From: Anderseniella sp. Alg231-50
Lineage (GTDB): Bacteria; Pseudomonadota; Alphaproteobacteria; Rhizobiales; Aestuariivirgaceae
Assembly: GCF_900149695.1 (NCBI RefSeq)
Contig: NZ_LT703006.1
Span: 124,001-188,000 of the forward strand
Direction of reading: 5' to 3'
Length of the DNA stretch: 64,000 nucleotides
The translations under genes and the position numbers were made by a program. Each line of letters begins with the position of its first letter. Positions within the stretch are counted from its first letter, which is position 1. The notes beneath the pieces were generated by a model, which had not been told where the DNA came from, searched no databases, and was given only the letters and a program-made list of their open reading frames with translations. Shown piece by piece: positions 1 through 64,000 of the stretch.

Positions 1-912
1 GCGCTGGAACACAAGGACACGCTGACCATCGGACGCAGTCACGCCATTCATGCCGAACCAACCACGTTCGGCCTGAAGCTGGCCCAGGCATACGCCGAGT
101 TTGCACGTTGCAGGGAGCGCCTGGAATTTGCCCGCAAGGAAGTTGCAACCTGTGCCATTTCCGGCGCGGTCGGCACCTTTGCCAATATCGACCCGGCCGT
201 CGAGGAACATGTGGCAAAGTCCATGGGGCTTGCAATCGAACCGGTGTCGACGCAGGTGATCCCGCGCGACCGGCATGCCATGTATTTCTCGGTGCTGGGT
301 GTCATCGCATCTTCAGTCGAGCGCCTGGCCACCGAGGTGCGACACCTGCAGCGCACAGAAGTTCTCGAAGTGGAAGAATTCTTCTCCGCCGGTCAGAAAG
401 GCTCGTCGGCCATGCCGCACAAGCGTAATCCCGTGCTGACCGAAAACCTGACAGGCCTCGCCCGCCTGGTGCGCTCTGCCGCCATGCCGGCCATGGAAAA
501 CGTGGCGCTGTGGCATGAGCGCGACATCTCGCATTCGTCTGTCGAGCGCGGCATCGGACCGGATGCCACGGTGCATCTCGATTTTGCCCTGCGCCGGCTG
601 ACCGGTGTCATCGACAAGCTGCTGGTCTATCCCGACAACATGCAGGCCAATCTCGACAGGCTCGGCGGGCTGGTGCATTCGCAGCGTGTGCTGCTGGCCC
701 TGACCCAGAACGGCGTCAGCCGGGAAGACAGCTATCGCCTGGTACAGCGCAACGCCATGCCGGTGTGGCGCGGTGAAGGCAATTTCCTGGACCTGCTGAA
801 AGCCGACGCGGATGTGAAGAAGGCCCTGTCCGATGCTGATCTGGAGGCCCTGTTCGACATGGGCTACCACACCAAGCATGTCGACACGATTTTCGCCCGC
901 GTTTTTGGCTAG
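1..912 (+). CDS. purB: Adenylosuccinate lyase, 3' part (5' end outside window)
   Basis: The reading frame is open from base 1 and ends with TAG at 910-912, so the first part of the gene lies upstream of the window. The enzyme cleaves SAICAR to AICAR and adenylosuccinate to AMP in purine synthesis. The fumarase/aspartase-superfamily signature loop is visible (KGSSAMPHKRNP, around bases 400-435), together with the early GRSHAIHAEPTTFG stretch that carries the catalytic His of the family. It converges on the gene at 914 with one base between the stop codons. More purine genes (purC, S, Q, L) follow later in the window. Confidence 0.95.
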   Translation, partial: ALEHKDTLTIGRSHAIHAEPTTFGLKLAQAYAEFARCRERLEFARKEVATCAISGAVGTFANIDPAVEEHVAKSMGLAIEPVSTQVIPRDRHAMYFSVLGVIASSVERLATEVRHLQRTEVLEVEEFFSAGQKGSSAMPHKRNPVLTENLTGLARLVRSAAMPAMENVALWHERDISHSSVERGIGPDATVHLDFALRRLTGVIDKLLVYPDNMQANLDRLGGLVHSQRVLLALTQNGVSREDSYRLVQRNAMPVWRGEGNFLDLLKADADVKKALSDADLEALFDMGYHTKHVDTIFARVFG

Positions 913-913
913 A

Positions 914-2710
914 TCAGGTTCTGCCGCCCCAGGCGCCCAGCGTGTGGGGATCGTCACTATCGAGCTCTGAACATCGCTGCTCAAGGCCTTCTGCATCGTC
1001 GATCAGGGCCGGCATGACGACGGCCAGCGCCTCGCGCACGTCCGCACTGCGAAGCGCATGCCTGAGCGCAACATGGTTGACCGCAACCGCCGCTCCCTGC
1101 TCTATCCAGGCATAGACCTCGCCGGTTGCCTGGTCAGCCAGCCTGACTGCATCCAGCCTGCGGAAACACTCCTTCAGAAAACCTGTATTGCGCTCCGGCG
1201 ACATGTCATCTTGTGACAGAAACACCTCGTCGCGCGATCCGGCGTCTACATTGACCCGTTTGTAGCGGTCCACATTCAGCATGGCCGGGATGTCGAAAAT
1301 GTTGATTTGGCCATTAATGCCAAATGCAACTGTGCGCGGCCTGTCACCTTTTTTCACCGAATTGTCGAGGAACTCGTAGTGCACCTGTTTTCCCTCGCGC
1401 AGCGCCCAGGTGAAAAACAGGCCCGGCATCCCCGAAAACGCTTCGATGTTATGATACAAAAGATCATCCACCGCCTTGTAGCGGCCAACCTGCTGCCCCC
1501 GCAGCCAGGCGCGTTCCACGGTTTCTGCCGGCGGCGTGATGACGAAAAACATGTACACGACGTCTCCAAACCGGGTCAGCAGCCGGCCGCCCTGCGCTTC
1601 ATTGGCCTGCGGCGAAAAACTGTCGAAGCGGAACCGGTCAATCAGCAGGTGCGGCATGTCTCCGCGCGCGGCTTTGGCCGCCATGTAGTCATCAAGCTTC
1701 AGGTCGACAATTTCCAGTTCATGGCCGGTCAACGAGCCTGCATAGCGGATCGCCTCATCGAGAGACGCATAGTCCAGCAGGTATTTGCGAAAGATGTCGG
1801 GGCTGATCAGGGCAAAATCCGTCCAGTCGAGGCCAAGCACTTCCGCCAGATGTTTTTGCTGCGGCCGCAGCGTGCTCTTGCCGGCGGCAGATGCACCCTT
1901 CACATTCATGATGACCGGTTTTTTCTGAGCCGGCAGAATCTTGAAACCTTCCGCCCGGGCTGCTCTGTGGACCAGTGCGGTAAGCCGGTCGCCAATGAAT
2001 TTGCTGCCATAGCCATTGCTGAAATCCCGCATGGCAAGCCCGGTCAGGAGCTCGGCGTCTCCCACCAGCCTCCCTCTTTTGCCGACAATGGCAGCAAGTG
2101 TCTGCGCCAGTGACTGATAGGCGGCTGCTTCTGCCGGGTCATCCGAAGCGGTTGCAGCGGCCAGCCATCGGGTGGCCAGTTCGTCTTCACGGCTTTCACG
2201 GTTTTGTGCCGGGTCTGATGCAGCCGCGCCGGTTTGCGTCCGCCCGATCAGCCGGGACAGCCAGCCACCCTGTCCGGCAGGCTTTGCGATGGCGGAGGCT
2301 GGGGAAAGTGCCGCTTCAATCTGCGCGTCAAACACCTGTCTGGCCCTGTCGCAAAGCCCGTCAAACGCCGCAACGATAGCGGTCCGCTCCGGTGCCACAT
2401 ATTTCGACACTATGATACCGACCATGCGACGGAAGTTAATGCCGAGATCCTCATAGACCTTGCCGTCGGGAACCGACAGTTCCGCCATCACGCGGATCAA
2501 CACCTCATGCACAATCAACCGTTCGGGGCGAAACGCCACCAGCGAATGGGGCGCAAGCCCGGTAAAGTCAGCCAGCTCGCGCGCCTGCTGCAAAGAGGTG
2601 AAAACATTCTCCGAACGATAGATCGTGGCCAGCGGCAAATACCGTTCCGGGATCGCAGAACTGATACCCGGAGACCAGGGACCCGGTTTTTCCGAAGGAG
2701 CGTCATTCAT
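914..2710 (-). CDS. Large P-loop (zeta-toxin/kinase-like) protein of unknown function
   Basis: A 598-residue protein. Residues 1-260 are mainly helical with no recognised motif. A clear Walker A loop (GASAAGKST, residues 272-280) opens a kinase-like domain with a Walker B-like LLIDRF around 355-360 and a basic patch ERAWLRGQQVGRYK near 399-412. This layout resembles zeta-toxin or AAA-type phosphotransferases that act on a small or peptide-linked substrate. No signal peptide or membrane segment is seen. It stands alone, convergent with purB and upstream of the L,D-transpeptidase on the same strand. The exact substrate cannot be inferred. Nucleotide binding is a fair inference; toxin activity is not supported by context, as no antitoxin partner is adjacent. 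Confidence 0.8.
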   Translation of the reverse strand: MNDAPSEKPGPWSPGISSAIPERYLPLATIYRSENVFTSLQQARELADFTGLAPHSLVAFRPERLIVHEVLIRVMAELSVPDGKVYEDLGINFRRMVGIIVSKYVAPERTAIVAAFDGLCDRARQVFDAQIEAALSPASAIAKPAGQGGWLSRLIGRTQTGAAASDPAQNRESREDELATRWLAAATASDDPAEAAAYQSLAQTLAAIVGKRGRLVGDAELLTGLAMRDFSNGYGSKFIGDRLTALVHRAARAEGFKILPAQKKPVIMNVKGASAAGKSTLRPQQKHLAEVLGLDWTDFALISPDIFRKYLLDYASLDEAIRYAGSLTGHELEIVDLKLDDYMAAKAARGDMPHLLIDRFRFDSFSPQANEAQGGRLLTRFGDVVYMFFVITPPAETVERAWLRGQQVGRYKAVDDLLYHNIEAFSGMPGLFFTWALREGKQVHYEFLDNSVKKGDRPRTVAFGINGQINIFDIPAMLNVDRYKRVNVDAGSRDEVFLSQDDMSPERNTGFLKECFRRLDAVRLADQATGEVYAWIEQGAAVAVNHVALRHALRSADVREALAVVMPALIDDAEGLEQRCSELDSDDPHTLGAWGGRT

Positions 2711-2744
2711 GGCGGGAGTTTACGTGAACTTTGCATTTGCCGGC

Positions 2745-2782
2745 AAAGAAAAACCCCGCAATCGTCCATGACGGTTGCGGGG
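2745..2782 (-). terminator. Rho-independent terminator of the L,D-transpeptidase gene
   Basis: Twelve-base-pair stem (2754-2765 with 2771-2782, one G-T pair, loop CCATG). Read on the minus strand it is followed by TTTTTCTTT. It lies 34 bases beyond the stop codon of the gene at 2816. Confidence 0.85.
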
Positions 2783-2815
2783 CTCTTATTCCCAATTCAA
2801 TCGGCAAGCTGCGGA

Positions 2816-3268
2816 TCAGTATCTCACCTTGATCACGGTATTCCGGCGGCCGTGCCGTTTGACCAGATTGTAGAATTTCCGGGCATTGGCGGTGCGCAGG
2901 CGAATACAGCCATGTGATGCCGGGCGGCCGAGACGCCGGACATAGTTGGTGCCGTGCACCGCATAGCCGCGATGATAGAACACCGAATACGGCATCGGCG
3001 AATAATCATATTTGCGGGAATAGTGCATCTTGGTGGTCCACTTTGGACGCCACGTGCCGGTCGGGGTACGGAACCCTTTACGGCCGGAAGAAATCTTCCA
3101 CCGGGCATAGGTCCTGCCGTTGACTTTCACGTGCATGGTTTGCGAGGACAAATCCACGCGCGCAACCACATCAGCCCGCGTTGCCGTTCCAGTAACCGCA
3201 ACCATGAAGCCTGCAATAACCATGACTGCAGACAGTCTATTCAGCAATATACGGATGGTTTTACTCAT
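2816..3268 (-). CDS. L,D-transpeptidase (YkuD fold), exported
   Basis: 150 residues: an N-terminal signal peptide (hydrophobic residues about 12-28, processed near ATRA-DV) and then a YkuD catalytic domain. The active-site block is complete: HGTN at 105-108 and SHGCIRL at 118-124, with Cys121 as nucleophile. Enzymes of this family make 3-3 peptidoglycan cross-links or anchor proteins to peptidoglycan in the periplasm. The protein is close to the minimal size of the family and has no LysM or other wall-binding domain. It is monocistronic, with its own terminator at 2745-2782. Confidence 0.92.
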   Translation of the reverse strand: MSKTIRILLNRLSAVMVIAGFMVAVTGTATRADVVARVDLSSQTMHVKVNGRTYARWKISSGRKGFRTPTGTWRPKWTTKMHYSRKYDYSPMPYSVFYHRGYAVHGTNYVRRLGRPASHGCIRLRTANARKFYNLVKRHGRRNTVIKVRY

Positions 3269-3394
3269 ACTTACGCCTCTAAGTTGGTGCCTCTACCTAT
3301 CTCTAGGGAAACATAAACGCCGGCGACTTGTACAGTCTTCCTCAACGAGATTCTGAAAAATTGATCAGCCGGCAGCCCGGCTTCGCGAATCCGA

Positions 3395-4645
3395 TCAGCT
3401 ATCATGCCGTTCGAACAGAAACTCCCGTCCGAGCTTGACTCGCGGTTCGCCGTTATAGGCGATTATGTCCGCAGTGGCATAGGTTTCGGTCAAGGTGGCA
3501 GGCAGGAAACTGCCGGTTCCGACGGTGTCGACGGGGGCCCGGGCCGCCCCCATGATCTGGCATTTCTGCGGGCTGAAACCTGAAGACGCAACAATTTGCG
3601 CCTTGTTGAATCCGGATTCATCAAGCTGCTCGCGCGTACGAATGATGTTTGCAACCGACACACCGGAGCCGAAGAGAACCCGGCGCACCTTGTCGACGAG
3701 AATGTTGCCGGGATCCAGTTGCATGGCGCGCGGACCCAGAACATGCTCCACGATATTGTACTCGCCATCCACGTCCAGCCAGTGTCCGACCGTGTCTATC
3801 GACTTGTCGTAATCAAGCCCTTCGGCAAACCGGCCACCATGGGTATCCAGCCGCACCCCCAGAGACTTGCCCTGCTTGTCCAGCTTTGCCTCGTTGAAGA
3901 ACCAGTCCGCCGTTCGCAGGCTGTCGGTAATTTCCTTGCCGTTGAAATCAACCAGCGCCACCAGATGGGTTATCTGCGGCAGGCGCTCGTTAAACATCTG
4001 CGTAGCTTTCAGAACGTCACCATCGGCATAGCCGACCAGCGCATGCGGCATGGTACCGATACCGGCCTTTGCCCCAAACATCGGCGCGGTGACATCCTGG
4101 GACGAGCCGACAAAGCCTTTGACATCCTTGTTGGCCTTGCGCGCCGCGGCAGACCCCACCGACGCGCCATAGGCTGCCAGCATGTTCATGTCGATGCCGG
4201 AACCATGGCGGGCGTGCATATCCATGAACGAAGCCCCCGGCAGGGCCATGCACATTTCATAGGCGTTGACGGCAGACACTGACGGGAAGCCGGTTTTCTG
4301 CAACAGCAGCGTTTCCACTTCAGACAATTTGGCCATCGGCCCGCGCACTTCCATCAGCTTGCGCTCGGCAGGCACAATGTCGCCATCGGTATAAAATCTT
4401 GTAACAGCGGCTTCCGGCACGATCGCCTTGATCAGCCGTTCTGCCGGCTCAAGCGCTGCAATGCAGCGCCGTCGCAGGAACACCGCATAGGTCACATCCA
4501 CATCGCCATTGGCCTCAACCACCATGCGGGTATTGGTGAAATACTTGTCGGTCATCTGCGAAACCGGCGCGGCGGCAAGACTGACCTCAACCAGACGGTC
4601 AATGGCCTTGTCGCGGGACAGGCTGTCGGGATTTTCTGATGTCAT
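3395..4645 (-). CDS. Nicotinate phosphoribosyltransferase-like protein
   Basis: 416 residues resembling the nicotinate/quinolinate phosphoribosyltransferase superfamily: SQMTDKYFTNTRMVVE near the N-terminus, RHGSGIDMNM around 144-153, the VRLDTHGG strand around 270-277 and a C-terminal GTGSFLP phosphate-binding turn. Such enzymes attach PRPP-derived ribose phosphate to nicotinate in NAD salvage. The sequence seems to belong to a divergent branch rather than classic PncB, so substrate preference (nicotinate against a related base) is uncertain. No NAD-pathway genes are next to it. It is transcribed toward the L,D-transpeptidase with a 126-base gap. Confidence 0.82.
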   Translation of the reverse strand: MTSENPDSLSRDKAIDRLVEVSLAAAPVSQMTDKYFTNTRMVVEANGDVDVTYAVFLRRRCIAALEPAERLIKAIVPEAAVTRFYTDGDIVPAERKLMEVRGPMAKLSEVETLLLQKTGFPSVSAVNAYEMCMALPGASFMDMHARHGSGIDMNMLAAYGASVGSAAARKANKDVKGFVGSSQDVTAPMFGAKAGIGTMPHALVGYADGDVLKATQMFNERLPQITHLVALVDFNGKEITDSLRTADWFFNEAKLDKQGKSLGVRLDTHGGRFAEGLDYDKSIDTVGHWLDVDGEYNIVEHVLGPRAMQLDPGNILVDKVRRVLFGSGVSVANIIRTREQLDESGFNKAQIVASSGFSPQKCQIMGAARAPVDTVGTGSFLPATLTETYATADIIAYNGEPRVKLGREFLFERHDS

Positions 4646-4742
4646 GGAGATGGCGGGCCTTGGCAGGTGGATAAAACACTAACACCAGCCAATCATGACC
4701 TCATACAGGCAAACACGTCAATGGACATGCAGTATGGGATGC

Positions 4743-5300
4743 CTACTCGACAGCAATCACGAACACCGACCAGACCCAGCGCCCCTCGACATCTGAGTTG
4801 ACGGTCTTGCCGGCTGTATCATGCATCAGCCATGCCGGCCCGCGTCCGCCGATGCCGATCGGCTTGCCGTCGACTGCGATCGCCAGAATCCAGTTCTGGG
4901 CCTGCCGGTCAGCCGCTTCGAACTCAATCGTGTAGCCGTCCAGTGCCACAACCGACAACTTGGCATCTGGTGCCGCACCTGCTGCTTTCATGACGTCACC
5001 AAGCGCCGGGCCTGTTGCACTGAGCGCTGCGGGCCATTCCTCAGCTTTGGCTTTGACCGTCACCTGGGGCAATGCGGCAAGATCGGCATAGGTGAACTCA
5101 AACGCCTTTGAAAACTCCTTTTCGCGAAACTTGAAAAATGCATCCGGGAACGGGTCAAACCGGGGCCGGTTTGAATTTTCAATCTTGCCGATGACTGTGA
5201 GTTGCGCGGGCTCGGCGGCTATGGCCGGGAGCTGACCTGAAACCATCGCACCAATGGTAAATATCAACCCGGCAACCAGTGACATAATACGTATTTGCAT
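4743..5300 (-). CDS. Exported molybdopterin-oxidoreductase-like domain protein
   Basis: 185 residues with a signal peptide (hydrophobic core about 7-22, cleavage near AIAAEP). The mature part resembles the small 'oxidoreductase molybdopterin-binding' domain seen as a stand-alone periplasmic protein: FTYADLAALPQVTVK, GPALGDVMKAAG, VALDGYTIEF and GGRGPAWLM. The long sulfite-oxidase cofactor-binding region and its conserved Cys are not evident, so it probably does not carry the cofactor on its own. Its role is unknown; a sensory or accessory part in the periplasm is possible. Confidence 0.7.
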   Translation of the reverse strand: MQIRIMSLVAGLIFTIGAMVSGQLPAIAAEPAQLTVIGKIENSNRPRFDPFPDAFFKFREKEFSKAFEFTYADLAALPQVTVKAKAEEWPAALSATGPALGDVMKAAGAAPDAKLSVVALDGYTIEFEAADRQAQNWILAIAVDGKPIGIGGRGPAWLMHDTAGKTVNSDVEGRWVWSVFVIAVE

Positions 5301-5457
5301 CCCGTTTTCTCCCGGTCAGGTGTTCGCTGCAGACTCGTTTCCACAGCACCATATGCGGTGATGACGCCTGGTAAAAGAGAATTGCGATGACTGCTGATTA
5401 TTACCTGCCGGTGACGACGACAACTGCCGCCAGGGTCTTATCGGCAAATGGTCCGGC

Positions 5458-5691
5458 TTATCCCGGTTTCGTGAGGTCGGAGCGTTCCAGACCAATATCC
5501 CTGAGCACGTGGTCATTGAGATGGCTGGTGTCGAGATAGCCGGTTCCGGCATTTGCCTTGCGCCGGAAACGGTCTGCCAACAACGCCATTTCAGCGCCCT
5601 TGCCTGACAGGATCGCGAACACTTTCTGGCCATGGGTTACGGAAACAGACTCATTTCGGCTGCGGTTTCGGAACAGTGTCGCCATCGACAT
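5458..5691 (-). CDS. Small DUF1127-type protein
   Basis: About 77 residues when started at the ATG at 5689-5691, which has AAGGA eight bases upstream; an open frame extends further, to 5739, without better support. The C-terminus carries the DUF1127 signature: LNDHVLRDIGLERSDL. Proteins of this family are small, basic and common in alphaproteobacteria, where some are linked to phosphate metabolism or RNA turnover. Here the signature motif lies at the very end and the N-terminal part is unusual. A second DUF1127 gene lies at 12406. Confidence 0.75.
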   Translation of the reverse strand: MSMATLFRNRSRNESVSVTHGQKVFAILSGKGAEMALLADRFRRKANAGTGYLDTSHLNDHVLRDIGLERSDLTKPG

Positions 5692-5897
5692 CAGTTTGGT
5701 CCTTGTTGTTCTCGGTGTTGGTTTGCACCCCCCAGACAACAGCCCTGTTCTAGTTCAACGCGCACAACCGCTATGTGGTAATTCTCACCAAGGCCGGTAT
5801 CTGATTTTCAAACCGGGCCATGTTGAGCGCGACACATGGCGGCAGGTGCCTGCACATCCCTTGACCGCAGGCCTCGCAATCCGTCAGGTGAAGGTTC

Positions 5898-6938
5898 TTG
5901 GAATCAGGAACACAGACCTTGGAAAAAGATCAACGACTGGACACAATTACGACGGACGACGTCAAAGATGCAGTCGCCGCCGGTGTGCTGCCTCAGCAAC
6001 ATGCACAGGCGCTGTTGGCATTCGTTGCGCAGTCGAGGCAGTCGCCATCACGGCCAGACGAGGAATCTTTCCGGTTCATCCGCAGTTTCAACGATGTTTT
6101 CGTCACCATCGCCATTGCACTGGTGCTGTTTGCCCTGAACAGCCTGCTGTCAGGAATTTCAGAAACGGTTTCGATGCTCGCCATAGCGGCAGGCAGCTGG
6201 GCAATGGCGGAGTACTTCACCCGCCGTCGCCGCATGGCGTTTCCCAGCATTGTCCTGCTCGGCACATTTGTCATCGGTGTCTTTTTCGCCGCCGGTGAGC
6301 TGTTGAGTCTTTCCGCGAGCAGCGATGATACCGCTACGGCTGGTGGCGCCATTGCCGCAGCAGTGGCTGCAGGCGCCCACTGGCTGCGCTTCCACGTGCC
6401 GATCACCGTCGCAGCCGGCATGGCTGCGCTTGTCGTCTTTGCCATGGCACTGTTCGGCCTGGACAGCACTCCGTCTGTGGTGATGTTGGCGGGTGGACTG
6501 GTGACCCTGGCGGTCGCCATGTTGTTCGACACCCGGGATCGGCAACGGCTGACACGCAAGGCCGACATCGCGTTCTGGCTGCACATGCTGGCCGCACCCC
6601 TGATTGTGCACGGCCTGTTTACAATGCTTGGCATCCTGACCGGCAGCCTGAGCAGCGCCCAAGCCGGCGCAGTGCTGGCATTTTATGTGGCATTTGGACT
6701 GCTCGCCCTGATCATCGACAGGCGCGCCCTTCTGGTATCGTCCCTGATCTACGTACTCTATGCCGCCAGCACCCTCATCGCCAGTTCAGGTTTCCAGGAT
6801 TACAGCTCAGGCATCACTGCACTGGCTATTGGCGTCTTCCTGCTCTTGCTGAGCGCCGGCTGGTCACACTTGCGCGCGCTGGTGGTGAAGATAATTCCGC
6901 AGGCGATACGAGACCTTGTACCACCCGCAGCAGCGTAG
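5898..6938 (+). CDS. Multi-pass membrane protein of unknown function
   Basis: 346 residues. A soluble N-terminus of about 65 residues (with TTDDVKDAVAAGVLPQQHAQALLAFV, like a short helical DUF2157-type head) is followed by roughly nine to ten hydrophobic segments up to residue 330. The architecture resembles DUF2157-type inner-membrane proteins. No transporter or enzyme motif was seen. The gene stands alone, 122 bases before the haemoglobin open frame. The start at 5898 is weakly supported and a later start is possible. Confidence 0.75.
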   Translation: MESGTQTLEKDQRLDTITTDDVKDAVAAGVLPQQHAQALLAFVAQSRQSPSRPDEESFRFIRSFNDVFVTIAIALVLFALNSLLSGISETVSMLAIAAGSWAMAEYFTRRRRMAFPSIVLLGTFVIGVFFAAGELLSLSASSDDTATAGGAIAAAVAAGAHWLRFHVPITVAAGMAALVVFAMALFGLDSTPSVVMLAGGLVTLAVAMLFDTRDRQRLTRKADIAFWLHMLAAPLIVHGLFTMLGILTGSLSSAQAGAVLAFYVAFGLLALIIDRRALLVSSLIYVLYAASTLIASSGFQDYSSGITALAIGVFLLLLSAGWSHLRALVVKIIPQAIRDLVPPAAA

Positions 6939-7067
6939 AGCCGGCACTGCAAGCTTCCGTCAGGTTGGTTGATGCAGTTCAGAAATCCGCACCCCGCAGC
7001 TGCAGGGCCAAGATCACAATGGTTTATAATATATATCTAAAATGCATGTATTGAATCGTCGTGCTTT

Positions 7068-7090
7068 ATGATGCATATAAAATACATCTT
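7068..7090. promoter_or_regulatory. NsrR-like operator upstream of truncated haemoglobin
   Basis: A 23-base palindrome with half-sites GATGCAT and ATACATC around an AT-rich centre. It matches the known NsrR consensus (AAGATGCAT-TTA-type, 11-1-11 inverted repeat) at 20 of 23 positions by eye. A degenerate extra half-site (AAAATGCAT) lies at 7039-7047. The site sits 24 bases before the haemoglobin start codon, where a bound repressor would block transcription. NsrR is an Fe-S, nitric-oxide-sensing repressor; its gene is not in this window. Confidence 0.7.
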
Positions 7091-7114
7091 TTAAAGACAA
7101 GTAGGCGATCAGCC

Positions 7115-7585
7115 ATGCAAACAGAGTGCGTACACCCCATGCCAGACCAGGAACAATCTCCCGCGCAACGTCATCGCGAACATGTCCAGCGAGAGGCGCT
7201 CAAAATCGGCATCGATGAGGACTATATCTCGGTTCTGGTCGACACCTTCTATGATCGTATCCGCAGCCACGAGGTGCTGGGGCCGATTTTTGCAGACGCA
7301 ATCGGCTGCAACTGGCAACCGCATCTGGAAAAGATGAAACAGTTCTGGTCTTCAGTTGCCAGAAACACCGGCCATTACAGCGGCAAGCCTGTTCCTGCAC
7401 ATCAAAAGCTCACACAAGTTCAGCAGGACCATTTCACCATATGGCTGGACCTGTTCAGGCAAACCCTGGCCGACACCGCCCCTACCCCGCAGGCAGCGGA
7501 TTATTTCATGGAGCGGGCACAGAGGATCGCGCGCAGTCTGCAGATGGCCATGTTTGACAGGCCCGGGTCGTTTGCTGACGTTTGA
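7115..7585 (+). CDS. Group III truncated haemoglobin
   Basis: 156 residues from the ATG at 7115. An in-frame GTG at 7061 would place the operator at 7068-7090 inside the gene and is rejected. Family features are seen: VLVDTFYDRIRSHEVLGPIF, the aromatic-rich WQPHLEKMKQFWSS helix, and the proximal-His segment VPAHQKL. Such globins bind O2 or NO in the cytoplasm and are often induced by nitrosative stress. The NsrR-like palindrome directly upstream fits an NO-detoxifying or NO-sensing role. Monocistronic, facing the convergent gene that ends at 7615. Confidence 0.9.
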   Translation: MQTECVHPMPDQEQSPAQRHREHVQREALKIGIDEDYISVLVDTFYDRIRSHEVLGPIFADAIGCNWQPHLEKMKQFWSSVARNTGHYSGKPVPAHQKLTQVQQDHFTIWLDLFRQTLADTAPTPQAADYFMERAQRIARSLQMAMFDRPGSFADV

Positions 7586-7614
7586 GACACGGCAACCGTG
7601 GACCTGGCCAAGGT

Positions 7615-7944
7615 TCAACTGTCCTGCCAGCAGATGAAAACCGGGTCATCGACCATTGCATAGGCAATGTGGTGGGTCGCATCCGCAGACATGCCGTTCA
7701 GTGCGATGTAATCCACCGCGGCATCTGCCTGCGCGCGGTCTCGAAAGCTCATGATCGAGAAATAGTGATGGTTTCGTTCGCTGTCGGTATCGAGAATGGT
7801 ATCGTCCTGCCTGATGCCGACCGGGCTGGCGCTTTCAACAAGATCCAGTTCCTGCAGGTGCACCGCAAAATCCGCAAACGCCTTGCGGAAGTCAGCCAGT
7901 TGAAACTCCGGTTTCAGGTTGAAGCAGGACAACATGTGAAACAT
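7615..7944 (-). CDS. Small conserved protein, function unknown (operon with aldolase)
   Basis: 109 residues from the ATG at 7942-7944, chosen because GAGGTG stands nine bases upstream; an earlier in-frame start at 7983 lacks a ribosome site. The sequence (MFHMLSCFNL..., HHYFSIMSFRDRAQADAAVDYI) has the pattern of a small ferredoxin-like or Dabb-type alpha/beta fold, without catalytic motifs I can name. It follows the HpcH/HpaI aldolase gene on the same strand after 54 bases and is probably co-transcribed with it. Confidence 0.75.
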   Translation of the reverse strand: MFHMLSCFNLKPEFQLADFRKAFADFAVHLQELDLVESASPVGIRQDDTILDTDSERNHHYFSIMSFRDRAQADAAVDYIALNGMSADATHHIAYAMVDDPVFICWQDS

Positions 7945-7998
7945 GGGCGGATTCACCTCGCGGTTGCTTTGCGCGCCAGGCAACTGCCGGCCGGATAT

Positions 7999-8775
7999 CT
8001 AGATATCACCCAGCACTGCCCCGGCGCCGGCCGCAATCAGACCTGCATCGCTCGTGGCCGACACCAGGTTGAACCCCAGGGCCGCAAAGCCTTTTGCCTG
8101 CTCGGCGCCGGACGCATAAATGCCGGATATCTTTCCATGCTTGCGCGCGCTCGCGACAATTTTCGGCAAGGCGTCGATCACGTCCGGATCATTGGCGCCG
8201 CCCACCTTGCCGCCTGACAGGTTTATCGACAGGTCATAAGGCCCGACAAACACGCCGTCGATGCCATCCACGCCGAGAATGTCGTCAAGGTTGGAGATCG
8301 CTTCCACCGTCTCGACCATGGCCAGCACACAGGTCAGATCATTGGCGGCGCTCAGATAGGATTGCCCATCCATACCCCACAGCTCAAGTGCCTGTGCCGG
8401 CCCGAAGCTGCGCGAGGCAAGCGGCGGATACCTGGTCGCGTCCACCAGACGGACGGCATCGTTCACGGTGTTGATCATCGGCGCGATGATCACCGCAGCC
8501 CCTGCATCAAGCGCCCGTGCCGCCATGCCGAAATCATCCAGCGGCGGACGCATCATGGGAATGCCGCCGGCGCGTCCTGTGGCCTGCACCACAAGGCGCA
8601 TCTCGTCATAACTGAAGAAACCGTGCTGCATGTCAGCCAGGACACCGGCAAACCCGCCGCGCACCATCGCAGCCGCCTGGCCTTCGCCGGGCATCTGGCA
8701 CCAGGTTACATATACCGGGCCGTCGTCAGCCTCGGCCAGGCGTGTCTTCAGCGATAACAGGTGGGAAAACGCCAA
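7999..8775 (-). CDS. HpcH/HpaI-family class II aldolase
   Basis: 258 residues with a TIM-barrel aldolase pattern: GVLADMQHGFFSYDEM (metal/substrate loop), GIPMMRPP, AAVIIAPMINTVNDA, VLAMVETVEAISNLDDI and GVFVGPYDLSINL. The family performs metal-dependent reversible aldol cleavage of pyruvate-type substrates such as 4-hydroxy-2-oxoheptanedioate; the exact substrate is unknown. It is the middle gene of a run: the ATPase inhibitor gene lies 3 bases upstream and the small gene ending at 7615 lies downstream. Confidence 0.9.
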   Translation of the reverse strand: MAFSHLLSLKTRLAEADDGPVYVTWCQMPGEGQAAAMVRGGFAGVLADMQHGFFSYDEMRLVVQATGRAGGIPMMRPPLDDFGMAARALDAGAAVIIAPMINTVNDAVRLVDATRYPPLASRSFGPAQALELWGMDGQSYLSAANDLTCVLAMVETVEAISNLDDILGVDGIDGVFVGPYDLSINLSGGKVGGANDPDVIDALPKIVASARKHGKISGIYASGAEQAKGFAALGFNLVSATSDAGLIAAGAGAVLGDI

Positions 8776-8778
8776 AGC

Positions 8779-9102
8779 CTAGCCTTCGTTTTCAAGCTGG
8801 GTGATAGCCTCCGCCATCAAATCGTCCATGTGGCGGCGAATCTGATGGTCGGACTGCTCTACCCCGGCGGCATCGAAGTCCTCTCTTACCTTGCGAAACA
8901 CATCATCGTCGCCCGCTTCCTCAAAATCGGCCTTGATGACGTCCTTCGCATAAGCATCGGCCTCATCGCCGGACTTGCCCATCAGGCCTGCAGCCCACAG
9001 GCCCAGAAGCTTGTTGCGCCGCGCCGTTGCCTTGAACTGAAGTTCCTGGTCATGGGCAAATTTGCCTTCGAAGCCTTTTTGCCGATTGTCGAAATTGCTC
9101 AT
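8779..9102 (-). CDS. F1-ATPase inhibitor zeta-type protein (DUF1476)
   Basis: 107 residues, all helical and strongly charged, starting MSNFDNRQKGFEGKFAHDQE and continuing ATARRNKLLGLWAAGLMG. This is the alphaproteobacterial DUF1476/zeta family, shown in Paracoccus to inhibit the F1 motor of ATP synthase and so prevent ATP hydrolysis. Length and start are typical. It is the first gene of a three-gene minus-strand run with the aldolase and is divergent from purC. Confidence 0.92.
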   Translation of the reverse strand: MSNFDNRQKGFEGKFAHDQELQFKATARRNKLLGLWAAGLMGKSGDEADAYAKDVIKADFEEAGDDDVFRKVREDFDAAGVEQSDHQIRRHMDDLMAEAITQLENEG

Positions 9103-9301
9103 CCGTATATGTGCTCCGTTGTAAGCGCCTGATATTTAGTGTTCTTCAAGACATAGACAATCGCCGTGGCAGCTTCAATACGTGTTGTGCGGCATTGCGC
9201 AGCATAAACCCGGAAAATATAAATACTGTTTGAAACCGGCAAGGGAATCACCCACTTCCATTGTACCCGTACTCCATCTGGTCTAGAGAATGGCTTTAGG
9301 C

Positions 9302-9322
9302 GTAAACGGTTTAAGCCGTTTT
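9302..9322 (+). terminator. Possible small hairpin with T run in the purC leader
   Basis: AAACGG and CCGTTT flank TTTAAG and are followed by a short T run, 24 bases before the purC start. It could attenuate transcription or be chance. The whole 9103-9345 spacer shows no gene. Confidence 0.3.
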
Positions 9323-9345
9323 TGCAGCCATCAGGGAATTTCTAA

Positions 9346-10116
9346 ATGAACCAGCGCCGCAGACGCATTTATGAAGGCAAGGCAAAGATCCTGTATGAGG
9401 GTCCGGAACCCGGCACGGTGGTTGTCCATTTCAAGGATGACGCCACCGCCTTCAACGCCGAGAAGAAGGCAGTCATCGAGGGCAAAGGCGTTCTGAACAA
9501 CCGGATTTCGGAATTCATATTCGAGCGCCTGAACGACCTGGGCTTGCCGACTCATTTCGTCAAGCGGCTCAACATGCGTGAACAGCTTGTTCGCGAGGTG
9601 GAAATCATTCCTCTTGAAGTCATTGTGCGCAACATCGCCGCCGGTTCCATGGCGAAACGCCTCGGCATTGAGGAAGGTACGGCATTGCCGCGCTCCATCA
9701 TCGAGTTCTGTTACAAGAACGACGAGTTGGGCGATCCGCTCATAGCAGAAGAGCACATCACTGCATTTGGCTGGGCCAGCCCGCAGGAAATAGACGACAT
9801 CATGGCCATGACCATCCGCATCAACGATTTCATGTCCGGCATGTTCGCTGCCATCGGTATCAAGCTTGTCGACTTCAAGATCGAGTTTGGCCGCCAGTAT
9901 GAGGGCGATCTGGTGCGCACCATACTTGCCGACGAGATCAGTCCGGATTCATGCCGGCTGTGGGATATGAAAACCAGCGAAAAGATGGACAAGGACCGCT
10001 TTCGGCGCGATTTGGGCGGCCTGGTGGAAGCCTATCAGGAAGTTGCCCGCCGGCTCGGCATTCTGAATGAAAACGACCAGGGAAAACCATCCAAACCGAC
10101 ACTGGTCAAATCCTGA
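9346..10116 (+). CDS. purC: SAICAR synthetase (phosphoribosylaminoimidazole-succinocarboxamide synthase)
   Basis: 256 residues, the usual length. It ligates aspartate to CAIR in purine synthesis. Diagnostic motifs: [10 protein letters not shown] at the N-terminus, [15 protein letters not shown] at about 87-101, [12 protein letters not shown] at about 174-185, and [12 protein letters not shown] at about 196-207. The ribosome site is AGGGA, ten bases before ATG. It begins the run purC-purS-secreted protein-purQ-Pr6Pr protein, with 47 bases to purS. Confidence 0.97.
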
Positions 10117-10163
10117 CTGCCCGTACGCGCCTTATCTGCACAATCCGAAGGATCTAATGCCGC

Positions 10164-10403
10164 ATGAAAGCCAAGGTTATCATTACACTCAAAAACGGCG
10201 TGCTTGACCCGCAAGGCAAGGCCATAGAAGGCGCGCTGACCAGTCTCGGGTTTTCCGGCGTGGAAAATGTGCGCCAGGGAAAATTCATCGAGCTGGATGT
10301 TGACGCAGCAAATTCTGATGAAGCACAGGCTACAGTCGAGGCCATGTGCGAAAAACTGTTGTCCAATACGGTGATTGAAAATTACCGCGTGGAGGTCGAG
10401 TGA
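10164..10403 (+). CDS. purS: Phosphoribosylformylglycinamidine synthase subunit PurS
   Basis: 79 residues starting MKAKVIITLKNGVLDPQGKA, the standard PurS opening. PurS bridges PurL and PurQ in the three-part FGAM synthase. Its TGA stop overlaps the GTG start of the next gene (GTGA at 10400-10403), which implies translational coupling. Confidence 0.96.
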   Translation: MKAKVIITLKNGVLDPQGKAIEGALTSLGFSGVENVRQGKFIELDVDAANSDEAQATVEAMCEKLLSNTVIENYRVEVE

Positions 10404-10948
10404 ACTTCGTAAAAAGCCTGTTGCCGGCACTTGCGGCAATCTCTTTGACATGGTCGCCGGCAGATGCGGTTGACACCCGCAAGCTTGAAATAACCATGAA
10501 AATCGGCGGCAAACCCTACGATGTCGTGGCCGAACCGTTTGCCAATTGGCAATTGGCCTCTGAAGGTCAGGTTTCCCTGGACCAGAAGTTCAACATTCAA
10601 CCGGACGGCAAGAGCGGCCTGATACAGGTCAAGATCGCCCCCGGGGCCAAAGGCCAGAAAATGCCGAACCCGTGCGGCCTCCTGCGCGGTCTGTCCCAGT
10701 CACTGAAGAAAAGCGGGCTTCGCCTGTCGCCCGGACGCAAACCGCAGATCAACATGATCCCTGTCTGCTCAATGGTGGCGGAAAGCTCGCTGAGAACAAT
10801 GTTCTACTATTCCGCCTCGTTTGTGACGGATGGCCTCCTGATAGCTGGCGTTGCCCGCAATTCGCGCGATCTTACCGATGATCAGATCAACGAGTTTTCC
10901 CGTTACCTTGCATCCATTCAGGTAAAACCAAAGGAAGTAACGCAATGA
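10400..10948 (+). CDS. Exported protein of unknown function embedded between purS and purQ
   Basis: 182 residues starting at GTG 10400, with a signal peptide (hydrophobic residues about 6-20, likely cut near SPADA-VD). The mature domain has two conserved-looking cysteines (near MPNPCGLL and IPVCSMV) and alternating beta-strand character ([40 protein letters not shown]). Start and stop overlap purS (GTGA) and purQ (ATGA), so it is translated as part of the purine operon although the product is exported. I do not recognise the family. No link to purine chemistry can be read from the sequence. Confidence 0.85.
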
Positions 10949-11610
10949 AGGCGGCGGTCATTGTTTTTCCGGGGATCAATCGCGAAAACGATATGGCCCG
11001 GGCGCTTGAAAATGGCGCCGGTGCCAGCGTAACCAGAGTTTGGCATACGGAAACCAGCTTGCCGGCCGGTACCGATCTTGTTGCCGTTCCCGGCGGGTTT
11101 TCCTACGGCGACTATCTGCGCTGCGGCGCAATTGCCGGACGCTCTCCGGTGATGAAGTCGATCATCGATCATGCCAACCGCGGCGGCCTGGTACTTGGCG
11201 TGTGCAACGGCTTTCAGATCCTCACCGAAGCAGGGCTTCTGCCCGGCGCCCTGATGCGTAATGCAGGGCTCAAGTTCGTGTGCAGGCAGGTCCGCCTGAG
11301 CGTCGAGAATGATGCCACTTTCTTTTCCCGCACGATGAAGAAGGGCGATGTGGTGTCCTGCCCTGTCGCTCACCATGATGGCAACTACTTTGCTGATGCG
11401 AATACCCTCAACCAACTCGAAGGCGAAGGCCGGGTCGTGTTCCGTTATGCCGAGGGCACCAATCCCAACGGGGCCATCAACGACATTGCAGGCATCGTCA
11501 ATGCTGCCGGCAACGTGCTCGGAATGATGCCTCATCCGGAGAACATGATTGAGCCCCTGCATGGCAAAATCGACTGCATGCCTCTGTTTGAAGGTCTGGC
11601 CGCGGCCTGA
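10945..11610 (+). CDS. purQ: Phosphoribosylformylglycinamidine synthase, glutaminase subunit
   Basis: 221 residues. Class I glutamine amidotransferase that supplies ammonia to PurL. The catalytic triad is complete: Cys87 in GVCNGFQ, and His197 and Glu199 in MMPHPENM. The opening [16 protein letters not shown] is typical. ATG overlaps the stop of the exported-protein gene (ATGA). Followed after 24 bases by the Pr6Pr membrane protein. Confidence 0.97.
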
Positions 11611-11634
11611 AAAACACCACACTGTAGGTGCGCA

Positions 11635-12309
11635 ATGCGCTTTATGTCAGGTTCATCACACCCTGAATTCGCGCAATGGCTGGCCAGGTTCGGGTTAGTC
11701 CTGGGTATTGTCGCTATCGCCGGTCAGTACATCTTTTTTCAACCGCTTTTCAGGCAAATGGGGCTGGGACTGATTGGATCCGCCTTTGGCATGTTGATGT
11801 ATCTGACCATCCTCACCAATCTGATGCTGCTTGCGGCGTACTGGTCATCACTGGCCAAAGGCCGCGGCAAGATAGCTGCCTTTTTCAGCCAGACGGGAGT
11901 GCGGAGTGCGCTCGCCGCCCATATCGCGCTGGTCGCGATTGTCTATGTAACCGCAATTCGCGGACAACTCGCCCTGACACCGGCAATGCTCGTGACCGAT
12001 GCTTTGCTGCATTACCTGGCGCCTGTCGTCTATCTGGCGTGGTGGTGGCAGCTCTCCGGCAAATGCGCCGTAAACTACTCGGACATTCCCAGATGGATGG
12101 CGTGGCCGGCAATCTATCTCGGCGTGATCATGATGGCGGGCCTGACAACAGGTGCCTTCATATATCCAATTTTCGATGTAAGCCGGTTGGGTGCCGCCAT
12201 TGTTGCAATCAACATCACCCTGGTGTTCTGCCTGCTGGCATTGATCTGTGCCGGGCTGGTGTTTGTGGCCAAGGCGCAGTCTGCGAACACGAATGCTCCG
12301 GCCAGGTGA
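11635..12309 (+). CDS. Pr6Pr-family membrane protein
   Basis: 224 residues with about six transmembrane helices. Family marks: the first-loop MYLTILTNLMLL, the central DALLHYLAPVVYLAWWW, and the later Y-P pair in AIYLGVIMMAGLTTGAFIYP. Function is unknown; the fold is distantly related to eukaryotic androgen-induced FAR-17a/AIG1 proteins. It follows purQ closely and is probably co-transcribed with it, but nothing ties it to purines. The stop codon lies in the loop of the hairpin at 12295-12325. Confidence 0.8.
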   Translation: MRFMSGSSHPEFAQWLARFGLVLGIVAIAGQYIFFQPLFRQMGLGLIGSAFGMLMYLTILTNLMLLAAYWSSLAKGRGKIAAFFSQTGVRSALAAHIALVAIVYVTAIRGQLALTPAMLVTDALLHYLAPVVYLAWWWQLSGKCAVNYSDIPRWMAWPAIYLGVIMMAGLTTGAFIYPIFDVSRLGAAIVAINITLVFCLLALICAGLVFVAKAQSANTNAPAR

Positions 12310-12325
12310 AATTCCTGGCCGGAGC
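12295..12325 (+). terminator. Perfect 12-bp inverted repeat at the end of the purQ/Pr6Pr unit
   Basis: GCTCCGGCCAGG (12295-12306) and CCTGGCCGGAGC (12314-12325) enclose a 7-base loop that contains the stop codon. No T run follows, so it may be a weak terminator or an mRNA-stabilising hairpin. Confidence 0.5.
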
Positions 12326-12405
12326 GCCGGGCCAAAAGGCCCTCAGGGAACCGAACCTGCCGGAGGGTGAAATGCTGGCGGGTTCGGCGAGCCGAAGTTT
12401 TAAGC

Positions 12406-12648
12406 TTACAGTTTCAATTTGGGCCAGCGGTCAGCTTCCGTCATTGCCTGTTCGCGGCTGATGCCGATATCAGCCAGTTCATGGTCTGACAGATCTCGCA
12501 ATTGCCGGCGCGAGCGGTTGAAATCGATGCACCGGCAGTACCAGCGCCACACAACCAACCATACAGGACGCGTTTTCACCGGTGCATGATTTGTCTGATT
12601 GAGGTGGTGTCCCCGCATCGAATTCAAAATTGTATCTATTGCACCCAT
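12406..12648 (-). CDS. DUF1127-family small protein
   Basis: 80 residues from the ATG at 12646-12648, which has a strong AGGAGG site. The open frame extends to 12753 but would run into the divergent gene. The C-terminal signature is RRQLRDLSDHELADIGISREQ, with an aromatic VVWRWYCR segment before it. Proteins of this family are short basic proteins of alphaproteobacteria. It is divergent from a MocR-type regulator gene 103 bases away, an arrangement that suggests regulation by that neighbour. Confidence 0.88.
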   Translation of the reverse strand: MGAIDTILNSMRGHHLNQTNHAPVKTRPVWLVVWRWYCRCIDFNRSRRQLRDLSDHELADIGISREQAMTEADRWPKLKL

Positions 12649-12751
12649 GATAAGCCTCCTTTCAGGCTTGAAATTGTCATCCAACTGGTCAAATCGACCG
12701 AGACGAGTGATGCATTGCATTTTCGATTGATTCAATGTATTTATTGTCACC

Positions 12752-14182
12752 ATGACAAATTGGTTTCCTGAAATTCAACGAACCGGTGCGCCTATTTACG
12801 TGGAAATTGCGGATGCAATGGCGCATGACATTGACAACGGGAAGCTGCAGCCAGGCGAAAAACTACCTCCACAACGCAATTTGGCGTTCGATATAGGGGT
12901 GACAATAGGTACAATTGGGCGGGCGTACGCACTGGCACGCCAGCGCGGGCTTGTAACAGGCGAGGTAGGTCGCGGGACTTATGTCCGCTGCAGTGAGCCG
13001 CCACTGTCTGAAGCCGTCACGGCATCGTCCGGGTTCCAACAGGCAACGGGAGAGGCGATACCCGATGGCATCCATCCCGCCCCCGGCAAACTGCGCCTCG
13101 ATTCGACCAGTGCACCGGAGGTTGGACAGTCCAGCTTCATAACCCGCCACGTGGCCGCTATCATGGCCGATTATCCCGACAAGACCACCGACTATATCCG
13201 CTCGCTGAAACCGGAATGGCAACAGGCCGGCCAGGCCTGGCTGTCAACCGGCGGATGGCAGGCCGATGTGGCGTCCATCGTGCCGACACTGGGGGTTCAT
13301 GCCGGTATGATGGCGGCCATTGCCACGCTCACCGCACCCGGAGACCGGGTTGCGTTTGAAGCGGTTACCTACGCCTCCCTGGCGCGGGCTGTTAACTTGA
13401 TCGGGCGCCGGCCGATATCGGTCCCGATGACCGAAGACGGTATAGATGTAGACGCCTTCGACCACCTGTGTGCCAACCAGCATCCCAAGGCAGTAGTGGT
13501 GATTCCCACTATCCAGAACCCGACCACAGCCATCATGCCGGCCGCCACCCGCGAGAACCTTGCCACAATCGCGCGCAAGCACGGTGTGTGGATCATAGAA
13601 GACAACATCTATGGAGCGTGTGTGGACGAGGCCCCTGCTCCCATCGCCGCTCTGGCGCCGGATATCACTTTCCACATGGGCGGATTGTCCAAGGCGGTTG
13701 CCGCAGGCATCCGGTCAGCCTGGGTGTCGTGTCCGCCAGCCTATGTCAGGTCGCTGCCGGTTGCGCACAAGATGCTGACCGGCGGCATGCCGTTCATGCT
13801 GGCTGAAACCGCCGCCCGCATTGTACGCGCCGGAGAAGCCAACACCATAGCGCGCGCGGTTCTGCGTGAGAACCTGTCCCGCCTGGCCATTATACGAGAA
13901 ACCCTGTCAGGCCATGATTTCCGGTCCCACGACAACAGTGCATTCATCTGGCTCAAACTCCCCGAGCCGTGGCGGGCCAGCCTGTTCGTATCGGCAGCGC
14001 GTGACATAGGCCTGCTGGTGGACGGCGACGACGAATTCCAGTTTTCACAGGACCAGGCCAGCCTGCACCGGATCCGCATTGCCTTTTCCACAATACCCTC
14101 ACACGCCACCTTGCGCGATGCACTGGTGCGCCTGCGCCGCCTGCTGGACGCCGGCCCCTCTGGCTATGACAGCTATACCTGA
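12752..14182 (+). CDS. MocR-type regulator (GntR winged helix fused to PLP aminotransferase fold)
   Basis: 476 residues. Residues about 10-80 form a GntR winged helix (IYVEIADAMAHDIDNGKLQPGEKLPPQRNLA read across residues 16-45). The rest is a fold-type I aminotransferase domain with the PLP-binding Lys in GGLSKAVAAGIRSAW and the IIEDNIYGACVDE strand. MocR proteins are usually transcription factors that sense PLP or an amine. It is divergent from the DUF1127 gene, a plausible target. Similar short sequence elements lie at the starts of both genes (see findings). Confidence 0.9.
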   Translation: MTNWFPEIQRTGAPIYVEIADAMAHDIDNGKLQPGEKLPPQRNLAFDIGVTIGTIGRAYALARQRGLVTGEVGRGTYVRCSEPPLSEAVTASSGFQQATGEAIPDGIHPAPGKLRLDSTSAPEVGQSSFITRHVAAIMADYPDKTTDYIRSLKPEWQQAGQAWLSTGGWQADVASIVPTLGVHAGMMAAIATLTAPGDRVAFEAVTYASLARAVNLIGRRPISVPMTEDGIDVDAFDHLCANQHPKAVVVIPTIQNPTTAIMPAATRENLATIARKHGVWIIEDNIYGACVDEAPAPIAALAPDITFHMGGLSKAVAAGIRSAWVSCPPAYVRSLPVAHKMLTGGMPFMLAETAARIVRAGEANTIARAVLRENLSRLAIIRETLSGHDFRSHDNSAFIWLKLPEPWRASLFVSAARDIGLLVDGDDEFQFSQDQASLHRIRIAFSTIPSHATLRDALVRLRRLLDAGPSGYDSYT

Positions 14183-14442
14183 ATCGCAGAAAACCGCCCC
14201 TAAGCGGAAACCGTAAACTGGCCCAGTTTAATTCAATTTTTCAATAACTTAAACTTGCATTCTAAAACTGAAAATTTGAACTTCATGGTTCAGTTCAGCT
14301 TAGGTATCCCACGCGGTTTGTGTCCGGTTATCGCCACTACGCTGCTAGTATAAAGCGTTAACCAATGAACCGGCGATCTGGAAAATCGACCCTCACGCTC
14401 CGGTTCAAAGGCCCCGTATTCGCCTGAAGGAGACACAGGTAG

Positions 14443-15981
14443 ATGAACAAGTCACGTACACCCCTTTTGCCCCTGAAGAAGTTTTTATCAAACCAGTCAG
14501 GCGCCGCAGCTTTGGTACTCGCCACCGCATCGGTGCCGCTGGTGATGGCCGCCGGCGCGGCTGTGGACTACGGCAATTCAGTGGCCGCGCAGGCCCGCCT
14601 GCAAGCAGCCACCGATGCCGCAGCACTTGCTGCCGGGCGTGAATCGAATCGTTCAGCCGCGGAACTGGAGACCATCGCCAACAGGTACTTCAAATCCAAC
14701 TATGCCGCACCTTCGAACGCTGACCAGCCAACAATGAGCCTGAGTGTCGGCGCTGACGGACGATTGCAGGTGAACGGCGAGGTGAAAGTGAAGAACTACC
14801 TTATCGCCATAGCCGGTTTCAGCAAAACAACCGTGCGGGCCTCTTCCCAGGTCGCCAAGGACGGCAGCGGACTTGAAGTGGCACTGGTGTTCGACAATAC
14901 CGGTTCCATGGGCAATCAAAGCCGGCTCTCAACCCTCAAGGTCGCGGCCCGTGATTTCGTCAATATCCTGTTCGGCCCGCGCGAAACCGCCAAAACCCTG
15001 AAAATAGCCGTGGTGCCGTTTTCGCAGTTCGTGAATGTCGGACCCGAAAAGGCTACCGAAAACTGGATCGACAAGGCAGGCCTTAACGCCTACTCAAAAG
15101 CCAATTTTTCATCAAGCAGCTGGCACAACTGGAAAGCCTGGGACGAAATTTCTAACCGCTCCTGGACTGGATGTGTTGAATCGCGTGCCGGTGCTCTGTC
15201 GGTTGATGATACGGCGCCTGACATCAACAACGGTGCAACCCTGTTTACGCCTGCATTTTCGCCGGACGAACCTGGCACCGACACTTCCAGGGCCGAATTT
15301 GAAATCGGCGATGGCAGTATTTACCGTTACAGAAACAGTTATCTGGCGGACAGCAACATCTCCAGCCTCAATGAACGCTTGCGCCACCAGGACAAATACC
15401 AGAGTGCTTCCGTTTCAACCACGTCACGCGGTCCCGACAGGGGCTGCAACATTCAACCCATCCTGGCCTTGAACAATGTCAAACAACCAGTGCTGGACAC
15501 CCTGCACAACATGACGGCCAGCGGTTACACGCACGTTGCCGAAGGGGTTGGCTGGGGTTTGCGGGTATTGTCGCCAGGTGCGCCGTTTACCGAAGGTGTG
15601 TCCTATTCGGACCCAAAAATAACCAAGGCCATGGTGCTGTTGACCGACGGCGAGAACACATTTGATTCTGAACCAAATCACATCAGGTCGACCTATACGG
15701 CATATGGTTATCTGGGCCAGGCGCGACTTGGTTCGACCAACTATCACACAGCCGTTGCGGCGCAAAACACACTCCTGCAGCAGGCCTGCGCCAATGTGAA
15801 AGCGAAGGAAATCGTTGTCTATTCGTTTGCCTACAATGTGCCGAGCGCTACCCAGCGCAACCTGATCAAGAACTGCGCAACCAGCCCGGAGAAATATTTC
15901 GACCCTCCGACAAACGCTGCACTGGTGGCCAGCTTCCAGCAGATTGCGGACGAACTGCGCAAGCTGCATCTAAGCCGGTAG
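14443..15981 (+). CDS. TadE/TadG-like protein with von Willebrand A domain
   Basis: 512 residues. The N-terminal TadE-like membrane anchor has SNQSGAAALVLATASVPLV (residues 16-34) and then AAVDYGNSVAAQARLQAATDAA, as in TadG. A vWA domain starts near 145 with the MIDAS-like DNTGSM (Asp151, Thr153, Ser155) and a later ALVLLTDGEN-like strand. Such proteins are pseudopilin-like parts of Flp/Tad pilus systems or related surface structures. No other tad gene is in the window, so this is an isolated TadG-like gene whose pilus locus, if any, lies elsewhere. It has an AAGGAG ribosome site. Confidence 0.88.
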   Translation: MNKSRTPLLPLKKFLSNQSGAAALVLATASVPLVMAAGAAVDYGNSVAAQARLQAATDAAALAAGRESNRSAAELETIANRYFKSNYAAPSNADQPTMSLSVGADGRLQVNGEVKVKNYLIAIAGFSKTTVRASSQVAKDGSGLEVALVFDNTGSMGNQSRLSTLKVAARDFVNILFGPRETAKTLKIAVVPFSQFVNVGPEKATENWIDKAGLNAYSKANFSSSSWHNWKAWDEISNRSWTGCVESRAGALSVDDTAPDINNGATLFTPAFSPDEPGTDTSRAEFEIGDGSIYRYRNSYLADSNISSLNERLRHQDKYQSASVSTTSRGPDRGCNIQPILALNNVKQPVLDTLHNMTASGYTHVAEGVGWGLRVLSPGAPFTEGVSYSDPKITKAMVLLTDGENTFDSEPNHIRSTYTAYGYLGQARLGSTNYHTAVAAQNTLLQQACANVKAKEIVVYSFAYNVPSATQRNLIKNCATSPEKYFDPPTNAALVASFQQIADELRKLHLSR

Positions 15982-16027
15982 ACACCACGATTGCCGCTTG
16001 GAGTGCTCGTTGCGCCTCACCGCGCAA

Positions 16028-16100
16028 GGGAAGCACTTCCGGCAAAGGAGAGAGCGCGCAGGACATCGTGTATGTCCTGCGCGCTCTGCTCGGGCTTCCC
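16028..16100. repeat. Large inverted repeat between convergent genes (terminator-like cruciform)
   Basis: A perfect 16-bp stem (16051-16066 with 16072-16087, 5-base loop) is nested inside an outer GGGAAGC/GCTTCCC pair (16028-16034 with 16094-16100). It lies between the convergent ends of the TadG-like and thioredoxin-like genes. No T tract follows on either strand. Confidence 0.7.
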
Positions 16101-16188
16101 GGCTGAAGCCTTTCTGTCAGGCGATTAAAGGTTCTGCAGCCGGCGCGGGCATCACCCGGCAGCTTCAAGCTCGTCTCGACAACGCGAA

Positions 16189-16779
16189 CTACACCTTTGC
16201 CTCGGCGAGCAGTTCGCTGATCATGGTCTGCACATTTTCATAGTCAAAGAAGCCGAACTCCTGGAACCGGATGATACCGTCCTTGTCGATAACAGCAGTT
16301 TCCGGCGTGCCGCGTGTATTGTAAGCCAGCATGGTTTCCGGCAGGTGGCTGCCGTCCTTGTGCCGGTCCAGTCCGACAGGCAGGCCAATCTCCTTTTCCT
16401 TGATATAGGCCGTCAGCCGGTCATTGTTCTGGTACTTGTGGCCTTCGAATACCGTGTGGATTTTCACCATCTGGAGGTGGCCTGACCTGATGTCGTCCGC
16501 GAACACTTGCTGCCAGTGTTTCATCAGCGGTCCGGAAAACTTGTTGCACCCCGGACACCAGAGCTGAAAGAAGTCGATGATGATGACTTTTCCCCTGTTG
16601 CCGGCGATGCTGCCGCCATCACCATTCAGCCAGCCCGACAGGTCCCATTCCGGCGCAGACTTGCCTGCTGCGGCCAGCACACGCTGGCTGGACGCGCCGG
16701 TGATGCCGGCCGCCGCCGCTGCAATCGCGGCCGATTGTGCCAGAAACGTCCGTCGAGTCTGGTTCTGCTTGCTGGTCAT
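16189..16779 (-). CDS. Tat-exported thioredoxin-like (TlpA/redoxin) protein
   Basis: 196 residues. The N-terminus has a twin-arginine motif (TRRTFLAQS, residues 8-16) and a long alanine-rich hydrophobic region, so it is predicted to be exported by the Tat route. The redoxin domain has IIIDFFQLWCPGCNK with the CxxC pair at Cys75 and Cys78, and a TPETAVIDKDGIIRF strand with the cis-Pro region. It is likely a periplasmic thiol-disulfide protein. It is divergent from purL and faces the TadG-like gene across a large inverted repeat. Confidence 0.87.
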   Translation of the reverse strand: MTSKQNQTRRTFLAQSAAIAAAAAGITGASSQRVLAAAGKSAPEWDLSGWLNGDGGSIAGNRGKVIIIDFFQLWCPGCNKFSGPLMKHWQQVFADDIRSGHLQMVKIHTVFEGHKYQNNDRLTAYIKEKEIGLPVGLDRHKDGSHLPETMLAYNTRGTPETAVIDKDGIIRFQEFGFFDYENVQTMISELLAEAKV

Positions 16780-16974
16780 GGCTGGTTCTCCGGTTCACTG
16801 AAACGCCACCCAACCGTGCAACACGCCTGTTGCCGCTCACAACCAAATTCTTCGTGAGCCTGTGTCGTCACCGCGACACACTGTCCAAAACTTGCAGTTT
16901 GCCATGTATCCGGCGACGTCCTTGCGCTAAAAGACATTTTTCTGACGGCCCTTAAAGATCGAGCACGCCCGCGC

Positions 16975-19206
16975 ATGACAGCTAAACCAGCCTATTTCAA
17001 CAATGTTGCGATCACCGATGAACTTGTTGCCCAGCACGGCCTCAAGCCCGATGAGTATGACCGCTTTGAAAAACTCATCGGTCGCACCCCGACACTGACC
17101 GAGCTTGGGATCGTGTCGGCCATGTGGAACGAGCACTGCTCCTACAAGTCATCTAAGAAATGGCTCAAGACACTGCCGATCACCGGAGACCGTGTCATAC
17201 AGGGACCCGGTGAAAACGCCGGCGTCATCGACATTGGCGACGGTCAGGCCATCGTGTTCAAGATGGAAAGCCATAACCACCCTTCTTTTATCGAGCCTTA
17301 TCAGGGCGCTGGCACCGGCGTTGGAGGCATTCTGCGGGATGTCTTCACCATGGGAGCCCGCCCGATCGCAGCCCTTAACGCGTTGCGCTTTGGCGCGCCG
17401 GACCACCCCAAGACCCGCCACCTTGTCTCGGGCGTGGTCGCCGGCATTGGCGGCTACGGCAATTCCTTCGGCGTACCCACGGTAGGCGGCGAGGTGAACT
17501 TTCACGATCGATACAATGGCAACATACTGGTAAATGCCATGGCGGTCGGGCTGGCCGATGCAGACAAGATCTTCTATTCCGAAGCCAAGGGGGTGGGCCT
17601 GCCGGTTGTGTACCTCGGCGCGAAAACCGGCCGGGACGGCATTCACGGCGCCACCATGGCATCCGCTGAATTTGATGATTCGATCGAGGAAAAACGCCCC
17701 ACGGTCCAGGTCGGTGACCCGTTTACCGAAAAATGCCTGCTCGAAGCCTGCATGGAACTGATGGCCTCGGGCGCCGTCATCGCCATTCAGGACATGGGAG
17801 CCGCGGGCCTTACCTGTTCTGCGGTTGAAATGGGAGCCAAGGGTGGACTTGGCGTCGAGTTGAACCTTAATGCCGTTCCCTGCCGCGAAGACGGCATGAC
17901 CCCTTATGAAATGATGCTGTCGGAAAGCCAGGAACGCATGCTCATGGTGCTGCGCCCGGAACAGGAAAAGGAAGCCGAGGCCATATTCCACAAATGGGGC
18001 CTGGATTTTGCGATTGTCGGCAAGACCACCGATGACCTGCGCTTCCGTTGCATGTGGAATGATGAGGAAGTCGCCAACCTGCCGATCCGCGAGCTGGGCG
18101 ACGAAGCGCCTGAATATGACAGGCCCTGGATTGAACCAACGGTCCCGGCAGCACTTTCTGCAGACGACATCCCTGCCCCGAATGATCTTGCAGAAGCGGT
18201 CGTCAAGCTGATGGGATCGCCCGACATGGCCTCGCGGCGCTGGGTCTGGGAACAGTATGACCACCTGATCCAGTCCAACTCGGCCCAGGTGCCGGGCGGC
18301 GACGCAGCCGTGGTGAGGGTAAAGGACGACGGCAAGGCCATCGCCATTTGCACCGACGTCACACCCCGTTATGTCGAAGCCGACCCGTTCGAGGGCGGCA
18401 AGCAGGCGGTAGCCGAAGTCTGGCGCAATCTCACCGCCGTGGGCGCAGAGCCGATTGCCATTACCGACAACCTGAATTTCGGCAATCCGGAAAAACCGGA
18501 AATCATGGGGACATTCGTCAAGGCTGTGCAAGGCATCGGCGAAGCCTGCAATGCGCTGAGCTTTCCCGTCGTGTCCGGCAATGTGTCACTGTACAATGAA
18601 ACCCACGGCAAGGGCATACTGCCGACCCCGGCCATAGGTGGCGTCGGCCTGCTGCCTGATGTGTCGCGAATGGCAACGCTGGCTTTCAAGAACGAAGGCG
18701 ATGCAATCATTCTCATCGGCGGTCATGGCTCCCATCTTGGCCAGTCCATGTACCTGCGCGAGGTTCTCGGCCGTGAGCAAGGAACTCCGCCACCTGTGGA
18801 CCTGGAGCAGGAAAAGACCAACGGCGATTTCGTGCGCATGAAAATTCAAAAGGGCCGCACTACCGCCGTGCACGACATTTCCGATGGCGGGCTCGTGGCG
18901 GCATTGGCCGACATGGCACTGGCCTCGGGCACCGGCTGCAAGATCGAACTTCCCCGTGATGTTGAAACTCACGCCGCCCTTTTTGGTGAAGATCAGGCGC
19001 GCTATGTGCTGACCTGCAAGCCAATGGACGCCCATGGCCTGATTGGTGCTGCCGAGGATGCCGGCATTTCCGCCTCTCGAATCGGCACGGTCACCGGCTC
19101 CGGGTTGATTGTCATGGGCGAAGCCTCCATATCCCTCAACAAGTTGCGTGAAGCCCATGAAGGCTGGTTCCCGGACTATATGAGCACCGCAGCGGAAGTC
19201 GCTTAA
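16975..19206 (+). CDS. purL: Phosphoribosylformylglycinamidine synthase subunit PurL
   Basis: 743 residues, the small bacterial form that works with PurS and PurQ. Visible blocks: [18 protein letters not shown] (residues 43-60), [15 protein letters not shown] (88-102), the ATP-binding [28 protein letters not shown] (about 263-278), [13 protein letters not shown], and the second-half [14 protein letters not shown]. It makes FGAM from FGAR. It leads a run with bolA (10-base gap) and the glutaredoxin gene. Confidence 0.98.
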
Positions 19207-19216
19207 AGGAAATCAC

Positions 19217-19456
19217 ATGCCGATGCCTGCCGAAGAAATCACCGCCATGATCAAGGACGCCATCCCCGATGCGCAGATCGAACTGACCGATCTCGCCGGT
19301 GACAACGATCACTGGTCAGCCGCCATCATTTCGGAAGAATTTCGCGGCAAACCAAAAGTGCGCCAGCACCAGATGGTCTATGCCGCGTTGAAAGGCAAAA
19401 TGGGCGGCGAACTGCACGCGCTGGCACTGACAACCAGTGCGCCGGAACAGGACTGA
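19217..19456 (+). CDS. BolA-family protein
   Basis: 79 residues with the BolA core: IELTDLAGDNDHWSAAIISEEFRGKPKVRQHQMVYAAL read over residues 22-59, including the conserved His in the RxxRHQ-like segment. It lacks the Cys of the BolA2/IbaG group. Monothiol CGFS glutaredoxins and BolA proteins form [2Fe-2S] complexes. The glutaredoxin gene directly downstream fits that partnership, which acts in iron-sulfur trafficking or iron sensing. Confidence 0.93.
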   Translation: MPMPAEEITAMIKDAIPDAQIELTDLAGDNDHWSAAIISEEFRGKPKVRQHQMVYAALKGKMGGELHALALTTSAPEQD

Positions 19457-19569
19457 CACTAAGTTTACATCGCTCGTGACCGGTGACACTGGAAACCGAC
19501 GAACGGGAAGTGTAAGACTGAAGCAACACATTTACCCGGGGCCAACGCACCGGAGCTATGGAGATCAAG

Positions 19570-19917
19570 ATGACCAACCCAATCAATGACTGGATCGGCA
19601 ATGCCGTCAAGACCAATGACGTGGTGCTTTTCATGAAGGGCACGCCCGATCAGCCGCAGTGCGGTTTTTCCGGCCGCGTCGTTCAGATGCTGGACTATCT
19701 CGGCGTACCATATGCCGGCGTCAACGTGCTGCAGTCCGATGACCTGCGCAACGGCATCAAGGAATTCTCCGACTGGCCAACCATCCCGCAGCTTTACGTC
19801 AAGGGCGAGTTTGTCGGCGGCTGTGACATCATTACCGAAATGTTCCAGAACGGCGAATTGAAAGACACTTTCGCCAATGGCGGCATTGAGGTTAAGGAAG
19901 CCAACGCAACCGCCTGA
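19570..19917 (+). CDS. grxD: Monothiol glutaredoxin, CGFS type (Grx4/GrxD)
   Basis: 115 residues from ATG 19570, which has GGAG six bases upstream. An in-frame ATG at 19558 is possible but poorly spaced. Marks: [19 protein letters not shown] with the single active Cys of [23 protein letters not shown], the glutathione-binding segment. Such proteins hold a glutathione-ligated [2Fe-2S] cluster and hand it to targets with BolA. It ends the purL-bolA-grxD run and is followed by a clear terminator. Confidence 0.96.
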
Positions 19918-19952
19918 CCTTCCGGCAATTTTTCCGGTTTATGATCTGCACT

Positions 19953-19987
19953 AAAGGCTCCCCTGCCATGCATCGGGAGCCTTTTTG
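19953..19987 (+). terminator. Rho-independent terminator after grxD
   Basis: Ten-base-pair stem (19953-19962 with 19975-19984, 12-base loop) continuing into a T run. Confidence 0.88.
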
Positions 19988-20060
19988 ATTTCTGTCAAAA
20001 CATTGCCATAACTGAGGCGCTAACTTTTCCCATCGAGGGGCGAGCTCGAAAGGAAGTGAC

Positions 20061-20525
20061 ATGACCGGACTCAATCTCAAGTCTTTCGCATGCGCAGGGT
20101 TGCTGGCCGCAGGGGCCTTGATTATGGGCGCCAGTGGCGCATCGGCCACACCTGCAGCAAGCGGCATTGCCAGTGCCGGTATTTCCGACATTGCACGCGA
20201 AGCATCTCAGGTGACGGAAGTACGCCGCAAGAAACGCCGGTGGCGGCGCCACAGGCACAGACGCCATCGCTACTATGGCAGGCCATACATAGGGTTTGGA
20301 TTTGGCTCTCCTTACTACTATGGCCGGTACCCCTATTACGGTGGATACCCTTATGGCTATTACAACGACTATTATTACCGTCCACGCGTTCGCCGGTCCT
20401 ATCGCCGGTCCTATCGCGGCAGCAGATCCTGCCGCCGCGCGCATCGCGCCTGCGTCAGCCGCTGGGGCTATGGCGGCGGCAACTATGCCGGTTGCATGAG
20501 ATACGAACGCTGCCGTCCGAGATAA
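20061..20525 (+). CDS. Small exported Arg/Tyr/Gly-rich protein
   Basis: 154 residues. A signal peptide (hydrophobic residues about 9-27, cut near ASA-TP) is followed by a basic cluster VRRKKRRWRRHRHRRHRYY and then a Tyr/Gly-rich low-complexity stretch with many YY pairs. The C-terminus contains four cysteines (SCRRAHRACVSRWGYGGG... C ... C) in a BA14K-like spacing. Such proteins occur in the envelopes of alphaproteobacteria; function is unknown. It has its own terminator. Confidence 0.78.
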   Translation: MTGLNLKSFACAGLLAAGALIMGASGASATPAASGIASAGISDIAREASQVTEVRRKKRRWRRHRHRRHRYYGRPYIGFGFGSPYYYGRYPYYGGYPYGYYNDYYYRPRVRRSYRRSYRGSRSCRRAHRACVSRWGYGGGNYAGCMRYERCRPR

Positions 20526-20551
20526 TCGAACCGGCATGAAACCAAAAATAG

Positions 20552-20587
20552 AAAAGGCTTTCAGATCAGTGATCTGGAAGCCTTTTT
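20552..20587 (+). terminator. Rho-independent terminator (copy 1 of a repeated hairpin)
   Basis: AAAAGGCTT-T-CAGATCA pairs with TGATCTG-G-AAGCCTTTTT, ending in T's. The same stem recurs at 21832-21864 with few changes. Confidence 0.85.
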
Positions 20588-20625
20588 CATAGCCCGGCAA
20601 CTATTCAAACCACCTTGTCTGCGCA

Positions 20626-20660
20626 ACAAAAACCCCGGAAGCCTTATCGGCATCCGGGGT
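20626..20660 (-). terminator. Rho-independent terminator of the outer-membrane-protein-like gene
   Basis: ACCCCGGA (20632-20639) pairs with TCCGGGGT (20653-20660). On the minus strand the hairpin is followed by TTTTTG. Confidence 0.85.
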
Positions 20661-20711
20661 AGATCGTTCAATATCTGGTCCTGCCAGATGCGGTTCAGGC
20701 AATCCCTCCGG

Positions 20712-21599
20712 TCAGTCCGAAATTGAGCAGGTTGCCATATTTCCGAAGTCTGGCGTATCCAGTGTAGCGCCCTGGCGATCGACGGTTATGCGATCTCCGC
20801 TAAACGAATAGCTGGTACCAATCATGAATGTATGATCTGTAACGTCGTCTCCGCCATTGAAGGTACAATTGTCACGATGTGTTCCACGATAGGCGATGTA
20901 TATCGGCACATCTCCTACAACCGGCGCACTGGCAAAGGTGAAGTCATACCGTACTTCACCACTAATCCATTCCGTGTTGCCGTTGTTGTTGCTGTAATCC
21001 ACATCCGCGTAGGTTGCTTCAAGCTGCAGTCTGCTGTCAGGAGACAGGAACCAGCGCAGAACGCCGCGGGCAAACCAGCCCTCATCGAGCGATGTAAATC
21101 CTGATCGCTCAACAAAATCCATATAACCGCCTTGTCCATAAAACGTGATGTCATTGAGGTAAAACTGGGCTTCACCACCAACAAATCTGATATCATGTCT
21201 GCCGCCGGGATTGAAACCGGATGTCCCAACACCACCGAATGCGCCAAACAGGCCTGTCGACGGATCACGCCAGCTCAGGTGAACGGCACCCTGAAATGAA
21301 TATCGAGGGCCCCAGGCTGCATTAAAGCTCGGTCCATCCAACGCATTTTCATTGTATTCGTATTTGACGTCCGACTGAATCGACAGGTTTTCGCCCAGCG
21401 GCAAACTCAGCAATCCTTCGCCGCCATTGGTAAACAAGGTGTCATCCGGCCCGTTTTCCTCGTCGACAATCTGAACCCCAGCCCACTTGTCAACTACACC
21501 TGAAACGATCAGCCCAAGTTCACGTTCAAGATCTGCAGCGCTTGCTGGTCCTGCAAATGCAACAAACGACGCCAATGTCGCGAGCGCTATTCTTTTCAT
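20712..21599 (-). CDS. Putative outer-membrane beta-barrel protein
   Basis: 295 residues. The signal peptide (residues 1-21, ends ASAAD) is followed by alternating amphipathic strands with many aromatic-girdle residues (SIQSDVKYEYNEN; YSFQGAVHLSWRD; FYLNDITFYGQGGYMDF; RLQLEATYADVDY; ISGEVRYDFTF). It ends TCSISD and lacks the usual C-terminal Phe, so insertion by the standard signal is uncertain. No functional family recognised. It is flanked on either side by near-identical hairpins (20552-20587 and 21832-21864). Confidence 0.75.
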   Translation of the reverse strand: MKRIALATLASFVAFAGPASAADLERELGLIVSGVVDKWAGVQIVDEENGPDDTLFTNGGEGLLSLPLGENLSIQSDVKYEYNENALDGPSFNAAWGPRYSFQGAVHLSWRDPSTGLFGAFGGVGTSGFNPGGRHDIRFVGGEAQFYLNDITFYGQGGYMDFVERSGFTSLDEGWFARGVLRWFLSPDSRLQLEATYADVDYSNNNGNTEWISGEVRYDFTFASAPVVGDVPIYIAYRGTHRDNCTFNGGDDVTDHTFMIGTSYSFSGDRITVDRQGATLDTPDFGNMATCSISD

Positions 21600-21878
21600 G
21601 TGAGTAACCCCTATTTACCGTATGCCATCGGCGATAGGTATATCAGGAATCAGCCGGTTGTCAGCATGCTCACTGTCTTCGCCCGGTATTTTTTTGGAAA
21701 GTGTTGCTTTTTTGTCACACCTGACAATTGCCCCTGTTCAAGCGCGTGACAGTTTCAGCTTGCTTCGACGCCAAACAGGACGGCAGTCCGGGATGACCGC
21801 GCACCGGTTTCAGATGGAATTCAAGCACCAGCTTTCAGATCATTGATCTGAAAGTCTTTTTGCTGTCCAGTTATCTAA
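21600..21878. other. Gene-free spacer between the barrel gene and the yigZ-type gene
   Basis: It holds the probable promoter of the minus-strand barrel gene, AT-rich stretches near 21680-21720 and the second copy of the repeated hairpin at its right end. No convincing small gene was found. Confidence 0.5.
21832..21864 (+). terminator. Terminator-like hairpin, copy 2, without an evident upstream gene
   Basis: CTTTCAGATCA and TGATCTGAAAG form an 11-bp stem with a one-base centre and end in CTTTTT. It closely matches the terminator at 20552-20587. No gene on the plus strand ends just before it. Confidence 0.65.
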
Positions 21879-22439
21879 ATGTCCCAGTTCACAATCATCA
21901 AACCGGCTATCGCGGAGCTCGATGAAAAAGGATCCCGTTTCATCGGTCATCTGGTGCCCTGGGCGGAATTTGAATTCAAGCGCGCAGCCCTGCGCGAAGA
22001 TCACCGCAAAGCCTCTCATCACGTCACCGCCTTTCGCCGAATGCTGCCGGACAATCGAATCGAGGAAGGCGCCAAAGATGATGGAGAACCGGCCGGCACA
22101 TCCGGCATGCCGACGCTGAAAGTGCTGATCGGGGCAAGTCTCGTGGACGCCGGCATCATCATCGTACGCTATTTCGGCGGCACCAAACTGGGCGCAGGCG
22201 GACTGGCCCGCGCTTATGCCGGAACAGCAGTGCGCACGGTCGAGGCAGCGGTGCTGGTGCCGTGGCATCGTATCGTCAGTCGAACCGTCAGCTGCAGGTT
22301 CGAAGACATGTCATCCGTGGAGCGGAACATCAGCGCCGCCGGTCTGACGGTGATCAGCCGGGATTACATCGATACCGGCGTCACCATTGTCGTTGAAGGC
22401 CCCGAAGACGCTGTCGCATCCATTGCGGCAGACAGTTGA
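21879..22439 (+). CDS. YigZ/IMPACT-family protein
   Basis: 186 residues. N-terminal IMPACT domain with KGSRFIGHLVPW, DDGEPAGTSGMPTLKVL and IIIVRYFGGTKLGAGGLARAY, the family signature. The C-terminal ferredoxin-like DUF1949 segment is short. Members bind nucleic acid or ribosomes; the bacterial role is unclear. It is convergent with ppk2 with 9 bases between the stops. Confidence 0.92.
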   Translation: MSQFTIIKPAIAELDEKGSRFIGHLVPWAEFEFKRAALREDHRKASHHVTAFRRMLPDNRIEEGAKDDGEPAGTSGMPTLKVLIGASLVDAGIIIVRYFGGTKLGAGGLARAYAGTAVRTVEAAVLVPWHRIVSRTVSCRFEDMSSVERNISAAGLTVISRDYIDTGVTIVVEGPEDAVASIAADS

Positions 22440-22448
22440 AGCCGGCCC

Positions 22449-23417
22449 CTAGCCGCCTTTGCGCTGGTCAGGATGCAGGCTGCTGCCCAGCACATGATCG
22501 CTGCGACCGATGACATCCCCACCTGAGCCGACAATCAGAGAGTTCGGCGCCCTCACCACCCTGGTGTTCTTGCCGGGGTATGGCAACGAAGTCAGGAAAT
22601 GCCGCATGCAGTTAAGCCGGGCCCGTTTCTTGTCATTGGATTTTATGATGGTCCAGGGCGCATCAGCAGTGTCCGTATAGAAGAACATGGCTTCCTTGGC
22701 CTCGGTATAGTCGTCCCATTTATCCAGCGAGGCCCGGTCGATCGGCGACAGCTTCCATTTTTTCAGCGGCTCGACCTCGCGCGACTGGAACCGGCGCAAC
22801 TGTTCGTCGCGGGTGACCGAAAACCAGTATTTGTACAGCCTGACGCCGCTGCGCACGATCATGCGCTCGAAATCAGGCGTCTGGCGCATGAACTCCAGAT
22901 ATTCATTGGCTGAACAAAACCCCATGACCCTTTCGACACCCGCCCTGTTGTACCAGGACCGGTCGAAAAACACGATCTCACCGCCCGACGGCAAATGTTC
23001 GACATAACGCTGGAAATACCATTGTGTTTTCTCGCGATCGGTCGGTTTCTCAAGAGCCACGACCCGCGCGCCACGTGGATTCAGGTGCTCCGTAAAGCGC
23101 TTGATCGTGCCGCCCTTGCCGGCAGCGTCCCGGCCTTCAAACAGCAGCACAATCCGTTGCCCGGTCGACTTCACCCACTCCTGGACCTTCAGCAGTTCAA
23201 CCTGAAGTTCAGCCTTCTGTTTCTCGTAAACAGGCCTTCGAATCTTGCTCTTGTAAGGATATTCGCCGCGTTCGAACACCCGTCGAATCTCATCTCTTTC
23301 ATCGCCGGAGGCAGTCGCAGCAATGTCTTCCGGTAATAGCTGACCGTTCGATTTAGCATTGCCCGCAGGTGCTGTGTCAGTAGACTCCGCCTTTGCTTCA
23401 TGAGATTCTTCGGCCAT
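22449..23417 (-). CDS. ppk2: Polyphosphate kinase 2
   Basis: 322 residues. The PPK2 domain has a Walker A loop GRDAAGKGG (residues 95-103), the lid and Walker B segment IVFFDRSWYNRAGVERVM, and SPIDRASLDKWDDYTEAKEAMF further on. Such enzymes transfer phosphate between polyphosphate and nucleoside diphosphates. Size and the single-domain layout fit the class that phosphorylates NDPs. About 40 N-terminal residues are acidic and low-complexity. GAGG precedes the start. It is divergent from the MFS carrier. Confidence 0.95.
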   Translation of the reverse strand: MAEESHEAKAESTDTAPAGNAKSNGQLLPEDIAATASGDERDEIRRVFERGEYPYKSKIRRPVYEKQKAELQVELLKVQEWVKSTGQRIVLLFEGRDAAGKGGTIKRFTEHLNPRGARVVALEKPTDREKTQWYFQRYVEHLPSGGEIVFFDRSWYNRAGVERVMGFCSANEYLEFMRQTPDFERMIVRSGVRLYKYWFSVTRDEQLRRFQSREVEPLKKWKLSPIDRASLDKWDDYTEAKEAMFFYTDTADAPWTIIKSNDKKRARLNCMRHFLTSLPYPGKNTRVVRAPNSLIVGSGGDVIGRSDHVLGSSLHPDQRKGG

Positions 23418-23520
23418 GAGACCTCCCTTTACTTATATTTCCCCAGATTGAAGGATACCTCAGAACTGCAACGTCAACTTTGATTTATGACAAATCAGTG
23501 ACGAGTTCAGGACACTTGCC

Positions 23521-24765
23521 ATGACAACCACCACATCGCCCTCCCCGGCTCAGACAATCAATCCGATGCTGGTTATTGTATGCGGCTGCCTGATTGCCCT
23601 GATCGCCTTTGGCGCACGGTCCACCATGGGCCTGTTCACCGCACCGATTACCGAGGCCAATGGCTGGGGCCGCGAGACCTTTGCACTGGCCATGGCGCTG
23701 CAAAACCTGATCTGGGGCATGGCACAGCCGTTCGCCGGAGCATTTGCCGACAAGTTCGGCACATTCCGCGTCATCATCGCCGGTGCCATCATCTACGCCA
23801 CCGGCCTGGCCCTGATGTCGATGGCTGACAGTGTGTTCCTGCTGATGTTGTCCGGCGGCCTGCTGATGGGGCTTGGCATCGCGATGACCTCATTCTCGGT
23901 GATCATGGCGTCTTTCGCCCGCCTGGTGCCGCCGGAAAAACGTTCATGGTCGTTCGGCATAGCCACGGCGGCCAGTTCCATGGGGCAGTTTGTGTTTGCG
24001 CCGCTGGGTCAGGCATTTATTTCCGGCTTTGGCTGGGAAATGGCATTGCTGCTGCTGGCCGGATCCGTCCTGTTCATGTTTGCGTTGGTGCTGCCACTGC
24101 GGGCAGCGCGAGGCGGCGTGGCGCGCGATGAAACCGAGCTTGAAATGAGCATCTCCCAGGCCCTGACACGCGCGGTGAGCAATGCGAGCTTTGTCCTGCT
24201 GACGCTTGGCTTTTTCGTATGCGGTTTCCAGGTTGCCTTCATGACTGTCCACTTCCCGCCGCTGCTGGTACAGGAAGGTATTGATCCGCAGCTTGCTGCC
24301 TGGTCGATCGGCATTGTCGGCCTGTTCAACATTGTCGGCGCTTACTCGGCGGGCATTGTCGGCGGCAAGTACTCGAAACGCTATAGCCTGACGATCTTGT
24401 ATCTGGCCCGCTCGGCAGCGATGACCTTGTTCTTCGTAATACCGATCACGCCTTTGACGACCGTCGTGTTTTCCGCCTGCCTGGGCTTGTTGTGGCTGTC
24501 TACGATTCCGTTGACCATGGGTCTGGTGACCGTCATCTGCGGTACCCGGTACATGGCCATGCTCTACGGTGTTGTGTTCCTTTCCCATCAGGTCGGCTCG
24601 TTCCTTGGCGTCTGGCTCGGCGGCCGGCTGTATGACCAGACCGGGACCTATGACACAGTCTGGTGGATCGGCGTGGCGCTTGGCCTGTTTGCCGCCCTGA
24701 TGCACTGGCCGATCAAGGAGATGCGCGCACCGGCATTTTCAGTGCCGGACGGCGCAAAGGCGTAA
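23521..24765 (+). CDS. Major facilitator superfamily transporter
   Basis: 414 residues with 12 predicted membrane helices in two halves. The motif A-like loop GAFADKFGTFRVIIAG lies between helices 2 and 3, and ERETF-like NGWGRETFALAMALQNL at the end of helix 1 is typical of monocarboxylate or oxalate/formate-type carriers. Substrate is unknown. A small open frame of unknown function begins four bases after its stop. Confidence 0.9.
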   Translation: MTTTTSPSPAQTINPMLVIVCGCLIALIAFGARSTMGLFTAPITEANGWGRETFALAMALQNLIWGMAQPFAGAFADKFGTFRVIIAGAIIYATGLALMSMADSVFLLMLSGGLLMGLGIAMTSFSVIMASFARLVPPEKRSWSFGIATAASSMGQFVFAPLGQAFISGFGWEMALLLLAGSVLFMFALVLPLRAARGGVARDETELEMSISQALTRAVSNASFVLLTLGFFVCGFQVAFMTVHFPPLLVQEGIDPQLAAWSIGIVGLFNIVGAYSAGIVGGKYSKRYSLTILYLARSAAMTLFFVIPITPLTTVVFSACLGLLWLSTIPLTMGLVTVICGTRYMAMLYGVVFLSHQVGSFLGVWLGGRLYDQTGTYDTVWWIGVALGLFAALMHWPIKEMRAPAFSVPDGAKA

Positions 24766-24769
24766 AGTC

Positions 24770-25147
24770 GTGAAATGGCCCGGACACGGAACCGCCGGCG
24801 CCTTGTTCGCCGCTGTCATGCTTGTCTGGCTGGCCGGGTTTGCCCTGTTCATGCATCTGGGCCGGGTGAGCCCGGAGCAGGCAGGCACCGTACTTGTGGT
24901 GTTTCCGCCATCCATGACCGAAGACAAGGTGTTTGGAAACATCATCCTGGCGGGCGGACGTCCCATTCGCCCGACCTGGATGCCGGGAACCTGGGTGACG
25001 TATGGCGACACAGCCGGGTTTGCCGGCCGCCTTGAGGCGCAAGGCGCAATCGGCGCCTACTCCTCAACCCCGTTCCTGCCGCAGCTGGCCGGATGCTTTG
25101 CCTATGTGGACGCAAAAGCCGTGCAACTGTTCACGATGGATCAGTAA
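24770..25147 (+). CDS. Small membrane-anchored protein of unknown function
   Basis: 125 residues starting GTG, with one membrane segment (GALFAAVMLVWLAGFALFMHL) and then a short domain containing RPIRPTWMPGTWVTYGDTAG. It follows the MFS carrier after four bases, so is likely co-transcribed. No family is recognised. It converges on the DUF4340 gene. Confidence 0.68.
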   Translation: MKWPGHGTAGALFAAVMLVWLAGFALFMHLGRVSPEQAGTVLVVFPPSMTEDKVFGNIILAGGRPIRPTWMPGTWVTYGDTAGFAGRLEAQGAIGAYSSTPFLPQLAGCFAYVDAKAVQLFTMDQ

Positions 25148-25164
25148 AGCTGGTTTCCTGGGTA

Positions 25165-26169
25165 TTATTCTGTCAGGTCGGACATGGTCAGTTGCAGCTG
25201 TTTCAGCTTGTAGTCAGCCAGCTTGTACTGCCAGCCTTGAGTGCGTGCCTTGAGGTCCTTGGTGGTGGTCTTGTCCTGACCTTCATTGACCACATGAAGA
25301 CTGACCCAGTTATCAGCGGTGATGCGAAACTCTGATGTCAGTCCGTCCGCCATCATCAGTGTGACACGCTGCACAACGTCGCCGCCCTGATCCTTGCGCA
25401 CATCCACGAAGTTGACATTGCCCAGGTCGGTCGCCGCATATCTGAGCGTCAGGTCGTTCTTCGGCTTCTTGCCTTCAGGAACGTCGTTCACCTCGAACTT
25501 CGATTGCCCGCCTTGCGTCACACCGGTACGCCGCACCACCAGTTCCGGGCCGCCGGCGGGCTGGAAGGTCGCAAGTACCACAAACTCGACATTCATGTCG
25601 GTAATAGCTGTATCGACCCAGGTATCAAGCTTGATATCCGCGTCAACGACACCGCGGGCGAGCCAGCTTTGAGCGTCCCCGGGCAACCTGACATACTGCC
25701 CGTCCCCAACGGCGCCACCCAACCGCCCGCGGGCTTTTTTGCCCACGATGATCTCGCCAAGATCTTTTCCACTCGCGTCTTCGAACCTGATCAACCGCCC
25801 TTTGGCTGATTTTTCCGCAGGCGGCTCGACCTCGATCAGCGGATACTTGTCGGCGCGCGCGGTCTTGGCATCGAATTTCTCAAGACTGGCCGTCGCCACG
25901 ATTGCCGTCTGGAACTTGCCGCCCTTGACCGGATACCCGGAACCACCGAGCACGTAGGATGTACCGGCCCGTTCAATGCGGACGCTCCTGTCTGCCTGGC
26001 TGACGACGATTGCAGCAACATCATTTGCCTTGGCCAGAAGGTCGGGCAGCAGCCGGTCTCCGCGTTGCGCTTCTTCATAGCCGGATGAGTTTGCCTGCAA
26101 TTGCCAGGTTGCCCCCGCCACTGAAACAGCTGCCGCAACCGCCAGTGCTATCACGCCGCGAGGTGTCAT
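25165..26169 (-). CDS. DUF4340-domain protein of Gld-type ABC cluster
   Basis: 334 residues: an N-terminal membrane anchor (residues 5-20), then a beta-rich DUF4340 pattern (ADRSVRIERAGTSYVLGGSGYPV; LIRFEDASGKDLGEIIVGKKA; YVRLPGDAQSWLARG). It lies last in a four-gene unit and its start overlaps the GldG-like stop (ATGA at 26166-26169). The protein probably sits in the periplasm and helps the exporter; its precise task is unknown. Confidence 0.85.
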   Translation of the reverse strand: MTPRGVIALAVAAAVSVAGATWQLQANSSGYEEAQRGDRLLPDLLAKANDVAAIVVSQADRSVRIERAGTSYVLGGSGYPVKGGKFQTAIVATASLEKFDAKTARADKYPLIEVEPPAEKSAKGRLIRFEDASGKDLGEIIVGKKARGRLGGAVGDGQYVRLPGDAQSWLARGVVDADIKLDTWVDTAITDMNVEFVVLATFQPAGGPELVVRRTGVTQGGQSKFEVNDVPEGKKPKNDLTLRYAATDLGNVNFVDVRKDQGGDVVQRVTLMMADGLTSEFRITADNWVSLHVVNEGQDKTTTKDLKARTQGWQYKLADYKLKQLQLTMSDLTE

Positions 26170-28046
26170 TGCTCAACTCCCCTCGTCTTCGAGGCACTTG
26201 CCCGCGCCCGCCGGCGCCACAGCAGGTAGAATCCGATCAGGGCAATGAACAGCGGTACAAACGCTATGTTTGCCACCTTTACCCTGGTGCCCAGCGCATC
26301 GATATCGGCCCGCAGATTGCGCTGCACTTCGCGCAGGCTCTTGCGAACAGTAAACATCTCGGTGCGAAACTCCTCGATGCCCTTTTGGTCGGCTTCGCTC
26401 AGGGTCACCTCGCCATCCTTCGAGCGTGACAAAAGGTCGGTGAGTTTCTTCTGGGTCTCTTCCAGCCGCTTGTTCAGCAATTGCTCCTGTTGCCTGAACC
26501 TCGCATTGGCATCTGCGCGCAATTGCGCGACGCGGCTAAACGGGCGCTGCTCGACACCCCGGCCGCGCAAGCCCGCCAGTGCCTGACCACCGGCCATGTC
26601 CTGAATGGCGTTGATCAGGAAATTGGCGTTGCCGGCCCGCGGAATGACCACCTGACGCCCGTTGGATTGACCCACTTCGGCCCAGAAGGAATCAAACAGC
26701 ATATCCGCATCGGATACGGCCAGTACGTTCACAGGGCCTGCAGCAAGATGCTCCCCCTTGACGGCTGCATCCTTTGGACGACCGTCCTTGAAAGACGATT
26801 TCGCCTCACCGCGCATACGGGCCGCCAGCACACGCTGCTGGCCATCCGGAAGGAACGACTGCAACATCTGGATGGGGTTCGGGTTACGCAGCTTCTTCAC
26901 TTCAATCATCGCAGACCGGGCCGAGCTGGCAATCAGCGGCTGGAAGCTGGTACCGGCGTCCTCTGCCGGCGTGAGTGCGCCGGCTGACGCCAGCAACAGT
27001 GACGAAATCTGGTTGAAGATGCCGTCAGTCCGCTCAAAGCTGGTCGGTGTCATCGCCAGCCAGGGCAGGTAGTTGACGATGGCCGGCTGGCCCTGATTGT
27101 TGAATTGGACCTGCCGCGAATTATCGATGTCACCGACAACCTTGTCGGCCTCGAGCTGTGTGCCCCAGGAAGCCAGCAGGGCAGTGAACAGCGGACTGCC
27201 CTGCAGGTTGTCGCGGGACGATGGCAGGACTTCTGAATACGGATCGGCAAACACGATGACCGGCTTGCCGGCCAGCGCATACTGGTCAATGGCGTAGGCT
27301 GTCTTTTCGTTGATTTCACCGGGAGCCACAAGCAATAGCAGGTCGGCATCATCCGGCACCATGTCAAAGGTCGGGGACAGGAAATCGATGTCGAAGAAAT
27401 CCCGCAACTGGCCCAGCACCGCCCAGGGAGGGATTTGCTGCCCGGTCTGCGGATTGACATTGCCGGCGATCGGCAACCGGCTCATCAGCGCGATTTTCTT
27501 TTTACCGGCATTGGCGAGCTTGAACACCATGCGTGTCAGGTCAAGTTCCAGAAAGTTCTGCCGCTCCAGCGCCAGGAACGGAATGATTTCAAGTTCATCG
27601 GTGGAATTGGTACCTGCCAGCCCGAAAAATGCCGACCCATTGCCACCCGGCAAAGGCGCACCCTGCAGGCCGATGGCGGAAGCTTCATCTTCTTCATCGG
27701 TGAACCGCTCTGCACTGACCAGCGACACACGCAATTTCCCGCCCGACAGGTCGGCATAATGGCGCAGCATCGACAGGACACGGTCATGGTGTCTGGCGTA
27801 GGTCGGCACCTGTGTGCCGAGTTCGCGGGTATAGAACAGGCGGATTGTCACCGGCTCATCCAGGCCCGACAACACCGATCGGGTTGCATCGGACAGGGTA
27901 TATATGCTGCCTGCCGTCATATCTGCCCGGTAGCGGCTCAGTCCCTGCCCCGCCCACAGATTGACGCCTATCAGCGCCATGGCAGCGAACACCAGTGCGG
28001 CTATGCCAAGGGTTGATTTCGATGCCGTCTGCAACATCACCCTCAC
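26166..28046 (-). CDS. GldG-like ABC transporter auxiliary protein
   Basis: 626 residues with one membrane helix at each end and a large periplasmic part. The N-terminal YRADMTAGSIYTLSDATRSVLSGLDEPVTIRLFYTRELG is typical of the ABC_transp_aux/GldG family (residues 34-73). Residues about 490-585 form a heptad-rich coiled coil. The last helix is VANIAFVPLFIALIGFYLLW. In gliding Bacteroidetes GldF and GldG work with GldA; alphaproteobacteria carry homologues without gliding. Overlaps both neighbours by four bases. Confidence 0.9.
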   Translation of the reverse strand: MRVMLQTASKSTLGIAALVFAAMALIGVNLWAGQGLSRYRADMTAGSIYTLSDATRSVLSGLDEPVTIRLFYTRELGTQVPTYARHHDRVLSMLRHYADLSGGKLRVSLVSAERFTDEEDEASAIGLQGAPLPGGNGSAFFGLAGTNSTDELEIIPFLALERQNFLELDLTRMVFKLANAGKKKIALMSRLPIAGNVNPQTGQQIPPWAVLGQLRDFFDIDFLSPTFDMVPDDADLLLLVAPGEINEKTAYAIDQYALAGKPVIVFADPYSEVLPSSRDNLQGSPLFTALLASWGTQLEADKVVGDIDNSRQVQFNNQGQPAIVNYLPWLAMTPTSFERTDGIFNQISSLLLASAGALTPAEDAGTSFQPLIASSARSAMIEVKKLRNPNPIQMLQSFLPDGQQRVLAARMRGEAKSSFKDGRPKDAAVKGEHLAAGPVNVLAVSDADMLFDSFWAEVGQSNGRQVVIPRAGNANFLINAIQDMAGGQALAGLRGRGVEQRPFSRVAQLRADANARFRQQEQLLNKRLEETQKKLTDLLSRSKDGEVTLSEADQKGIEEFRTEMFTVRKSLREVQRNLRADIDALGTRVKVANIAFVPLFIALIGFYLLWRRRARASASKTRGVEQ

Positions 28047-28777
28047 CCGGCTTTCTTGAGTTCAACCGCCACCGTTGTGGCAAACAGCCAGAACGCGGTC
28101 ATGGAGATGGCCCACACCACGGCCGGCACATCGATCAGGCCACGGGTCAGTCCTTCATAGTGCGTCAGCACAGACAGGGAAGCTATGCCGGCGGCAATGG
28201 CTTCCGGCGCAACGGTGCGCACCCCGTCGAGCACAATCGGTGTGCCTGAGGTGACAAAGACAAACCCGGCTGTCACCGCCAGGACGAAGGCAATCACCTG
28301 ATTGCTGGTCAGGGCCGACATGCAGCTTCCGATTGCCAGGAAGACACTGGCCAGCGCCAGTGCGCCCAGGTAACTGACGGCGATGACGCCGTTGTCCGGC
28401 GCGCCCAGGTAATTGACCGTCAACCACAGCGGAACGGTGCACGCCAGTGCCACCGCCACGAAAGCCAACCCGGCCAGCCATTTTCCGACCACCGCCTGCC
28501 AGACACTGACCGGCATGGTCATCAGCAACTCGATGGTACCGCTGCGGCGTTCTTCCGACCACAACCGCATGGAAATCGCTGGCACCAGGATCAGGAACAG
28601 CCATGGCAGGTAGGTGAAGTACGGCAACAGGTCGGCCACGCCGCGTTCATACAGATTGCCGATATAGAAGGTGAACAGCCCTGCCAGCATCACGAAAATG
28701 ATCAGGAACACATAGGCGATCGGCGTGTTGAAATAGCCGGACAACTCACGTGAAAAAATCGCCATGATCCTAGACAT
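28043..28777 (-). CDS. ABC-2 type permease (GldF-like)
   Basis: 244 residues with six predicted membrane helices. The segment SGYFNTPIAYVFLIIFVMLAG and the loop RLWSEERRSGTIELLMTMPVS are typical of GldF/NosY-type ABC-2 permeases. It overlaps the ATPase gene by eight bases and the GldG-like gene by four. With them it forms a predicted exporter with an unknown substrate. Confidence 0.92.
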   Translation of the reverse strand: MSRIMAIFSRELSGYFNTPIAYVFLIIFVMLAGLFTFYIGNLYERGVADLLPYFTYLPWLFLILVPAISMRLWSEERRSGTIELLMTMPVSVWQAVVGKWLAGLAFVAVALACTVPLWLTVNYLGAPDNGVIAVSYLGALALASVFLAIGSCMSALTSNQVIAFVLAVTAGFVFVTSGTPIVLDGVRTVAPEAIAAGIASLSVLTHYEGLTRGLIDVPAVVWAISMTAFWLFATTVAVELKKAG

Positions 28778-29531
28778 GAGGCTGGTCTTCCACTGCTGCG
28801 GGGGTGGTCACATGTCTGAAGGCTTCTTCCAGGCTGGATGTCCTGGCCTTGCCCGGGCCCAGCTTGCGCAGGTCGGCCGCCGTACCGTCCGCGACAATGG
28901 TGCCACGGTCGATGATGACGGCACGCGAGCAAACCGCATCAACTTCCTCGAGAATATGGGTTGAAATAACAATGGCGCGGTCCGCCGACATGTCGCGGAT
29001 CAGCTGGCGCACGTGGTGTTTCTGGTTGGGGTCAAGACCATCAGTGGGCTCATCGAGGATCAGCACCTTGGGTTCGTGCAGGATAGCCTGTGCCAGGCCC
29101 ACACGCCGCTTGAAGCCCTTTGACATGGTTTCGATGGGTTGTTCCAGCACACCACCGAGCTCGGTTCGCTCGACGGCCCGGGCGATGGCGTCGCGGGCAT
29201 CTGAACCGGACAGGTCACGCAGCCTTGCGCAAAACTTCAGGAAAGCGGCCACCGACATCTCACCATAGGCGGGTGCGCCTTCCGGCAGGTAACCGAGGTT
29301 CCGGCGGGCCTGCTCCGGCTGTTCGGCAACATCCACACCGCATATATGTGCACTGCCGCCGTCAGGCGTCAGGAACCCGGCCGCCATTTTCATTGTAGTG
29401 GATTTCCCGGCCCCGTTCGGACCCAGGAAACCAAGTACTTCGCCGGCAGGCACTTCCAGAGAAATGCCGTTCACCGCGGTGAACGACTGAAAGCGTTTAA
29501 CCAGGCTGTTGAGTTCGAGCAGTGCGGACAT
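28770..29531 (-). CDS. ABC transporter ATPase (GldA-like)
   Basis: 253 residues when started at the ATG at 29529-29531 (MSALLELNSLVKRF); a start at 29555 is also open. All motifs are present: Walker A GPNGAGKST, the signature-type segment SKGFKRRVGLAQAI, Walker B VLILDEPTDGLDPNQ and the H-loop STHILEEV. First gene of the four-gene exporter cluster. Confidence 0.93.
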   Translation of the reverse strand: MSALLELNSLVKRFQSFTAVNGISLEVPAGEVLGFLGPNGAGKSTTMKMAAGFLTPDGGSAHICGVDVAEQPEQARRNLGYLPEGAPAYGEMSVAAFLKFCARLRDLSGSDARDAIARAVERTELGGVLEQPIETMSKGFKRRVGLAQAILHEPKVLILDEPTDGLDPNQKHHVRQLIRDMSADRAIVISTHILEEVDAVCSRAVIIDRGTIVADGTAADLRKLGPGKARTSSLEEAFRHVTTPAAVEDQPHV

Positions 29532-29643
29532 CCGGTCTTTCAAAAAACGAATCATCGAGCATCGTCAAAGGACTATGCCGACTATCTATTCGTCTTGCCG
29601 AAATGTTTCAACCCGGCAGGCATTCAAATACACTCCGTTTCGC

Positions 29644-30282
29644 TCAGGCCTCGTCCGGCGGATAAATCCACGGTTCTGCGCGACCGGCTGCATCCCATTC
29701 CTGCCAGGCAGGTAAACCCTGCATTGCCGCGGTATAGGTTTTGACCGCCGCATGGCCCGACAGCTGGTAGATCTCCAGCCTGTTGACCACCGGTGCGTAC
29801 ATTGCATCGGCATTGCAGAAATCACCGAACAGGAACGGTCCGCCGGATTTTTCCAGGCACTCGCTCCAGATCTGCTCGATGCGGGCAACATCACTGCGCA
29901 CCCCGTCGGAGACATCAAGGGGGCCGTGCTTGCGCGCCATGTTCATCGGGCACTCGTTGCGCAGCGAATTGAACCCGCCCAGCATTTCCGCTGAGACGGC
30001 TCTGGCACGGGCACGCTGAGCGATGTCCCCCGGCCAGAAACCTTTGTCCGGAAACAGGTCCGCCAGGTATTCCAGAATCGCCAGCGACTCCCAGACTTTC
30101 ACCCCGTCATTGTCCAGCATTGGAACTTTGCCGGTCGGCGAAAACGTCTTGAAATCAACCCGCGCCGGGTGATCGTCAAACCGGCGCAGCTCTTGTTTGA
30201 ACGCAACGTCTTTGACTTTCAGCGCTATCCAGGGCCTGAACGACCAGGAGGAATACTTCTGGTTTCCGATATAGAGCTTCAT
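29644..30282 (-). CDS. Glutathione S-transferase family protein
   Basis: 212 residues. N-terminal thioredoxin-like domain with MKLYIGNQKYSSWSFRPWIAL, where the SSWS serines are candidate glutathione-activating residues, and SPTGKVPMLDNDGVKVWESLAILEYL with the cis-Pro and glutathione-binding ES. The C-terminal helical domain includes FLFGDFCNADAMYAPVVNRL. Resembles the YfcF/plant-zeta-like group. Substrate unknown. It lies downstream of rpsD, separated by the rpsD terminator. Confidence 0.9.
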   Translation of the reverse strand: MKLYIGNQKYSSWSFRPWIALKVKDVAFKQELRRFDDHPARVDFKTFSPTGKVPMLDNDGVKVWESLAILEYLADLFPDKGFWPGDIAQRARARAVSAEMLGGFNSLRNECPMNMARKHGPLDVSDGVRSDVARIEQIWSECLEKSGGPFLFGDFCNADAMYAPVVNRLEIYQLSGHAAVKTYTAAMQGLPAWQEWDAAGRAEPWIYPPDEA

Positions 30283-30302
30283 GTTTCAGCGCCTCCTCAG
30301 AC

Positions 30303-30332
30303 AAAAAAGACCCGGCAGGATAAACTGCCGGG
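30303..30332 (-). terminator. Rho-independent terminator of rpsD
   Basis: CCCGGCAG (30311-30318) pairs with CTGCCGGG (30325-30332). On the minus strand the stem is followed by TCTTTTTTGT. Confidence 0.88.
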
Positions 30333-30361
30333 CCGGATCTCGATAAAGCTGATGGGTTGGA

Positions 30362-30979
30362 TCAGCTTGAGTAGAATTCGATGACCAGGTTCGGCTCCAT
30401 CATCACCGGATACGGCACGTCGGCCAGCAGCGGGATGCGCACCAGTTTGGCTGTCAGTTTCTTGTGGTCGGCATCGATATAGTCCGGCACATCGCGTTCC
30501 GGGCTCTGGATGGCTTCAAGCACCAGCCCCATCTCGCGGGATTTCTGGCGAACCTCGATGACATCGTCGATTTGGACCTTGTAACTCGGGATGTTAACCC
30601 GCTTGCCGTTCACCAGCACGTGGCCGTGATTGACAAACTGGCGCGCGGCAAAAACCGTTGGAACCAGTTTCGCGCGATAGACAACCGCATCCAGACGGCG
30701 CTCGAGCAGGCCGATAAGGTTCTCAGCAGTGTTGCCCTTGATCCGCGAGGCTTCCTTGTAGGTTGCCAGGAATTGTTTTTCAGAGATCGAGCCGTAATAG
30801 CCTTTCAGCTTCTGCTTGGCGCGCAACTGCGTGCCAAAATCGCTGAGCTTGCCCTTGCGGCGCTGGCCGTGCTGGCCGGGACCGTATTCACGGCGGTTGA
30901 CCGGGGACTTCGGACGGCCCCAGATGTTTTCGCCCATGCGGCGGTCGAGTTTGTACTTTGAGCTTACGCGATTAGACAT
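30362..30979 (-). CDS. rpsD: 30S ribosomal protein S4
   Basis: 205 residues, standard length. N-terminal [20 protein letters not shown] and the S4 RNA-binding domain [39 protein letters not shown] (residues 93-131). S4 nucleates 30S assembly. The usual zinc-binding cysteines are absent, as in most alphaproteobacteria. Monocistronic. The 30980-31244 leader shows no other gene. Confidence 0.98.
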
Positions 30980-31244
30980 TCTTCAATGAACTCCAGATCA
31001 AAAATAAAAACAGCGGCCAGTACCGGATAAAATTCCGCTGACCGCCTATGGGTTATGAAGCCTGTTCTCCTTCTCACCGGTCTCCCGGTCCGACAGACTG
31101 TTCCTCCTCAAAGTGTTCCCGCATTTTTAAAGTCGGGAAAGGCGAAACGGTCACGAACAAGCAGTGCACTGGCCGAAACGGCACAGAACGAGGAGGCTTG
31201 TACGCCGGAACCCGCACCGTGTCAAACGACAGATTGGTGCCGTG

Positions 31245-31856
31245 TCACCACAAGGTTTTCTGCGCCCTGTCCCCCCAGGCATCATCGTAAGGCTGACCGC
31301 CAACCTCGCCATTGGTCAGCGCCGCCAGCACCTGTCCCGGTGTCGGCAGGGATTTCGGGTCGACCTGCGTCCCGGCGTCCCACAACTTTGACCGCACAAT
31401 GGCGCGCGCGCACTGGAAGTACACGGCCTGCGTCTCCAGCACGATGACCGACCGCGGTGCCTTGCCCTCAACAGCGAAGGAGGCCAGCAGATCGGCGTCG
31501 ATACTCAAATGCGCTGTGCCGTTGATCCGCAGGGTGGTTCCGGACCCCGGCACCATGAACAGCAGGCCGACCCGCGGGTCGGCCACGATATTGCGCAGGC
31601 TGTCGACGCGGTTGTTGCCCCGCCTGTCCGGCATCATCAGCGTGCGCACATCATGCAGGCGCACAAAGCCGGCCACATCCCCGCGCGGCGAACAGTCCAG
31701 CCCCTCAGGCCCTGAGGTTGCCAGCGCAACAAATGGAGAGGCCTCAATGAAGGCGGCATAATGCGGAGTGATGTAGTCGGTAACCTTGACCAGTGATGCC
31801 TGGACAGGCTCGCCATAAAGGCTTTCCAGCTGCTCAATGGTTTCAATCCGGCTCAT
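31245..31856 (-). CDS. Pyridoxamine 5'-phosphate oxidase-like FMN protein
   Basis: 203 residues of the split-barrel PPOX family: SPFVALATSGPEGLDCSPRGDVAGFVRL binds FMN phosphate in relatives, followed by TLMMPDRRGNNRVDSLRNIVADPRVGLLFMVPGSGTTLRINGTA (residues 73-116), typical of the MSMEG_1061-like FMN group. Probably an FMN-dependent oxidoreductase of unknown substrate rather than a PdxH. It follows murI on the same strand after 21 bases. Confidence 0.88.
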   Translation of the reverse strand: MSRIETIEQLESLYGEPVQASLVKVTDYITPHYAAFIEASPFVALATSGPEGLDCSPRGDVAGFVRLHDVRTLMMPDRRGNNRVDSLRNIVADPRVGLLFMVPGSGTTLRINGTAHLSIDADLLASFAVEGKAPRSVIVLETQAVYFQCARAIVRSKLWDAGTQVDPKSLPTPGQVLAALTNGEVGGQPYDDAWGDRAQKTLW

Positions 31857-31877
31857 AACAAGGTGTCCTTTCGCATC

Positions 31878-32702
31878 TCAAAGGGGAATATCGGCAATCT
31901 GCAACTTGTCGAATCCGGCACTGGCAAATCCGGCGGGTATGCGACCGCCGTCCACAGGCTTTGAGGTCAGAATGACCGTGTCGCGTTCAACGCTGACCGG
32001 CCCGGCATCGGCCTTGTCGCCATCAGTAAGAATTGACGCGGTACGCCGTGCGATTGCCGGTGCCGGATCGATCCATGCCACCGGCCAGGGCGCCACGTCC
32101 TTCATTTCGTCCAGCAGCAGCGGATAATGCGTACACCCGAGCACCACGACATCAGCGCGCACGCCGCCCTTCTCGCGAAACACCGGGCTGATCTCTGCCA
32201 GCAGCGCTGCCTTGTCCACATCTCCGCCCGCCAGCTTCACCTCTGCGATTTCAGCAAGCCGCGGTGCGCCGTGCAGCATGACCTTGCAGTGAAAAGCGTA
32301 AGTGTGGATGAGTGTCTTGGTATATTCGCGCCTGGCTGTTCCCGGCGTTGCCAGCACGCCGATCACACCGGTTTTGGTCTGTACCGCAGCGGGTTTGATG
32401 GCGGGGACTGTGCCCACAAACGGCACCTGAAACTCTTCGCGCAACACATCCAGCGCCAGCGTGCTTGCGGTGTTGCAGCCGATCACCACGCAATCCGGTT
32501 TCACCAGGTCCAGCAGGTCTCGCATCACCCGCAATATGCGGCGCACCAGCAAAACTTCAGCCCATTTGCCATAAGGAAACCCGGCTGTGTCTGCCGCGTA
32601 GACAATATCTACTTCCGGTAACTGCGCACGCAGTGCATGCGCCACGCTCAAGCCTCCGGTGCCGGAATCAAAAAGCAGAATGCGCGACCGCCGATTGCTC
32701 AT
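31878..32702 (-). CDS. murI: Glutamate racemase
   Basis: 274 residues. It makes D-glutamate for peptidoglycan. The two catalytic cysteines are present: Cys76 in VIGCNTAS and Cys190 in LGCTHYPLLL. Opening LLFDSGTGGLSV is typical. Its start overlaps the stop of the upstream tRNA methyltransferase gene (ATGA, 32699-32702). Confidence 0.97.
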   Translation of the reverse strand: MSNRRSRILLFDSGTGGLSVAHALRAQLPEVDIVYAADTAGFPYGKWAEVLLVRRILRVMRDLLDLVKPDCVVIGCNTASTLALDVLREEFQVPFVGTVPAIKPAAVQTKTGVIGVLATPGTARREYTKTLIHTYAFHCKVMLHGAPRLAEIAEVKLAGGDVDKAALLAEISPVFREKGGVRADVVVLGCTHYPLLLDEMKDVAPWPVAWIDPAPAIARRTASILTDGDKADAGPVSVERDTVILTSKPVDGGRIPAGFASAGFDKLQIADIPL

Positions 32703-33517
32703 TTGCCGGCCTCGTCATTGGACTTGCGGGGGCGCAAATGGGTTCTGGTCAGGGAAGCGATGACACCTCTGAGCGTCCTGACTTCCTGCAGGCTGAGTTC
32801 AATGCGCTGGAACATATTGCGCAGGTTGCGCATCATGCCGGGGCGCATGGCCGGTGACTTGAAAAATCCGGCCGTCTCGAGTTCTGTTTCCAGGTGATCA
32901 AAAAACCCATGCAGGTCCTGCTTGCTGGCCAGCCCCTCATCGCCGCGAACCTTCAGTCCCGACCCCGTCATGGCCGGCAATTCACCGGTGCCCATGCCGA
33001 GTGTGGCTGAGACCGGCTTGTACCATTCATAACCGACCAGCAGGACAGCTTGCGCAATGTTGATCGACGCAAACTCCGGATCAACCGGAGCGGTAATGAT
33101 CACGTCCGCCAGCGACACCTCCTCGTTGTTGAGACCCCAGCGCTCGCGGCCGAACATGATCGCAACACGTTCGCCGTTACCGATACGCTGGTGCATGTCG
33201 GCAGCGGCTTCTTCCGGTGTCATGACCTGCTTGGTCATGCCGCGTGGGCGGGCGGTGGTGGCATAAACCCGGTTGAACGGTTCCAGGGCCTGTCTGCAGG
33301 TGTCATGCAGCCCGGCCTCTTCAATAACCTTGACGGCACCGGACGAGGCGCTGCGCGCGCGCTCATTGGGCCAGCCGTCGCGCGGCTCCACGATGTGCAG
33401 TTCATTCAGCGCGAAATTCGCCATGGCACGCGCCGCCGTACCGATGTTTTCCCCCAATTGCGGGTTCACCAGGACCACGGCCGGCCTGTCGGAACTGTCT
33501 GTCTGCGCGGTTGTCAT
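32699..33517 (-). CDS. trmJ: tRNA/rRNA 2'-O-methyltransferase, TrmJ-like (SPOUT)
   Basis: About 272 residues from the ATG at 33515-33517 (MTTAQTDSSD); a longer frame reaches 33601 but adds an atypical head. SPOUT knot features: VVLVNPQLGENIGTAARAMANF at the start, VAIMFGRERWGLNNEEVSLAD, and INIAQAVLLVGYEW. TrmJ methylates the ribose of residue 32 in tRNA anticodon loops. A C-terminal helical tail of about 80 residues matches TrmJ. Coupled to murI by overlap. Confidence 0.9.
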   Translation of the reverse strand: MTTAQTDSSDRPAVVLVNPQLGENIGTAARAMANFALNELHIVEPRDGWPNERARSASSGAVKVIEEAGLHDTCRQALEPFNRVYATTARPRGMTKQVMTPEEAAADMHQRIGNGERVAIMFGRERWGLNNEEVSLADVIITAPVDPEFASINIAQAVLLVGYEWYKPVSATLGMGTGELPAMTGSGLKVRGDEGLASKQDLHGFFDHLETELETAGFFKSPAMRPGMMRNLRNMFQRIELSLQEVRTLRGVIASLTRTHLRPRKSNDEAGK

Positions 33518-33671
33518 TGTGCGGTATGCGATACACCAGACCTTGAAAAATACAAGTCTCAATAAAAACCCGCCGTTGCCCGGCCTGTTTCTGCGCGTCA
33601 TTTACCGGGTTTTCACCAATCATGGGAGATACTGCGGCAAGAACTGCCTAAATTGGGACTGGCTAACTGAC

Positions 33672-34133
33672 ATGACGGCAACTGATCTGCATCAGCGTAT
33701 GCTTCACCAACTTGATCGGGTGAAGGCATTGAACACATCCTCGCCCGGCGGCCCGCCTCAGGGCGCGGAACCAAAACCCCACGTTTCACAGGCGGGCGAC
33801 GCGCCGGCCGAACCACCGAATATCCCTCCCCTCAATGACGGGCAGCCGGTCGTCGAACAGCAGGCAACGTTCAGCGATGATGACGACGACCGCAATGAGC
33901 CGCGGCAAGCAACAAGCCAGGACGGCCTGATCGTTTTTGCGGGACAGGAACAGGGCTTTCAGTGCGAAATCAGGGATCTCACCTCCGCCGGGGCCAAGCT
34001 GCGCCTGGGTGAAGACACAACTGTACCATCCTGTTTCAGTTTGACCATCCTGCCGGAAAACACCTCAAGGAGCGCGCAGGTTTGCTGGCGGGACGAACAG
34101 GAACTCGGCATCCAGTTTATCGAAGGAGAATAG
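33672..34133 (+). CDS. PilZ-domain protein
   Basis: 153 residues from the ATG at 33672. The first 85 residues are proline-rich and acidic (FSDDDDDRNE) and probably disordered. Residues about 90-150 look like a PilZ barrel: FQCEIRDLTSAGAKLRL holds the (D/N)xSxxG-type core, here DLTSAG, and the end is ELGIQFIEGE. The upstream RxxxR c-di-GMP motif is not clear, so nucleotide binding is doubtful. The stop codon overlaps its terminator. Confidence 0.8.
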   Translation: MTATDLHQRMLHQLDRVKALNTSSPGGPPQGAEPKPHVSQAGDAPAEPPNIPPLNDGQPVVEQQATFSDDDDDRNEPRQATSQDGLIVFAGQEQGFQCEIRDLTSAGAKLRLGEDTTVPSCFSLTILPENTSRSAQVCWRDEQELGIQFIEGE

Positions 34134-34154
34134 GCAAAACCGCTTTGCCTTTTT
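34132..34154 (+). terminator. Rho-independent terminator of the PilZ gene
   Basis: AGGCAAA (34132-34138) pairs with TTTGCCT (34144-34150) and is followed by TTTT. It overlaps the stop codon. Confidence 0.8.
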
Positions 34155-34279
34155 CCTGACGCGACACTTTCCCTGTTAGCCCATGGTCATATTTGCTCTT
34201 GGCCGCATGCTTTGCTATGACGCGCACCATATTCCGTTGTGCGCTGCACCAACCCCCTACAAAGCGAGGCTAAATTTCC

Positions 34280-35491
34280 ATGTCCAAGATCAAGGTTGCC
34301 AATCCCGTTGTTGAACTAGACGGCGACGAGATGACACGCATCATATGGCAGTTCATCAAGGACAAACTGATCCATCCTTACCTCGACATCGACCTGAAAT
34401 ATTATGACCTCGGTATCGAATACCGCGACGAGACAGATGACCAGGTCACCATTGATGCTGCAGAAGCCATCAAGAAATACGGCGTCGGCGTCAAGTGTGC
34501 GACTATCACGCCGGATGAACAGCGGGTTGAGGAATTCGGCCTGAAACAGATGTGGCGGTCGCCAAACGGCACCATCCGCAACATTCTCGGCGGGGTTATT
34601 TTCCGCGCACCCATCATCTGCCAGAACGTGCCGCGCCTGGTGCCGGGCTGGACCCAGCCAATCGTGGTTGGCCGCCATGCCTTCGGCGATCAGTATCGTG
34701 CAACAGACTTCAAGTTCCCGACCGCCGGCAAGCTGACCATCAAGTTTGAAGGCGATGACGGCGAGACAATCGAACGCGAAGTGTTCCAGGCACCCGGATC
34801 CGGCGTTGCCATGGCCATGTACAACCTGGATGATTCCATCCGCGACTTCGCGCGCGCCTCGATGAACTACGGTCTGACATTGGGTTATCCGGTGTATCTC
34901 AGCACCAAGAACACCATCATGAAAGCCTATGACGGACGCTTCAAGGACATCTTCCAGGAGATTTTCGACGCTGAGTTCGCCGACAAGTTCGCCGAAGCGG
35001 AACTCACCTACGAACATCGCCTGATTGACGACATGGTGGCTTCGGCAATGAAGTGGTCCGGCGGTTATGTGTGGGCCTGCAAGAACTATGACGGCGATGT
35101 TCAGTCTGACACCGTTGCGCAGGGCTTCGGGTCACTGGGACTGATGACATCAGTGCTGATGACGCCTGACGGTGATACCGTTGAAGCAGAAGCTGCCCAC
35201 GGCACCGTTACCCGCCATTATCGCCTGCACCAGGAAGGCAAGGAAACCTCGACCAATTCCATCGCCTCGATCTTTGCCTGGACGCGCGGCCTGGCCCATC
35301 GTGCCAAGCTCGACGACAATGCCGCCCTGGCGACGTTTGCCGATACGCTGGAGAAGGTGTGCATTGATACCGTTGAAGGCGGCGAGATGACTAAGGATCT
35401 GGCGGTTCTCATCGGGCCGGACCAGAAATGGCTCAGCACACAAGGCTTCCTCGATGCCGTTGATCGCAACCTGCAGAAGGCCATGGGCTGA
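34280..35491 (+). CDS. icd: NADP-dependent isocitrate dehydrogenase (eukaryote-like homodimeric type)
   Basis: 403 residues. It oxidises isocitrate to 2-oxoglutarate in the TCA cycle. The sequence is of the mitochondrial-like subfamily: [20 protein letters not shown] at 9-28, [14 protein letters not shown] around 93-106 (substrate loop), and [14 protein letters not shown] around 301-314. Its 3' end overlaps the lytic transglycosylase start by 38 bases in another frame. Confidence 0.98.
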
Positions 35492-36365
35492 CCGGCTCGC
35501 GGTTTTTCTGCTCGCAATCTGCCTCACCGCCAGCGCTTCAGCCCGGCCGGTCAAAACCGGGGTGAAGCCTGTGCGGGCACCGCTGGCCATCGCAGAAGCA
35601 ACCTTTGCCCGCGACGTGTGCGCGCTGATCGGCAACCGTTCCAGGTGGCGCGGCATCAATCCGCATTTCATCGCCCGCCTGATCAATGCGGAAAGCCGGT
35701 TTTCTCCCAATGCGGTGTCCCCGGCTGGAGCTGAAGGCATTGCCCAGTTCATCCCCGGCACCGCAAAGCGGCGTGGGCTGAAAAACCCCTACGATCCGGC
35801 AGCGGCCCTGACGGCATCAATTGACTTCCTTTCCCACCTGAAAGTCCGCTTTGGCAATCTGGGGCTGGCGGCTGTTGCCTACAATGCCGGCGAAGGTGCA
35901 GCTTCGCGCTTCATTGCCGGTGGCAGGATTCCGCTGGAGACCGAAAACTATGTCTTCTCCATAACCGGGCGGGCCGCGGAGGAATGGCGGAAACCTGAGG
36001 CCCGGCATGCCATTCCGCAGATTGACGGCAAGAAATCGTTTGCCGATGCCTGTCCGGCCCTGGTCCGGAAACCCGGACGCATCCGCCTGGCCACGAAATC
36101 ATCACCGCGCCAGCCCTGGGGCGTGCTGATTTCAGAAAGTTTCTCCCGAAACACGGCCGTTCGCACCTTCAACCGCATCAAGCGGAATTTCCCGGCTGAC
36201 CTTCGGGAAAAACCGCCCATGATCATACCGGTCAGAAATCTGAGCCTGGGCGCAAGGCGGCGTTATTCAGCGCGTATCGGTGCGGCCAGCCGCCAACAGG
36301 CGGCCAAAATCTGCAAATCGCTGCGGGCCCGCTCCGTTGTCTGCATTGTACGCCGGACCAGATAG
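35454..36365 (+). CDS. Exported lytic transglycosylase with C-terminal SPOR-like domain
   Basis: 303 residues. The signal peptide is at residues 13-30 ([16 protein letters not shown]); no start after the icd stop would keep it, so the overlap with icd looks real. SLT domain: Glu80 in [31 protein letters not shown] and [10 protein letters not shown]. Residues about 215-303 ([10 protein letters not shown]..., [18 protein letters not shown]...VVCIV) look like a SPOR-type septal peptidoglycan-binding domain. Predicted to cleave glycan strands in the periplasm. Confidence 0.88.
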
Positions 36366-36436
36366 CCAATGGCAGATTGCCGTCAACACCGGCTTGAGGC
36401 ATGCTGCAAACTGGACATGATGAAAAGGAGGTCGAC

Positions 36437-37249
36437 ATGAACACGATTTCACCCCAGACCCGTGAAGACTTCAGCCGGGACGGCGTATGCGTGTTGCGAA
36501 ATGTCGTTCCCGCCGAATGGCGCAACCGGCTTGAGACAGCAATTGAAGAAAACATGCTAACTCCAGGCCCTTACGGAAAAAATCATACAGAAGAAGGTAA
36601 GCCTGGGGCCTATTTCGGTGATTATGTCAATTGGCAGCGCATCTCGGCATACAAGGATGTGTGCGATGACGGTCCGCTCGGCGCCATAGCCGGTGAACTG
36701 ATGGATGCAGCGCGCACGCAACTGTTTCATGAACATGTGCTGGTCAAGGAGCCCGGCACCGCCGACCCGACGCCCTGGCACCAGGACCTGCCGTACTACT
36801 GCCTGGACGGCAGCAAGACCGTGTCCATCTGGGTGCCGCTCGATCCGGTTTCGAAAGCCGTATGCCCGCATTTTATCGCCGGAAGCCACAAAGGTTCGGT
36901 GACGTACGTACCGCGCCGCTTCAAGACACTGGAACCGCTTGAAGGTGATACCTCGGTGTATCATCCCTTCCCCGAAATCGACGAGGCCGAACAGGCCGCC
37001 GACCTGCGGGCCTGGGACCTGGCGCCGGGTGATGCGGTCGCATTCGACTATCACACCTTGCACAACGCACCGCCCAACACGTCAGGCACCCGGCGCCGTG
37101 CCGTGAGCTTCCGCTTCATCGGCGAGGACTGCCGTTATGTTGCGCGGTCTCATGCCGTGTCGCCGCCGTTTGATGAAATGGGCCTGAAGCTGAACATGGG
37201 CGACCCGCTGCCTGAAGACTGGTTTCCGGTGGTGTGGCAGCGCCCGTAA
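36437..37249 (+). CDS. Phytanoyl-CoA dioxygenase-family protein (Fe(II)/2-oxoglutarate)
   Basis: 270 residues from ATG 36437, which has an AAGGAGG site; an upstream in-frame start at 36401 lacks one. The iron facial triad is visible: His115 and Asp117 in TPWHQDLPYY, and a distal His (His206 or His209) in FDYHTLHNAPPN. Arg in GTRRRAVSFRF would bind 2-oxoglutarate. Substrate unknown. Overlaps the GFA gene start by one base (TAATG). Confidence 0.92.
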   Translation: MNTISPQTREDFSRDGVCVLRNVVPAEWRNRLETAIEENMLTPGPYGKNHTEEGKPGAYFGDYVNWQRISAYKDVCDDGPLGAIAGELMDAARTQLFHEHVLVKEPGTADPTPWHQDLPYYCLDGSKTVSIWVPLDPVSKAVCPHFIAGSHKGSVTYVPRRFKTLEPLEGDTSVYHPFPEIDEAEQAADLRAWDLAPGDAVAFDYHTLHNAPPNTSGTRRRAVSFRFIGEDCRYVARSHAVSPPFDEMGLKLNMGDPLPEDWFPVVWQRP

Positions 37250-37719
37250 TGGCCGATACCCATTCAGGCGGTTGTCAGTGTGGCGCGGTGCGCTACCGGA
37301 TAACCGGGCCCCTGGGCCATTCCGGCATCTGTCATTGCCGCATGTGCCAGAAAGCCGGCGGCAGTTTCGGCATGGTGCTGCTCACAACTCCCATGACCCA
37401 GCTTGAATGGACCCGGGGCAAGGCTGCCGAATTCTCATCTACGCCGGTCACGGTGCGAGGGTTCTGTGCCAACTGCGGCACCCCGCTCTACATGTATGAA
37501 GCCGGTGACGTGAATTACGAACTGACCGTGGGTTCGCTGGACACACCTGATCTAGCCCCACCTGTTGACGAGGTAGGTATCGAGAGCAAGCGGGCCTGGT
37601 TCGACCAGATCACCAGTCTGCCGGGCCACCCCACAGCAGATGATCGAACGCCTGAAGACATGGCAAAGCTGGTGAACCGGCAGCATCCCGATCACGATAC
37701 CGATGAGTGGACAAAGTGA
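37249..37719 (+). CDS. GFA-family (CENP-V/glutathione-dependent formaldehyde-activating-like) zinc protein
   Basis: 156 residues. Zinc-ligand cysteines occur in the expected places: GGCQCGAVRY, CHCRMCQKAGG and GFCANCGTPLYMYE. Many members have no tested activity, and formaldehyde-glutathione adduct formation should not be assumed. Translationally coupled to the dioxygenase gene. Confidence 0.92.
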   Translation: MADTHSGGCQCGAVRYRITGPLGHSGICHCRMCQKAGGSFGMVLLTTPMTQLEWTRGKAAEFSSTPVTVRGFCANCGTPLYMYEAGDVNYELTVGSLDTPDLAPPVDEVGIESKRAWFDQITSLPGHPTADDRTPEDMAKLVNRQHPDHDTDEWTK

Positions 37720-37836
37720 AGTCAGGGCACAGTTCTGCCGGTTCGAACACTGCAAGTGAATTGAAAGGTAAACCAAACTCCTCACCCAAACTGTGAAGAT
37801 TCTAACAGTCAGCACAGCTTCATGGATCTACGATCA

Positions 37837-37886
37837 CTCCTAAAAGGAGGTCCGATAGTGGACCATCAGGCGCTTGGCCGCCAAGC
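37837..37886 (+). promoter_or_regulatory. Three consecutive hairpins in the leader of the astacin-propeller gene
   Basis: CTCCT/AGGAG (37837-37849), GGTCC/GGACC (37849-37864) and GCTTGG/CCAAGC (37872-37886) stand in a row, just before the AGGAGG ribosome site at about 37890. The first hairpin also contains AAAAGGAGG, so the leader could fold in more than one way. Confidence 0.45.
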
Positions 37887-37901
37887 ATAGGAGGCTGTGA
37901 C

Positions 37902-40900
37902 ATGGGACTCGTTAATACAATATCTAACCGTCGATGGCCGCACGGTGTTGTGCCCTATGAGATCGATGAAATTGCTTTTCCGGGAGGCAGCGCCGAGCGG
38001 CAGGTCATACTCGACGCCATCCAACAGTTCAATAATCGCACGGTTATGCGTCTGGTTAGAAGAGATGCTGACATGCACGAGGACTACATCGTGTTTCGAG
38101 AAAGCGATGTGGCCTGCTCCAGCTATGTCGGTCGGCAACAAACCGGGTCACAAGACGTGCTCTGCGATATTGGCGGCAGTCACCAGACGCAGATTCCCAA
38201 TCAGCAAAGCAAAGCAGCACCTGCACTGGCTGTGTTCGACGGAAGGTTGCATATGGTGCACCTGGGCGTCAGTTCAAACACCCTCTGGCATTCGCAATTC
38301 GACGGCAACAGCTGGACACCCAATATTAAAATTCCAGATCAAAAAAGCAAAACACCTCCCGCGCTGGCCATGTTCGACGGCGCGTTACACATGGTTCATC
38401 TCGGCAATAATTCGAACACCATCTACCATTCCATGTGGAACGGAACAGAGTGGACACCCAATGTTCCCATCGGCGACCAGAAGAGTAAACGTGCTCCGGC
38501 GCTGGCTGAATATGACGGTGAACTGCATATGGTCTATGTCGGCAGCAGTTCCAACAAGCTTTGGCACGCCAGATACAATGGTACCAGCTGGTCGAACGCT
38601 GTTGAAATCACTGGTCAGAAGAGCAAGGCGTCACCCGCGCTGACCGTGCTCAACAACGATTTGCATATGGTGCATCTGGGAAACAGTTCCAACAAGATAT
38701 GGCATTCCCGGTTTGATGGTGACACCTGGTCGCCGAACAATGAAATCGAAGGCCAAAAGAGTAAAGCGGCACCTGCAATTGCCACGTTGGGGTCCGAGCT
38801 TCATATGGTGTATCTGGGCGATAACTCGAGCAATATCTGGATTTCAAGGTTCGATGGTGCCAATTGGTCAACTGCCACAAGGATCCCGGAACAGCAGAGC
38901 AAAGCGTCGCCCGCACTGGCTGTGTTCGACGCGAGATTGCATATGGTGCAACTGGGAAACACATCAGACAATCTTTGGCATTCCCTGATTGACGAGGCAG
39001 CGCTGGGCGCCAACATGTGGGTCGTGGTGCACGAGATTGGACATGCCATAGGCTTGCATCATGAACAAAACCGCGAAGACCGGGACAACTTTGTCATTGT
39101 TGATTTCGACAATATAATCGACGAGTTCGAACCCAACTTTGAGAAGCGGACCGAGGATGCGGACGACAGCGGCTTATATGACTACGCCTCGATTATGCAC
39201 TACGGGCAATTTAACTTTACCGAACGCTTCGACAACAAGCGCGTTCCCCATCAGCAAAGCAAGGCATCACCCGCGCTTGCCATGTTCGATGGCAATTTGC
39301 ACATGGTCCACCTTGGCGGCAGTTCAAACAATCTCTGGCATTCGATTTTTGATGGCAATGAGTGGACGCCCAACATCCAGATAGCGGACCAGAGCAGCAA
39401 GGCGCCACCATCACTTGCCGCGTTCAACAATGAACTGCATATGGTCCATCTCGGCGACAACTCGAACACCATCTATCATTCCAGGTGGAACGGTACCAAT
39501 TGGTCACCCAACATTCCGATTCCGAACCAGAAAAGTAAACGGACCCCTGCCCTTGCCGTTTTTGACGGCGCCTTGCACATGGTGCACTTGGGCAACAGTT
39601 CCAACAAGATCTGGCATTCAACCTTCGATGGCACAAGCTGGTCGCCAGACGTTGAAATTGATGGCCACAAGAGTAAGTCGACGCCAGCGCTTGCCGTATT
39701 CGGAAATTCACTTCACATGGTGCACCTCGGCAACACCTCAAACAACATCTGGCATTCGCAGTTCGATGGCAACAGTTGGTCGCCAGGTGAAAAGATACCC
39801 GACCAGAAGAGTAAGGCGGCACCATCGCTGGCCGCATTCAATGGTCAATTGCACATGGTACATCTGGGCAACAACTCAAATACCATCTGGCATTCACGCT
39901 TTGACGGCACGGAGTGGACCCCAAACGTCAAAATTCCGGGTCAAAAGAGCAAAGCATCACCTGCGCTTGCCGTGTTTGGCGGTGAATTACACATGGTTCA
40001 TCTCGGTGATAGCAGCAATGACATCTGGCATTCGCTGTTCGACGGCAATGTGTGGCATTATCCTCTGCAGCCGGCAATAAGACAGGGACAGGCAACAACC
40101 GGGTTCTTGGGCAATTTCGTCGACATCGGCCTCCTGAATGATTTTTCAGCCGGCGACATTGAGACTATTTATGCATTCTACCCGATCTGGTCCGCAAATG
40201 TCGAAATACCCAATCAGCTCAGCAAGGCATCTCCGACATTGGCCGAATTCAGTGGCGAACTGCACATGGTGCATCTTGGCGACAGTTCCAACGACATATG
40301 GCACTCAAGATCTGACGGCAACAGCTGGATGCCAAATACTCGAATTCCGGATCAAAAAAGCAAAGCACCGCCTGCACTTGCCGTATTCGACGCCCGCCTG
40401 CACATGGTGCATCTGGGCAATCGCACAAACCGCATATACCATTCGATGTTCGACGGAAGTATTTGGACACCGAACTATCAGATACCAGACCAGCTGAGCA
40501 AGGCACCGCCGGCACTCGCAGTGTTCCAGGGCCGTTTGCATATGGTGCATTTGGGCAACAGTTCGAACCATATTTATCACTCGACTTTTGACGGTACGCG
40601 CTGGACGCCGAACGTCCGTATTCTGCAGCAATCGAGCAAAGCTGCGCCGGCCATCGCCACATTCGATGGCGAACTTCATATGGTGCATCTTGGCGACAGC
40701 TCAAACGACATTTGGCACTCGCGCTATGATGGAGGCCGGTGGAGTCCAAATGTGAGAGTCCACAACCAGCGAAGCCGGATATCTCCGGTCCTGGCCCAGC
40801 ACGACGGCAAGTTGCATATGCTTCACCTTGGCGAGCACTCCCGCAACATCTGGCATTCAATCTTCGACGGCACGTGGCGGCCCAATGTCATGATCCACGA

Positions 40901-41009
40901 CCAAACCAGCAAAGCAACGCCTGCACTGGCTGAGTTCGACAGTGCCCTGCACATGACGCATCTCGGAAAGACATCAAACCGAATATGGCACAGTGCACAC
41001 GAAAGATAA
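37902..41009 (+). CDS. Astacin-like (M12A) metalloprotease with three inserted or appended six-blade propeller arrays
   Basis: 1035 residues. The astacin fold appears in three pieces: residues 1-96 (WPHGVVPYEID, ACSSYVGRQ, Cys72 and Cys88), residues 371-446 with the zinc motif HEIGHAIGLHH (377-387), HEQNREDRD and the Met-turn SIMHYG (430-435, Tyr434 the fifth ligand), and residues about 723-761 (GQATTGF..., DFSAGDIETIYAFYP). Between and after them are three arrays, each of six repeats of 46 residues with starts at 98, 144, 190, 236, 282, 328; 448, 494, 540, 586, 632, 678; and 769, 815, 861, 907, 953, 998. Each blade reads roughly IPDQKSKAxPALAxFDGxLH then MVHLGNSSNxIWHSxFDGxxW, an Asp-box-like turn. 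Six-bladed lectin-like propellers are the likely fold (inference). No signal peptide is seen. Strong AGGAGG ribosome site. It looks like an island between the GFA gene and alaS. Confidence 0.93.
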   Translation: MGLVNTISNRRWPHGVVPYEIDEIAFPGGSAERQVILDAIQQFNNRTVMRLVRRDADMHEDYIVFRESDVACSSYVGRQQTGSQDVLCDIGGSHQTQIPNQQSKAAPALAVFDGRLHMVHLGVSSNTLWHSQFDGNSWTPNIKIPDQKSKTPPALAMFDGALHMVHLGNNSNTIYHSMWNGTEWTPNVPIGDQKSKRAPALAEYDGELHMVYVGSSSNKLWHARYNGTSWSNAVEITGQKSKASPALTVLNNDLHMVHLGNSSNKIWHSRFDGDTWSPNNEIEGQKSKAAPAIATLGSELHMVYLGDNSSNIWISRFDGANWSTATRIPEQQSKASPALAVFDARLHMVQLGNTSDNLWHSLIDEAALGANMWVVVHEIGHAIGLHHEQNREDRDNFVIVDFDNIIDEFEPNFEKRTEDADDSGLYDYASIMHYGQFNFTERFDNKRVPHQQSKASPALAMFDGNLHMVHLGGSSNNLWHSIFDGNEWTPNIQIADQSSKAPPSLAAFNNELHMVHLGDNSNTIYHSRWNGTNWSPNIPIPNQKSKRTPALAVFDGALHMVHLGNSSNKIWHSTFDGTSWSPDVEIDGHKSKSTPALAVFGNSLHMVHLGNTSNNIWHSQFDGNSWSPGEKIPDQKSKAAPSLAAFNGQLHMVHLGNNSNTIWHSRFDGTEWTPNVKIPGQKSKASPALAVFGGELHMVHLGDSSNDIWHSLFDGNVWHYPLQPAIRQGQATTGFLGNFVDIGLLNDFSAGDIETIYAFYPIWSANVEIPNQLSKASPTLAEFSGELHMVHLGDSSNDIWHSRSDGNSWMPNTRIPDQKSKAPPALAVFDARLHMVHLGNRTNRIYHSMFDGSIWTPNYQIPDQLSKAPPALAVFQGRLHMVHLGNSSNHIYHSTFDGTRWTPNVRILQQSSKAAPAIATFDGELHMVHLGDSSNDIWHSRYDGGRWSPNVRVHNQRSRISPVLAQHDGKLHMLHLGEHSRNIWHSIFDGTWRPNVMIHDQTSKATPALAEFDSALHMTHLGKTSNRIWHSAHER

Positions 41010-41129
41010 GGGCGGCACTGTGGTGCGGGAGATCCTGCGTCCGTGTTTGAATGCTGGCCTTTGTATTCAGGCCCGGATGAGGTCTACGGACTAAAACGAG
41101 TGAGATGAGATAGGTTCCCTAGACTCCGG

Positions 41130-43790
41130 TTACCCGACCAACCCGGCTCGAATGGCATCCAGTGCGGCATCGGCCTTGCTGCCGTCCGGACCGCCGCCCT
41201 GCGCCATGTCAGGCCGGCCACCGCCGCCCTTGCCACCAACGGCCTCGACACCTGCCTTGACCAGGTCGACCGCACTCAGTGTGTCCTTGAGGTCATCGGT
41301 TACGCCAACGCCGACGGCTGCCTTGCCGTCATTGACGGCGATCAGCGCGACCACGCCTGAACCTACCTGCGCCTTGCCCTCGTCAATGGCGCCGCGCAGG
41401 TCTTTCGGGTTCAGACCGTCCAGCACGCGGGCCAGCAGTTTCACACCACCAATATCCTCAACAGCGCTGCCGCCGGATGCAGCACCACCGCCCATAGCGA
41501 GTTTCTTCCTGGCTTCCGCCAGCTCTCGTTCCAGATTCTTGCGTTCCTCGACCAGAGCTGCGACCCGTGTCTCCACATCATCGGGTGCGGCCTTCAACAG
41601 GCCGGCAATGCGCGTTACCTGCTTGTCGCGGGTTTCAAGATGTTGCCGGGCCGCATCACCGGCCAGCGCCTCGATGCGGCGTACGCCGGCGGCCGACGCA
41701 GCTTCCGACACGACACGCACCAGGCCGATGTCACCGGTACGGCCCACATGGGTGCCGCCGCAAAGTTCCATCGAATAGACCTGCTTGTTGCCACCACCGG
41801 GCTGCTCACCCATGGAGACAACCCGCACCTCGTCACCGTACTTTTCCCCGAACAGGGCCATGGCGCCCTGCTCTATGGCCTCATCGACACTCATCAGGCG
41901 CGTCGACACGGGATCGTTCTGCATAACCACCTGATTTGCAATCTGCTCAACCTGTTCCAGTTCGTTTTCCGACAGGGATTTCGGATGCGCGAAGTCGAAC
42001 CGGAACCGGCCCGGTTCGACCAACGAGCCTTTCTGTACAACATGGTTTCCCAGCACCTGCCGCAACGCTTCATGTACAAGGTGGGTGGCCGAGTGATGTA
42101 TCCGGTTGCCGGACCGCCGGTCATGGTCGACCAGCAGCTCCACTGCGTCACCCAATGTAATCTCGCCGTCCTCAACCACGGCGATATGGACAAACAGGTC
42201 ACCCAGCCGTTTCTGCGTGTCTGTGATTTTCACCCGGGCACCGGCTGCCGTCTTCATGACGCCCATGTCCCCGGTCTGGCCACCGCTTTCACCGTAAAAC
42301 GGGGTCTGGTTGACGATGATGGAGACCTTGTCGCCTTTTGCGGCGGTTTCCAGCATCTCGCCGTCGCCAGTAACGATCGCAGCGATAACACCTTCAGCTG
42401 TTTCGGTTTCGTAACCGAGAAAATCAGTCGCACCGGTCTTGTCGCGCACGTCAAACCAGAGTGCGTCGGTATTGGTATCACCCGATCCCGCCCATGCCTT
42501 GCGGGCATCGGCCTTCTGCTTGTCCATGGCCGTATTGAAGGCATCGGTGTCGACGGAGATGTCGCGCGCCCGCAAGGCGTCCTCGGTCAGGTCAAGCGGG
42601 AACCCGTACGTGTCGTAGAGTTTGAATGCCACATCACCGGAGAACCGGTCACCGGCCGACAGTCCGGACGACTCGTCATCCAGCATCTTCAGGCCGCGCT
42701 CCAGGGTCTTGCGGAAACGGGTTTCCTCAAGCCGCAGGGTCTCGGTAATCAGGTCACCTGCCCGTGTCAATTCGGGAAAGGCTTGCGCCATTTCACGTTG
42801 CAGCGCCGGCACCAGCTTCCACATCAGCGGTTCTTTCACGCCCAGCAGTTCGGCATGGCGCATGGCCCGGCGCATGATGCGCCGCAATACATAGCCGCGT
42901 CCCTCGTTTGACGGCAACACGCCGTCGGCGATCAGGAATGAAGTCGCTCGCAGGTGATCGGCGATCACCCGGTTTGACGCCGCGCTGGGCCCGGTGGATT
43001 CGACACCGGTTTCATCGACGATGGCGGCAATCAGCGACTTGAACAGATCGGTTTCGTAATTGTCATGGGTGCCCTGCAGCAGGGCGGAAATCCGTTCAAG
43101 GCCCATGCCGGTGTCGATAGACGGCCGCGGCAGGTCCTGGCGGTCGTCAACCGTCACCTGTTCATACTGCATGAACACCAGGTTCCAGATTTCGATGAAC
43201 CTGTCGCCGTCTTCATCCGGCGATCCGGGAGGGCCGCCGGGAATGTGATCGCCATGATCGAAGAATATCTCCGAGCATGGCCCGCACGGCCCGGTATCGC
43301 CCATGGCCCAGAAATTGTCATGGGTCGGAATGCGAATGATCTTGTCGTCAGACAGGCCGGCAATCTTCTTCCACAGGTCGAAAGCCTCGTCGTCGGTATG
43401 ATAGACGGTAACCAGCAGGCGCTTTGCGTCCAGGCCGTATTCCTTGGTGATCAGGTTCCACGCAAGTTCTATCGCGTGTTCCTTGAAATAGTCACCGAAT
43501 GAGAAATTGCCCAGCATCTCGAAGAAGGTGTGATGGCGCGCGGTGTAACCGACATTATCCAGGTCGTTGTGCTTGCCGCCGGCGCGGACGCATTTCTGCG
43601 ATGTCACCGCCCGGCTGTAAGGCCGTTTCTCCAGACCGGTAAAGACGTTCTTGAACTGAACCATGCCGGCATTGGTGAACATCAGCGTCGGATCATTGTG
43701 CGGTACAAGGGACGATGATGCCACTTCCTCGTGACCGTTCTTTACGAAGTAATCGAGGAAGGTGGAGCGTATTTCGTTGACGCCTGACAT
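41130..43790 (-). CDS. alaS: Alanyl-tRNA synthetase
   Basis: 886 residues from the ATG at 43788-43790 ([15 protein letters not shown]), the standard start; the open frame extends 25 codons upstream without family support. Class II core: [29 protein letters not shown], and FDGNARD-like downstream parts. The editing domain has [16 protein letters not shown] and [13 protein letters not shown]. The C-terminal DHHA1 region ends [16 protein letters not shown]. It follows recA on the same strand, the common alphaproteobacterial order. Confidence 0.97.
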
Positions 43791-44122
43791 GGAATTGAAA
43801 GCCTGCTTTGAAATAGATGAATATGTTGAGGGCGCATTTATACCCGCACCGGGGTTGATGTCCATAAATCCGTGAAATGTTCAGGCCCCGGACGCCGTTG
43901 TTCAAATACACAAACGCCCTCCCGGTGGTCGGGAAGGCGTTTGAAGGCAGGATCTGATGGGGCGTCAGCAATCCTGCAAGGCCGGACCGGATGAGGGTCA
44001 GGGGTTTGGGGGGTGCTCATACCCCGGTACCGGCCTTTGTTCAGGTGGGAGCCTGAAATCTAACACTACTCACTGCTTCTTACGCAGCCCGGCAGGGACC
44101 GGACTGCAAAGCCTGCAAGAAT
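43791..44122 (-). other. 332-base spacer between recA and alaS with two large hairpins
   Basis: It holds no gene I can support. It contains the hairpin at 43911-43943 and a long structured element at 43979-44038: AAGGCCGG and ACCGG pair with CCGGT and CCGGCCTT, enclosing a second ATGAG/CTCAT pair. This could be the recA 3' end, an alaS leader or a small RNA. Confidence 0.5.
43911..43943 (-). terminator. Probable terminator downstream of recA
   Basis: CAAACGCC (43911-43918) pairs with GGCGTTTG (43936-43943), with CCC/GGG inside. On the minus strand it is followed by TGTATTTG, a weak T tract. It lies about 180 bases after the recA stop. Confidence 0.5.
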
Positions 44123-45247
<1,125 letters not shown>

Positions 45248-45566
45248 GCTCCTTATTTCACATTGCGTTGCTGCTCGCCAGAAAATCTCTTCGTTCCGGC
45301 TTTGTTCCTCAGTATTGTACTCATTTTGTTCTCATTGCAAGAAAAAAATTAAACCGTTGTTCCAAAAGTATTTTCCAGCCCTTGTCCATGGCAATCTGAC
45401 AGTTTTGATAAAACTCGCCAGGGAGCTTTGGACGGAACAATGACGCCGGCCGGCGATTCTGGCCAGCCTCTGATCAATACCGCCTGCCCCAGTTTTCCGG
45501 ACTGGTCAAACAGACGGCTTTCTGCCAGTTTGCAGCTTCAATGCATTGGTCCTGGAGGGTTGCCAC
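45248..45566. other. 319-base divergent spacer between recA and the dipeptidase-like gene
   Basis: It carries the recA promoter region with the LexA box, an AT-rich stretch around 45335-45365 and the ribosome site of the rightward gene. No other gene seen. Confidence 0.5.
45293..45307 (-). promoter_or_regulatory. LexA (SOS) box of recA, alphaproteobacterial type
   Basis: GTTC-CGGCTTT-GTTC, an exact GTTC-N7-GTTC direct repeat, starts 46 bases upstream of the recA start codon. This is the known alphaproteobacterial LexA operator form. Confidence 0.85.
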
Positions 45567-46538
45567 GTGCTGATTGACGGATTGCAGTACTGCAACTATT
45601 CAGAAAAGGTTTTCCGGCAGATGCGCGACGGGGGCGTCGACGCCGTTCATGTCACCATCTGCTATCACGAGAATTTCCGCGAGACGGTTGCCAACCTGGA
45701 GCAATGGAACCGCTGGTTCGAGCAGTTTCCCGACCTGATCGTCAGGGGCACCAGCGGCGATGACGTGCGCCGCGCTCACGAACAGGGCCGCACCGCAATT
45801 CTTTTCGGCCTGCAGAACTGCTCTCCGATCGAGGATGATATCTCGCTGGTGGAGATCCTGCACACGCTCGGCGTCCGCTTCATGCAGTTGACCTACAACA
45901 ACCAGTCCCTGCTCGCCACCGGCGCCTATGAGGCCGAGGACACCGGCCTGACCCGCATGGGAAAACAGGTGGTGCACGAAATGAACCGGGTCGGCCTGGT
46001 GGTGGACATGTCCCATTCCGCCGAACGGTCCACCCTGGAAGCCATCGACCATTCCACCCGCCCCATCGCCATCACCCACGCCAATCCGAAATTTTGGCAC
46101 GACGGGTTGCGCAACAAGTCGGACACCGTATTGAAGGCGTTGGCGGCCGCAGGCGGCATGCTGGGCTTTTCGCTCTACCCGCACCACCTCAAGGGCGGAT
46201 CTGAGTGCACGGTGGAAAGTTTCTGCGATATGGTCGCCCGCACCGCCGACATGATCGGCATCGACCATCTCGGCATCGGTTCTGACCTGTGCCAGGACCA
46301 GCCCGACAGTGTCGTGGAATGGATGCGGGTCGGGCGCTGGTCGAAACAGGTCGACTATGGCGAAGGCTCAAAGGACAATGCCGGCTTCCCGCCCCAGCCC
46401 GGCTGGTTCACCGGCAACCAGGACTTCGGCAACATTGCCGCCGGGCTGAAGGCGGTTGGCATGTCGGACGAGGACACCGCCAGGGTCATGGGCGGCAACT
46501 GGTTGAAATTCTTTGATGCAAATTTCGGGGCTGCTTAG
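45567..46538 (+). CDS. M19 (membrane dipeptidase) family protein with altered metal ligands
   Basis: 323 residues from the GTG at 45567, preceded by GGAGGG at seven bases; the frame is open from 45546. The renal-dipeptidase barrel is clear: LGVRFMQLTYNNQS, GLVVDMSHSAERSTLEAID (His150), IAITHAN (His171) and DHLGIGSDLCQD. The usual N-terminal HxD zinc pair is missing: the DGHxD position reads D4-G5-L6-Q7-Y8. The bridging Glu position reads Gln83 in FGLQNC. It therefore has at most part of the dinuclear site. Activity on dipeptides is uncertain; it may act on another amide. A copy of its last 15 codons is found at 47407. Confidence 0.85.
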   Translation: MLIDGLQYCNYSEKVFRQMRDGGVDAVHVTICYHENFRETVANLEQWNRWFEQFPDLIVRGTSGDDVRRAHEQGRTAILFGLQNCSPIEDDISLVEILHTLGVRFMQLTYNNQSLLATGAYEAEDTGLTRMGKQVVHEMNRVGLVVDMSHSAERSTLEAIDHSTRPIAITHANPKFWHDGLRNKSDTVLKALAAAGGMLGFSLYPHHLKGGSECTVESFCDMVARTADMIGIDHLGIGSDLCQDQPDSVVEWMRVGRWSKQVDYGEGSKDNAGFPPQPGWFTGNQDFGNIAAGLKAVGMSDEDTARVMGGNWLKFFDANFGAA

Positions 46539-46704
46539 ACAGGTTGGCGGTGTTCAAGTTTTTTTCGTAGTGACCGACACATCAATCGTCTCTTTGTCCT
46601 GCTCAGTTTAACAGCGCAACCTGCATGGCCCAATTCGACGTTCCGGATGGCGGGTCTGTTCCGCAGTCGCGTTCAAAAATTGTAGAGTATGGCGACCGAT
46701 GGAT

Positions 46705-47331
46705 TCAATTCATGTCAAGTTGAAGCTTCAACTTGGAGCCGACAAAATTGACCCTATCGAACCAATGTTCTGAGCGTTTGTTAGCCAATTCTGCTTTGAG
46801 CATCTGGCGCGATGCATCCAATTCTCCGACAGAATGATACAATACTGCGACCTTTATTCTCTCCAGCGGATACATTTGTTTCAGAGTTTTTGTTTTCAGG
46901 AGCCAGTCAAGCATGTCTTTGTGATTTTGCTGGCCTTCGAGAAAAGCAATTACTTCACGTTCGAGAACTCTGGATACTTCGTTGACCGCCTGCTGGTCTC
47001 TCAAGTCCCACCAAACGTCGGTTTGCCCGGATATGTACCCTATTCTGCTTTCAACGATACAATCCGTGACTGATTTTTTTTCGGGCAGTTCTCGACCCCA
47101 GATTTGACTGAAAATCTGAGGATCGCAAACGCCAACATTGATTGTGAAATGCAGGTGGTCATAGCGTGAAGTTTGAATATCGATTACATCAAAGAAGGTA
47201 TTCCTCAACCGCGTCCATATCACGCCACTCCTGTTGAAGCCTTCAGGCAGCAGCAACGTGTCAACGGTGCGCGTGAGGGCGCGCAGCGTGGGCGGGCGCT
47301 CAACAGCAGGCAAGTCGTCTTCTCTTTCCAT
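46705..47331 (-). CDS. DUF4304-like protein in a low-GC insert
   Basis: 208 residues from the ATG at 47329-47331 with AGGA upstream. N-terminal RTVDTLLLPEGFNRSGVIWTRLRNTFFDVIDIQTSR and HLHFTINVGVCDPQIF fit the DUF4304 family, whose function is unknown. The C-terminal half is helical. Base composition is visibly lower in GC than neighbours. It lies between the dipeptidase-like gene and a remnant of that gene's 3' end, which suggests insertion or deletion events. The gene ends in a 20-base palindrome. Confidence 0.78.
   Translation of the reverse strand: MEREDDLPAVERPPTLRALTRTVDTLLLPEGFNRSGVIWTRLRNTFFDVIDIQTSRYDHLHFTINVGVCDPQIFSQIWGRELPEKKSVTDCIVESRIGYISGQTDVWWDLRDQQAVNEVSRVLEREVIAFLEGQQNHKDMLDWLLKTKTLKQMYPLERIKVAVLYHSVGELDASRQMLKAELANKRSEHWFDRVNFVGSKLKLQLDMN
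46716..46735. repeat. Perfect 20-bp palindrome at the end of the DUF4304 gene
   Basis: CAAGTTGAAGCTTCAACTTG, its own reverse complement, lies within the last codons (KLKLQL) of the gene. Confidence 0.7.
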
Positions 47332-47406
47332 GTAATTCCTCGTATCGCTTCAATTGCCATCTGCCTTCTGCTCAAGCGGACGGCATAATTGGATTTAACT
47401 CTACCG

Positions 47407-47454
47407 GGCGGCAACTGGCTGAAATTCTTTGATGCAAATTTCGGCCCTGCATGA
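47407..47454 (+). pseudogene. Remnant of M19 dipeptidase 3' end
   Basis: The 48 bases encode GGNWLKFFDANFGPA plus stop and match the end of the dipeptidase-like gene (GGNWLKFFDANFGAA, 46491-46538) with only a few base changes. Nothing of the rest of the gene is present upstream. It marks the right edge of the DUF4304 segment. Confidence 0.8.
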
Positions 47455-47458
47455 GCAC

Positions 47459-48274
47459 TTATTTTTTCACCTGAGAATGGATGTGATCATCGTGCCGGGC
47501 GGCCCGGCACCCCTGGAATCGCAATATGTCATCTTTCACACCGAGCGAGTTTGCCAGGTGGGGTTCGATGAAAATTTTCGTCACCCCGGCTTTGCGTCCC
47601 CCGTCCGGTGCGGTCAGCCATTCAAGTGCCGCTCGGGTTCTGGGGCGGTCCAGCACGACAACACTGTTGAATATCTGAAACCAGCTCATGTCCCAGCGCC
47701 CGGTCAGAATATCTCTCCGGCCTTCGCAAGGCAGGTCCGCGCCCCGCTCCGGGCGTTCGAACCCCCAATAACCGATGGGTGACCTGGTTTTGCCGCGGAT
47801 GTATTTCTGCGTACTCGGATCACCGTAATAAAACGCTATGTCCAGCTTGTTACCGTCATTGTGCGACAGATGCGGCAGCAGTGGAAACCCGTCCAGAAAC
47901 GGAAAGCTGCCATCAAGGGCTTGCGTCAGGGTTCCGGGGAATTGCCGGTTCATGTCCGCCGCCAGTTTGTTTGCAGTGTCATACATCGGCTTCGACACAT
48001 AGTGCCGGTTGAGAACACAATACAGTGGCGACTGCATTGCCAGTGTCGACTGGCCGGTGGCAAGGCATGGCAGTGCAACCCGACCAAACACCGGTGCAGC
48101 GGTCGCCGCAGCCAGAGACAGGCCGGCATAAATCGCCCCAAAGACGCCGAGTATGACAAGCCGCCGATTGGCCAATCTGCGGGCCATCACGGCAGTGCCG
48201 ATCCATGCCAGTCCACCAACCTGTGTCAGCAGGGTGAGAAACACCACCGCGCCTATATGAATCAGCAGCCGCAT
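47459..48274 (-). CDS. Membrane-anchored LAS-superfamily (M15/M74-like) peptidase
   Basis: 271 residues from the ATG at 48272-48274 (a GTG precedes it). Two to three membrane helices occupy residues 1-65. The soluble part has the LAS metallopeptidase signature: SHNDGNKLD (His and Asp six residues apart, about 138-145) and HDDHIHSQ (HxH about 263-265). LAS enzymes such as MepA or DD-carboxypeptidases cut peptidoglycan cross-links. The start overlaps the stop of the Ldh-type gene (TGATG). Confidence 0.8.
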   Translation of the reverse strand: MRLLIHIGAVVFLTLLTQVGGLAWIGTAVMARRLANRRLVILGVFGAIYAGLSLAAATAAPVFGRVALPCLATGQSTLAMQSPLYCVLNRHYVSKPMYDTANKLAADMNRQFPGTLTQALDGSFPFLDGFPLLPHLSHNDGNKLDIAFYYGDPSTQKYIRGKTRSPIGYWGFERPERGADLPCEGRRDILTGRWDMSWFQIFNSVVVLDRPRTRAALEWLTAPDGGRKAGVTKIFIEPHLANSLGVKDDILRFQGCRAARHDDHIHSQVKK

Positions 48275-49284
48275 CACCCCGCGGCCGTCTTGACCTGTGC
48301 CAGCAGATCAGACGCGACATCAACAGTCCCGGAAGCCTCCGTCATCCGGCGCGCTTCATAGCGGCGCCGGCTCGGCATGCGCACGCCGTCCTGCTTGATC
48401 ATCTCGGCGAACAGGGCTTCGGCATGGCTGGCCCATCCGCTCGCATCACCGAAGCGTGCCGGGTCAATGGCAATGATCAGTTGCCCGCCGCGGTTGGCCA
48501 GCCCGTCGGGCTCAACCTTTTTGGCGGTTTCGAAGCTGAACGGCTCGCCCATCAGCGCGCCCGCCATCAGTTCGACCATCATCGACACAAGCGCGCCCTT
48601 GGCTCCGCCAAAGGCCAGGATCGCCCCGCCCTGGACATCCGCCGGGTTGGTCGACGGATTGCCGTCCTTGTCGATGATCGTGCCGGGGGGCAGTTCCTTG
48701 CCCTCGCGCGCCGCCATCAGTATCTCGCCATGCGCCCGGGCGGCAGTGGCCATGTCGAAAATCACCGCTTCGCCATTGTCGCGCGGCCATCCGAACGCGA
48801 TCGGGTTGGTGCCGAACAACGGCTTCGCGCCGCCCGGCGGCGGGACGATGGGGAAAGCCGACGTCATGGTCATCGCCACCAGCCCCTGATGCGTCATCAG
48901 TTCCATTTCAGGCCACAGCGCTGCAAAATGATGCATATTGGTCAGCGCCAGACAGGCAACGCCCTGCTGTTTCGCCAGGTCACCGACATCACCCGCCATC
49001 ATGTTCAGCGACAAAGGCGCAAAGCCGTTGTCGCCATCACCGCGAATGACGCCTGGCGCGGTCTTTTCCCAGGTCGGCTTTGCGGTCGGGTTGGCCTTGC
49101 CGTTGGCGATGGATTTCAGATAACCCGGCATGCGCAAAATGCCATGGCTGTGGCAGTGATCGCGCTCTGCCGCACACACGGTACCGGATATCGCATCGGC
49201 GTTTGCATCATCACAACCGGCTGCTTTCAGCGCCTTGATACACACTGTGCGCAAGTCGATCAGCTTGATGGTTTCTGTTTTCAT
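48274..49284 (-). CDS. Ldh-type (malate/L-lactate, YlbC-like) NAD(P)-dependent oxidoreductase
   Basis: 336 residues of the second malate/lactate dehydrogenase family: DHCHSHGILRMPGYLKSI (catalytic His), FAALWPEMELMTHQGLVAMTMTSA, GTNPIAFGWPR, and DKDGNPSTNPADVQGGAILAFGGAKG (residues 210-235). Members also reduce cyclic imino acids such as Pip2C/Pyr2C, so the substrate is open. Coupled by overlap to the amidase (ATGA) and to the LAS peptidase. Confidence 0.92.
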   Translation of the reverse strand: MKTETIKLIDLRTVCIKALKAAGCDDANADAISGTVCAAERDHCHSHGILRMPGYLKSIANGKANPTAKPTWEKTAPGVIRGDGDNGFAPLSLNMMAGDVGDLAKQQGVACLALTNMHHFAALWPEMELMTHQGLVAMTMTSAFPIVPPPGGAKPLFGTNPIAFGWPRDNGEAVIFDMATAARAHGEILMAAREGKELPPGTIIDKDGNPSTNPADVQGGAILAFGGAKGALVSMMVELMAGALMGEPFSFETAKKVEPDGLANRGGQLIIAIDPARFGDASGWASHAEALFAEMIKQDGVRMPSRRRYEARRMTEASGTVDVASDLLAQVKTAAG

Positions 49285-50636
49285 GACAATGCCTTCTTCA
49301 GGATGGTTTCAACAGTAGCTGCCGCATTGAACAATTCCGTGTCCTGGCCGTGCAGGCGCATGATCATAACACCTGCCGGCGCTTCTCCGCGCGCTGTCAT
49401 GGGGACGGAAATCGCACAACTGTCGAGAAAATTGCCAATAAACGTATTGCGCAGGCACAGGAAGTTCAGCGGGCCGTAGCGCTCATCCTGTTCGACCTCC
49501 GAGATCAGCGGCGGCAATATCGGTACGGTCGGCAGGATGAACCCGTCAAGCCCGCAGCAAAGCCGGGCGAATTTTGCAATCATCTCTTTGCGGCGCCGGT
49601 AGTGCGCCACCAGTTCAGGCCCGGTGACGTTGAGACCGGACTGGATACGGATGCGGACCATATGATGGTACTCATCACCATGGCGTTCCAGCATGTCGGC
49701 ATGCACGTCCATGGCTTCGGCTGCTGAAATACCGCCCTTGGCATTGAGGCTGGGCAGTTCCGTCAGATCCGGAAACGGCACTTCCGAAAACACCACGCCA
49801 GCCTTGCCGAGTGTCTTGACGGCGGCATCGAACGCGGTTGCCACTTCCGGATCCATGGTATCCATCGCCACGTGCTGCAATATGCCGAAGCGCAAGGTTG
49901 CCGGATCCCGGGCCAGCAGGCTGCCGGTCCGGTCACCGGCCATCATCGCATCGATGGTGGAACAGCATTGCACCGAATTGGCCAGCGGACCGACCGTGTC
50001 CAGTGTGTCCGACAGCGGAAATACACCGTCTTTCGGGACCCGCCCCGTCGAAGACTTGTATCCGGTAATGTTGTTGAAGGCCGCCGGAACACGGCACGAC
50101 CCGCCAGTGTCTGTTCCCAGCCCCATATAAGCCATGCCATCAGCCACAGACACAGCGGCCCCGGACGAAGACCCGCCGGGAATGCGCCCCTGCGCCCGGT
50201 CCCAGACCGATTTCGGCGTACCGTAGTGCGGGTTTACCCCCACACCCGAATAGGCAAACTCGGTCATGTTGGTCCGGCCCAGAAACACAAAGCCTGCCGC
50301 CCGCAGCCGCGCCACACAGGTTGCATCCGCCGTGACCGGTTCGCTGCTGCGCAGGATGGTCGAACCGGCCGCGGTTACTTCGCCTGCCACATCGAACAGG
50401 TCCTTCAGCGATATGGGAATACCGGCATAAGGCGATGGCGCGCGGCCTGCCCGGCGCCTCGCGTCCATGAAATCCGCCGTCGCAATCGCACCTTCCGCAT
50501 CGGTGGACAGGAAAGCCCGCACGCCTTCTCCCGCCTCATCCTCGATGCGTGCCAGGCAGGCTTCCGTCAGGTCCCGCGAGGTGGTCTTGCCGTTTTGCAG
50601 TTGCACGGCAAGTCCTTCAAGTGTTTCGACAATCAT
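49281..50636 (-). CDS. Amidase (amidase signature family)
   Basis: 451 residues. Catalytic Ser-cisSer-Lys triad: Lys78 in ISLKDLFD, Ser156 in PGGSSSGAA and Ser180 in TDTGGSCRVPAA. AS enzymes hydrolyse diverse amides. First gene of the amidase / Ldh-type dehydrogenase / LAS peptidase operon. The first two could act in turn on an amino-acid amide or lactam; that is inference only. Confidence 0.93.
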   Translation of the reverse strand: MIVETLEGLAVQLQNGKTTSRDLTEACLARIEDEAGEGVRAFLSTDAEGAIATADFMDARRRAGRAPSPYAGIPISLKDLFDVAGEVTAAGSTILRSSEPVTADATCVARLRAAGFVFLGRTNMTEFAYSGVGVNPHYGTPKSVWDRAQGRIPGGSSSGAAVSVADGMAYMGLGTDTGGSCRVPAAFNNITGYKSSTGRVPKDGVFPLSDTLDTVGPLANSVQCCSTIDAMMAGDRTGSLLARDPATLRFGILQHVAMDTMDPEVATAFDAAVKTLGKAGVVFSEVPFPDLTELPSLNAKGGISAAEAMDVHADMLERHGDEYHHMVRIRIQSGLNVTGPELVAHYRRRKEMIAKFARLCCGLDGFILPTVPILPPLISEVEQDERYGPLNFLCLRNTFIGNFLDSCAISVPMTARGEAPAGVMIMRLHGQDTELFNAAATVETILKKALS

Positions 50637-50714
50637 GTATGCATTCCCTGTTGTTCAAAGCCCAAACTGCAGGCAGCATGGCACTATCAGTGAAACACCG
50701 GCAAGGCCCCTTTG

Positions 50715-51254
50715 ATGCATACCTGTCTGTACTTCGCCTACGGCTCCAATCTTCTCTCCACCCGCCTGGGCGCACGCTGTGCTTCGGCGCGCGTCGTCGG
50801 CGTTGCCATGACCGAAGGCTGGACGGTGAGCTTCACCAAACCGGGCGGCGACGGCTCCGGCAAGGCCGGACTGGTGCAGCGTTCAGGCGCCACCCATCCC
50901 GGTGTCGTCTATGAGCTCACCGCAGATGAAATGCCGCTCCTGGATCGGATTGAAGGGGTCGGCCATGGCTACACGCGGGAGGATGATTTCCAGGTAACCA
51001 TGGTCGATGGCAGCACCCGGATTTCGACAGCCACCTATATGCCGCAACGCCATGATCCTGCCCTGATACCATTCGACTGGTACCTGGCGCTATGTATCGC
51101 CGGTGCAACTGAACACCGGTTCGACCCGCAGGTACTGGCGGCCTTTCAGGCGACACCGTCCAAACCGGACATCGAGGATCATCGCCCGGCCCGGGTGGCC
51201 GGGATCAAGGCGCTGCAGGCCGCCGGCCATGACGATTGGCAGGGGATGTTTTAG
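50715..51254 (+). CDS. Gamma-glutamylcyclotransferase-family protein
   Basis: 179 residues from ATG 50715. N-terminal YFAYGSNLLSTRL is the family's substrate-binding loop, and GVVYELTADEMPLLDRIEG holds the likely catalytic Glu. Members make 5-oxoproline from gamma-glutamyl amines. Target unknown. Divergent from the amidase gene. Confidence 0.9.
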   Translation: MHTCLYFAYGSNLLSTRLGARCASARVVGVAMTEGWTVSFTKPGGDGSGKAGLVQRSGATHPGVVYELTADEMPLLDRIEGVGHGYTREDDFQVTMVDGSTRISTATYMPQRHDPALIPFDWYLALCIAGATEHRFDPQVLAAFQATPSKPDIEDHRPARVAGIKALQAAGHDDWQGMF

Positions 51255-51344
51255 CGCAGGCACTCGATGCAACCTGGTATGCCGGCCTCGCCGGAGCGTT
51301 TGTGAAGCGACATCTGGAAGGCGGCTAGGCACGCGCCTCCAGGA

Positions 51345-51779
51345 CTACGATCCGTCCGGCATTTTTTGATGCGTGCCATCCGGTGTCCAAACGCCGACAA
51401 CTTCACATTGCAGCAGCTTGCCGCGCCCCGAACCGGTGCATCGCAAGCCGGCAGCAGCGACGGCATCTGCCTTGCTCGGCCAACCGCACAGGTATTCATG
51501 CCAATGCAGGCCTTCGGCATGCTGCACAAACAGGTCGACGCTCCAGCCGGCGGGGTGGCACCACTTCACTGCCTGGCAACTTTCCGTTTCGCCCCCGTTT
51601 GTGATGCACTTCTTTCGGGCGCACGCAAATCCCTTCTCCGGACCGGCAGCGAAACACACACCGTAAGACAGCTCAGGTGCCTCAACAAATGCGACACCCA
51701 GTTGCTCGGCCCGGGAAGGACCATGAAACAAGCTCAATAGAAGCAATGCCGAAACAGCAGTCGGCAATACACGCGCCAT
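51345..51779 (-). CDS. Exported cysteine-rich protein of unknown function
   Basis: 144 residues. A signal peptide (residues 1-24, ends PSRA-EQ) and seven cysteines spread over the mature part, including CFAAGPEKGFACARKKC. The spacing suggests disulfides in the periplasm. No family recognised. Confidence 0.72.
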   Translation of the reverse strand: MARVLPTAVSALLLLSLFHGPSRAEQLGVAFVEAPELSYGVCFAAGPEKGFACARKKCITNGGETESCQAVKWCHPAGWSVDLFVQHAEGLHWHEYLCGWPSKADAVAAAGLRCTGSGRGKLLQCEVVGVWTPDGTHQKMPDGS

Positions 51780-51939
51780 CTACCTGGTCTCTCCCGAATA
51801 AGTGTTCAATCGATCCGATAGTGTCATGTTGAACCACCGTTTCCAAGCCGACATGATCTTGTTGTGGACGCATCGGACACCGCTGACCCGAAGGTTCTGG
51901 CAGCCGTTCAAACCGGACACCCCGGAGATGACAAATGGC

Positions 51940-52269
51940 TCAGTCGGCGGGTTTTGAAAGAACAGTGGTCCACCGCACCATTTTGAGTGAGGGTAACTGG
52001 TCCAGGGCCGCATCCATCAACTGGAAATCCGAACGATCACTGTCGCAAAGGCGCACGAGAATACTGCCGTCGCGGCGATACCGCAGGCCGTCGCAGATCA
52101 GGCCTGCGCGCGCGAACAGCGAAACCAGATCCGAAAGGGCCTCCAGTTCTTCTACTTCGAACTCAACCTCGAAGGACAAGGTGCAATGCGGGAGTGATCC
52201 TCGCGCCTCAACAATGCGCGCGACCGGGACGCTGGACTTGGCAGACAGATCGGTGGAATGAACATTCAT
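51940..52269 (-). CDS. Small ACT-like protein of unknown function
   Basis: 109 residues from the ATG at 52267-52269, which has GAAGGA upstream. The stretch LSFEVEFEVEELEALSDLVSLFARAGLICDGLRYRR, then ILVRLCDSDRSDF, has the beta-alpha-beta pattern of an ACT regulatory domain (inference). No neighbour points to a partner enzyme. Spacer 52270-52537 shows no supported gene. Confidence 0.6.
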   Translation of the reverse strand: MNVHSTDLSAKSSVPVARIVEARGSLPHCTLSFEVEFEVEELEALSDLVSLFARAGLICDGLRYRRDGSILVRLCDSDRSDFQLMDAALDQLPSLKMVRWTTVLSKPAD

Positions 52270-52537
52270 CGTGTTTCCTTCGCCTTGCAGGCACATTGAA
52301 GTTGAAGAAAACGGGGATGTTCTCTTCGCTTTAGCTGTATTTATTCCGCGCCCGCAAGCTGATGCTCAAATCGGCGCTCTCGATCAATAATGGATACATT
52401 CTATCGGCAATCGAGTCCAGCAGAACCACGTCATGCATTTCAATGGGCCAATGAGCACAATGTATCCGCACGCCCCTGTCCGGTGTCTGCGGGTGCTGGT
52501 GGCAGCTGTCGATTGTTTCCCTGCAGCCCAACCGGGA

Positions 52538-55147
52538 TCAGCCTATTGCTTCCTTCACGGCTTCAGCAAGCTGCTTGAGGGTAAACGGCTTGGGCAGGAA
52601 GGCAAAATCCGTCTGGCCTTCAAGGTTTTTCTCGAACGCATCTTCGGCATAGCCCGAGATGAAAACAATCTTGGTCTTGATCCCGCGCTTGCGCAGTTCG
52701 CGCAGCATGCTCGGCCCGTCCATTTCCGGCATCACCACATCCGACACGATCAGGTCAGGTTCGGCCCCGTATTCTTCCAGCACCTCAAGCCCGACTTCAC
52801 CGGAATCGGCTTCCAGCACCGTGTACCCGCGCGACTCCAGCGCCCGCTTGGCGAACGAGCGTACCGCATCTTCATCCTCAACCAGCAAAATGGTCCCGGA
52901 GCCGGTCAAATCCACGCTTTTTGGTTCACCGGTTGCAGCTTCCGCGACGCGCGCCGATTCTTCTTCCTGCGTCTCGATGTATTGCGGCAGGTAGACCTTG
53001 AATGTAGTCCCCTTGCCCAACTCGCTGTCACAGAAGATGAACCCGCCGGTCTGTTTGATGATGCCGTACACCGTCGACAATCCGAGCCCGGTCCCCTTGC
53101 CCACTTCCTTGGTCGAGAAAAACGGTTCGTAAATCTTGTCAAGCACGTCCTGCGGCATCCCGGTGCCGGTGTCGGCGACCTCCAGGAGAACATATTCACC
53201 CGGCGGCATCAGGCCTGGCTTGACGCTCTCTGATTCTGCAGCGGACACATTGCTGGAGCGCAGCGTCAGCACGCCGCCGTCGGGCATCGCGTCGCGCGCA
53301 TTCACGCACAGGTTTATCACCACTTGCTCAAACTGGTTGATATCGACCTTGATACGGTCGAGATCGCGGCCATGTACAATCTTCAGTTCAACCGTTTCGC
53401 CAAGCAGGCGGCCCAGCAGGTTGCCGAGATCCGACAGCACATCGGTCAGCGACAGAACTTCAGGCCGCAAGGTCTGGCGCCGCGAGAATGCCAGCAACTG
53501 GCGCACCAGGTTGGCGGCCCGGTTGGCATTCTGCTTGATGTTCATGATATCGGCGAAGGACGGATCGGTCGGGCGGTGACGCGCCAGCAACAGGTCGGAA
53601 AAGCCGATGATGGCGGTCAGCACGTTGTTGAAGTCATGCGCGACACCGCCTGCAAGCTGGCCCACCGCCTGCATCTTCTGGCTCTGGGCGAGCTGCGTTT
53701 CAAGCGACGAGTGTTTTGTGGTGTCCACGGCAAACACCATGACCGCGCCCTTGCCGCCGGTTTCGTCGGCCACACAGTACACCTGGCCCGAGGTTTCCTC
53801 CGCACCCAGGAAGTGAACGTCGGTCGGCTTGGTTTCTGCCTTGCCTCCCGCCGCATCAGCGACAAGCCGGTCCAGCGTTTCGCGCTCGTCTTCGCGCACC
53901 AGTTTCGACAGTGAGCCGCGCCGCTTGGCCTTCGGCGCAAGCTCGAGAAACGCCGCGTTCATGGTTTCGATCGTGCCCTTGGCATTCAGTTGCACAATGC
54001 CGATGGGCAGCGAATTGAACAGCCGCGAAATCTGCACCTGGGCTTCGCCGGAGTTTTTCTCGACAGCAAAATGCGCCCGCCTGTCCAGCACCAGCGTCCG
54101 TGACGGCTGCAGCTTGCCTTCGCTGTCAAACTCACAGCGATGAACCACGCGGGCCGGTATTGTCTCGCCGGTGCGGGTGGCGAGATCCAGGTCAAAGACT
54201 TCCGTCACCGGCCGGCCGGCTTCCGGCTCTATGCCGCCCAGCAGCTTGGCCCCCTTGTCGGTCACGATATCCGACAATTTCAGATTGCCGTCGGTGGTCG
54301 CTGACAGGTCGAGCCCCAGCCACTCGGCCAATGTGGCGTTCACATAGGCTATTGCGCCGTCAGCCGTGGTTGAGAAGAAACCCGCCGGTGCATGGTCGAG
54401 ATAATTTATGATGTATTGCAGGTTTTCAAAGGCGTCTTCCTGGGACGCCCGGGCATCGGTTTCATCGATGAGCCGCCACACCGAGTACGGCTGGCCGGCG
54501 CCCACCTTCAGCGGCTTGACCTGCAGGCGCAGCCACGCGGCCGCATCACTGCGCGCGCCTGCCGCGGCGGATCCCGCCGCCAGCCTGAACTGCTCGGACG
54601 CCTCATTGCCCTCCCGTGCGGCACGCGCCAGCCGGTAAACCCGCTCCGACACGTCCGGATAACCGGCATACAGTGTCTCGAGATTGACGATCCTGCCCTG
54701 TCCGGAGGCTGAGACAAGTTGTTGGTAGGAGGTGTTGGAGTAGATGATCAGTCCGCGCGCATCCGCCACCACGCAAGGTTCACCGACCGCATCAAACAGC
54801 TGGTCGAAAAACTCCTTCTGCCGGGGCGCCCGCCCGAAATGCACAAACCCCGCCAGCGCACCGAAGACCGCAAGAAGTCCCATAAGCGACATCAGGGCCA
54901 GCGCCACCACGACCACCTGAGGAACAATGGTCCCTGTGGTCTGAACGGCGAAATAAACGATTACGGCCAGCGAAATTGCCAGCAGGAGACTGAGCACTGG
55001 TTTGCCGTCCGACTGGGCCGGTCGCGGCTCGCGGACAGGAGACTCCTCTGCCTGCACCAGTTCAACTTCTTTGTCAGGCGGTGACGCTGGCGTCCTGGCA
55101 GGCTTTGAAGAACCGCTTTCCGGTTCGATTTGAATGTCTTTGCTCAT
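52538..55147 (-). CDS. cckA: Hybrid histidine kinase CckA
   Basis: 869 residues from the ATG at 55145-55147, which follows GGGG; 872 if the upstream ATG is used. Two membrane helices lie at about 50-100, then PAS-like regions (about 115-235, 245-360, 375-475), HisKA with His504 in [21 protein letters not shown], HATPase with VADTGTGMP and [12 protein letters not shown], and a C-terminal receiver with Asp803 in LIVSDVVMP. In alphaproteobacteria CckA phosphorylates ChpT, which feeds CtrA and CpdR and so controls the cell cycle. Confidence 0.95.
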
Positions 55148-55337
55148 GAACCCCAATGTGCCCGACGTGCCGCATCGCCCCGAATCAGGTGCAAGTATAG
55201 GCGAATTGTGCCATGTATCAGCCCTAAACGAGCGTTAGATTCAACCATACATTACTGGCGCTGGACCGCACCGATGTGCAATTGTTGTACACGGTGAGGC
55301 AAAACCAATCAGGCCAACGAGGATAGGGGGAACGGAA

Positions 55338-55850
55338 ATGGAACTTCTACAGCCTTATATGAACTGGATATATCTTGGCGCTGTTGTGCTGGCGGTGTTC
55401 ATTTTCGCCTGGCTGATGATACGTGCTCTTGGCGGCCGCGTGCGCGCAAAGCGTGGCTCCCGTCTTGGCATTTCGGAGTATTACGAGGTCGACAAATCCC
55501 GCTTCCTGGTGCTGGTCCGCCGCGATGATGTGGAACACCTCGTACTGGTTGGTGGTTCCCAGGACGTGGTCATAGAGGCGGGTATCAGCACCCGGCCCGC
55601 CCGTCAGGGCGCCCCTGCAGGAGCCAAGAGAAGCAGGAACCTTGCAGCGGAAGCCATAGACAGCATCCCGCCGGCCGCGCCGGCAGGTCCGGCACAGGAA
55701 GCACCGCCGCTTGGACCGGCCGAACCTGCCGGTAATGTTCGCCCGCTGGGATCACGTCCCGCGCCACGGCCTCCGGTGTTCGCGGACACCGCACCTGCCG
55801 ATCGTCCGCCGAATTTGCGGGCGGTGGAACACGATCTGGACCAGAAGTAA
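55338..55850 (+). CDS. FliO-like flagellar biosynthesis protein
   Basis: 170 residues: one membrane helix (IYLGAVVLAVFIFAWLMI) and a cytosolic FliO-like domain with KRGSRLGISEYYEVDKSRFLVLVRRDDVEHLVLVGGSQDVVIE (residues 39-81). The rest is Pro/Ala-rich and probably disordered. FliO helps assemble the flagellar export gate. No other flagellar gene is in the window; the location next to cckA is seen in relatives. Ends at a strong bidirectional hairpin. Confidence 0.78.
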   Translation: MELLQPYMNWIYLGAVVLAVFIFAWLMIRALGGRVRAKRGSRLGISEYYEVDKSRFLVLVRRDDVEHLVLVGGSQDVVIEAGISTRPARQGAPAGAKRSRNLAAEAIDSIPPAAPAGPAQEAPPLGPAEPAGNVRPLGSRPAPRPPVFADTAPADRPPNLRAVEHDLDQK

Positions 55851-55880
55851 CCCGCCGCCGGATCAGGCATGTGCATCCAT

Positions 55881-55919
55881 AACCAAAGGGCCGAAGCTCG
55901 CTGCTTCGGCCCTTTGGTT
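55881..55919. terminator. Bidirectional terminator between fliO-like gene and dksA
   Basis: Perfect 17-bp stem (55881-55897 with 55903-55919, loop TCGCT) with A's on the left and T's on the right, serving both convergent genes. Confidence 0.92.
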
Positions 55920-55955
55920 TGTGATTGTGTCCTTGTTTTCCGCTGGGGCCACGGT

Positions 55956-56372
55956 TCAATCGTCGCGGTAGACCTTCTCGCGACGTTCGTGCCGCTCCTG
56001 AGCCTCGACAGAAAGTGTGGCGATGGGACGGGCATCCAGGCGGCGAAGTGAAATCGGCTCGCCGGTTTCTTCGCAGTATCCGTAAATACCGTCGTCTATG
56101 CGTTTCAGGGCGGCTTCAATTTTTGCGATCAGCTTGCGCTGTCTGTCACGGGTGCGAAGCTCCAGTGACCGGTCTGTTTCCGTGGACGCCCGGTCTGCCG
56201 CATCAGGCAGCACGAGATTTTCCGTCTGCAGGTTTTGCAGCGTCTCACGGCTTTCTTTCAGGATGTCTTCTTTCCAGGCAAGAAGTTTTGCCCGGAAGTA
56301 TTCTTGCTGCCGTTCGCTCATGAACGGCTCCTTTTCCAGCTTGGATAGCGGAATCGGCTTGTTCTCTCCCAT
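55956..56372 (-). CDS. dksA: DksA/TraR-type RNA polymerase regulator
   Basis: 138 residues from the ATG at 56370-56372 with GAGG upstream; the frame is open to 56480. The coiled coil LLAWKEDILKESRETLQNL and the tip DAADRAS are typical. The zinc-finger region reads YGYCEETGEPISLRRLDARPIATLSVEAQERHER: only one of the four usual cysteines is present. DksA binds the secondary channel of RNA polymerase with ppGpp. The spacer 56373-56638 shows no gene. Confidence 0.93.
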   Translation of the reverse strand: MGENKPIPLSKLEKEPFMSERQQEYFRAKLLAWKEDILKESRETLQNLQTENLVLPDAADRASTETDRSLELRTRDRQRKLIAKIEAALKRIDDGIYGYCEETGEPISLRRLDARPIATLSVEAQERHERREKVYRDD

Positions 56373-56638
56373 AAACTTCAATCCTCGGTTTTGAAAAACT
56401 GCGACTGATGGCGCCTCTATATCGTCCGGACAACGCGGGCGCAACCGGTTAATGGAACACTTAATGAAAAGTGATTCCATGAAGGGTTATTGACAGTTAC
56501 CGGCTTTCAGGCAATTGGCATGTCGTTGATTCCAGATGTTGCGCGCCCTGACGGCAGCCATTGCCAGCAACACAAGCTTGAGGCACAAAGCCGGTTCGCG
56601 ATCACGATGACAAATTATGGAAAGGCCAGACCAGCGAC

Positions 56639-57484
56639 ATGAGATTTGAAGGCACCAGCGACTATATTGCCACCGAAGACCTGCGTGTAGCCGTAAACGC
56701 GGCAATCGTGCTGGAAAGACCTCTTCTGATCAAGGGCGAACCTGGCACCGGCAAGACCGTGCTGGCCCATGAAGTCGCCAAGGCAATCGACACGCCGCTG
56801 CTGGAATGGCACATCAAGTCCACCACCAAGGCGCAGCAGGGCCTGTATGAGTATGACGCGGTATCCCGTCTTCGTGACAGCCAGCTGGGTGATGAACGGG
56901 TTCATGACATCAAGAACTACATCAAGCGCGGCAAGTTGTGGGACGCCTTCACCGCCGATAATCGCTCGGTGTTGCTGATCGACGAAATCGACAAGGCGGA
57001 TATCGAGTTTCCAAATGACCTGCTGCAGGAGCTCGACCGTATGGAGTTCCATGTCTATGAGACCGGTGAAACCGTCAAGGCGGCAAACCGGCCGGTGGTG
57101 ATCATTACGTCCAACAACGAGAAGGAATTGCCCGACGCGTTCCTGCGCCGGTGTTTCTTCCACTTCATCAAGTTTCCCGATGCCGACACCATGAAGGACA
57201 TCATCGAGGTCCACTATCCCGGCCTCAAGCAGCGCCTCGTCAGTGAAGCCCTGAATATCTTTTACGAAGTGCGCGATGTGCCGGGCCTGAAGAAGAAACC
57301 GTCCACATCCGAACTGCTTGACTGGATAAAGCTGCTGCTCAATGAGGATGTCACACCGGAAACGCTGCGCCAGAAGGACCCGACCAAGGTAATTCCGCCG
57401 CTGCATGGTGCCTTGCTGAAGAACGAACAGGACGTCGCGCTGTTTGAACGGCTCGCCTTCATGGCACGGCGGGAAAGTCGTTAA
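56639..57484 (+). CDS. MoxR-family AAA ATPase
   Basis: 281 residues. Walker A GEPGTGKT (33-40), Walker B VLLIDEIDKAD, sensor IITSNNEKELPDAFLRRC. Members of this group act as chaperone-like ATPases, usually beside a vWA-domain protein. No vWA gene follows here; the next genes face it. The isolated TadG-like vWA protein at 14443 is far away and not an obvious partner. Confidence 0.95.
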   Translation: MRFEGTSDYIATEDLRVAVNAAIVLERPLLIKGEPGTGKTVLAHEVAKAIDTPLLEWHIKSTTKAQQGLYEYDAVSRLRDSQLGDERVHDIKNYIKRGKLWDAFTADNRSVLLIDEIDKADIEFPNDLLQELDRMEFHVYETGETVKAANRPVVIITSNNEKELPDAFLRRCFFHFIKFPDADTMKDIIEVHYPGLKQRLVSEALNIFYEVRDVPGLKKKPSTSELLDWIKLLLNEDVTPETLRQKDPTKVIPPLHGALLKNEQDVALFERLAFMARRESR

Positions 57485-57509
57485 AACCTGCCAGCTGAAA
57501 GCCGGCCTT

Positions 57510-57713
57510 TCACTCTCCAACACATCGGCCATCAGGGGTTTTGATGGTCTCGGCGCTCTTGCAGTAAACTTCGCAGTTCCCGACCCTTTCACAATTGCCG
57601 CGGATCGCATTGCCGGTAGCAGAGACAATAGTGTCGTGCACATCGCGCGTGCTGCATGCCGTCAGCATCAGGCCAGGCAGCACCCAGAGCAGTATCGTTG
57701 TCAGTTTTGGCAT
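57510..57713 (-). CDS. Small lipoprotein, Cys-rich
   Basis: 67 residues. Signal peptide with lipobox LTAC (Cys20). The mature part has four more cysteines (NCERVGNCEVYCKS... RC), so disulfides are likely. It overlaps the upstream lipoprotein gene by 13 bases. Function unknown. Confidence 0.75.
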   Translation of the reverse strand: MPKLTTILLWVLPGLMLTACSTRDVHDTIVSATGNAIRGNCERVGNCEVYCKSAETIKTPDGRCVGE

Positions 57714-58294
57714 GGTTTGATCTCCAGTGCATGACCGGCCTTTTCTGTTTCCCGGCGCAGATCGAGATTGCGGTTCAACACGACATATTCAGCCGTCTCT
57801 TCAGATTTGATCCAGGTTGTGATGAGAACCGGGCCGTCAGCGATCAGTGTCCTGGCGCAACTGTCCACATCAATGCTGATCGAGCCCTTGACCCCGTCAC
57901 CATGGCGTTGCTTGAGTTGCGCGATCTTTTCCCTGAAAGCTGAAATGCGGTCGATATCGGCGGGTTTCAGTCGGTACGCCGCCACCTGGGTCCATTTTTC
58001 CGGTTTCGGCCTGCCCTCGCCCGAAGCCGTGAGAGTATCAAGTTCGTCCAACACAAAAGCTTCGTGCTGATTGAGGGAGCCGTCTTGCAGGCGCGCAGCG
58101 ACAACCATTTTGACCCCCGCCGGCCTGATCCGGATGGACTGCGGTATCTGCACCGCCACCCTCAGTTTGGAGACATCGGTCGTGGCAAGGTCAAAATTGC
58201 GCAGCTTGTAGATGCTGGAGACAGGAATCGTGGCACAACTGGCCAGAACGGCGCAGATCAGGCTTGTTCTGGCTATCTGATTGAGGAATTTCAT
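57701..58294 (-). CDS. Lipoprotein of unknown function
   Basis: 197 residues with lipobox LASC (Cys20). The mature domain alternates strands (KLRVAVQIPQSIRIRPAGVKMVVAARL) and ends with a helical segment and NRNLDLRRETEKAGHALEI. No recognised family. Pairs with the small lipoprotein gene downstream. Divergent from DUF2975. Confidence 0.8.
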   Translation of the reverse strand: MKFLNQIARTSLICAVLASCATIPVSSIYKLRNFDLATTDVSKLRVAVQIPQSIRIRPAGVKMVVAARLQDGSLNQHEAFVLDELDTLTASGEGRPKPEKWTQVAAYRLKPADIDRISAFREKIAQLKQRHGDGVKGSISIDVDSCARTLIADGPVLITTWIKSEETAEYVVLNRNLDLRRETEKAGHALEIKPCQN

Positions 58295-58387
58295 ATTAAT
58301 GCCTTGTATTTATTTTTTATCGTTTTACAGTAATTTTTTATTACGATAAAATGTGTTAATGTAAAGGCACGTCGCAAGGAGAATGAT

Positions 58388-58921
58388 ATGCTGCCCTCAC
58401 AATCAATTGCCCGCATGGCAATCCGGCTGAGCTGGTTCACGCTCATCGCCATGGGCTTGTTCGTAACTGCCGGTGCAGTTGTGTTCTGGCATCCCGGATA
58501 CATCGCCCAGGCGGTACCAGCGCAATTGGACGGTGTTGAATGGACAGACCTTGCCGGCTGGCAGAAGGCGCTGATGCACATTTTCGGGTCTGTTGCGCCG
58601 CTATTGCTGCTTTATGGTCTGTGGCAGGTCAGGGCGTTTTTTGAACTGTACCGGACCGGAGACCTGTTTCCGGCCCATGCCGGCCTCCATATCAAGCGGT
58701 TCGGCCAGGCGCTGGTGGGCGTAGCCGTTGCCCAGATCGTTGCCGGCGCAGCCATCAGTGCGGCACTGACCGCCCACCTGCCCGCCGGCCAGGGCATGGT
58801 TGCTGTAAACCTGTCCAGCACCAATCTGGCCACGCTGGTGATCGCCGCCCTGATCATGATGATGGGGCGCCTGCTCGACGAGGCGTCCCGGATAGCCGAA
58901 GAGAATCGCTCTATCGTGTAA
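58388..58921 (+). CDS. DUF2975 membrane protein
   Basis: 177 residues with four predicted membrane helices. Between helices: GLWQVRAFFELYRTGDLFPAHAGLHIKRFGQAL, the DUF2975 landmark. The last helix VIAALIMMMGRLLDEASRIAEENRSIV is typical. The family is usually next to a small XRE regulator, here 28 bases on. Confidence 0.88.
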   Translation: MLPSQSIARMAIRLSWFTLIAMGLFVTAGAVVFWHPGYIAQAVPAQLDGVEWTDLAGWQKALMHIFGSVAPLLLLYGLWQVRAFFELYRTGDLFPAHAGLHIKRFGQALVGVAVAQIVAGAAISAALTAHLPAGQGMVAVNLSSTNLATLVIAALIMMMGRLLDEASRIAEENRSIV

Positions 58922-58949
58922 ATGAATGCCGGGGAGGCCTGATCCGCAG

Positions 58950-59159
58950 ATGCCTATTATTGTCAATCTGGACATTATGCTCGCGCGCCGCAAAATGCGC
59001 TCGCGGGAGCTGGCGGAACTGGTCGGGATTACCGAGCAAAACATATCCCTGCTCAAATCAGGCAAGGTCAAGGGCGTGCGTTTTGAAACGCTGGAAAAGA
59101 TATGCCAGGCCCTGAATTGCCAGCCTGGAGAGCTGCTTGAGTACACAGAGCCCGAGTAA
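58950..59159 (+). CDS. Small XRE-type (YozG-like) transcription regulator
   Basis: 69 residues from the ATG at 58950, with GGGGAGG upstream. HTH: RSRELAELVGITEQNISLLKSGKVKGVRFETLEKICQAL read over residues 17-55. It is the standard partner of DUF2975 proteins. Probably controls its own pair. Confidence 0.88.
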   Translation: MPIIVNLDIMLARRKMRSRELAELVGITEQNISLLKSGKVKGVRFETLEKICQALNCQPGELLEYTEPE

Positions 59160-59190
59160 GGTTCTGTTAACACTAATCAATCGTGAACGC

Positions 59191-59205
59191 TTAGAACAAA
59201 ATTAA
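59191..59205 (+). promoter_or_regulatory. CtrA-box-like element
   Basis: TTAG-AACAAAA-TTAA fits the CtrA site TTAA-N7-TTAA with one mismatch and starts 69 bases before the Slam-cargo lipoprotein gene. AT-rich short motifs occur by chance. Confidence 0.35.
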
Positions 59206-59259
59206 CCACGATGCGCCATGATCCGCTTCATCCAATGTTTGTGATGCGAGGCAGTATTT

Positions 59260-60582
59260 ATGCGTTCCCCTTCTGTGTTTTTCCTGCTGGCTGTGGCCGG
59301 CACCGCACTTTCCGGCTGTGCGTCCGGTTTCGATGACGCCTATATCGGCAGTGCCGCAATTACCGACGGTCCCGGTGGGGATGGCTTGTCCGGCGATGAG
59401 CCGTCGGGTGATCCCAATGGTGGAGACCTGCCTGCAGGTGCCGGCGACAACTCCATCGTATTCACCGACGGTTCACGTGTCGTCGATGGTTCGGCACGCA
59501 CCGTTCTGACAATCAACGACGACCCCGATGATTCGAGTCTGTTTGCGTCGGCCACCGTTCTTGTGGACCCGGGCCAGGCGATTGGTTTTGTGGGTGAACA
59601 ACAGGTCGCTATTTTCGAGCAGAAGACGACAGACCCCGGGATTGAAGTTGCAGGCCCGCTGGCAGCCACTTGGTTCCAGCCTCACCAGGTAGAAGATTCA
59701 GAGTATTCTGAGTTTCGGCGTATTTCCCCATCCCAGGGCATTGACGTGGAACTGCAGTATTGGGATTTCACCGACGGCGATAGTGGAACAGCCAACTATG
59801 TCGCCCATTTCCGTGATGCTACCAACGACCAGGATGCCTGGTTCTTCGGCGAGGCAGACGGCCAAGCTTCACGCACGACAACTGACGAGCTCGCTAATCT
59901 GGGTACCCCAACCCTGAATTACCAGGGTAGTTATGTCGGCCAGGCCAAGACCACGGGTTGGGGACAGGCTTCAACCTACCAGAGCCGCGATGGTGCCTGG
60001 CGTGTCCAGGGCCATGCAGCCGTCAACCTCGACCTCGGCGCCAACGAACTGACCGGTACATTGACACCGCAATTCTGGGAGAAAACCGAAAGCGACGGAA
60101 CCATCGTCCAGCTGGACGTTCACCGTCAGCCGGGTGACGAATATGTGGCGCTTTCCTCCTCGGCAGTTGACCCCGGTGGAGCACCTCCGGTTGCCAACCC
60201 TGCCGATGTTGCGGCTTTCCACACAGCAAACATCCAGCTGGAAGGCAACATCACCGACGCTGGCGCCATCAACGGCACCGCCAAGGTCATCAGCCCGGAC
60301 GTTATTGTCAGCCAAACCCAGGGCGTGGCGACGTTACCTGACCAGTACACCACCGGCGGATGGGTCAACGGTGACCAGGCACTGAGCGCAGCCACATATG
60401 GTACCGGTGCAGAGAAAATCGGCGGTGTGTTTGGCGTATATGCCGTCAATCCATCTCCAAGGGGCGGTGACACCGGTATCAATGATGATCAGCGCGGCAC
60501 ATTCGACCTGCAGGGCGGCTTCGGCGTCTCGCAGGGTGGCGATCCGATTGATGCGGTTCCGGCGCCTGTTCCCACTCCATGA
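59260..60582 (+). CDS. Predicted surface lipoprotein, TbpB-like, cargo of type XI secretion
   Basis: 440 residues. Lipobox LSGC (Cys20), an acidic Gly-rich linker with repeats of DGxSGDxPSGD character, then two beta-rich parts. The segment QGSYVGQAKTTGWGQ and the C-terminal GGVFGVYAVNPSPRGG...GTFDLQGGFGVSQGG resemble handle and barrel lobes of the transferrin-binding-protein B type. The next gene encodes a Slam-family exporter and overlaps by four bases (ATGA), so this is likely its substrate. Ligand unknown. Confidence 0.82.
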   Translation: MRSPSVFFLLAVAGTALSGCASGFDDAYIGSAAITDGPGGDGLSGDEPSGDPNGGDLPAGAGDNSIVFTDGSRVVDGSARTVLTINDDPDDSSLFASATVLVDPGQAIGFVGEQQVAIFEQKTTDPGIEVAGPLAATWFQPHQVEDSEYSEFRRISPSQGIDVELQYWDFTDGDSGTANYVAHFRDATNDQDAWFFGEADGQASRTTTDELANLGTPTLNYQGSYVGQAKTTGWGQASTYQSRDGAWRVQGHAAVNLDLGANELTGTLTPQFWEKTESDGTIVQLDVHRQPGDEYVALSSSAVDPGGAPPVANPADVAAFHTANIQLEGNITDAGAINGTAKVISPDVIVSQTQGVATLPDQYTTGGWVNGDQALSAATYGTGAEKIGGVFGVYAVNPSPRGGDTGINDDQRGTFDLQGGFGVSQGGDPIDAVPAPVPTP

Positions 60583-62039
60583 ATCCAGCCGACAGTTTAC
60601 AGACACCGACTTTGGAGCGCGCCTGCGGGCGCGCTCTTCGCGTGACTGCAGGCTGTACCGTATTGCTGGCTTTCACCGGTCTTGCACAGGCGCAATCCGC
60701 ACCGGAACCAGGTACGGCTGCGGCACCTGCCGCACAATCGCAAACCGTCACCCGACAACGCCCGGCCAGACTGCTGGTGCCGGAAGAGACTCAAAGGGAA
60801 TTCGCCGCCCTGCCGGCCGGCAAGCGCCTGAAAATCCTCGGCCGGCTGATCCGGAACGGCCAGTCGGACGCAGCTGAAACTCTGCTTCGCGCAGCGCCAT
60901 TTACCGGCAAATTCGGTCACAACCGCAATCTTTTCATGCAAGCAATGATCACGCATGAACGCGGCGACTTCAAACAGGCCATCCGCATTTACCGCGAAGT
61001 CCTGGCCAATGACCCCAAGCTCACCGCAGTGCGTGCGGAACTTGCTCGCGCACTTTATGACAACAAGGAAGATCGAAGTGCGGCGCACCATCTCTTCCTG
61101 CTGCGCGCATCCGCCCCCAATACCAAAGCACAGCGCACATTCGACGCCGCCATCAACGCCATTGAAGCGCGCAAGACGTGGAGTTTCAATGTCTGGGGGT
61201 CGATCGCACCATCGACAAATTTCAACAATGGCACCAACCTCGAAGTGGTCAACGTTGGCGGTGTTGATTTCGAAATCGGCAACCAGGCCAGGGAAAGATC
61301 CGGCATCGGTTTTCGTGGCGGCGGCAATGTCGGTTACAATCTGAGGTTGAGAAGAGATCTCAGCCTGATTGTGTCAAGCGGCACAAACCTTGTTCAGTAT
61401 GAAGGCATACAGTTCGACCAGACATCCTTGAACCAGACCGCACTGTTGCGTTACCGGCAGCCCAAATATTCAGTCGCCTTCGGCGCGGTTTCGACACAAG
61501 GTTGGTACGGCGCTGATGAGTTTGTCTGGTCAGTGGGCCCGCAGGCCATCATCAGCTACCTGGTGACACCGAAAGCCCAGTTTTATACTCAGCTCAAGCA
61601 TGTCTGGAACCGCTATGAAGAAGCCACATACCGTGACGGGTGGACCAGCAGCGCGACCACCCAGCTGAAATACGCCTTCAGCGACACAACCCTGCTGTTC
61701 GCCAAGGCAGGCGTCGGCAGAACCCAGACCGAGCGCGATCACCTGAGCAATTGGAACGGCAGTGGCGGAGCGGGTTTCTACCACGAATTGCCATGGGGCC
61801 TGACCGGGTTTGCGGAGGCCAGTGTGTACCACTCGGTTTCTGACGGGAATTATCCGTTGCTCGGAGAAAAGCGCCGGCAGACCCGTGCAACCGGGCGCAT
61901 GTCGATAACCAAACGTGACTTCTACTGGCGCGGGCTTGCTCCGCAGCTGGAATACACCTACACCCGCAACTTCTCCAATGATGAGCTGAGCCGGTATGAC
62001 TCGCACGGTCTGGCCCTCACCGTAACTCGGGCCTTTTGA
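60579..62039 (+). CDS. Slam-family surface lipoprotein assembly modifier (type XI secretion)
   Basis: 486 residues. A signal-like hydrophobic segment (20-38, ending AQA) is followed by a TPR-like helical part (ILGRLIRNGQSDAAETLLRAAPF; HERGDFKQAIRIYREVLANDPKLTAVRAELARALY, residues 126-160) and a C-terminal beta barrel (about 195-486) ending in ALTVTRAF with a terminal Phe. This is the Slam/DUF560 architecture known from Neisseria, which moves lipoproteins to the cell surface. Coupled to the cargo gene. Confidence 0.85.
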   Translation: MNPADSLQTPTLERACGRALRVTAGCTVLLAFTGLAQAQSAPEPGTAAAPAAQSQTVTRQRPARLLVPEETQREFAALPAGKRLKILGRLIRNGQSDAAETLLRAAPFTGKFGHNRNLFMQAMITHERGDFKQAIRIYREVLANDPKLTAVRAELARALYDNKEDRSAAHHLFLLRASAPNTKAQRTFDAAINAIEARKTWSFNVWGSIAPSTNFNNGTNLEVVNVGGVDFEIGNQARERSGIGFRGGGNVGYNLRLRRDLSLIVSSGTNLVQYEGIQFDQTSLNQTALLRYRQPKYSVAFGAVSTQGWYGADEFVWSVGPQAIISYLVTPKAQFYTQLKHVWNRYEEATYRDGWTSSATTQLKYAFSDTTLLFAKAGVGRTQTERDHLSNWNGSGGAGFYHELPWGLTGFAEASVYHSVSDGNYPLLGEKRRQTRATGRMSITKRDFYWRGLAPQLEYTYTRNFSNDELSRYDSHGLALTVTRAF

Positions 62040-62092
62040 CTTTCCCCGTCTTGCGCTAACAAGGTTGCAGTCGAACGGGGCAAAGCAGGCAG

Positions 62093-62947
62093 ATGAAATT
62101 TTCCAGCGCAGATGAGTTACTGAACTGGCCGTCCAAGGCCGTTACCATAATGGGTATGTCTGGTGTGGGCAAAACCACCCTGGCCAACCTGCTGCGCGAT
62201 GACGACTGGTTCCATTACTCGGTCGATTACCGCATCGGCACCCGCTATATGGGCGAACACATCGTCGACAATTTCAAGCGCGAAGCGATGAAGAACCCGT
62301 TTCTGCGCGAACTGCTGAAAACCGACTCGATCTACATTTCGTCCAATATCAGCTTTGACAATCTGGATCCGCTGTCGACCTATCTCGGCAAGCCCGGCGA
62401 TCCGGACAAGGGCGGTATTCCGTTTGCCGAATACAAACGGCGCCAGGCCCAGCACAGGGAAGCTGAAATCAAGGCTCTTGCGGATGTGCCCCACTTCATG
62501 GCGAAGTCGCGGGATATTTACACCTATGATCATTTCATCTGCGATACCGGTGGCTCGCTTTGCGAAATTGTCGATGCCGGCAACCCGTCCGACCCGGTTC
62601 TAACCGCGCTCAGCGACACGACGTTGCTGCTGTATATCCGCGGCACTGAGGAACACTCCGCAGACCTGGTTGAGCGCTTCCGGGACATGCCCAAACCGAT
62701 GTATTATCAGCCGGCGTTTCTGGATCAGACCTGGCAGTCGTTCAAGCAGCAACATGGTATTGGCCGCGACGACGACGTCGACCCGGATCAATTCATCGTG
62801 TGGGGGTTTGAAAGACTTTTGCATCATCGCATTCCGCTCTATGAACAGATTGCTGAAAACCATGGTTATGTGGTTGAAATGCACGAAATCCCGCAGATCA
62901 GGGATGACAAGGACTTCCTCGATCTGCTGACCCGTGCCATCGCCTGA
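62093..62947 (+). CDS. P-loop ATPase/kinase-like protein of unknown function
   Basis: 284 residues. Walker [11 protein letters not shown] (21-30), then [11 protein letters not shown] and [19 protein letters not shown] typical of a small-molecule-kinase or ATPase fold. The basic [16 protein letters not shown] and [16 protein letters not shown] segments are distinctive. No family name can be given. Lies 53 bases after the Slam gene and 32 bases before metA, possibly one transcript with metA. Confidence 0.85.
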
Positions 62948-62979
62948 ACCAAAGCAACAAAAACAAGCAAGACCTTCCC

Positions 62980-63897
62980 ATGCCCATCAAGATACCGACA
63001 AACCTGCCTGCCCGCGCCACCCTCGAACAGGAAGGCGTAATGGTGATGGATGACGATGAGGCGGCGCGTCAGGATATCCGCCCGTTGCGCGTCGGCCTGC
63101 TCAATCTGATGCCCAACAAGCAGCGTACCGAAACCCAGTTTGCACGGCTGTGCGGCGCCACACCGCTACAGGTGGAAATGACGCTGATAAAGATGACGCA
63201 TCACACGTCGAAGTTGACATCTTCGGAGCACATGCTGAATTTCTATCGCCCGTTTGACGATGTGCGCGACGAAAAGTTCGATGGCTTCGTCATCACCGGT
63301 GCGCCGATCGAACTGCTCGAGTTTGAAGATGTCACCTATTGGGCCGAAATGCGCGAAATTCTCGACTGGTGTGACAGCCATGTCCATTCCGCCATGCATA
63401 TCTGCTGGGGTGCGCAGGCCGCCCTGCACCATTATCACGGTGTTCCAAAACATGAACTGGATGCCAAGGCGTTTGGTGTATACCGGCATCGCAACCTGAA
63501 CCCGGCATCACCTTACTTGCGCGGCTTCTCGGACGACTTTTCCATCCCCGTGTCACGCTGGACCGAGGTTCGCCGGGCCGACCTGCCTGCCGGCAGCGGG
63601 CTTGAAGTGCTGATGGAAGCCGATGATGCCGGACTGTGCCTGCTCAATGATGCGGCGCGGCGCACTTTGTACATGTTCAATCACATAGAGTATGACTCGA
63701 CCACCCTGGCCGAAGAATATCATCGTGATGTGGCTGCCGGAAAGCCCATCAACATCCCGCCCAATTACTTCCCGGGCGATGATCCGTCAAAAACCCCTGA
63801 AAACAGGTGGCGCAGCCACGCGCATCTGTTGTTTGGCAACTGGCTGAACGAGGTTTACCAGTCGACCCCATATGATCTCGACAAGATCGGCAAATGA
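62980..63897 (+). CDS. metA: Homoserine O-acyltransferase MetA, acetyl-type by residue 111
   Basis: 305 residues. Catalytic residues line up exactly: Cys142 in HICWGAQA, and His235 and Glu237 in MFNHIEYD. Start of methionine synthesis. Residue 111 is Glu; in published work Glu at this site goes with acetyl-CoA and Gly with succinyl-CoA, so O-acetylhomoserine is predicted. No SAM riboswitch is seen in the 32-base upstream gap. Overlaps the next gene by four bases (ATGA). Confidence 0.96.
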
Positions 63898-64000
63898 CTG
63901 ACGGTGACCTGACAGGCTGGATCGGCCGCAGCCGCACCACGCGTGATACAATTTCTGCCGGCCAACTGGCAAAAATCGCGGCGACGTTCGATTGCCCGGC
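63894..64000 (+). CDS. N-terminus of FAS1-like/MaoC dehydratase-type protein (runs off window)
   Basis: Only 35 codons are in the window, beginning [20 protein letters not shown] and continuing [30 protein letters not shown] is typical of the N-terminal hot-dog domain of mesaconyl-C4-CoA or hydroxyacyl-ACP dehydratases (HTD2-like). The start overlaps the metA stop (ATGA). Function cannot be settled from this fragment. Confidence 0.7.

What the first reader, a model, noticed from the sequence alone, without database searches (positions are those of the whole stretch)
37902..41009. Astacin protease with complete six-blade arrays nested at two points inside its catalytic domain and a third at its end
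Seen: the parts of an astacin fold occur in the right order but are separated. N-terminal part 1-96 (with Cys72, Cys88), zinc motif 377-387 and Met-turn Met432/Tyr434, and the C-terminal DIETIYAFYP near 751-761. Between and after them are three arrays of exactly six 46-residue blades. Known: M12A enzymes normally keep these elements within about 200 residues, and six-bladed propellers close as a ring. Inference: each insertion is a closed propeller whose ends meet, so the protease can fold around it. The result would be a zinc protease decorated with three binding heads, perhaps lectin-like, for targeting glycosylated or extracellular substrates. I know of no such nested design by name.
Basis: partly seen in the sequence, partly recalled or inferred. 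Interest (0 to 1): 0.9.

Follow-up and report, generated by a model that had tools for sequence, protein, structure and literature searches.

The report
Metalloprotease interrupted by lectin-like propellers
A bacterial protein-cutting enzyme of the astacin family has two complete six-part, probably ring-shaped, lectin-like domains inserted inside its catalytic part and a third at its end; the architecture is real and seems rare, while the ring shape and the sugar binding are still unproven.

Summary
ORF 37902-41009 (+, 1035 aa) carries one astacin (M12A) domain in three collinear pieces with zinc site and Met-turn intact, interrupted twice by six 46-aa repeats and followed by six more. About 6 and 10 model positions lie unmatched at the interruptions. 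Sequence favours closed six-bladed propellers: each array opens with a lone outer strand that its sixth repeat lacks; stand-alone six-repeat units match an array end to end (hhalign E 4e-50), and their profile matches Photorhabdus PHL/PLL lectins in the PDB (E 2e-8), though the window arrays alone do not. Repeats are old and under purifying selection, so no assembly artefact. One congener has only about 35 bp where the gene sits. No nested relative was found in the genomes sampled. The one fold obtained was useless (pLDDT 36), so ring closure is not shown. Weak point: no signal peptide, no propeptide. The principle is known (fibronectin repeats inside gelatinases; propeller of prolyl oligopeptidase); this combination appeared in no search made here.

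The parts
37902..38186 (+). Astacin N-terminal piece, aa 1-95 (Cys72, Cys88); no signal peptide or propeptide before it
   Evidence: PF01400 model 1-73 on aa 11-89, E 4.7e-10 alone; own model 25-99 on aa 7-85
38187..38984 (+). Array A, aa 96-361: six 46-aa repeats, opening with a lone outer strand (TQIPNQ), sixth repeat lacking it
   Evidence: CV39L model 29.9 bits, E 2.8e-7
38985..39236 (+). Astacin zinc piece, aa 362-445: HEIGHAIGLHHEQNREDRD and Met-turn SIMHYG
   Evidence: PF01400 model 79-151, E 7.6e-22 alone; H377 E378 H381 H387 E388 M432 Y434 invariant; own model 106-182 on aa 370-444
39237..40043 (+). Array B, aa 446-714: six repeats, blade order like array A in register
   Evidence: CV39L model 43.5 bits, E 2.2e-11
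40044..40184 (+). Astacin C-terminal piece, aa 715-761 (FSAGDIETIYAFYP)
   Evidence: own model 193-216 on aa 738-761, weak; piece alone 6.5 bits; no Pfam hit; D752 and Y760 invariant
40185..41006 (+). Array C, aa 762-1035: six repeats, opening with a full outer strand (IWSANVEIPNQ); the protein ends right after the third strand of the sixth repeat
37889..37894 (+). AGGAGG ribosome-binding site, 7 nt before the ATG
   Evidence: read in the sequence
37720..41129 (.). Extra DNA relative to a congener: the gene lies between the GFA-family gene and alaS, which in G002 are about 35 bp apart
   Evidence: gene names

Best explanation
A single-chain astacin-type zinc protease into whose catalytic domain two six-bladed, lectin-type beta-propellers have been inserted, one between the N-terminal part and the zinc helix and one between the Met-turn and the C-terminal end of the domain, with a third at the C-terminus. 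Shown: one astacin domain in collinear pieces, intact catalytic residues, three six-repeat arrays, strong purifying selection on the repeats. Inferred: each array closes as a ring because its first strand completes its last blade, so entry and exit lie side by side and the protease folds around it. Inferred further: the propellers are multivalent binding heads, probably for glycans or glycoproteins, that hold substrate next to the cleft, as the fibronectin type II inserts of gelatinases hold collagen. The route out of the cell, if it leaves, is unknown.
For: Astacin E 3e-31 in two collinear pieces; own 20-sequence model gives three collinear pieces 25-99, 106-182, 193-216, the last one weak; catalytic residues invariant. 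Exactly 6+6+6 repeats; leading lone strand and truncated last repeat in all three. Stand-alone six-repeat proteins in Streptomyces and Rhizobium and a C-terminal six-repeat part in Nonomuraea; hhalign of the arrays against these: probability 100, E 4.4e-50, 265 columns. Their profile matches PHL/PLL lectins, kelch propellers and SAKe6 proteins. CV39L lectin model E 6.6e-19. A and B alike in register: only 9 of 720 blade orders, the true one included, score as high. pS 0.78, pN 0.24, 153 of 153 blade pairs pN<pS.
Against: No usable structure model. The arrays alone have no significant PDB match (best E 0.084; phmmer of the whole protein finds 17 sequences, all astacin-type). CV39L scores are far below its cut-off and absent for array C; the three stand-alone six-repeat proteins do not match it at E 0.001. 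No signal peptide or propeptide, and no TrbI or VipB match in the genome, so an extracellular role lacks a known route. A-C and B-C show no in-register likeness (225 and 620 of 720 orders as good). Activity and sugar binding untested.
Confidence: 0.5

Rival explanations
1. Same architecture, but the inserted propellers work as a gate: they crowd the cleft, admit only short or unfolded peptides and stand in for the missing propeptide as the safety device, as the propeller of prolyl oligopeptidase does.
For: Both inserts flank the zinc piece; no propeptide and no signal peptide; a propeller capping a peptidase and likely regulating substrate access is described for a prolyl oligopeptidase (PMC12325989, passages).
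Against: Repeats resemble lectin and kelch propellers; a third array sits at the C-terminus, outside the core, which gating does not need.
Confidence: 0.2
2. Inactive astacin used as a scaffold that displays three binding heads.
For: Two large insertions near the active site; C piece poorly conserved (6.5 bits alone).
Against: Zinc and Met-turn residues kept; the zinc piece alone scores 78.3 bits against a cut-off of 22.5.
Confidence: 0.13
3. The arrays are not three closed rings but open, or swapped with each other, around the core.
For: No confident model; sequence alone cannot tell which strand completes which ring, and blades of different arrays are as alike as blades of one (A-B in register 68%, within arrays 55-66%).
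Against: Six repeats each time, lone first strand plus truncated last repeat each time, end-to-end match to independent six-repeat units.
Confidence: 0.12
4. Assembly error or recent tandem duplication.
For: Repetitive gene, seen in one genome only.
Against: Synonymous sites between blades near saturation (pS 0.78), one open frame of 1035 codons, uniform GC across the six pieces (0.514-0.540).
Confidence: 0.02

Closest known systems
Astacin family M12A (crayfish astacin, tolloid, bacterial astacins)
   Same: HExxHxxGxxHE, Met-turn SxMHY, N-terminal part and C-terminal Asp/Tyr in order
   Different: Domain cut twice, by roughly 270 aa each; no signal peptide or propeptide
NCBIfam LegP (NF045530), bacterial astacin
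   Same: Best NCBIfam match, 152.6 bits; that LegP too lacks a signal peptide is recalled
   Different: Half the cut-off of 300; model of 244 positions has no room for the inserts; host genome has no TrbI match
CV39L family lectin (NF052350)
   Same: Matches arrays A and B over most of the model; that CV39L is a six-bladed lectin is recalled
   Different: 68.2 bits against a cut-off of 350; not nested in a protease
Stand-alone six-repeat proteins of Streptomyces, Rhizobium, Nonomuraea
   Same: Six repeats of the PALAxF-xGxLxxxxxG...W type; end-to-end profile match
   Different: Not nested; function unknown
Photorhabdus PLL/PHL lectins
   Same: Related repeat, through the stand-alone proteins; N- and C-terminus close together in PLL3 (PMC6943638, passages)
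   Different: Seven blades; no direct match of the window arrays
Gelatinases MMP-2/MMP-9
   Same: MMP-2 has three collagen-binding fibronectin-like repeats inserted in the catalytic domain and a C-terminal hemopexin-like domain (PMC6416301, passages); that the insertion lies just before the zinc helix, and that hemopexin is a four-bladed propeller, is recalled
   Different: Fibronectin type II modules, not propellers; one insertion site; matrixin, not astacin; animals
Prolyl oligopeptidase
   Same: Propeller combined with a peptidase domain, likely regulating access (PMC12325989, passages); that the peptidase domain is split around the propeller is recalled
   Different: Serine peptidase, one seven-bladed propeller

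Membership tests
Astacin M12A (PF01400) | Profile score over the curated cut-off | tested here: met
   109 bits against 22.5
Astacin M12A (PF01400) | Zinc motif HExxHxxGxxHE and Met-turn with Tyr | tested here: met
   H377 E378 H381 G384 H387 E388, M432, Y434 invariant among 7
Astacin M12A (PF01400) | Contiguous domain of about 200 aa | tested here: not met
   Pieces spread over 761 aa
Astacin M12A (PF01400) | Signal peptide and propeptide | tested here: not met
   The first possible start is 11 residues before conserved Trp12; no predictor was run
Astacin M12A (PF01400) | Zinc-dependent proteolysis | not testable with these tools
   Needs protein
LegP equivalog (NF045530) | Score over the cut-off | tested here: not met
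   152.6 against 300
LegP equivalog (NF045530) | Type IV secretion system in the host | tested here: inconclusive
   No TrbI (PF03743) match in the own genome, E. coli and Caulobacter controls positive; other components not searched
CV39L family lectin (NF052350) | Score over the cut-off | tested here: not met
   68.2 against 350; arrays A 29.9, B 43.5, C none
CV39L family lectin (NF052350) | Glycan binding | not testable with these tools
   Needs protein
PLL/PHL seven-bladed lectins | Seven blades | tested here: not met
   Six repeats in each array
Six-bladed beta-propeller | Closed ring of six four-stranded blades | tested here: inconclusive
   Sequence pattern fits; model pLDDT 36
Gelatinase (MMP-2/9) | Matrixin catalytic domain (PF00413) | tested here: not met
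   20.6 bits against 24 for the whole protein, zinc piece 23.1; Astacin 109

The most novel reading that the evidence does not exclude
The first metzincin whose catalytic domain carries two complete nested six-bladed lectin propellers: a one-chain protease in which two glycan-sensing rings sit on either side of the zinc site and could both aim and gate cleavage, showing that closed propellers can be dropped into enzyme loops like plug-in modules.
Probability: 0.45. Interest if true: 0.75.

Novelty: new variant of a known kind. Interest (0 to 1): 0.6.

Why it matters
Inserted domains normally need adjacent ends. A closed propeller meets that condition, so this gene would be a natural case of a propeller acting as a plug-in module, twice in one enzyme. 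It parallels the gelatinases, which carry substrate-binding modules inside a metzincin domain, and offers one compact test of whether such inserts aim or gate a protease.

Tried and rejected
Structure: the only accepted job (P0001 alone) gave pLDDT 36.1 and pTM 0.37; no fold search was run on it because such a model gives meaningless matches. An alignment of aa 1-453 with astacins (A7) put their N part into the propeller and was not used for folding.

Assembly artefact rejected: synonymous divergence near saturation. Target-site duplications: no shared 8-mers in the 121-base stretches compared at either insert. HYPLQPAIRQGQATT, just after array B, resembles the stretch that follows the Met-turn in the model; echo of the insertion event or chance, unexplained.

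Profile noise: Pfam DUF2510 passes its cut-off of 24 (24.3-35.6 bits) but over 10-16 residues, LRR_5 and Coatomer scraps stay below theirs; dismissed. Fungal_lectin on array B (16.4 bits, cut-off 25.3) and the A6 hits (sialidases E 2e-4 over about 67 positions, NS1A-binding protein E 0.004) are only weak support.

Rows dropped: of the 27 zinc-motif frames collected, 20 were kept for the model (7 without the HE..R.D pattern left out; L038 and L043, alike, were both kept there). L043 was left out of A5 and A7 as a duplicate of L038.

Full report
Observation. ORF 37902-41009 is as described: 1035 aa, ATG start with AGGAGG seven bases upstream. No earlier ATG, GTG or TTG exists in the frame, and the N-terminus is not that of a signal peptide (by reading; no predictor was run). 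Eighteen repeats lie in three runs of six at 46-aa spacing, with one step of 45 in the last array.

Protease. Pfam Astacin matches at E 3e-31 in two pieces, model 1-73 on aa 11-89 and 78-155 on aa 371-446. Against PDB sequences, phmmer finds tolloid-like 1 and crayfish astacin in the same two pieces: astacin residue 82 aligns with aa 91 and residue 89 with aa 374, so array A stands in place of about six residues just before the zinc motif. A model built here from 20 other astacins places a third piece, 193-216 on aa 738-761. That piece is weak: -0.1 bits inside the full protein, 6.5 bits alone (E 0.0011 among four targets), no Pfam hit. D752 and Y760 are invariant in a seven-protein alignment, as are the zinc and Met-turn residues; in an alignment of 13, D752 is nearly invariant and Y760 is not listed.

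Arrays. All three open with a lone outer strand (TQIPNQ, KRVPHQ, IWSANVEIPNQ), and their sixth repeat stops after the third strand (in array B a short GNVWHY remnant follows). This is the velcro closure familiar from propellers (recalled) and would put entry and exit side by side. Independent six-repeat units exist: a 281-aa Streptomyces protein, a 314-aa Rhizobium protein and the C-terminal part of a Nonomuraea protein. hhalign of the three arrays against these three gives probability 100, E 4.4e-50, 265 columns. The profile of these three matches Photorhabdus PHL (E 2.4e-8), PLL2, PLL, PLL3, kelch-like 20 and SAKe6 proteins, 20 distinct PDB sequences in all. Against this: the window arrays alone reach only sialidases at E 0.084, and the six-sequence profile loses the PLL hits and keeps sialidases (2e-4) and a kelch-type NS1A-binding protein (0.004; that it is a kelch propeller is recalled). 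NCBIfam CV39L lectin scores 68.2 bits, cut-off 350; arrays A and B match singly, C does not, and the stand-alone proteins do not match it at E 0.001.

History. Blade pairs differ at 0.78 of synonymous and 0.24 of nonsynonymous sites on average; 153 of 153 pairs have pN below pS. Arrays A and B look like copies of one six-repeat unit: only 9 of 720 blade orders, the true one included, score as high as theirs; A-C and B-C do not show this (225 and 620 of 720). The gene has lower GC (0.51-0.54) than most of its surroundings (mostly 0.54-0.64). In congener G002 the flanking GFA and alaS genes are about 35 bp apart; G001, G003 and G005 have other DNA there, and the G004 contig ends there. So the gene was gained at a variable spot, or lost from relatives.

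Distribution. P0001 was searched in 69 genomes of its family, own included: 5 match, and the four others only over 72-164 residues. LegP-model searches of 100 relatives and of 398 genomes of the phylum (own genome in both counts) gave matches in 5 and 8 genomes; only the own genome has two pieces in one frame. Array B matched 4 of 385 genomes of the class, own included, with one convincing propeller protein elsewhere (G722). A pattern scan of genome contigs gave 19 loci, none nested. These are samples and a narrow pattern, so rare nested relatives may exist.

Structure. The full-length single-sequence model is not usable (pLDDT 36, pTM 0.37), although its strands recur with the repeats. The array-only job was never accepted (last try). 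Ring closure therefore rests on sequence.

Mechanism. Best reading: a protease aimed by multivalent binding heads, two of them nested in its catalytic domain. [quoted passage not shown] A rival is gating, as proposed for a prolyl oligopeptidase (PMC12325989, passages). The missing signal peptide and propeptide count against a plain secreted enzyme. The own genome has no TrbI and no VipB match; type I and other routes were not tested.

Literature. Searches for astacin with beta-propeller and insertion (3 papers), astacin with lectin, bacterial and domain insertion (0), metzincin with propeller (23 papers, 15 listed) and CV39L (0) showed no such design in the listed titles and abstract beginnings; those papers were not opened. 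PLL3 was read in passages (PMC6943638).

Noticed in passing
37720-41129: The stretch between the GFA gene and alaS is a variable spot: about 35 bp in G002, about 2 kb with other ORFs in G001, 1.4 kb in G005, 2.6 kb in G003.
   Followed up: partly
37858-37890: A GTG mini-ORF of about 10 codons after AAGGAGGT ends inside the ribosome-binding site of the protease gene, out of its frame; possibly a leader (read).
   Followed up: no
L065:4456-4935 and window 51946-52424: In congener G003 a stretch beside the GFA gene matches window 51946-52424 at 77%, so DNA found elsewhere in the window lies at this spot there.
   Followed up: no
L037-L043: Ordinary short astacin genes occur in 7 IMG/VR contigs, two of them in L039; L038 and L043 from different contigs encode the same sequence over the 240 aa compared.
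   Followed up: no
L071 (Tolypothrix plasmid), H12 (Streptomyces plasmid): Related repeats lie under genes annotated as a family 18 glycoside hydrolase and a PI-specific phospholipase C domain protein, so this repeat may be joined to other hydrolases too.
   Followed up: no
L073:682-2472: G722 has a 596-aa protein with about six propeller-type repeats and a long C-terminal part of unknown kind; weak NCBIfam beta propeller lectin match, 21.3 bits against 200.
   Followed up: partly
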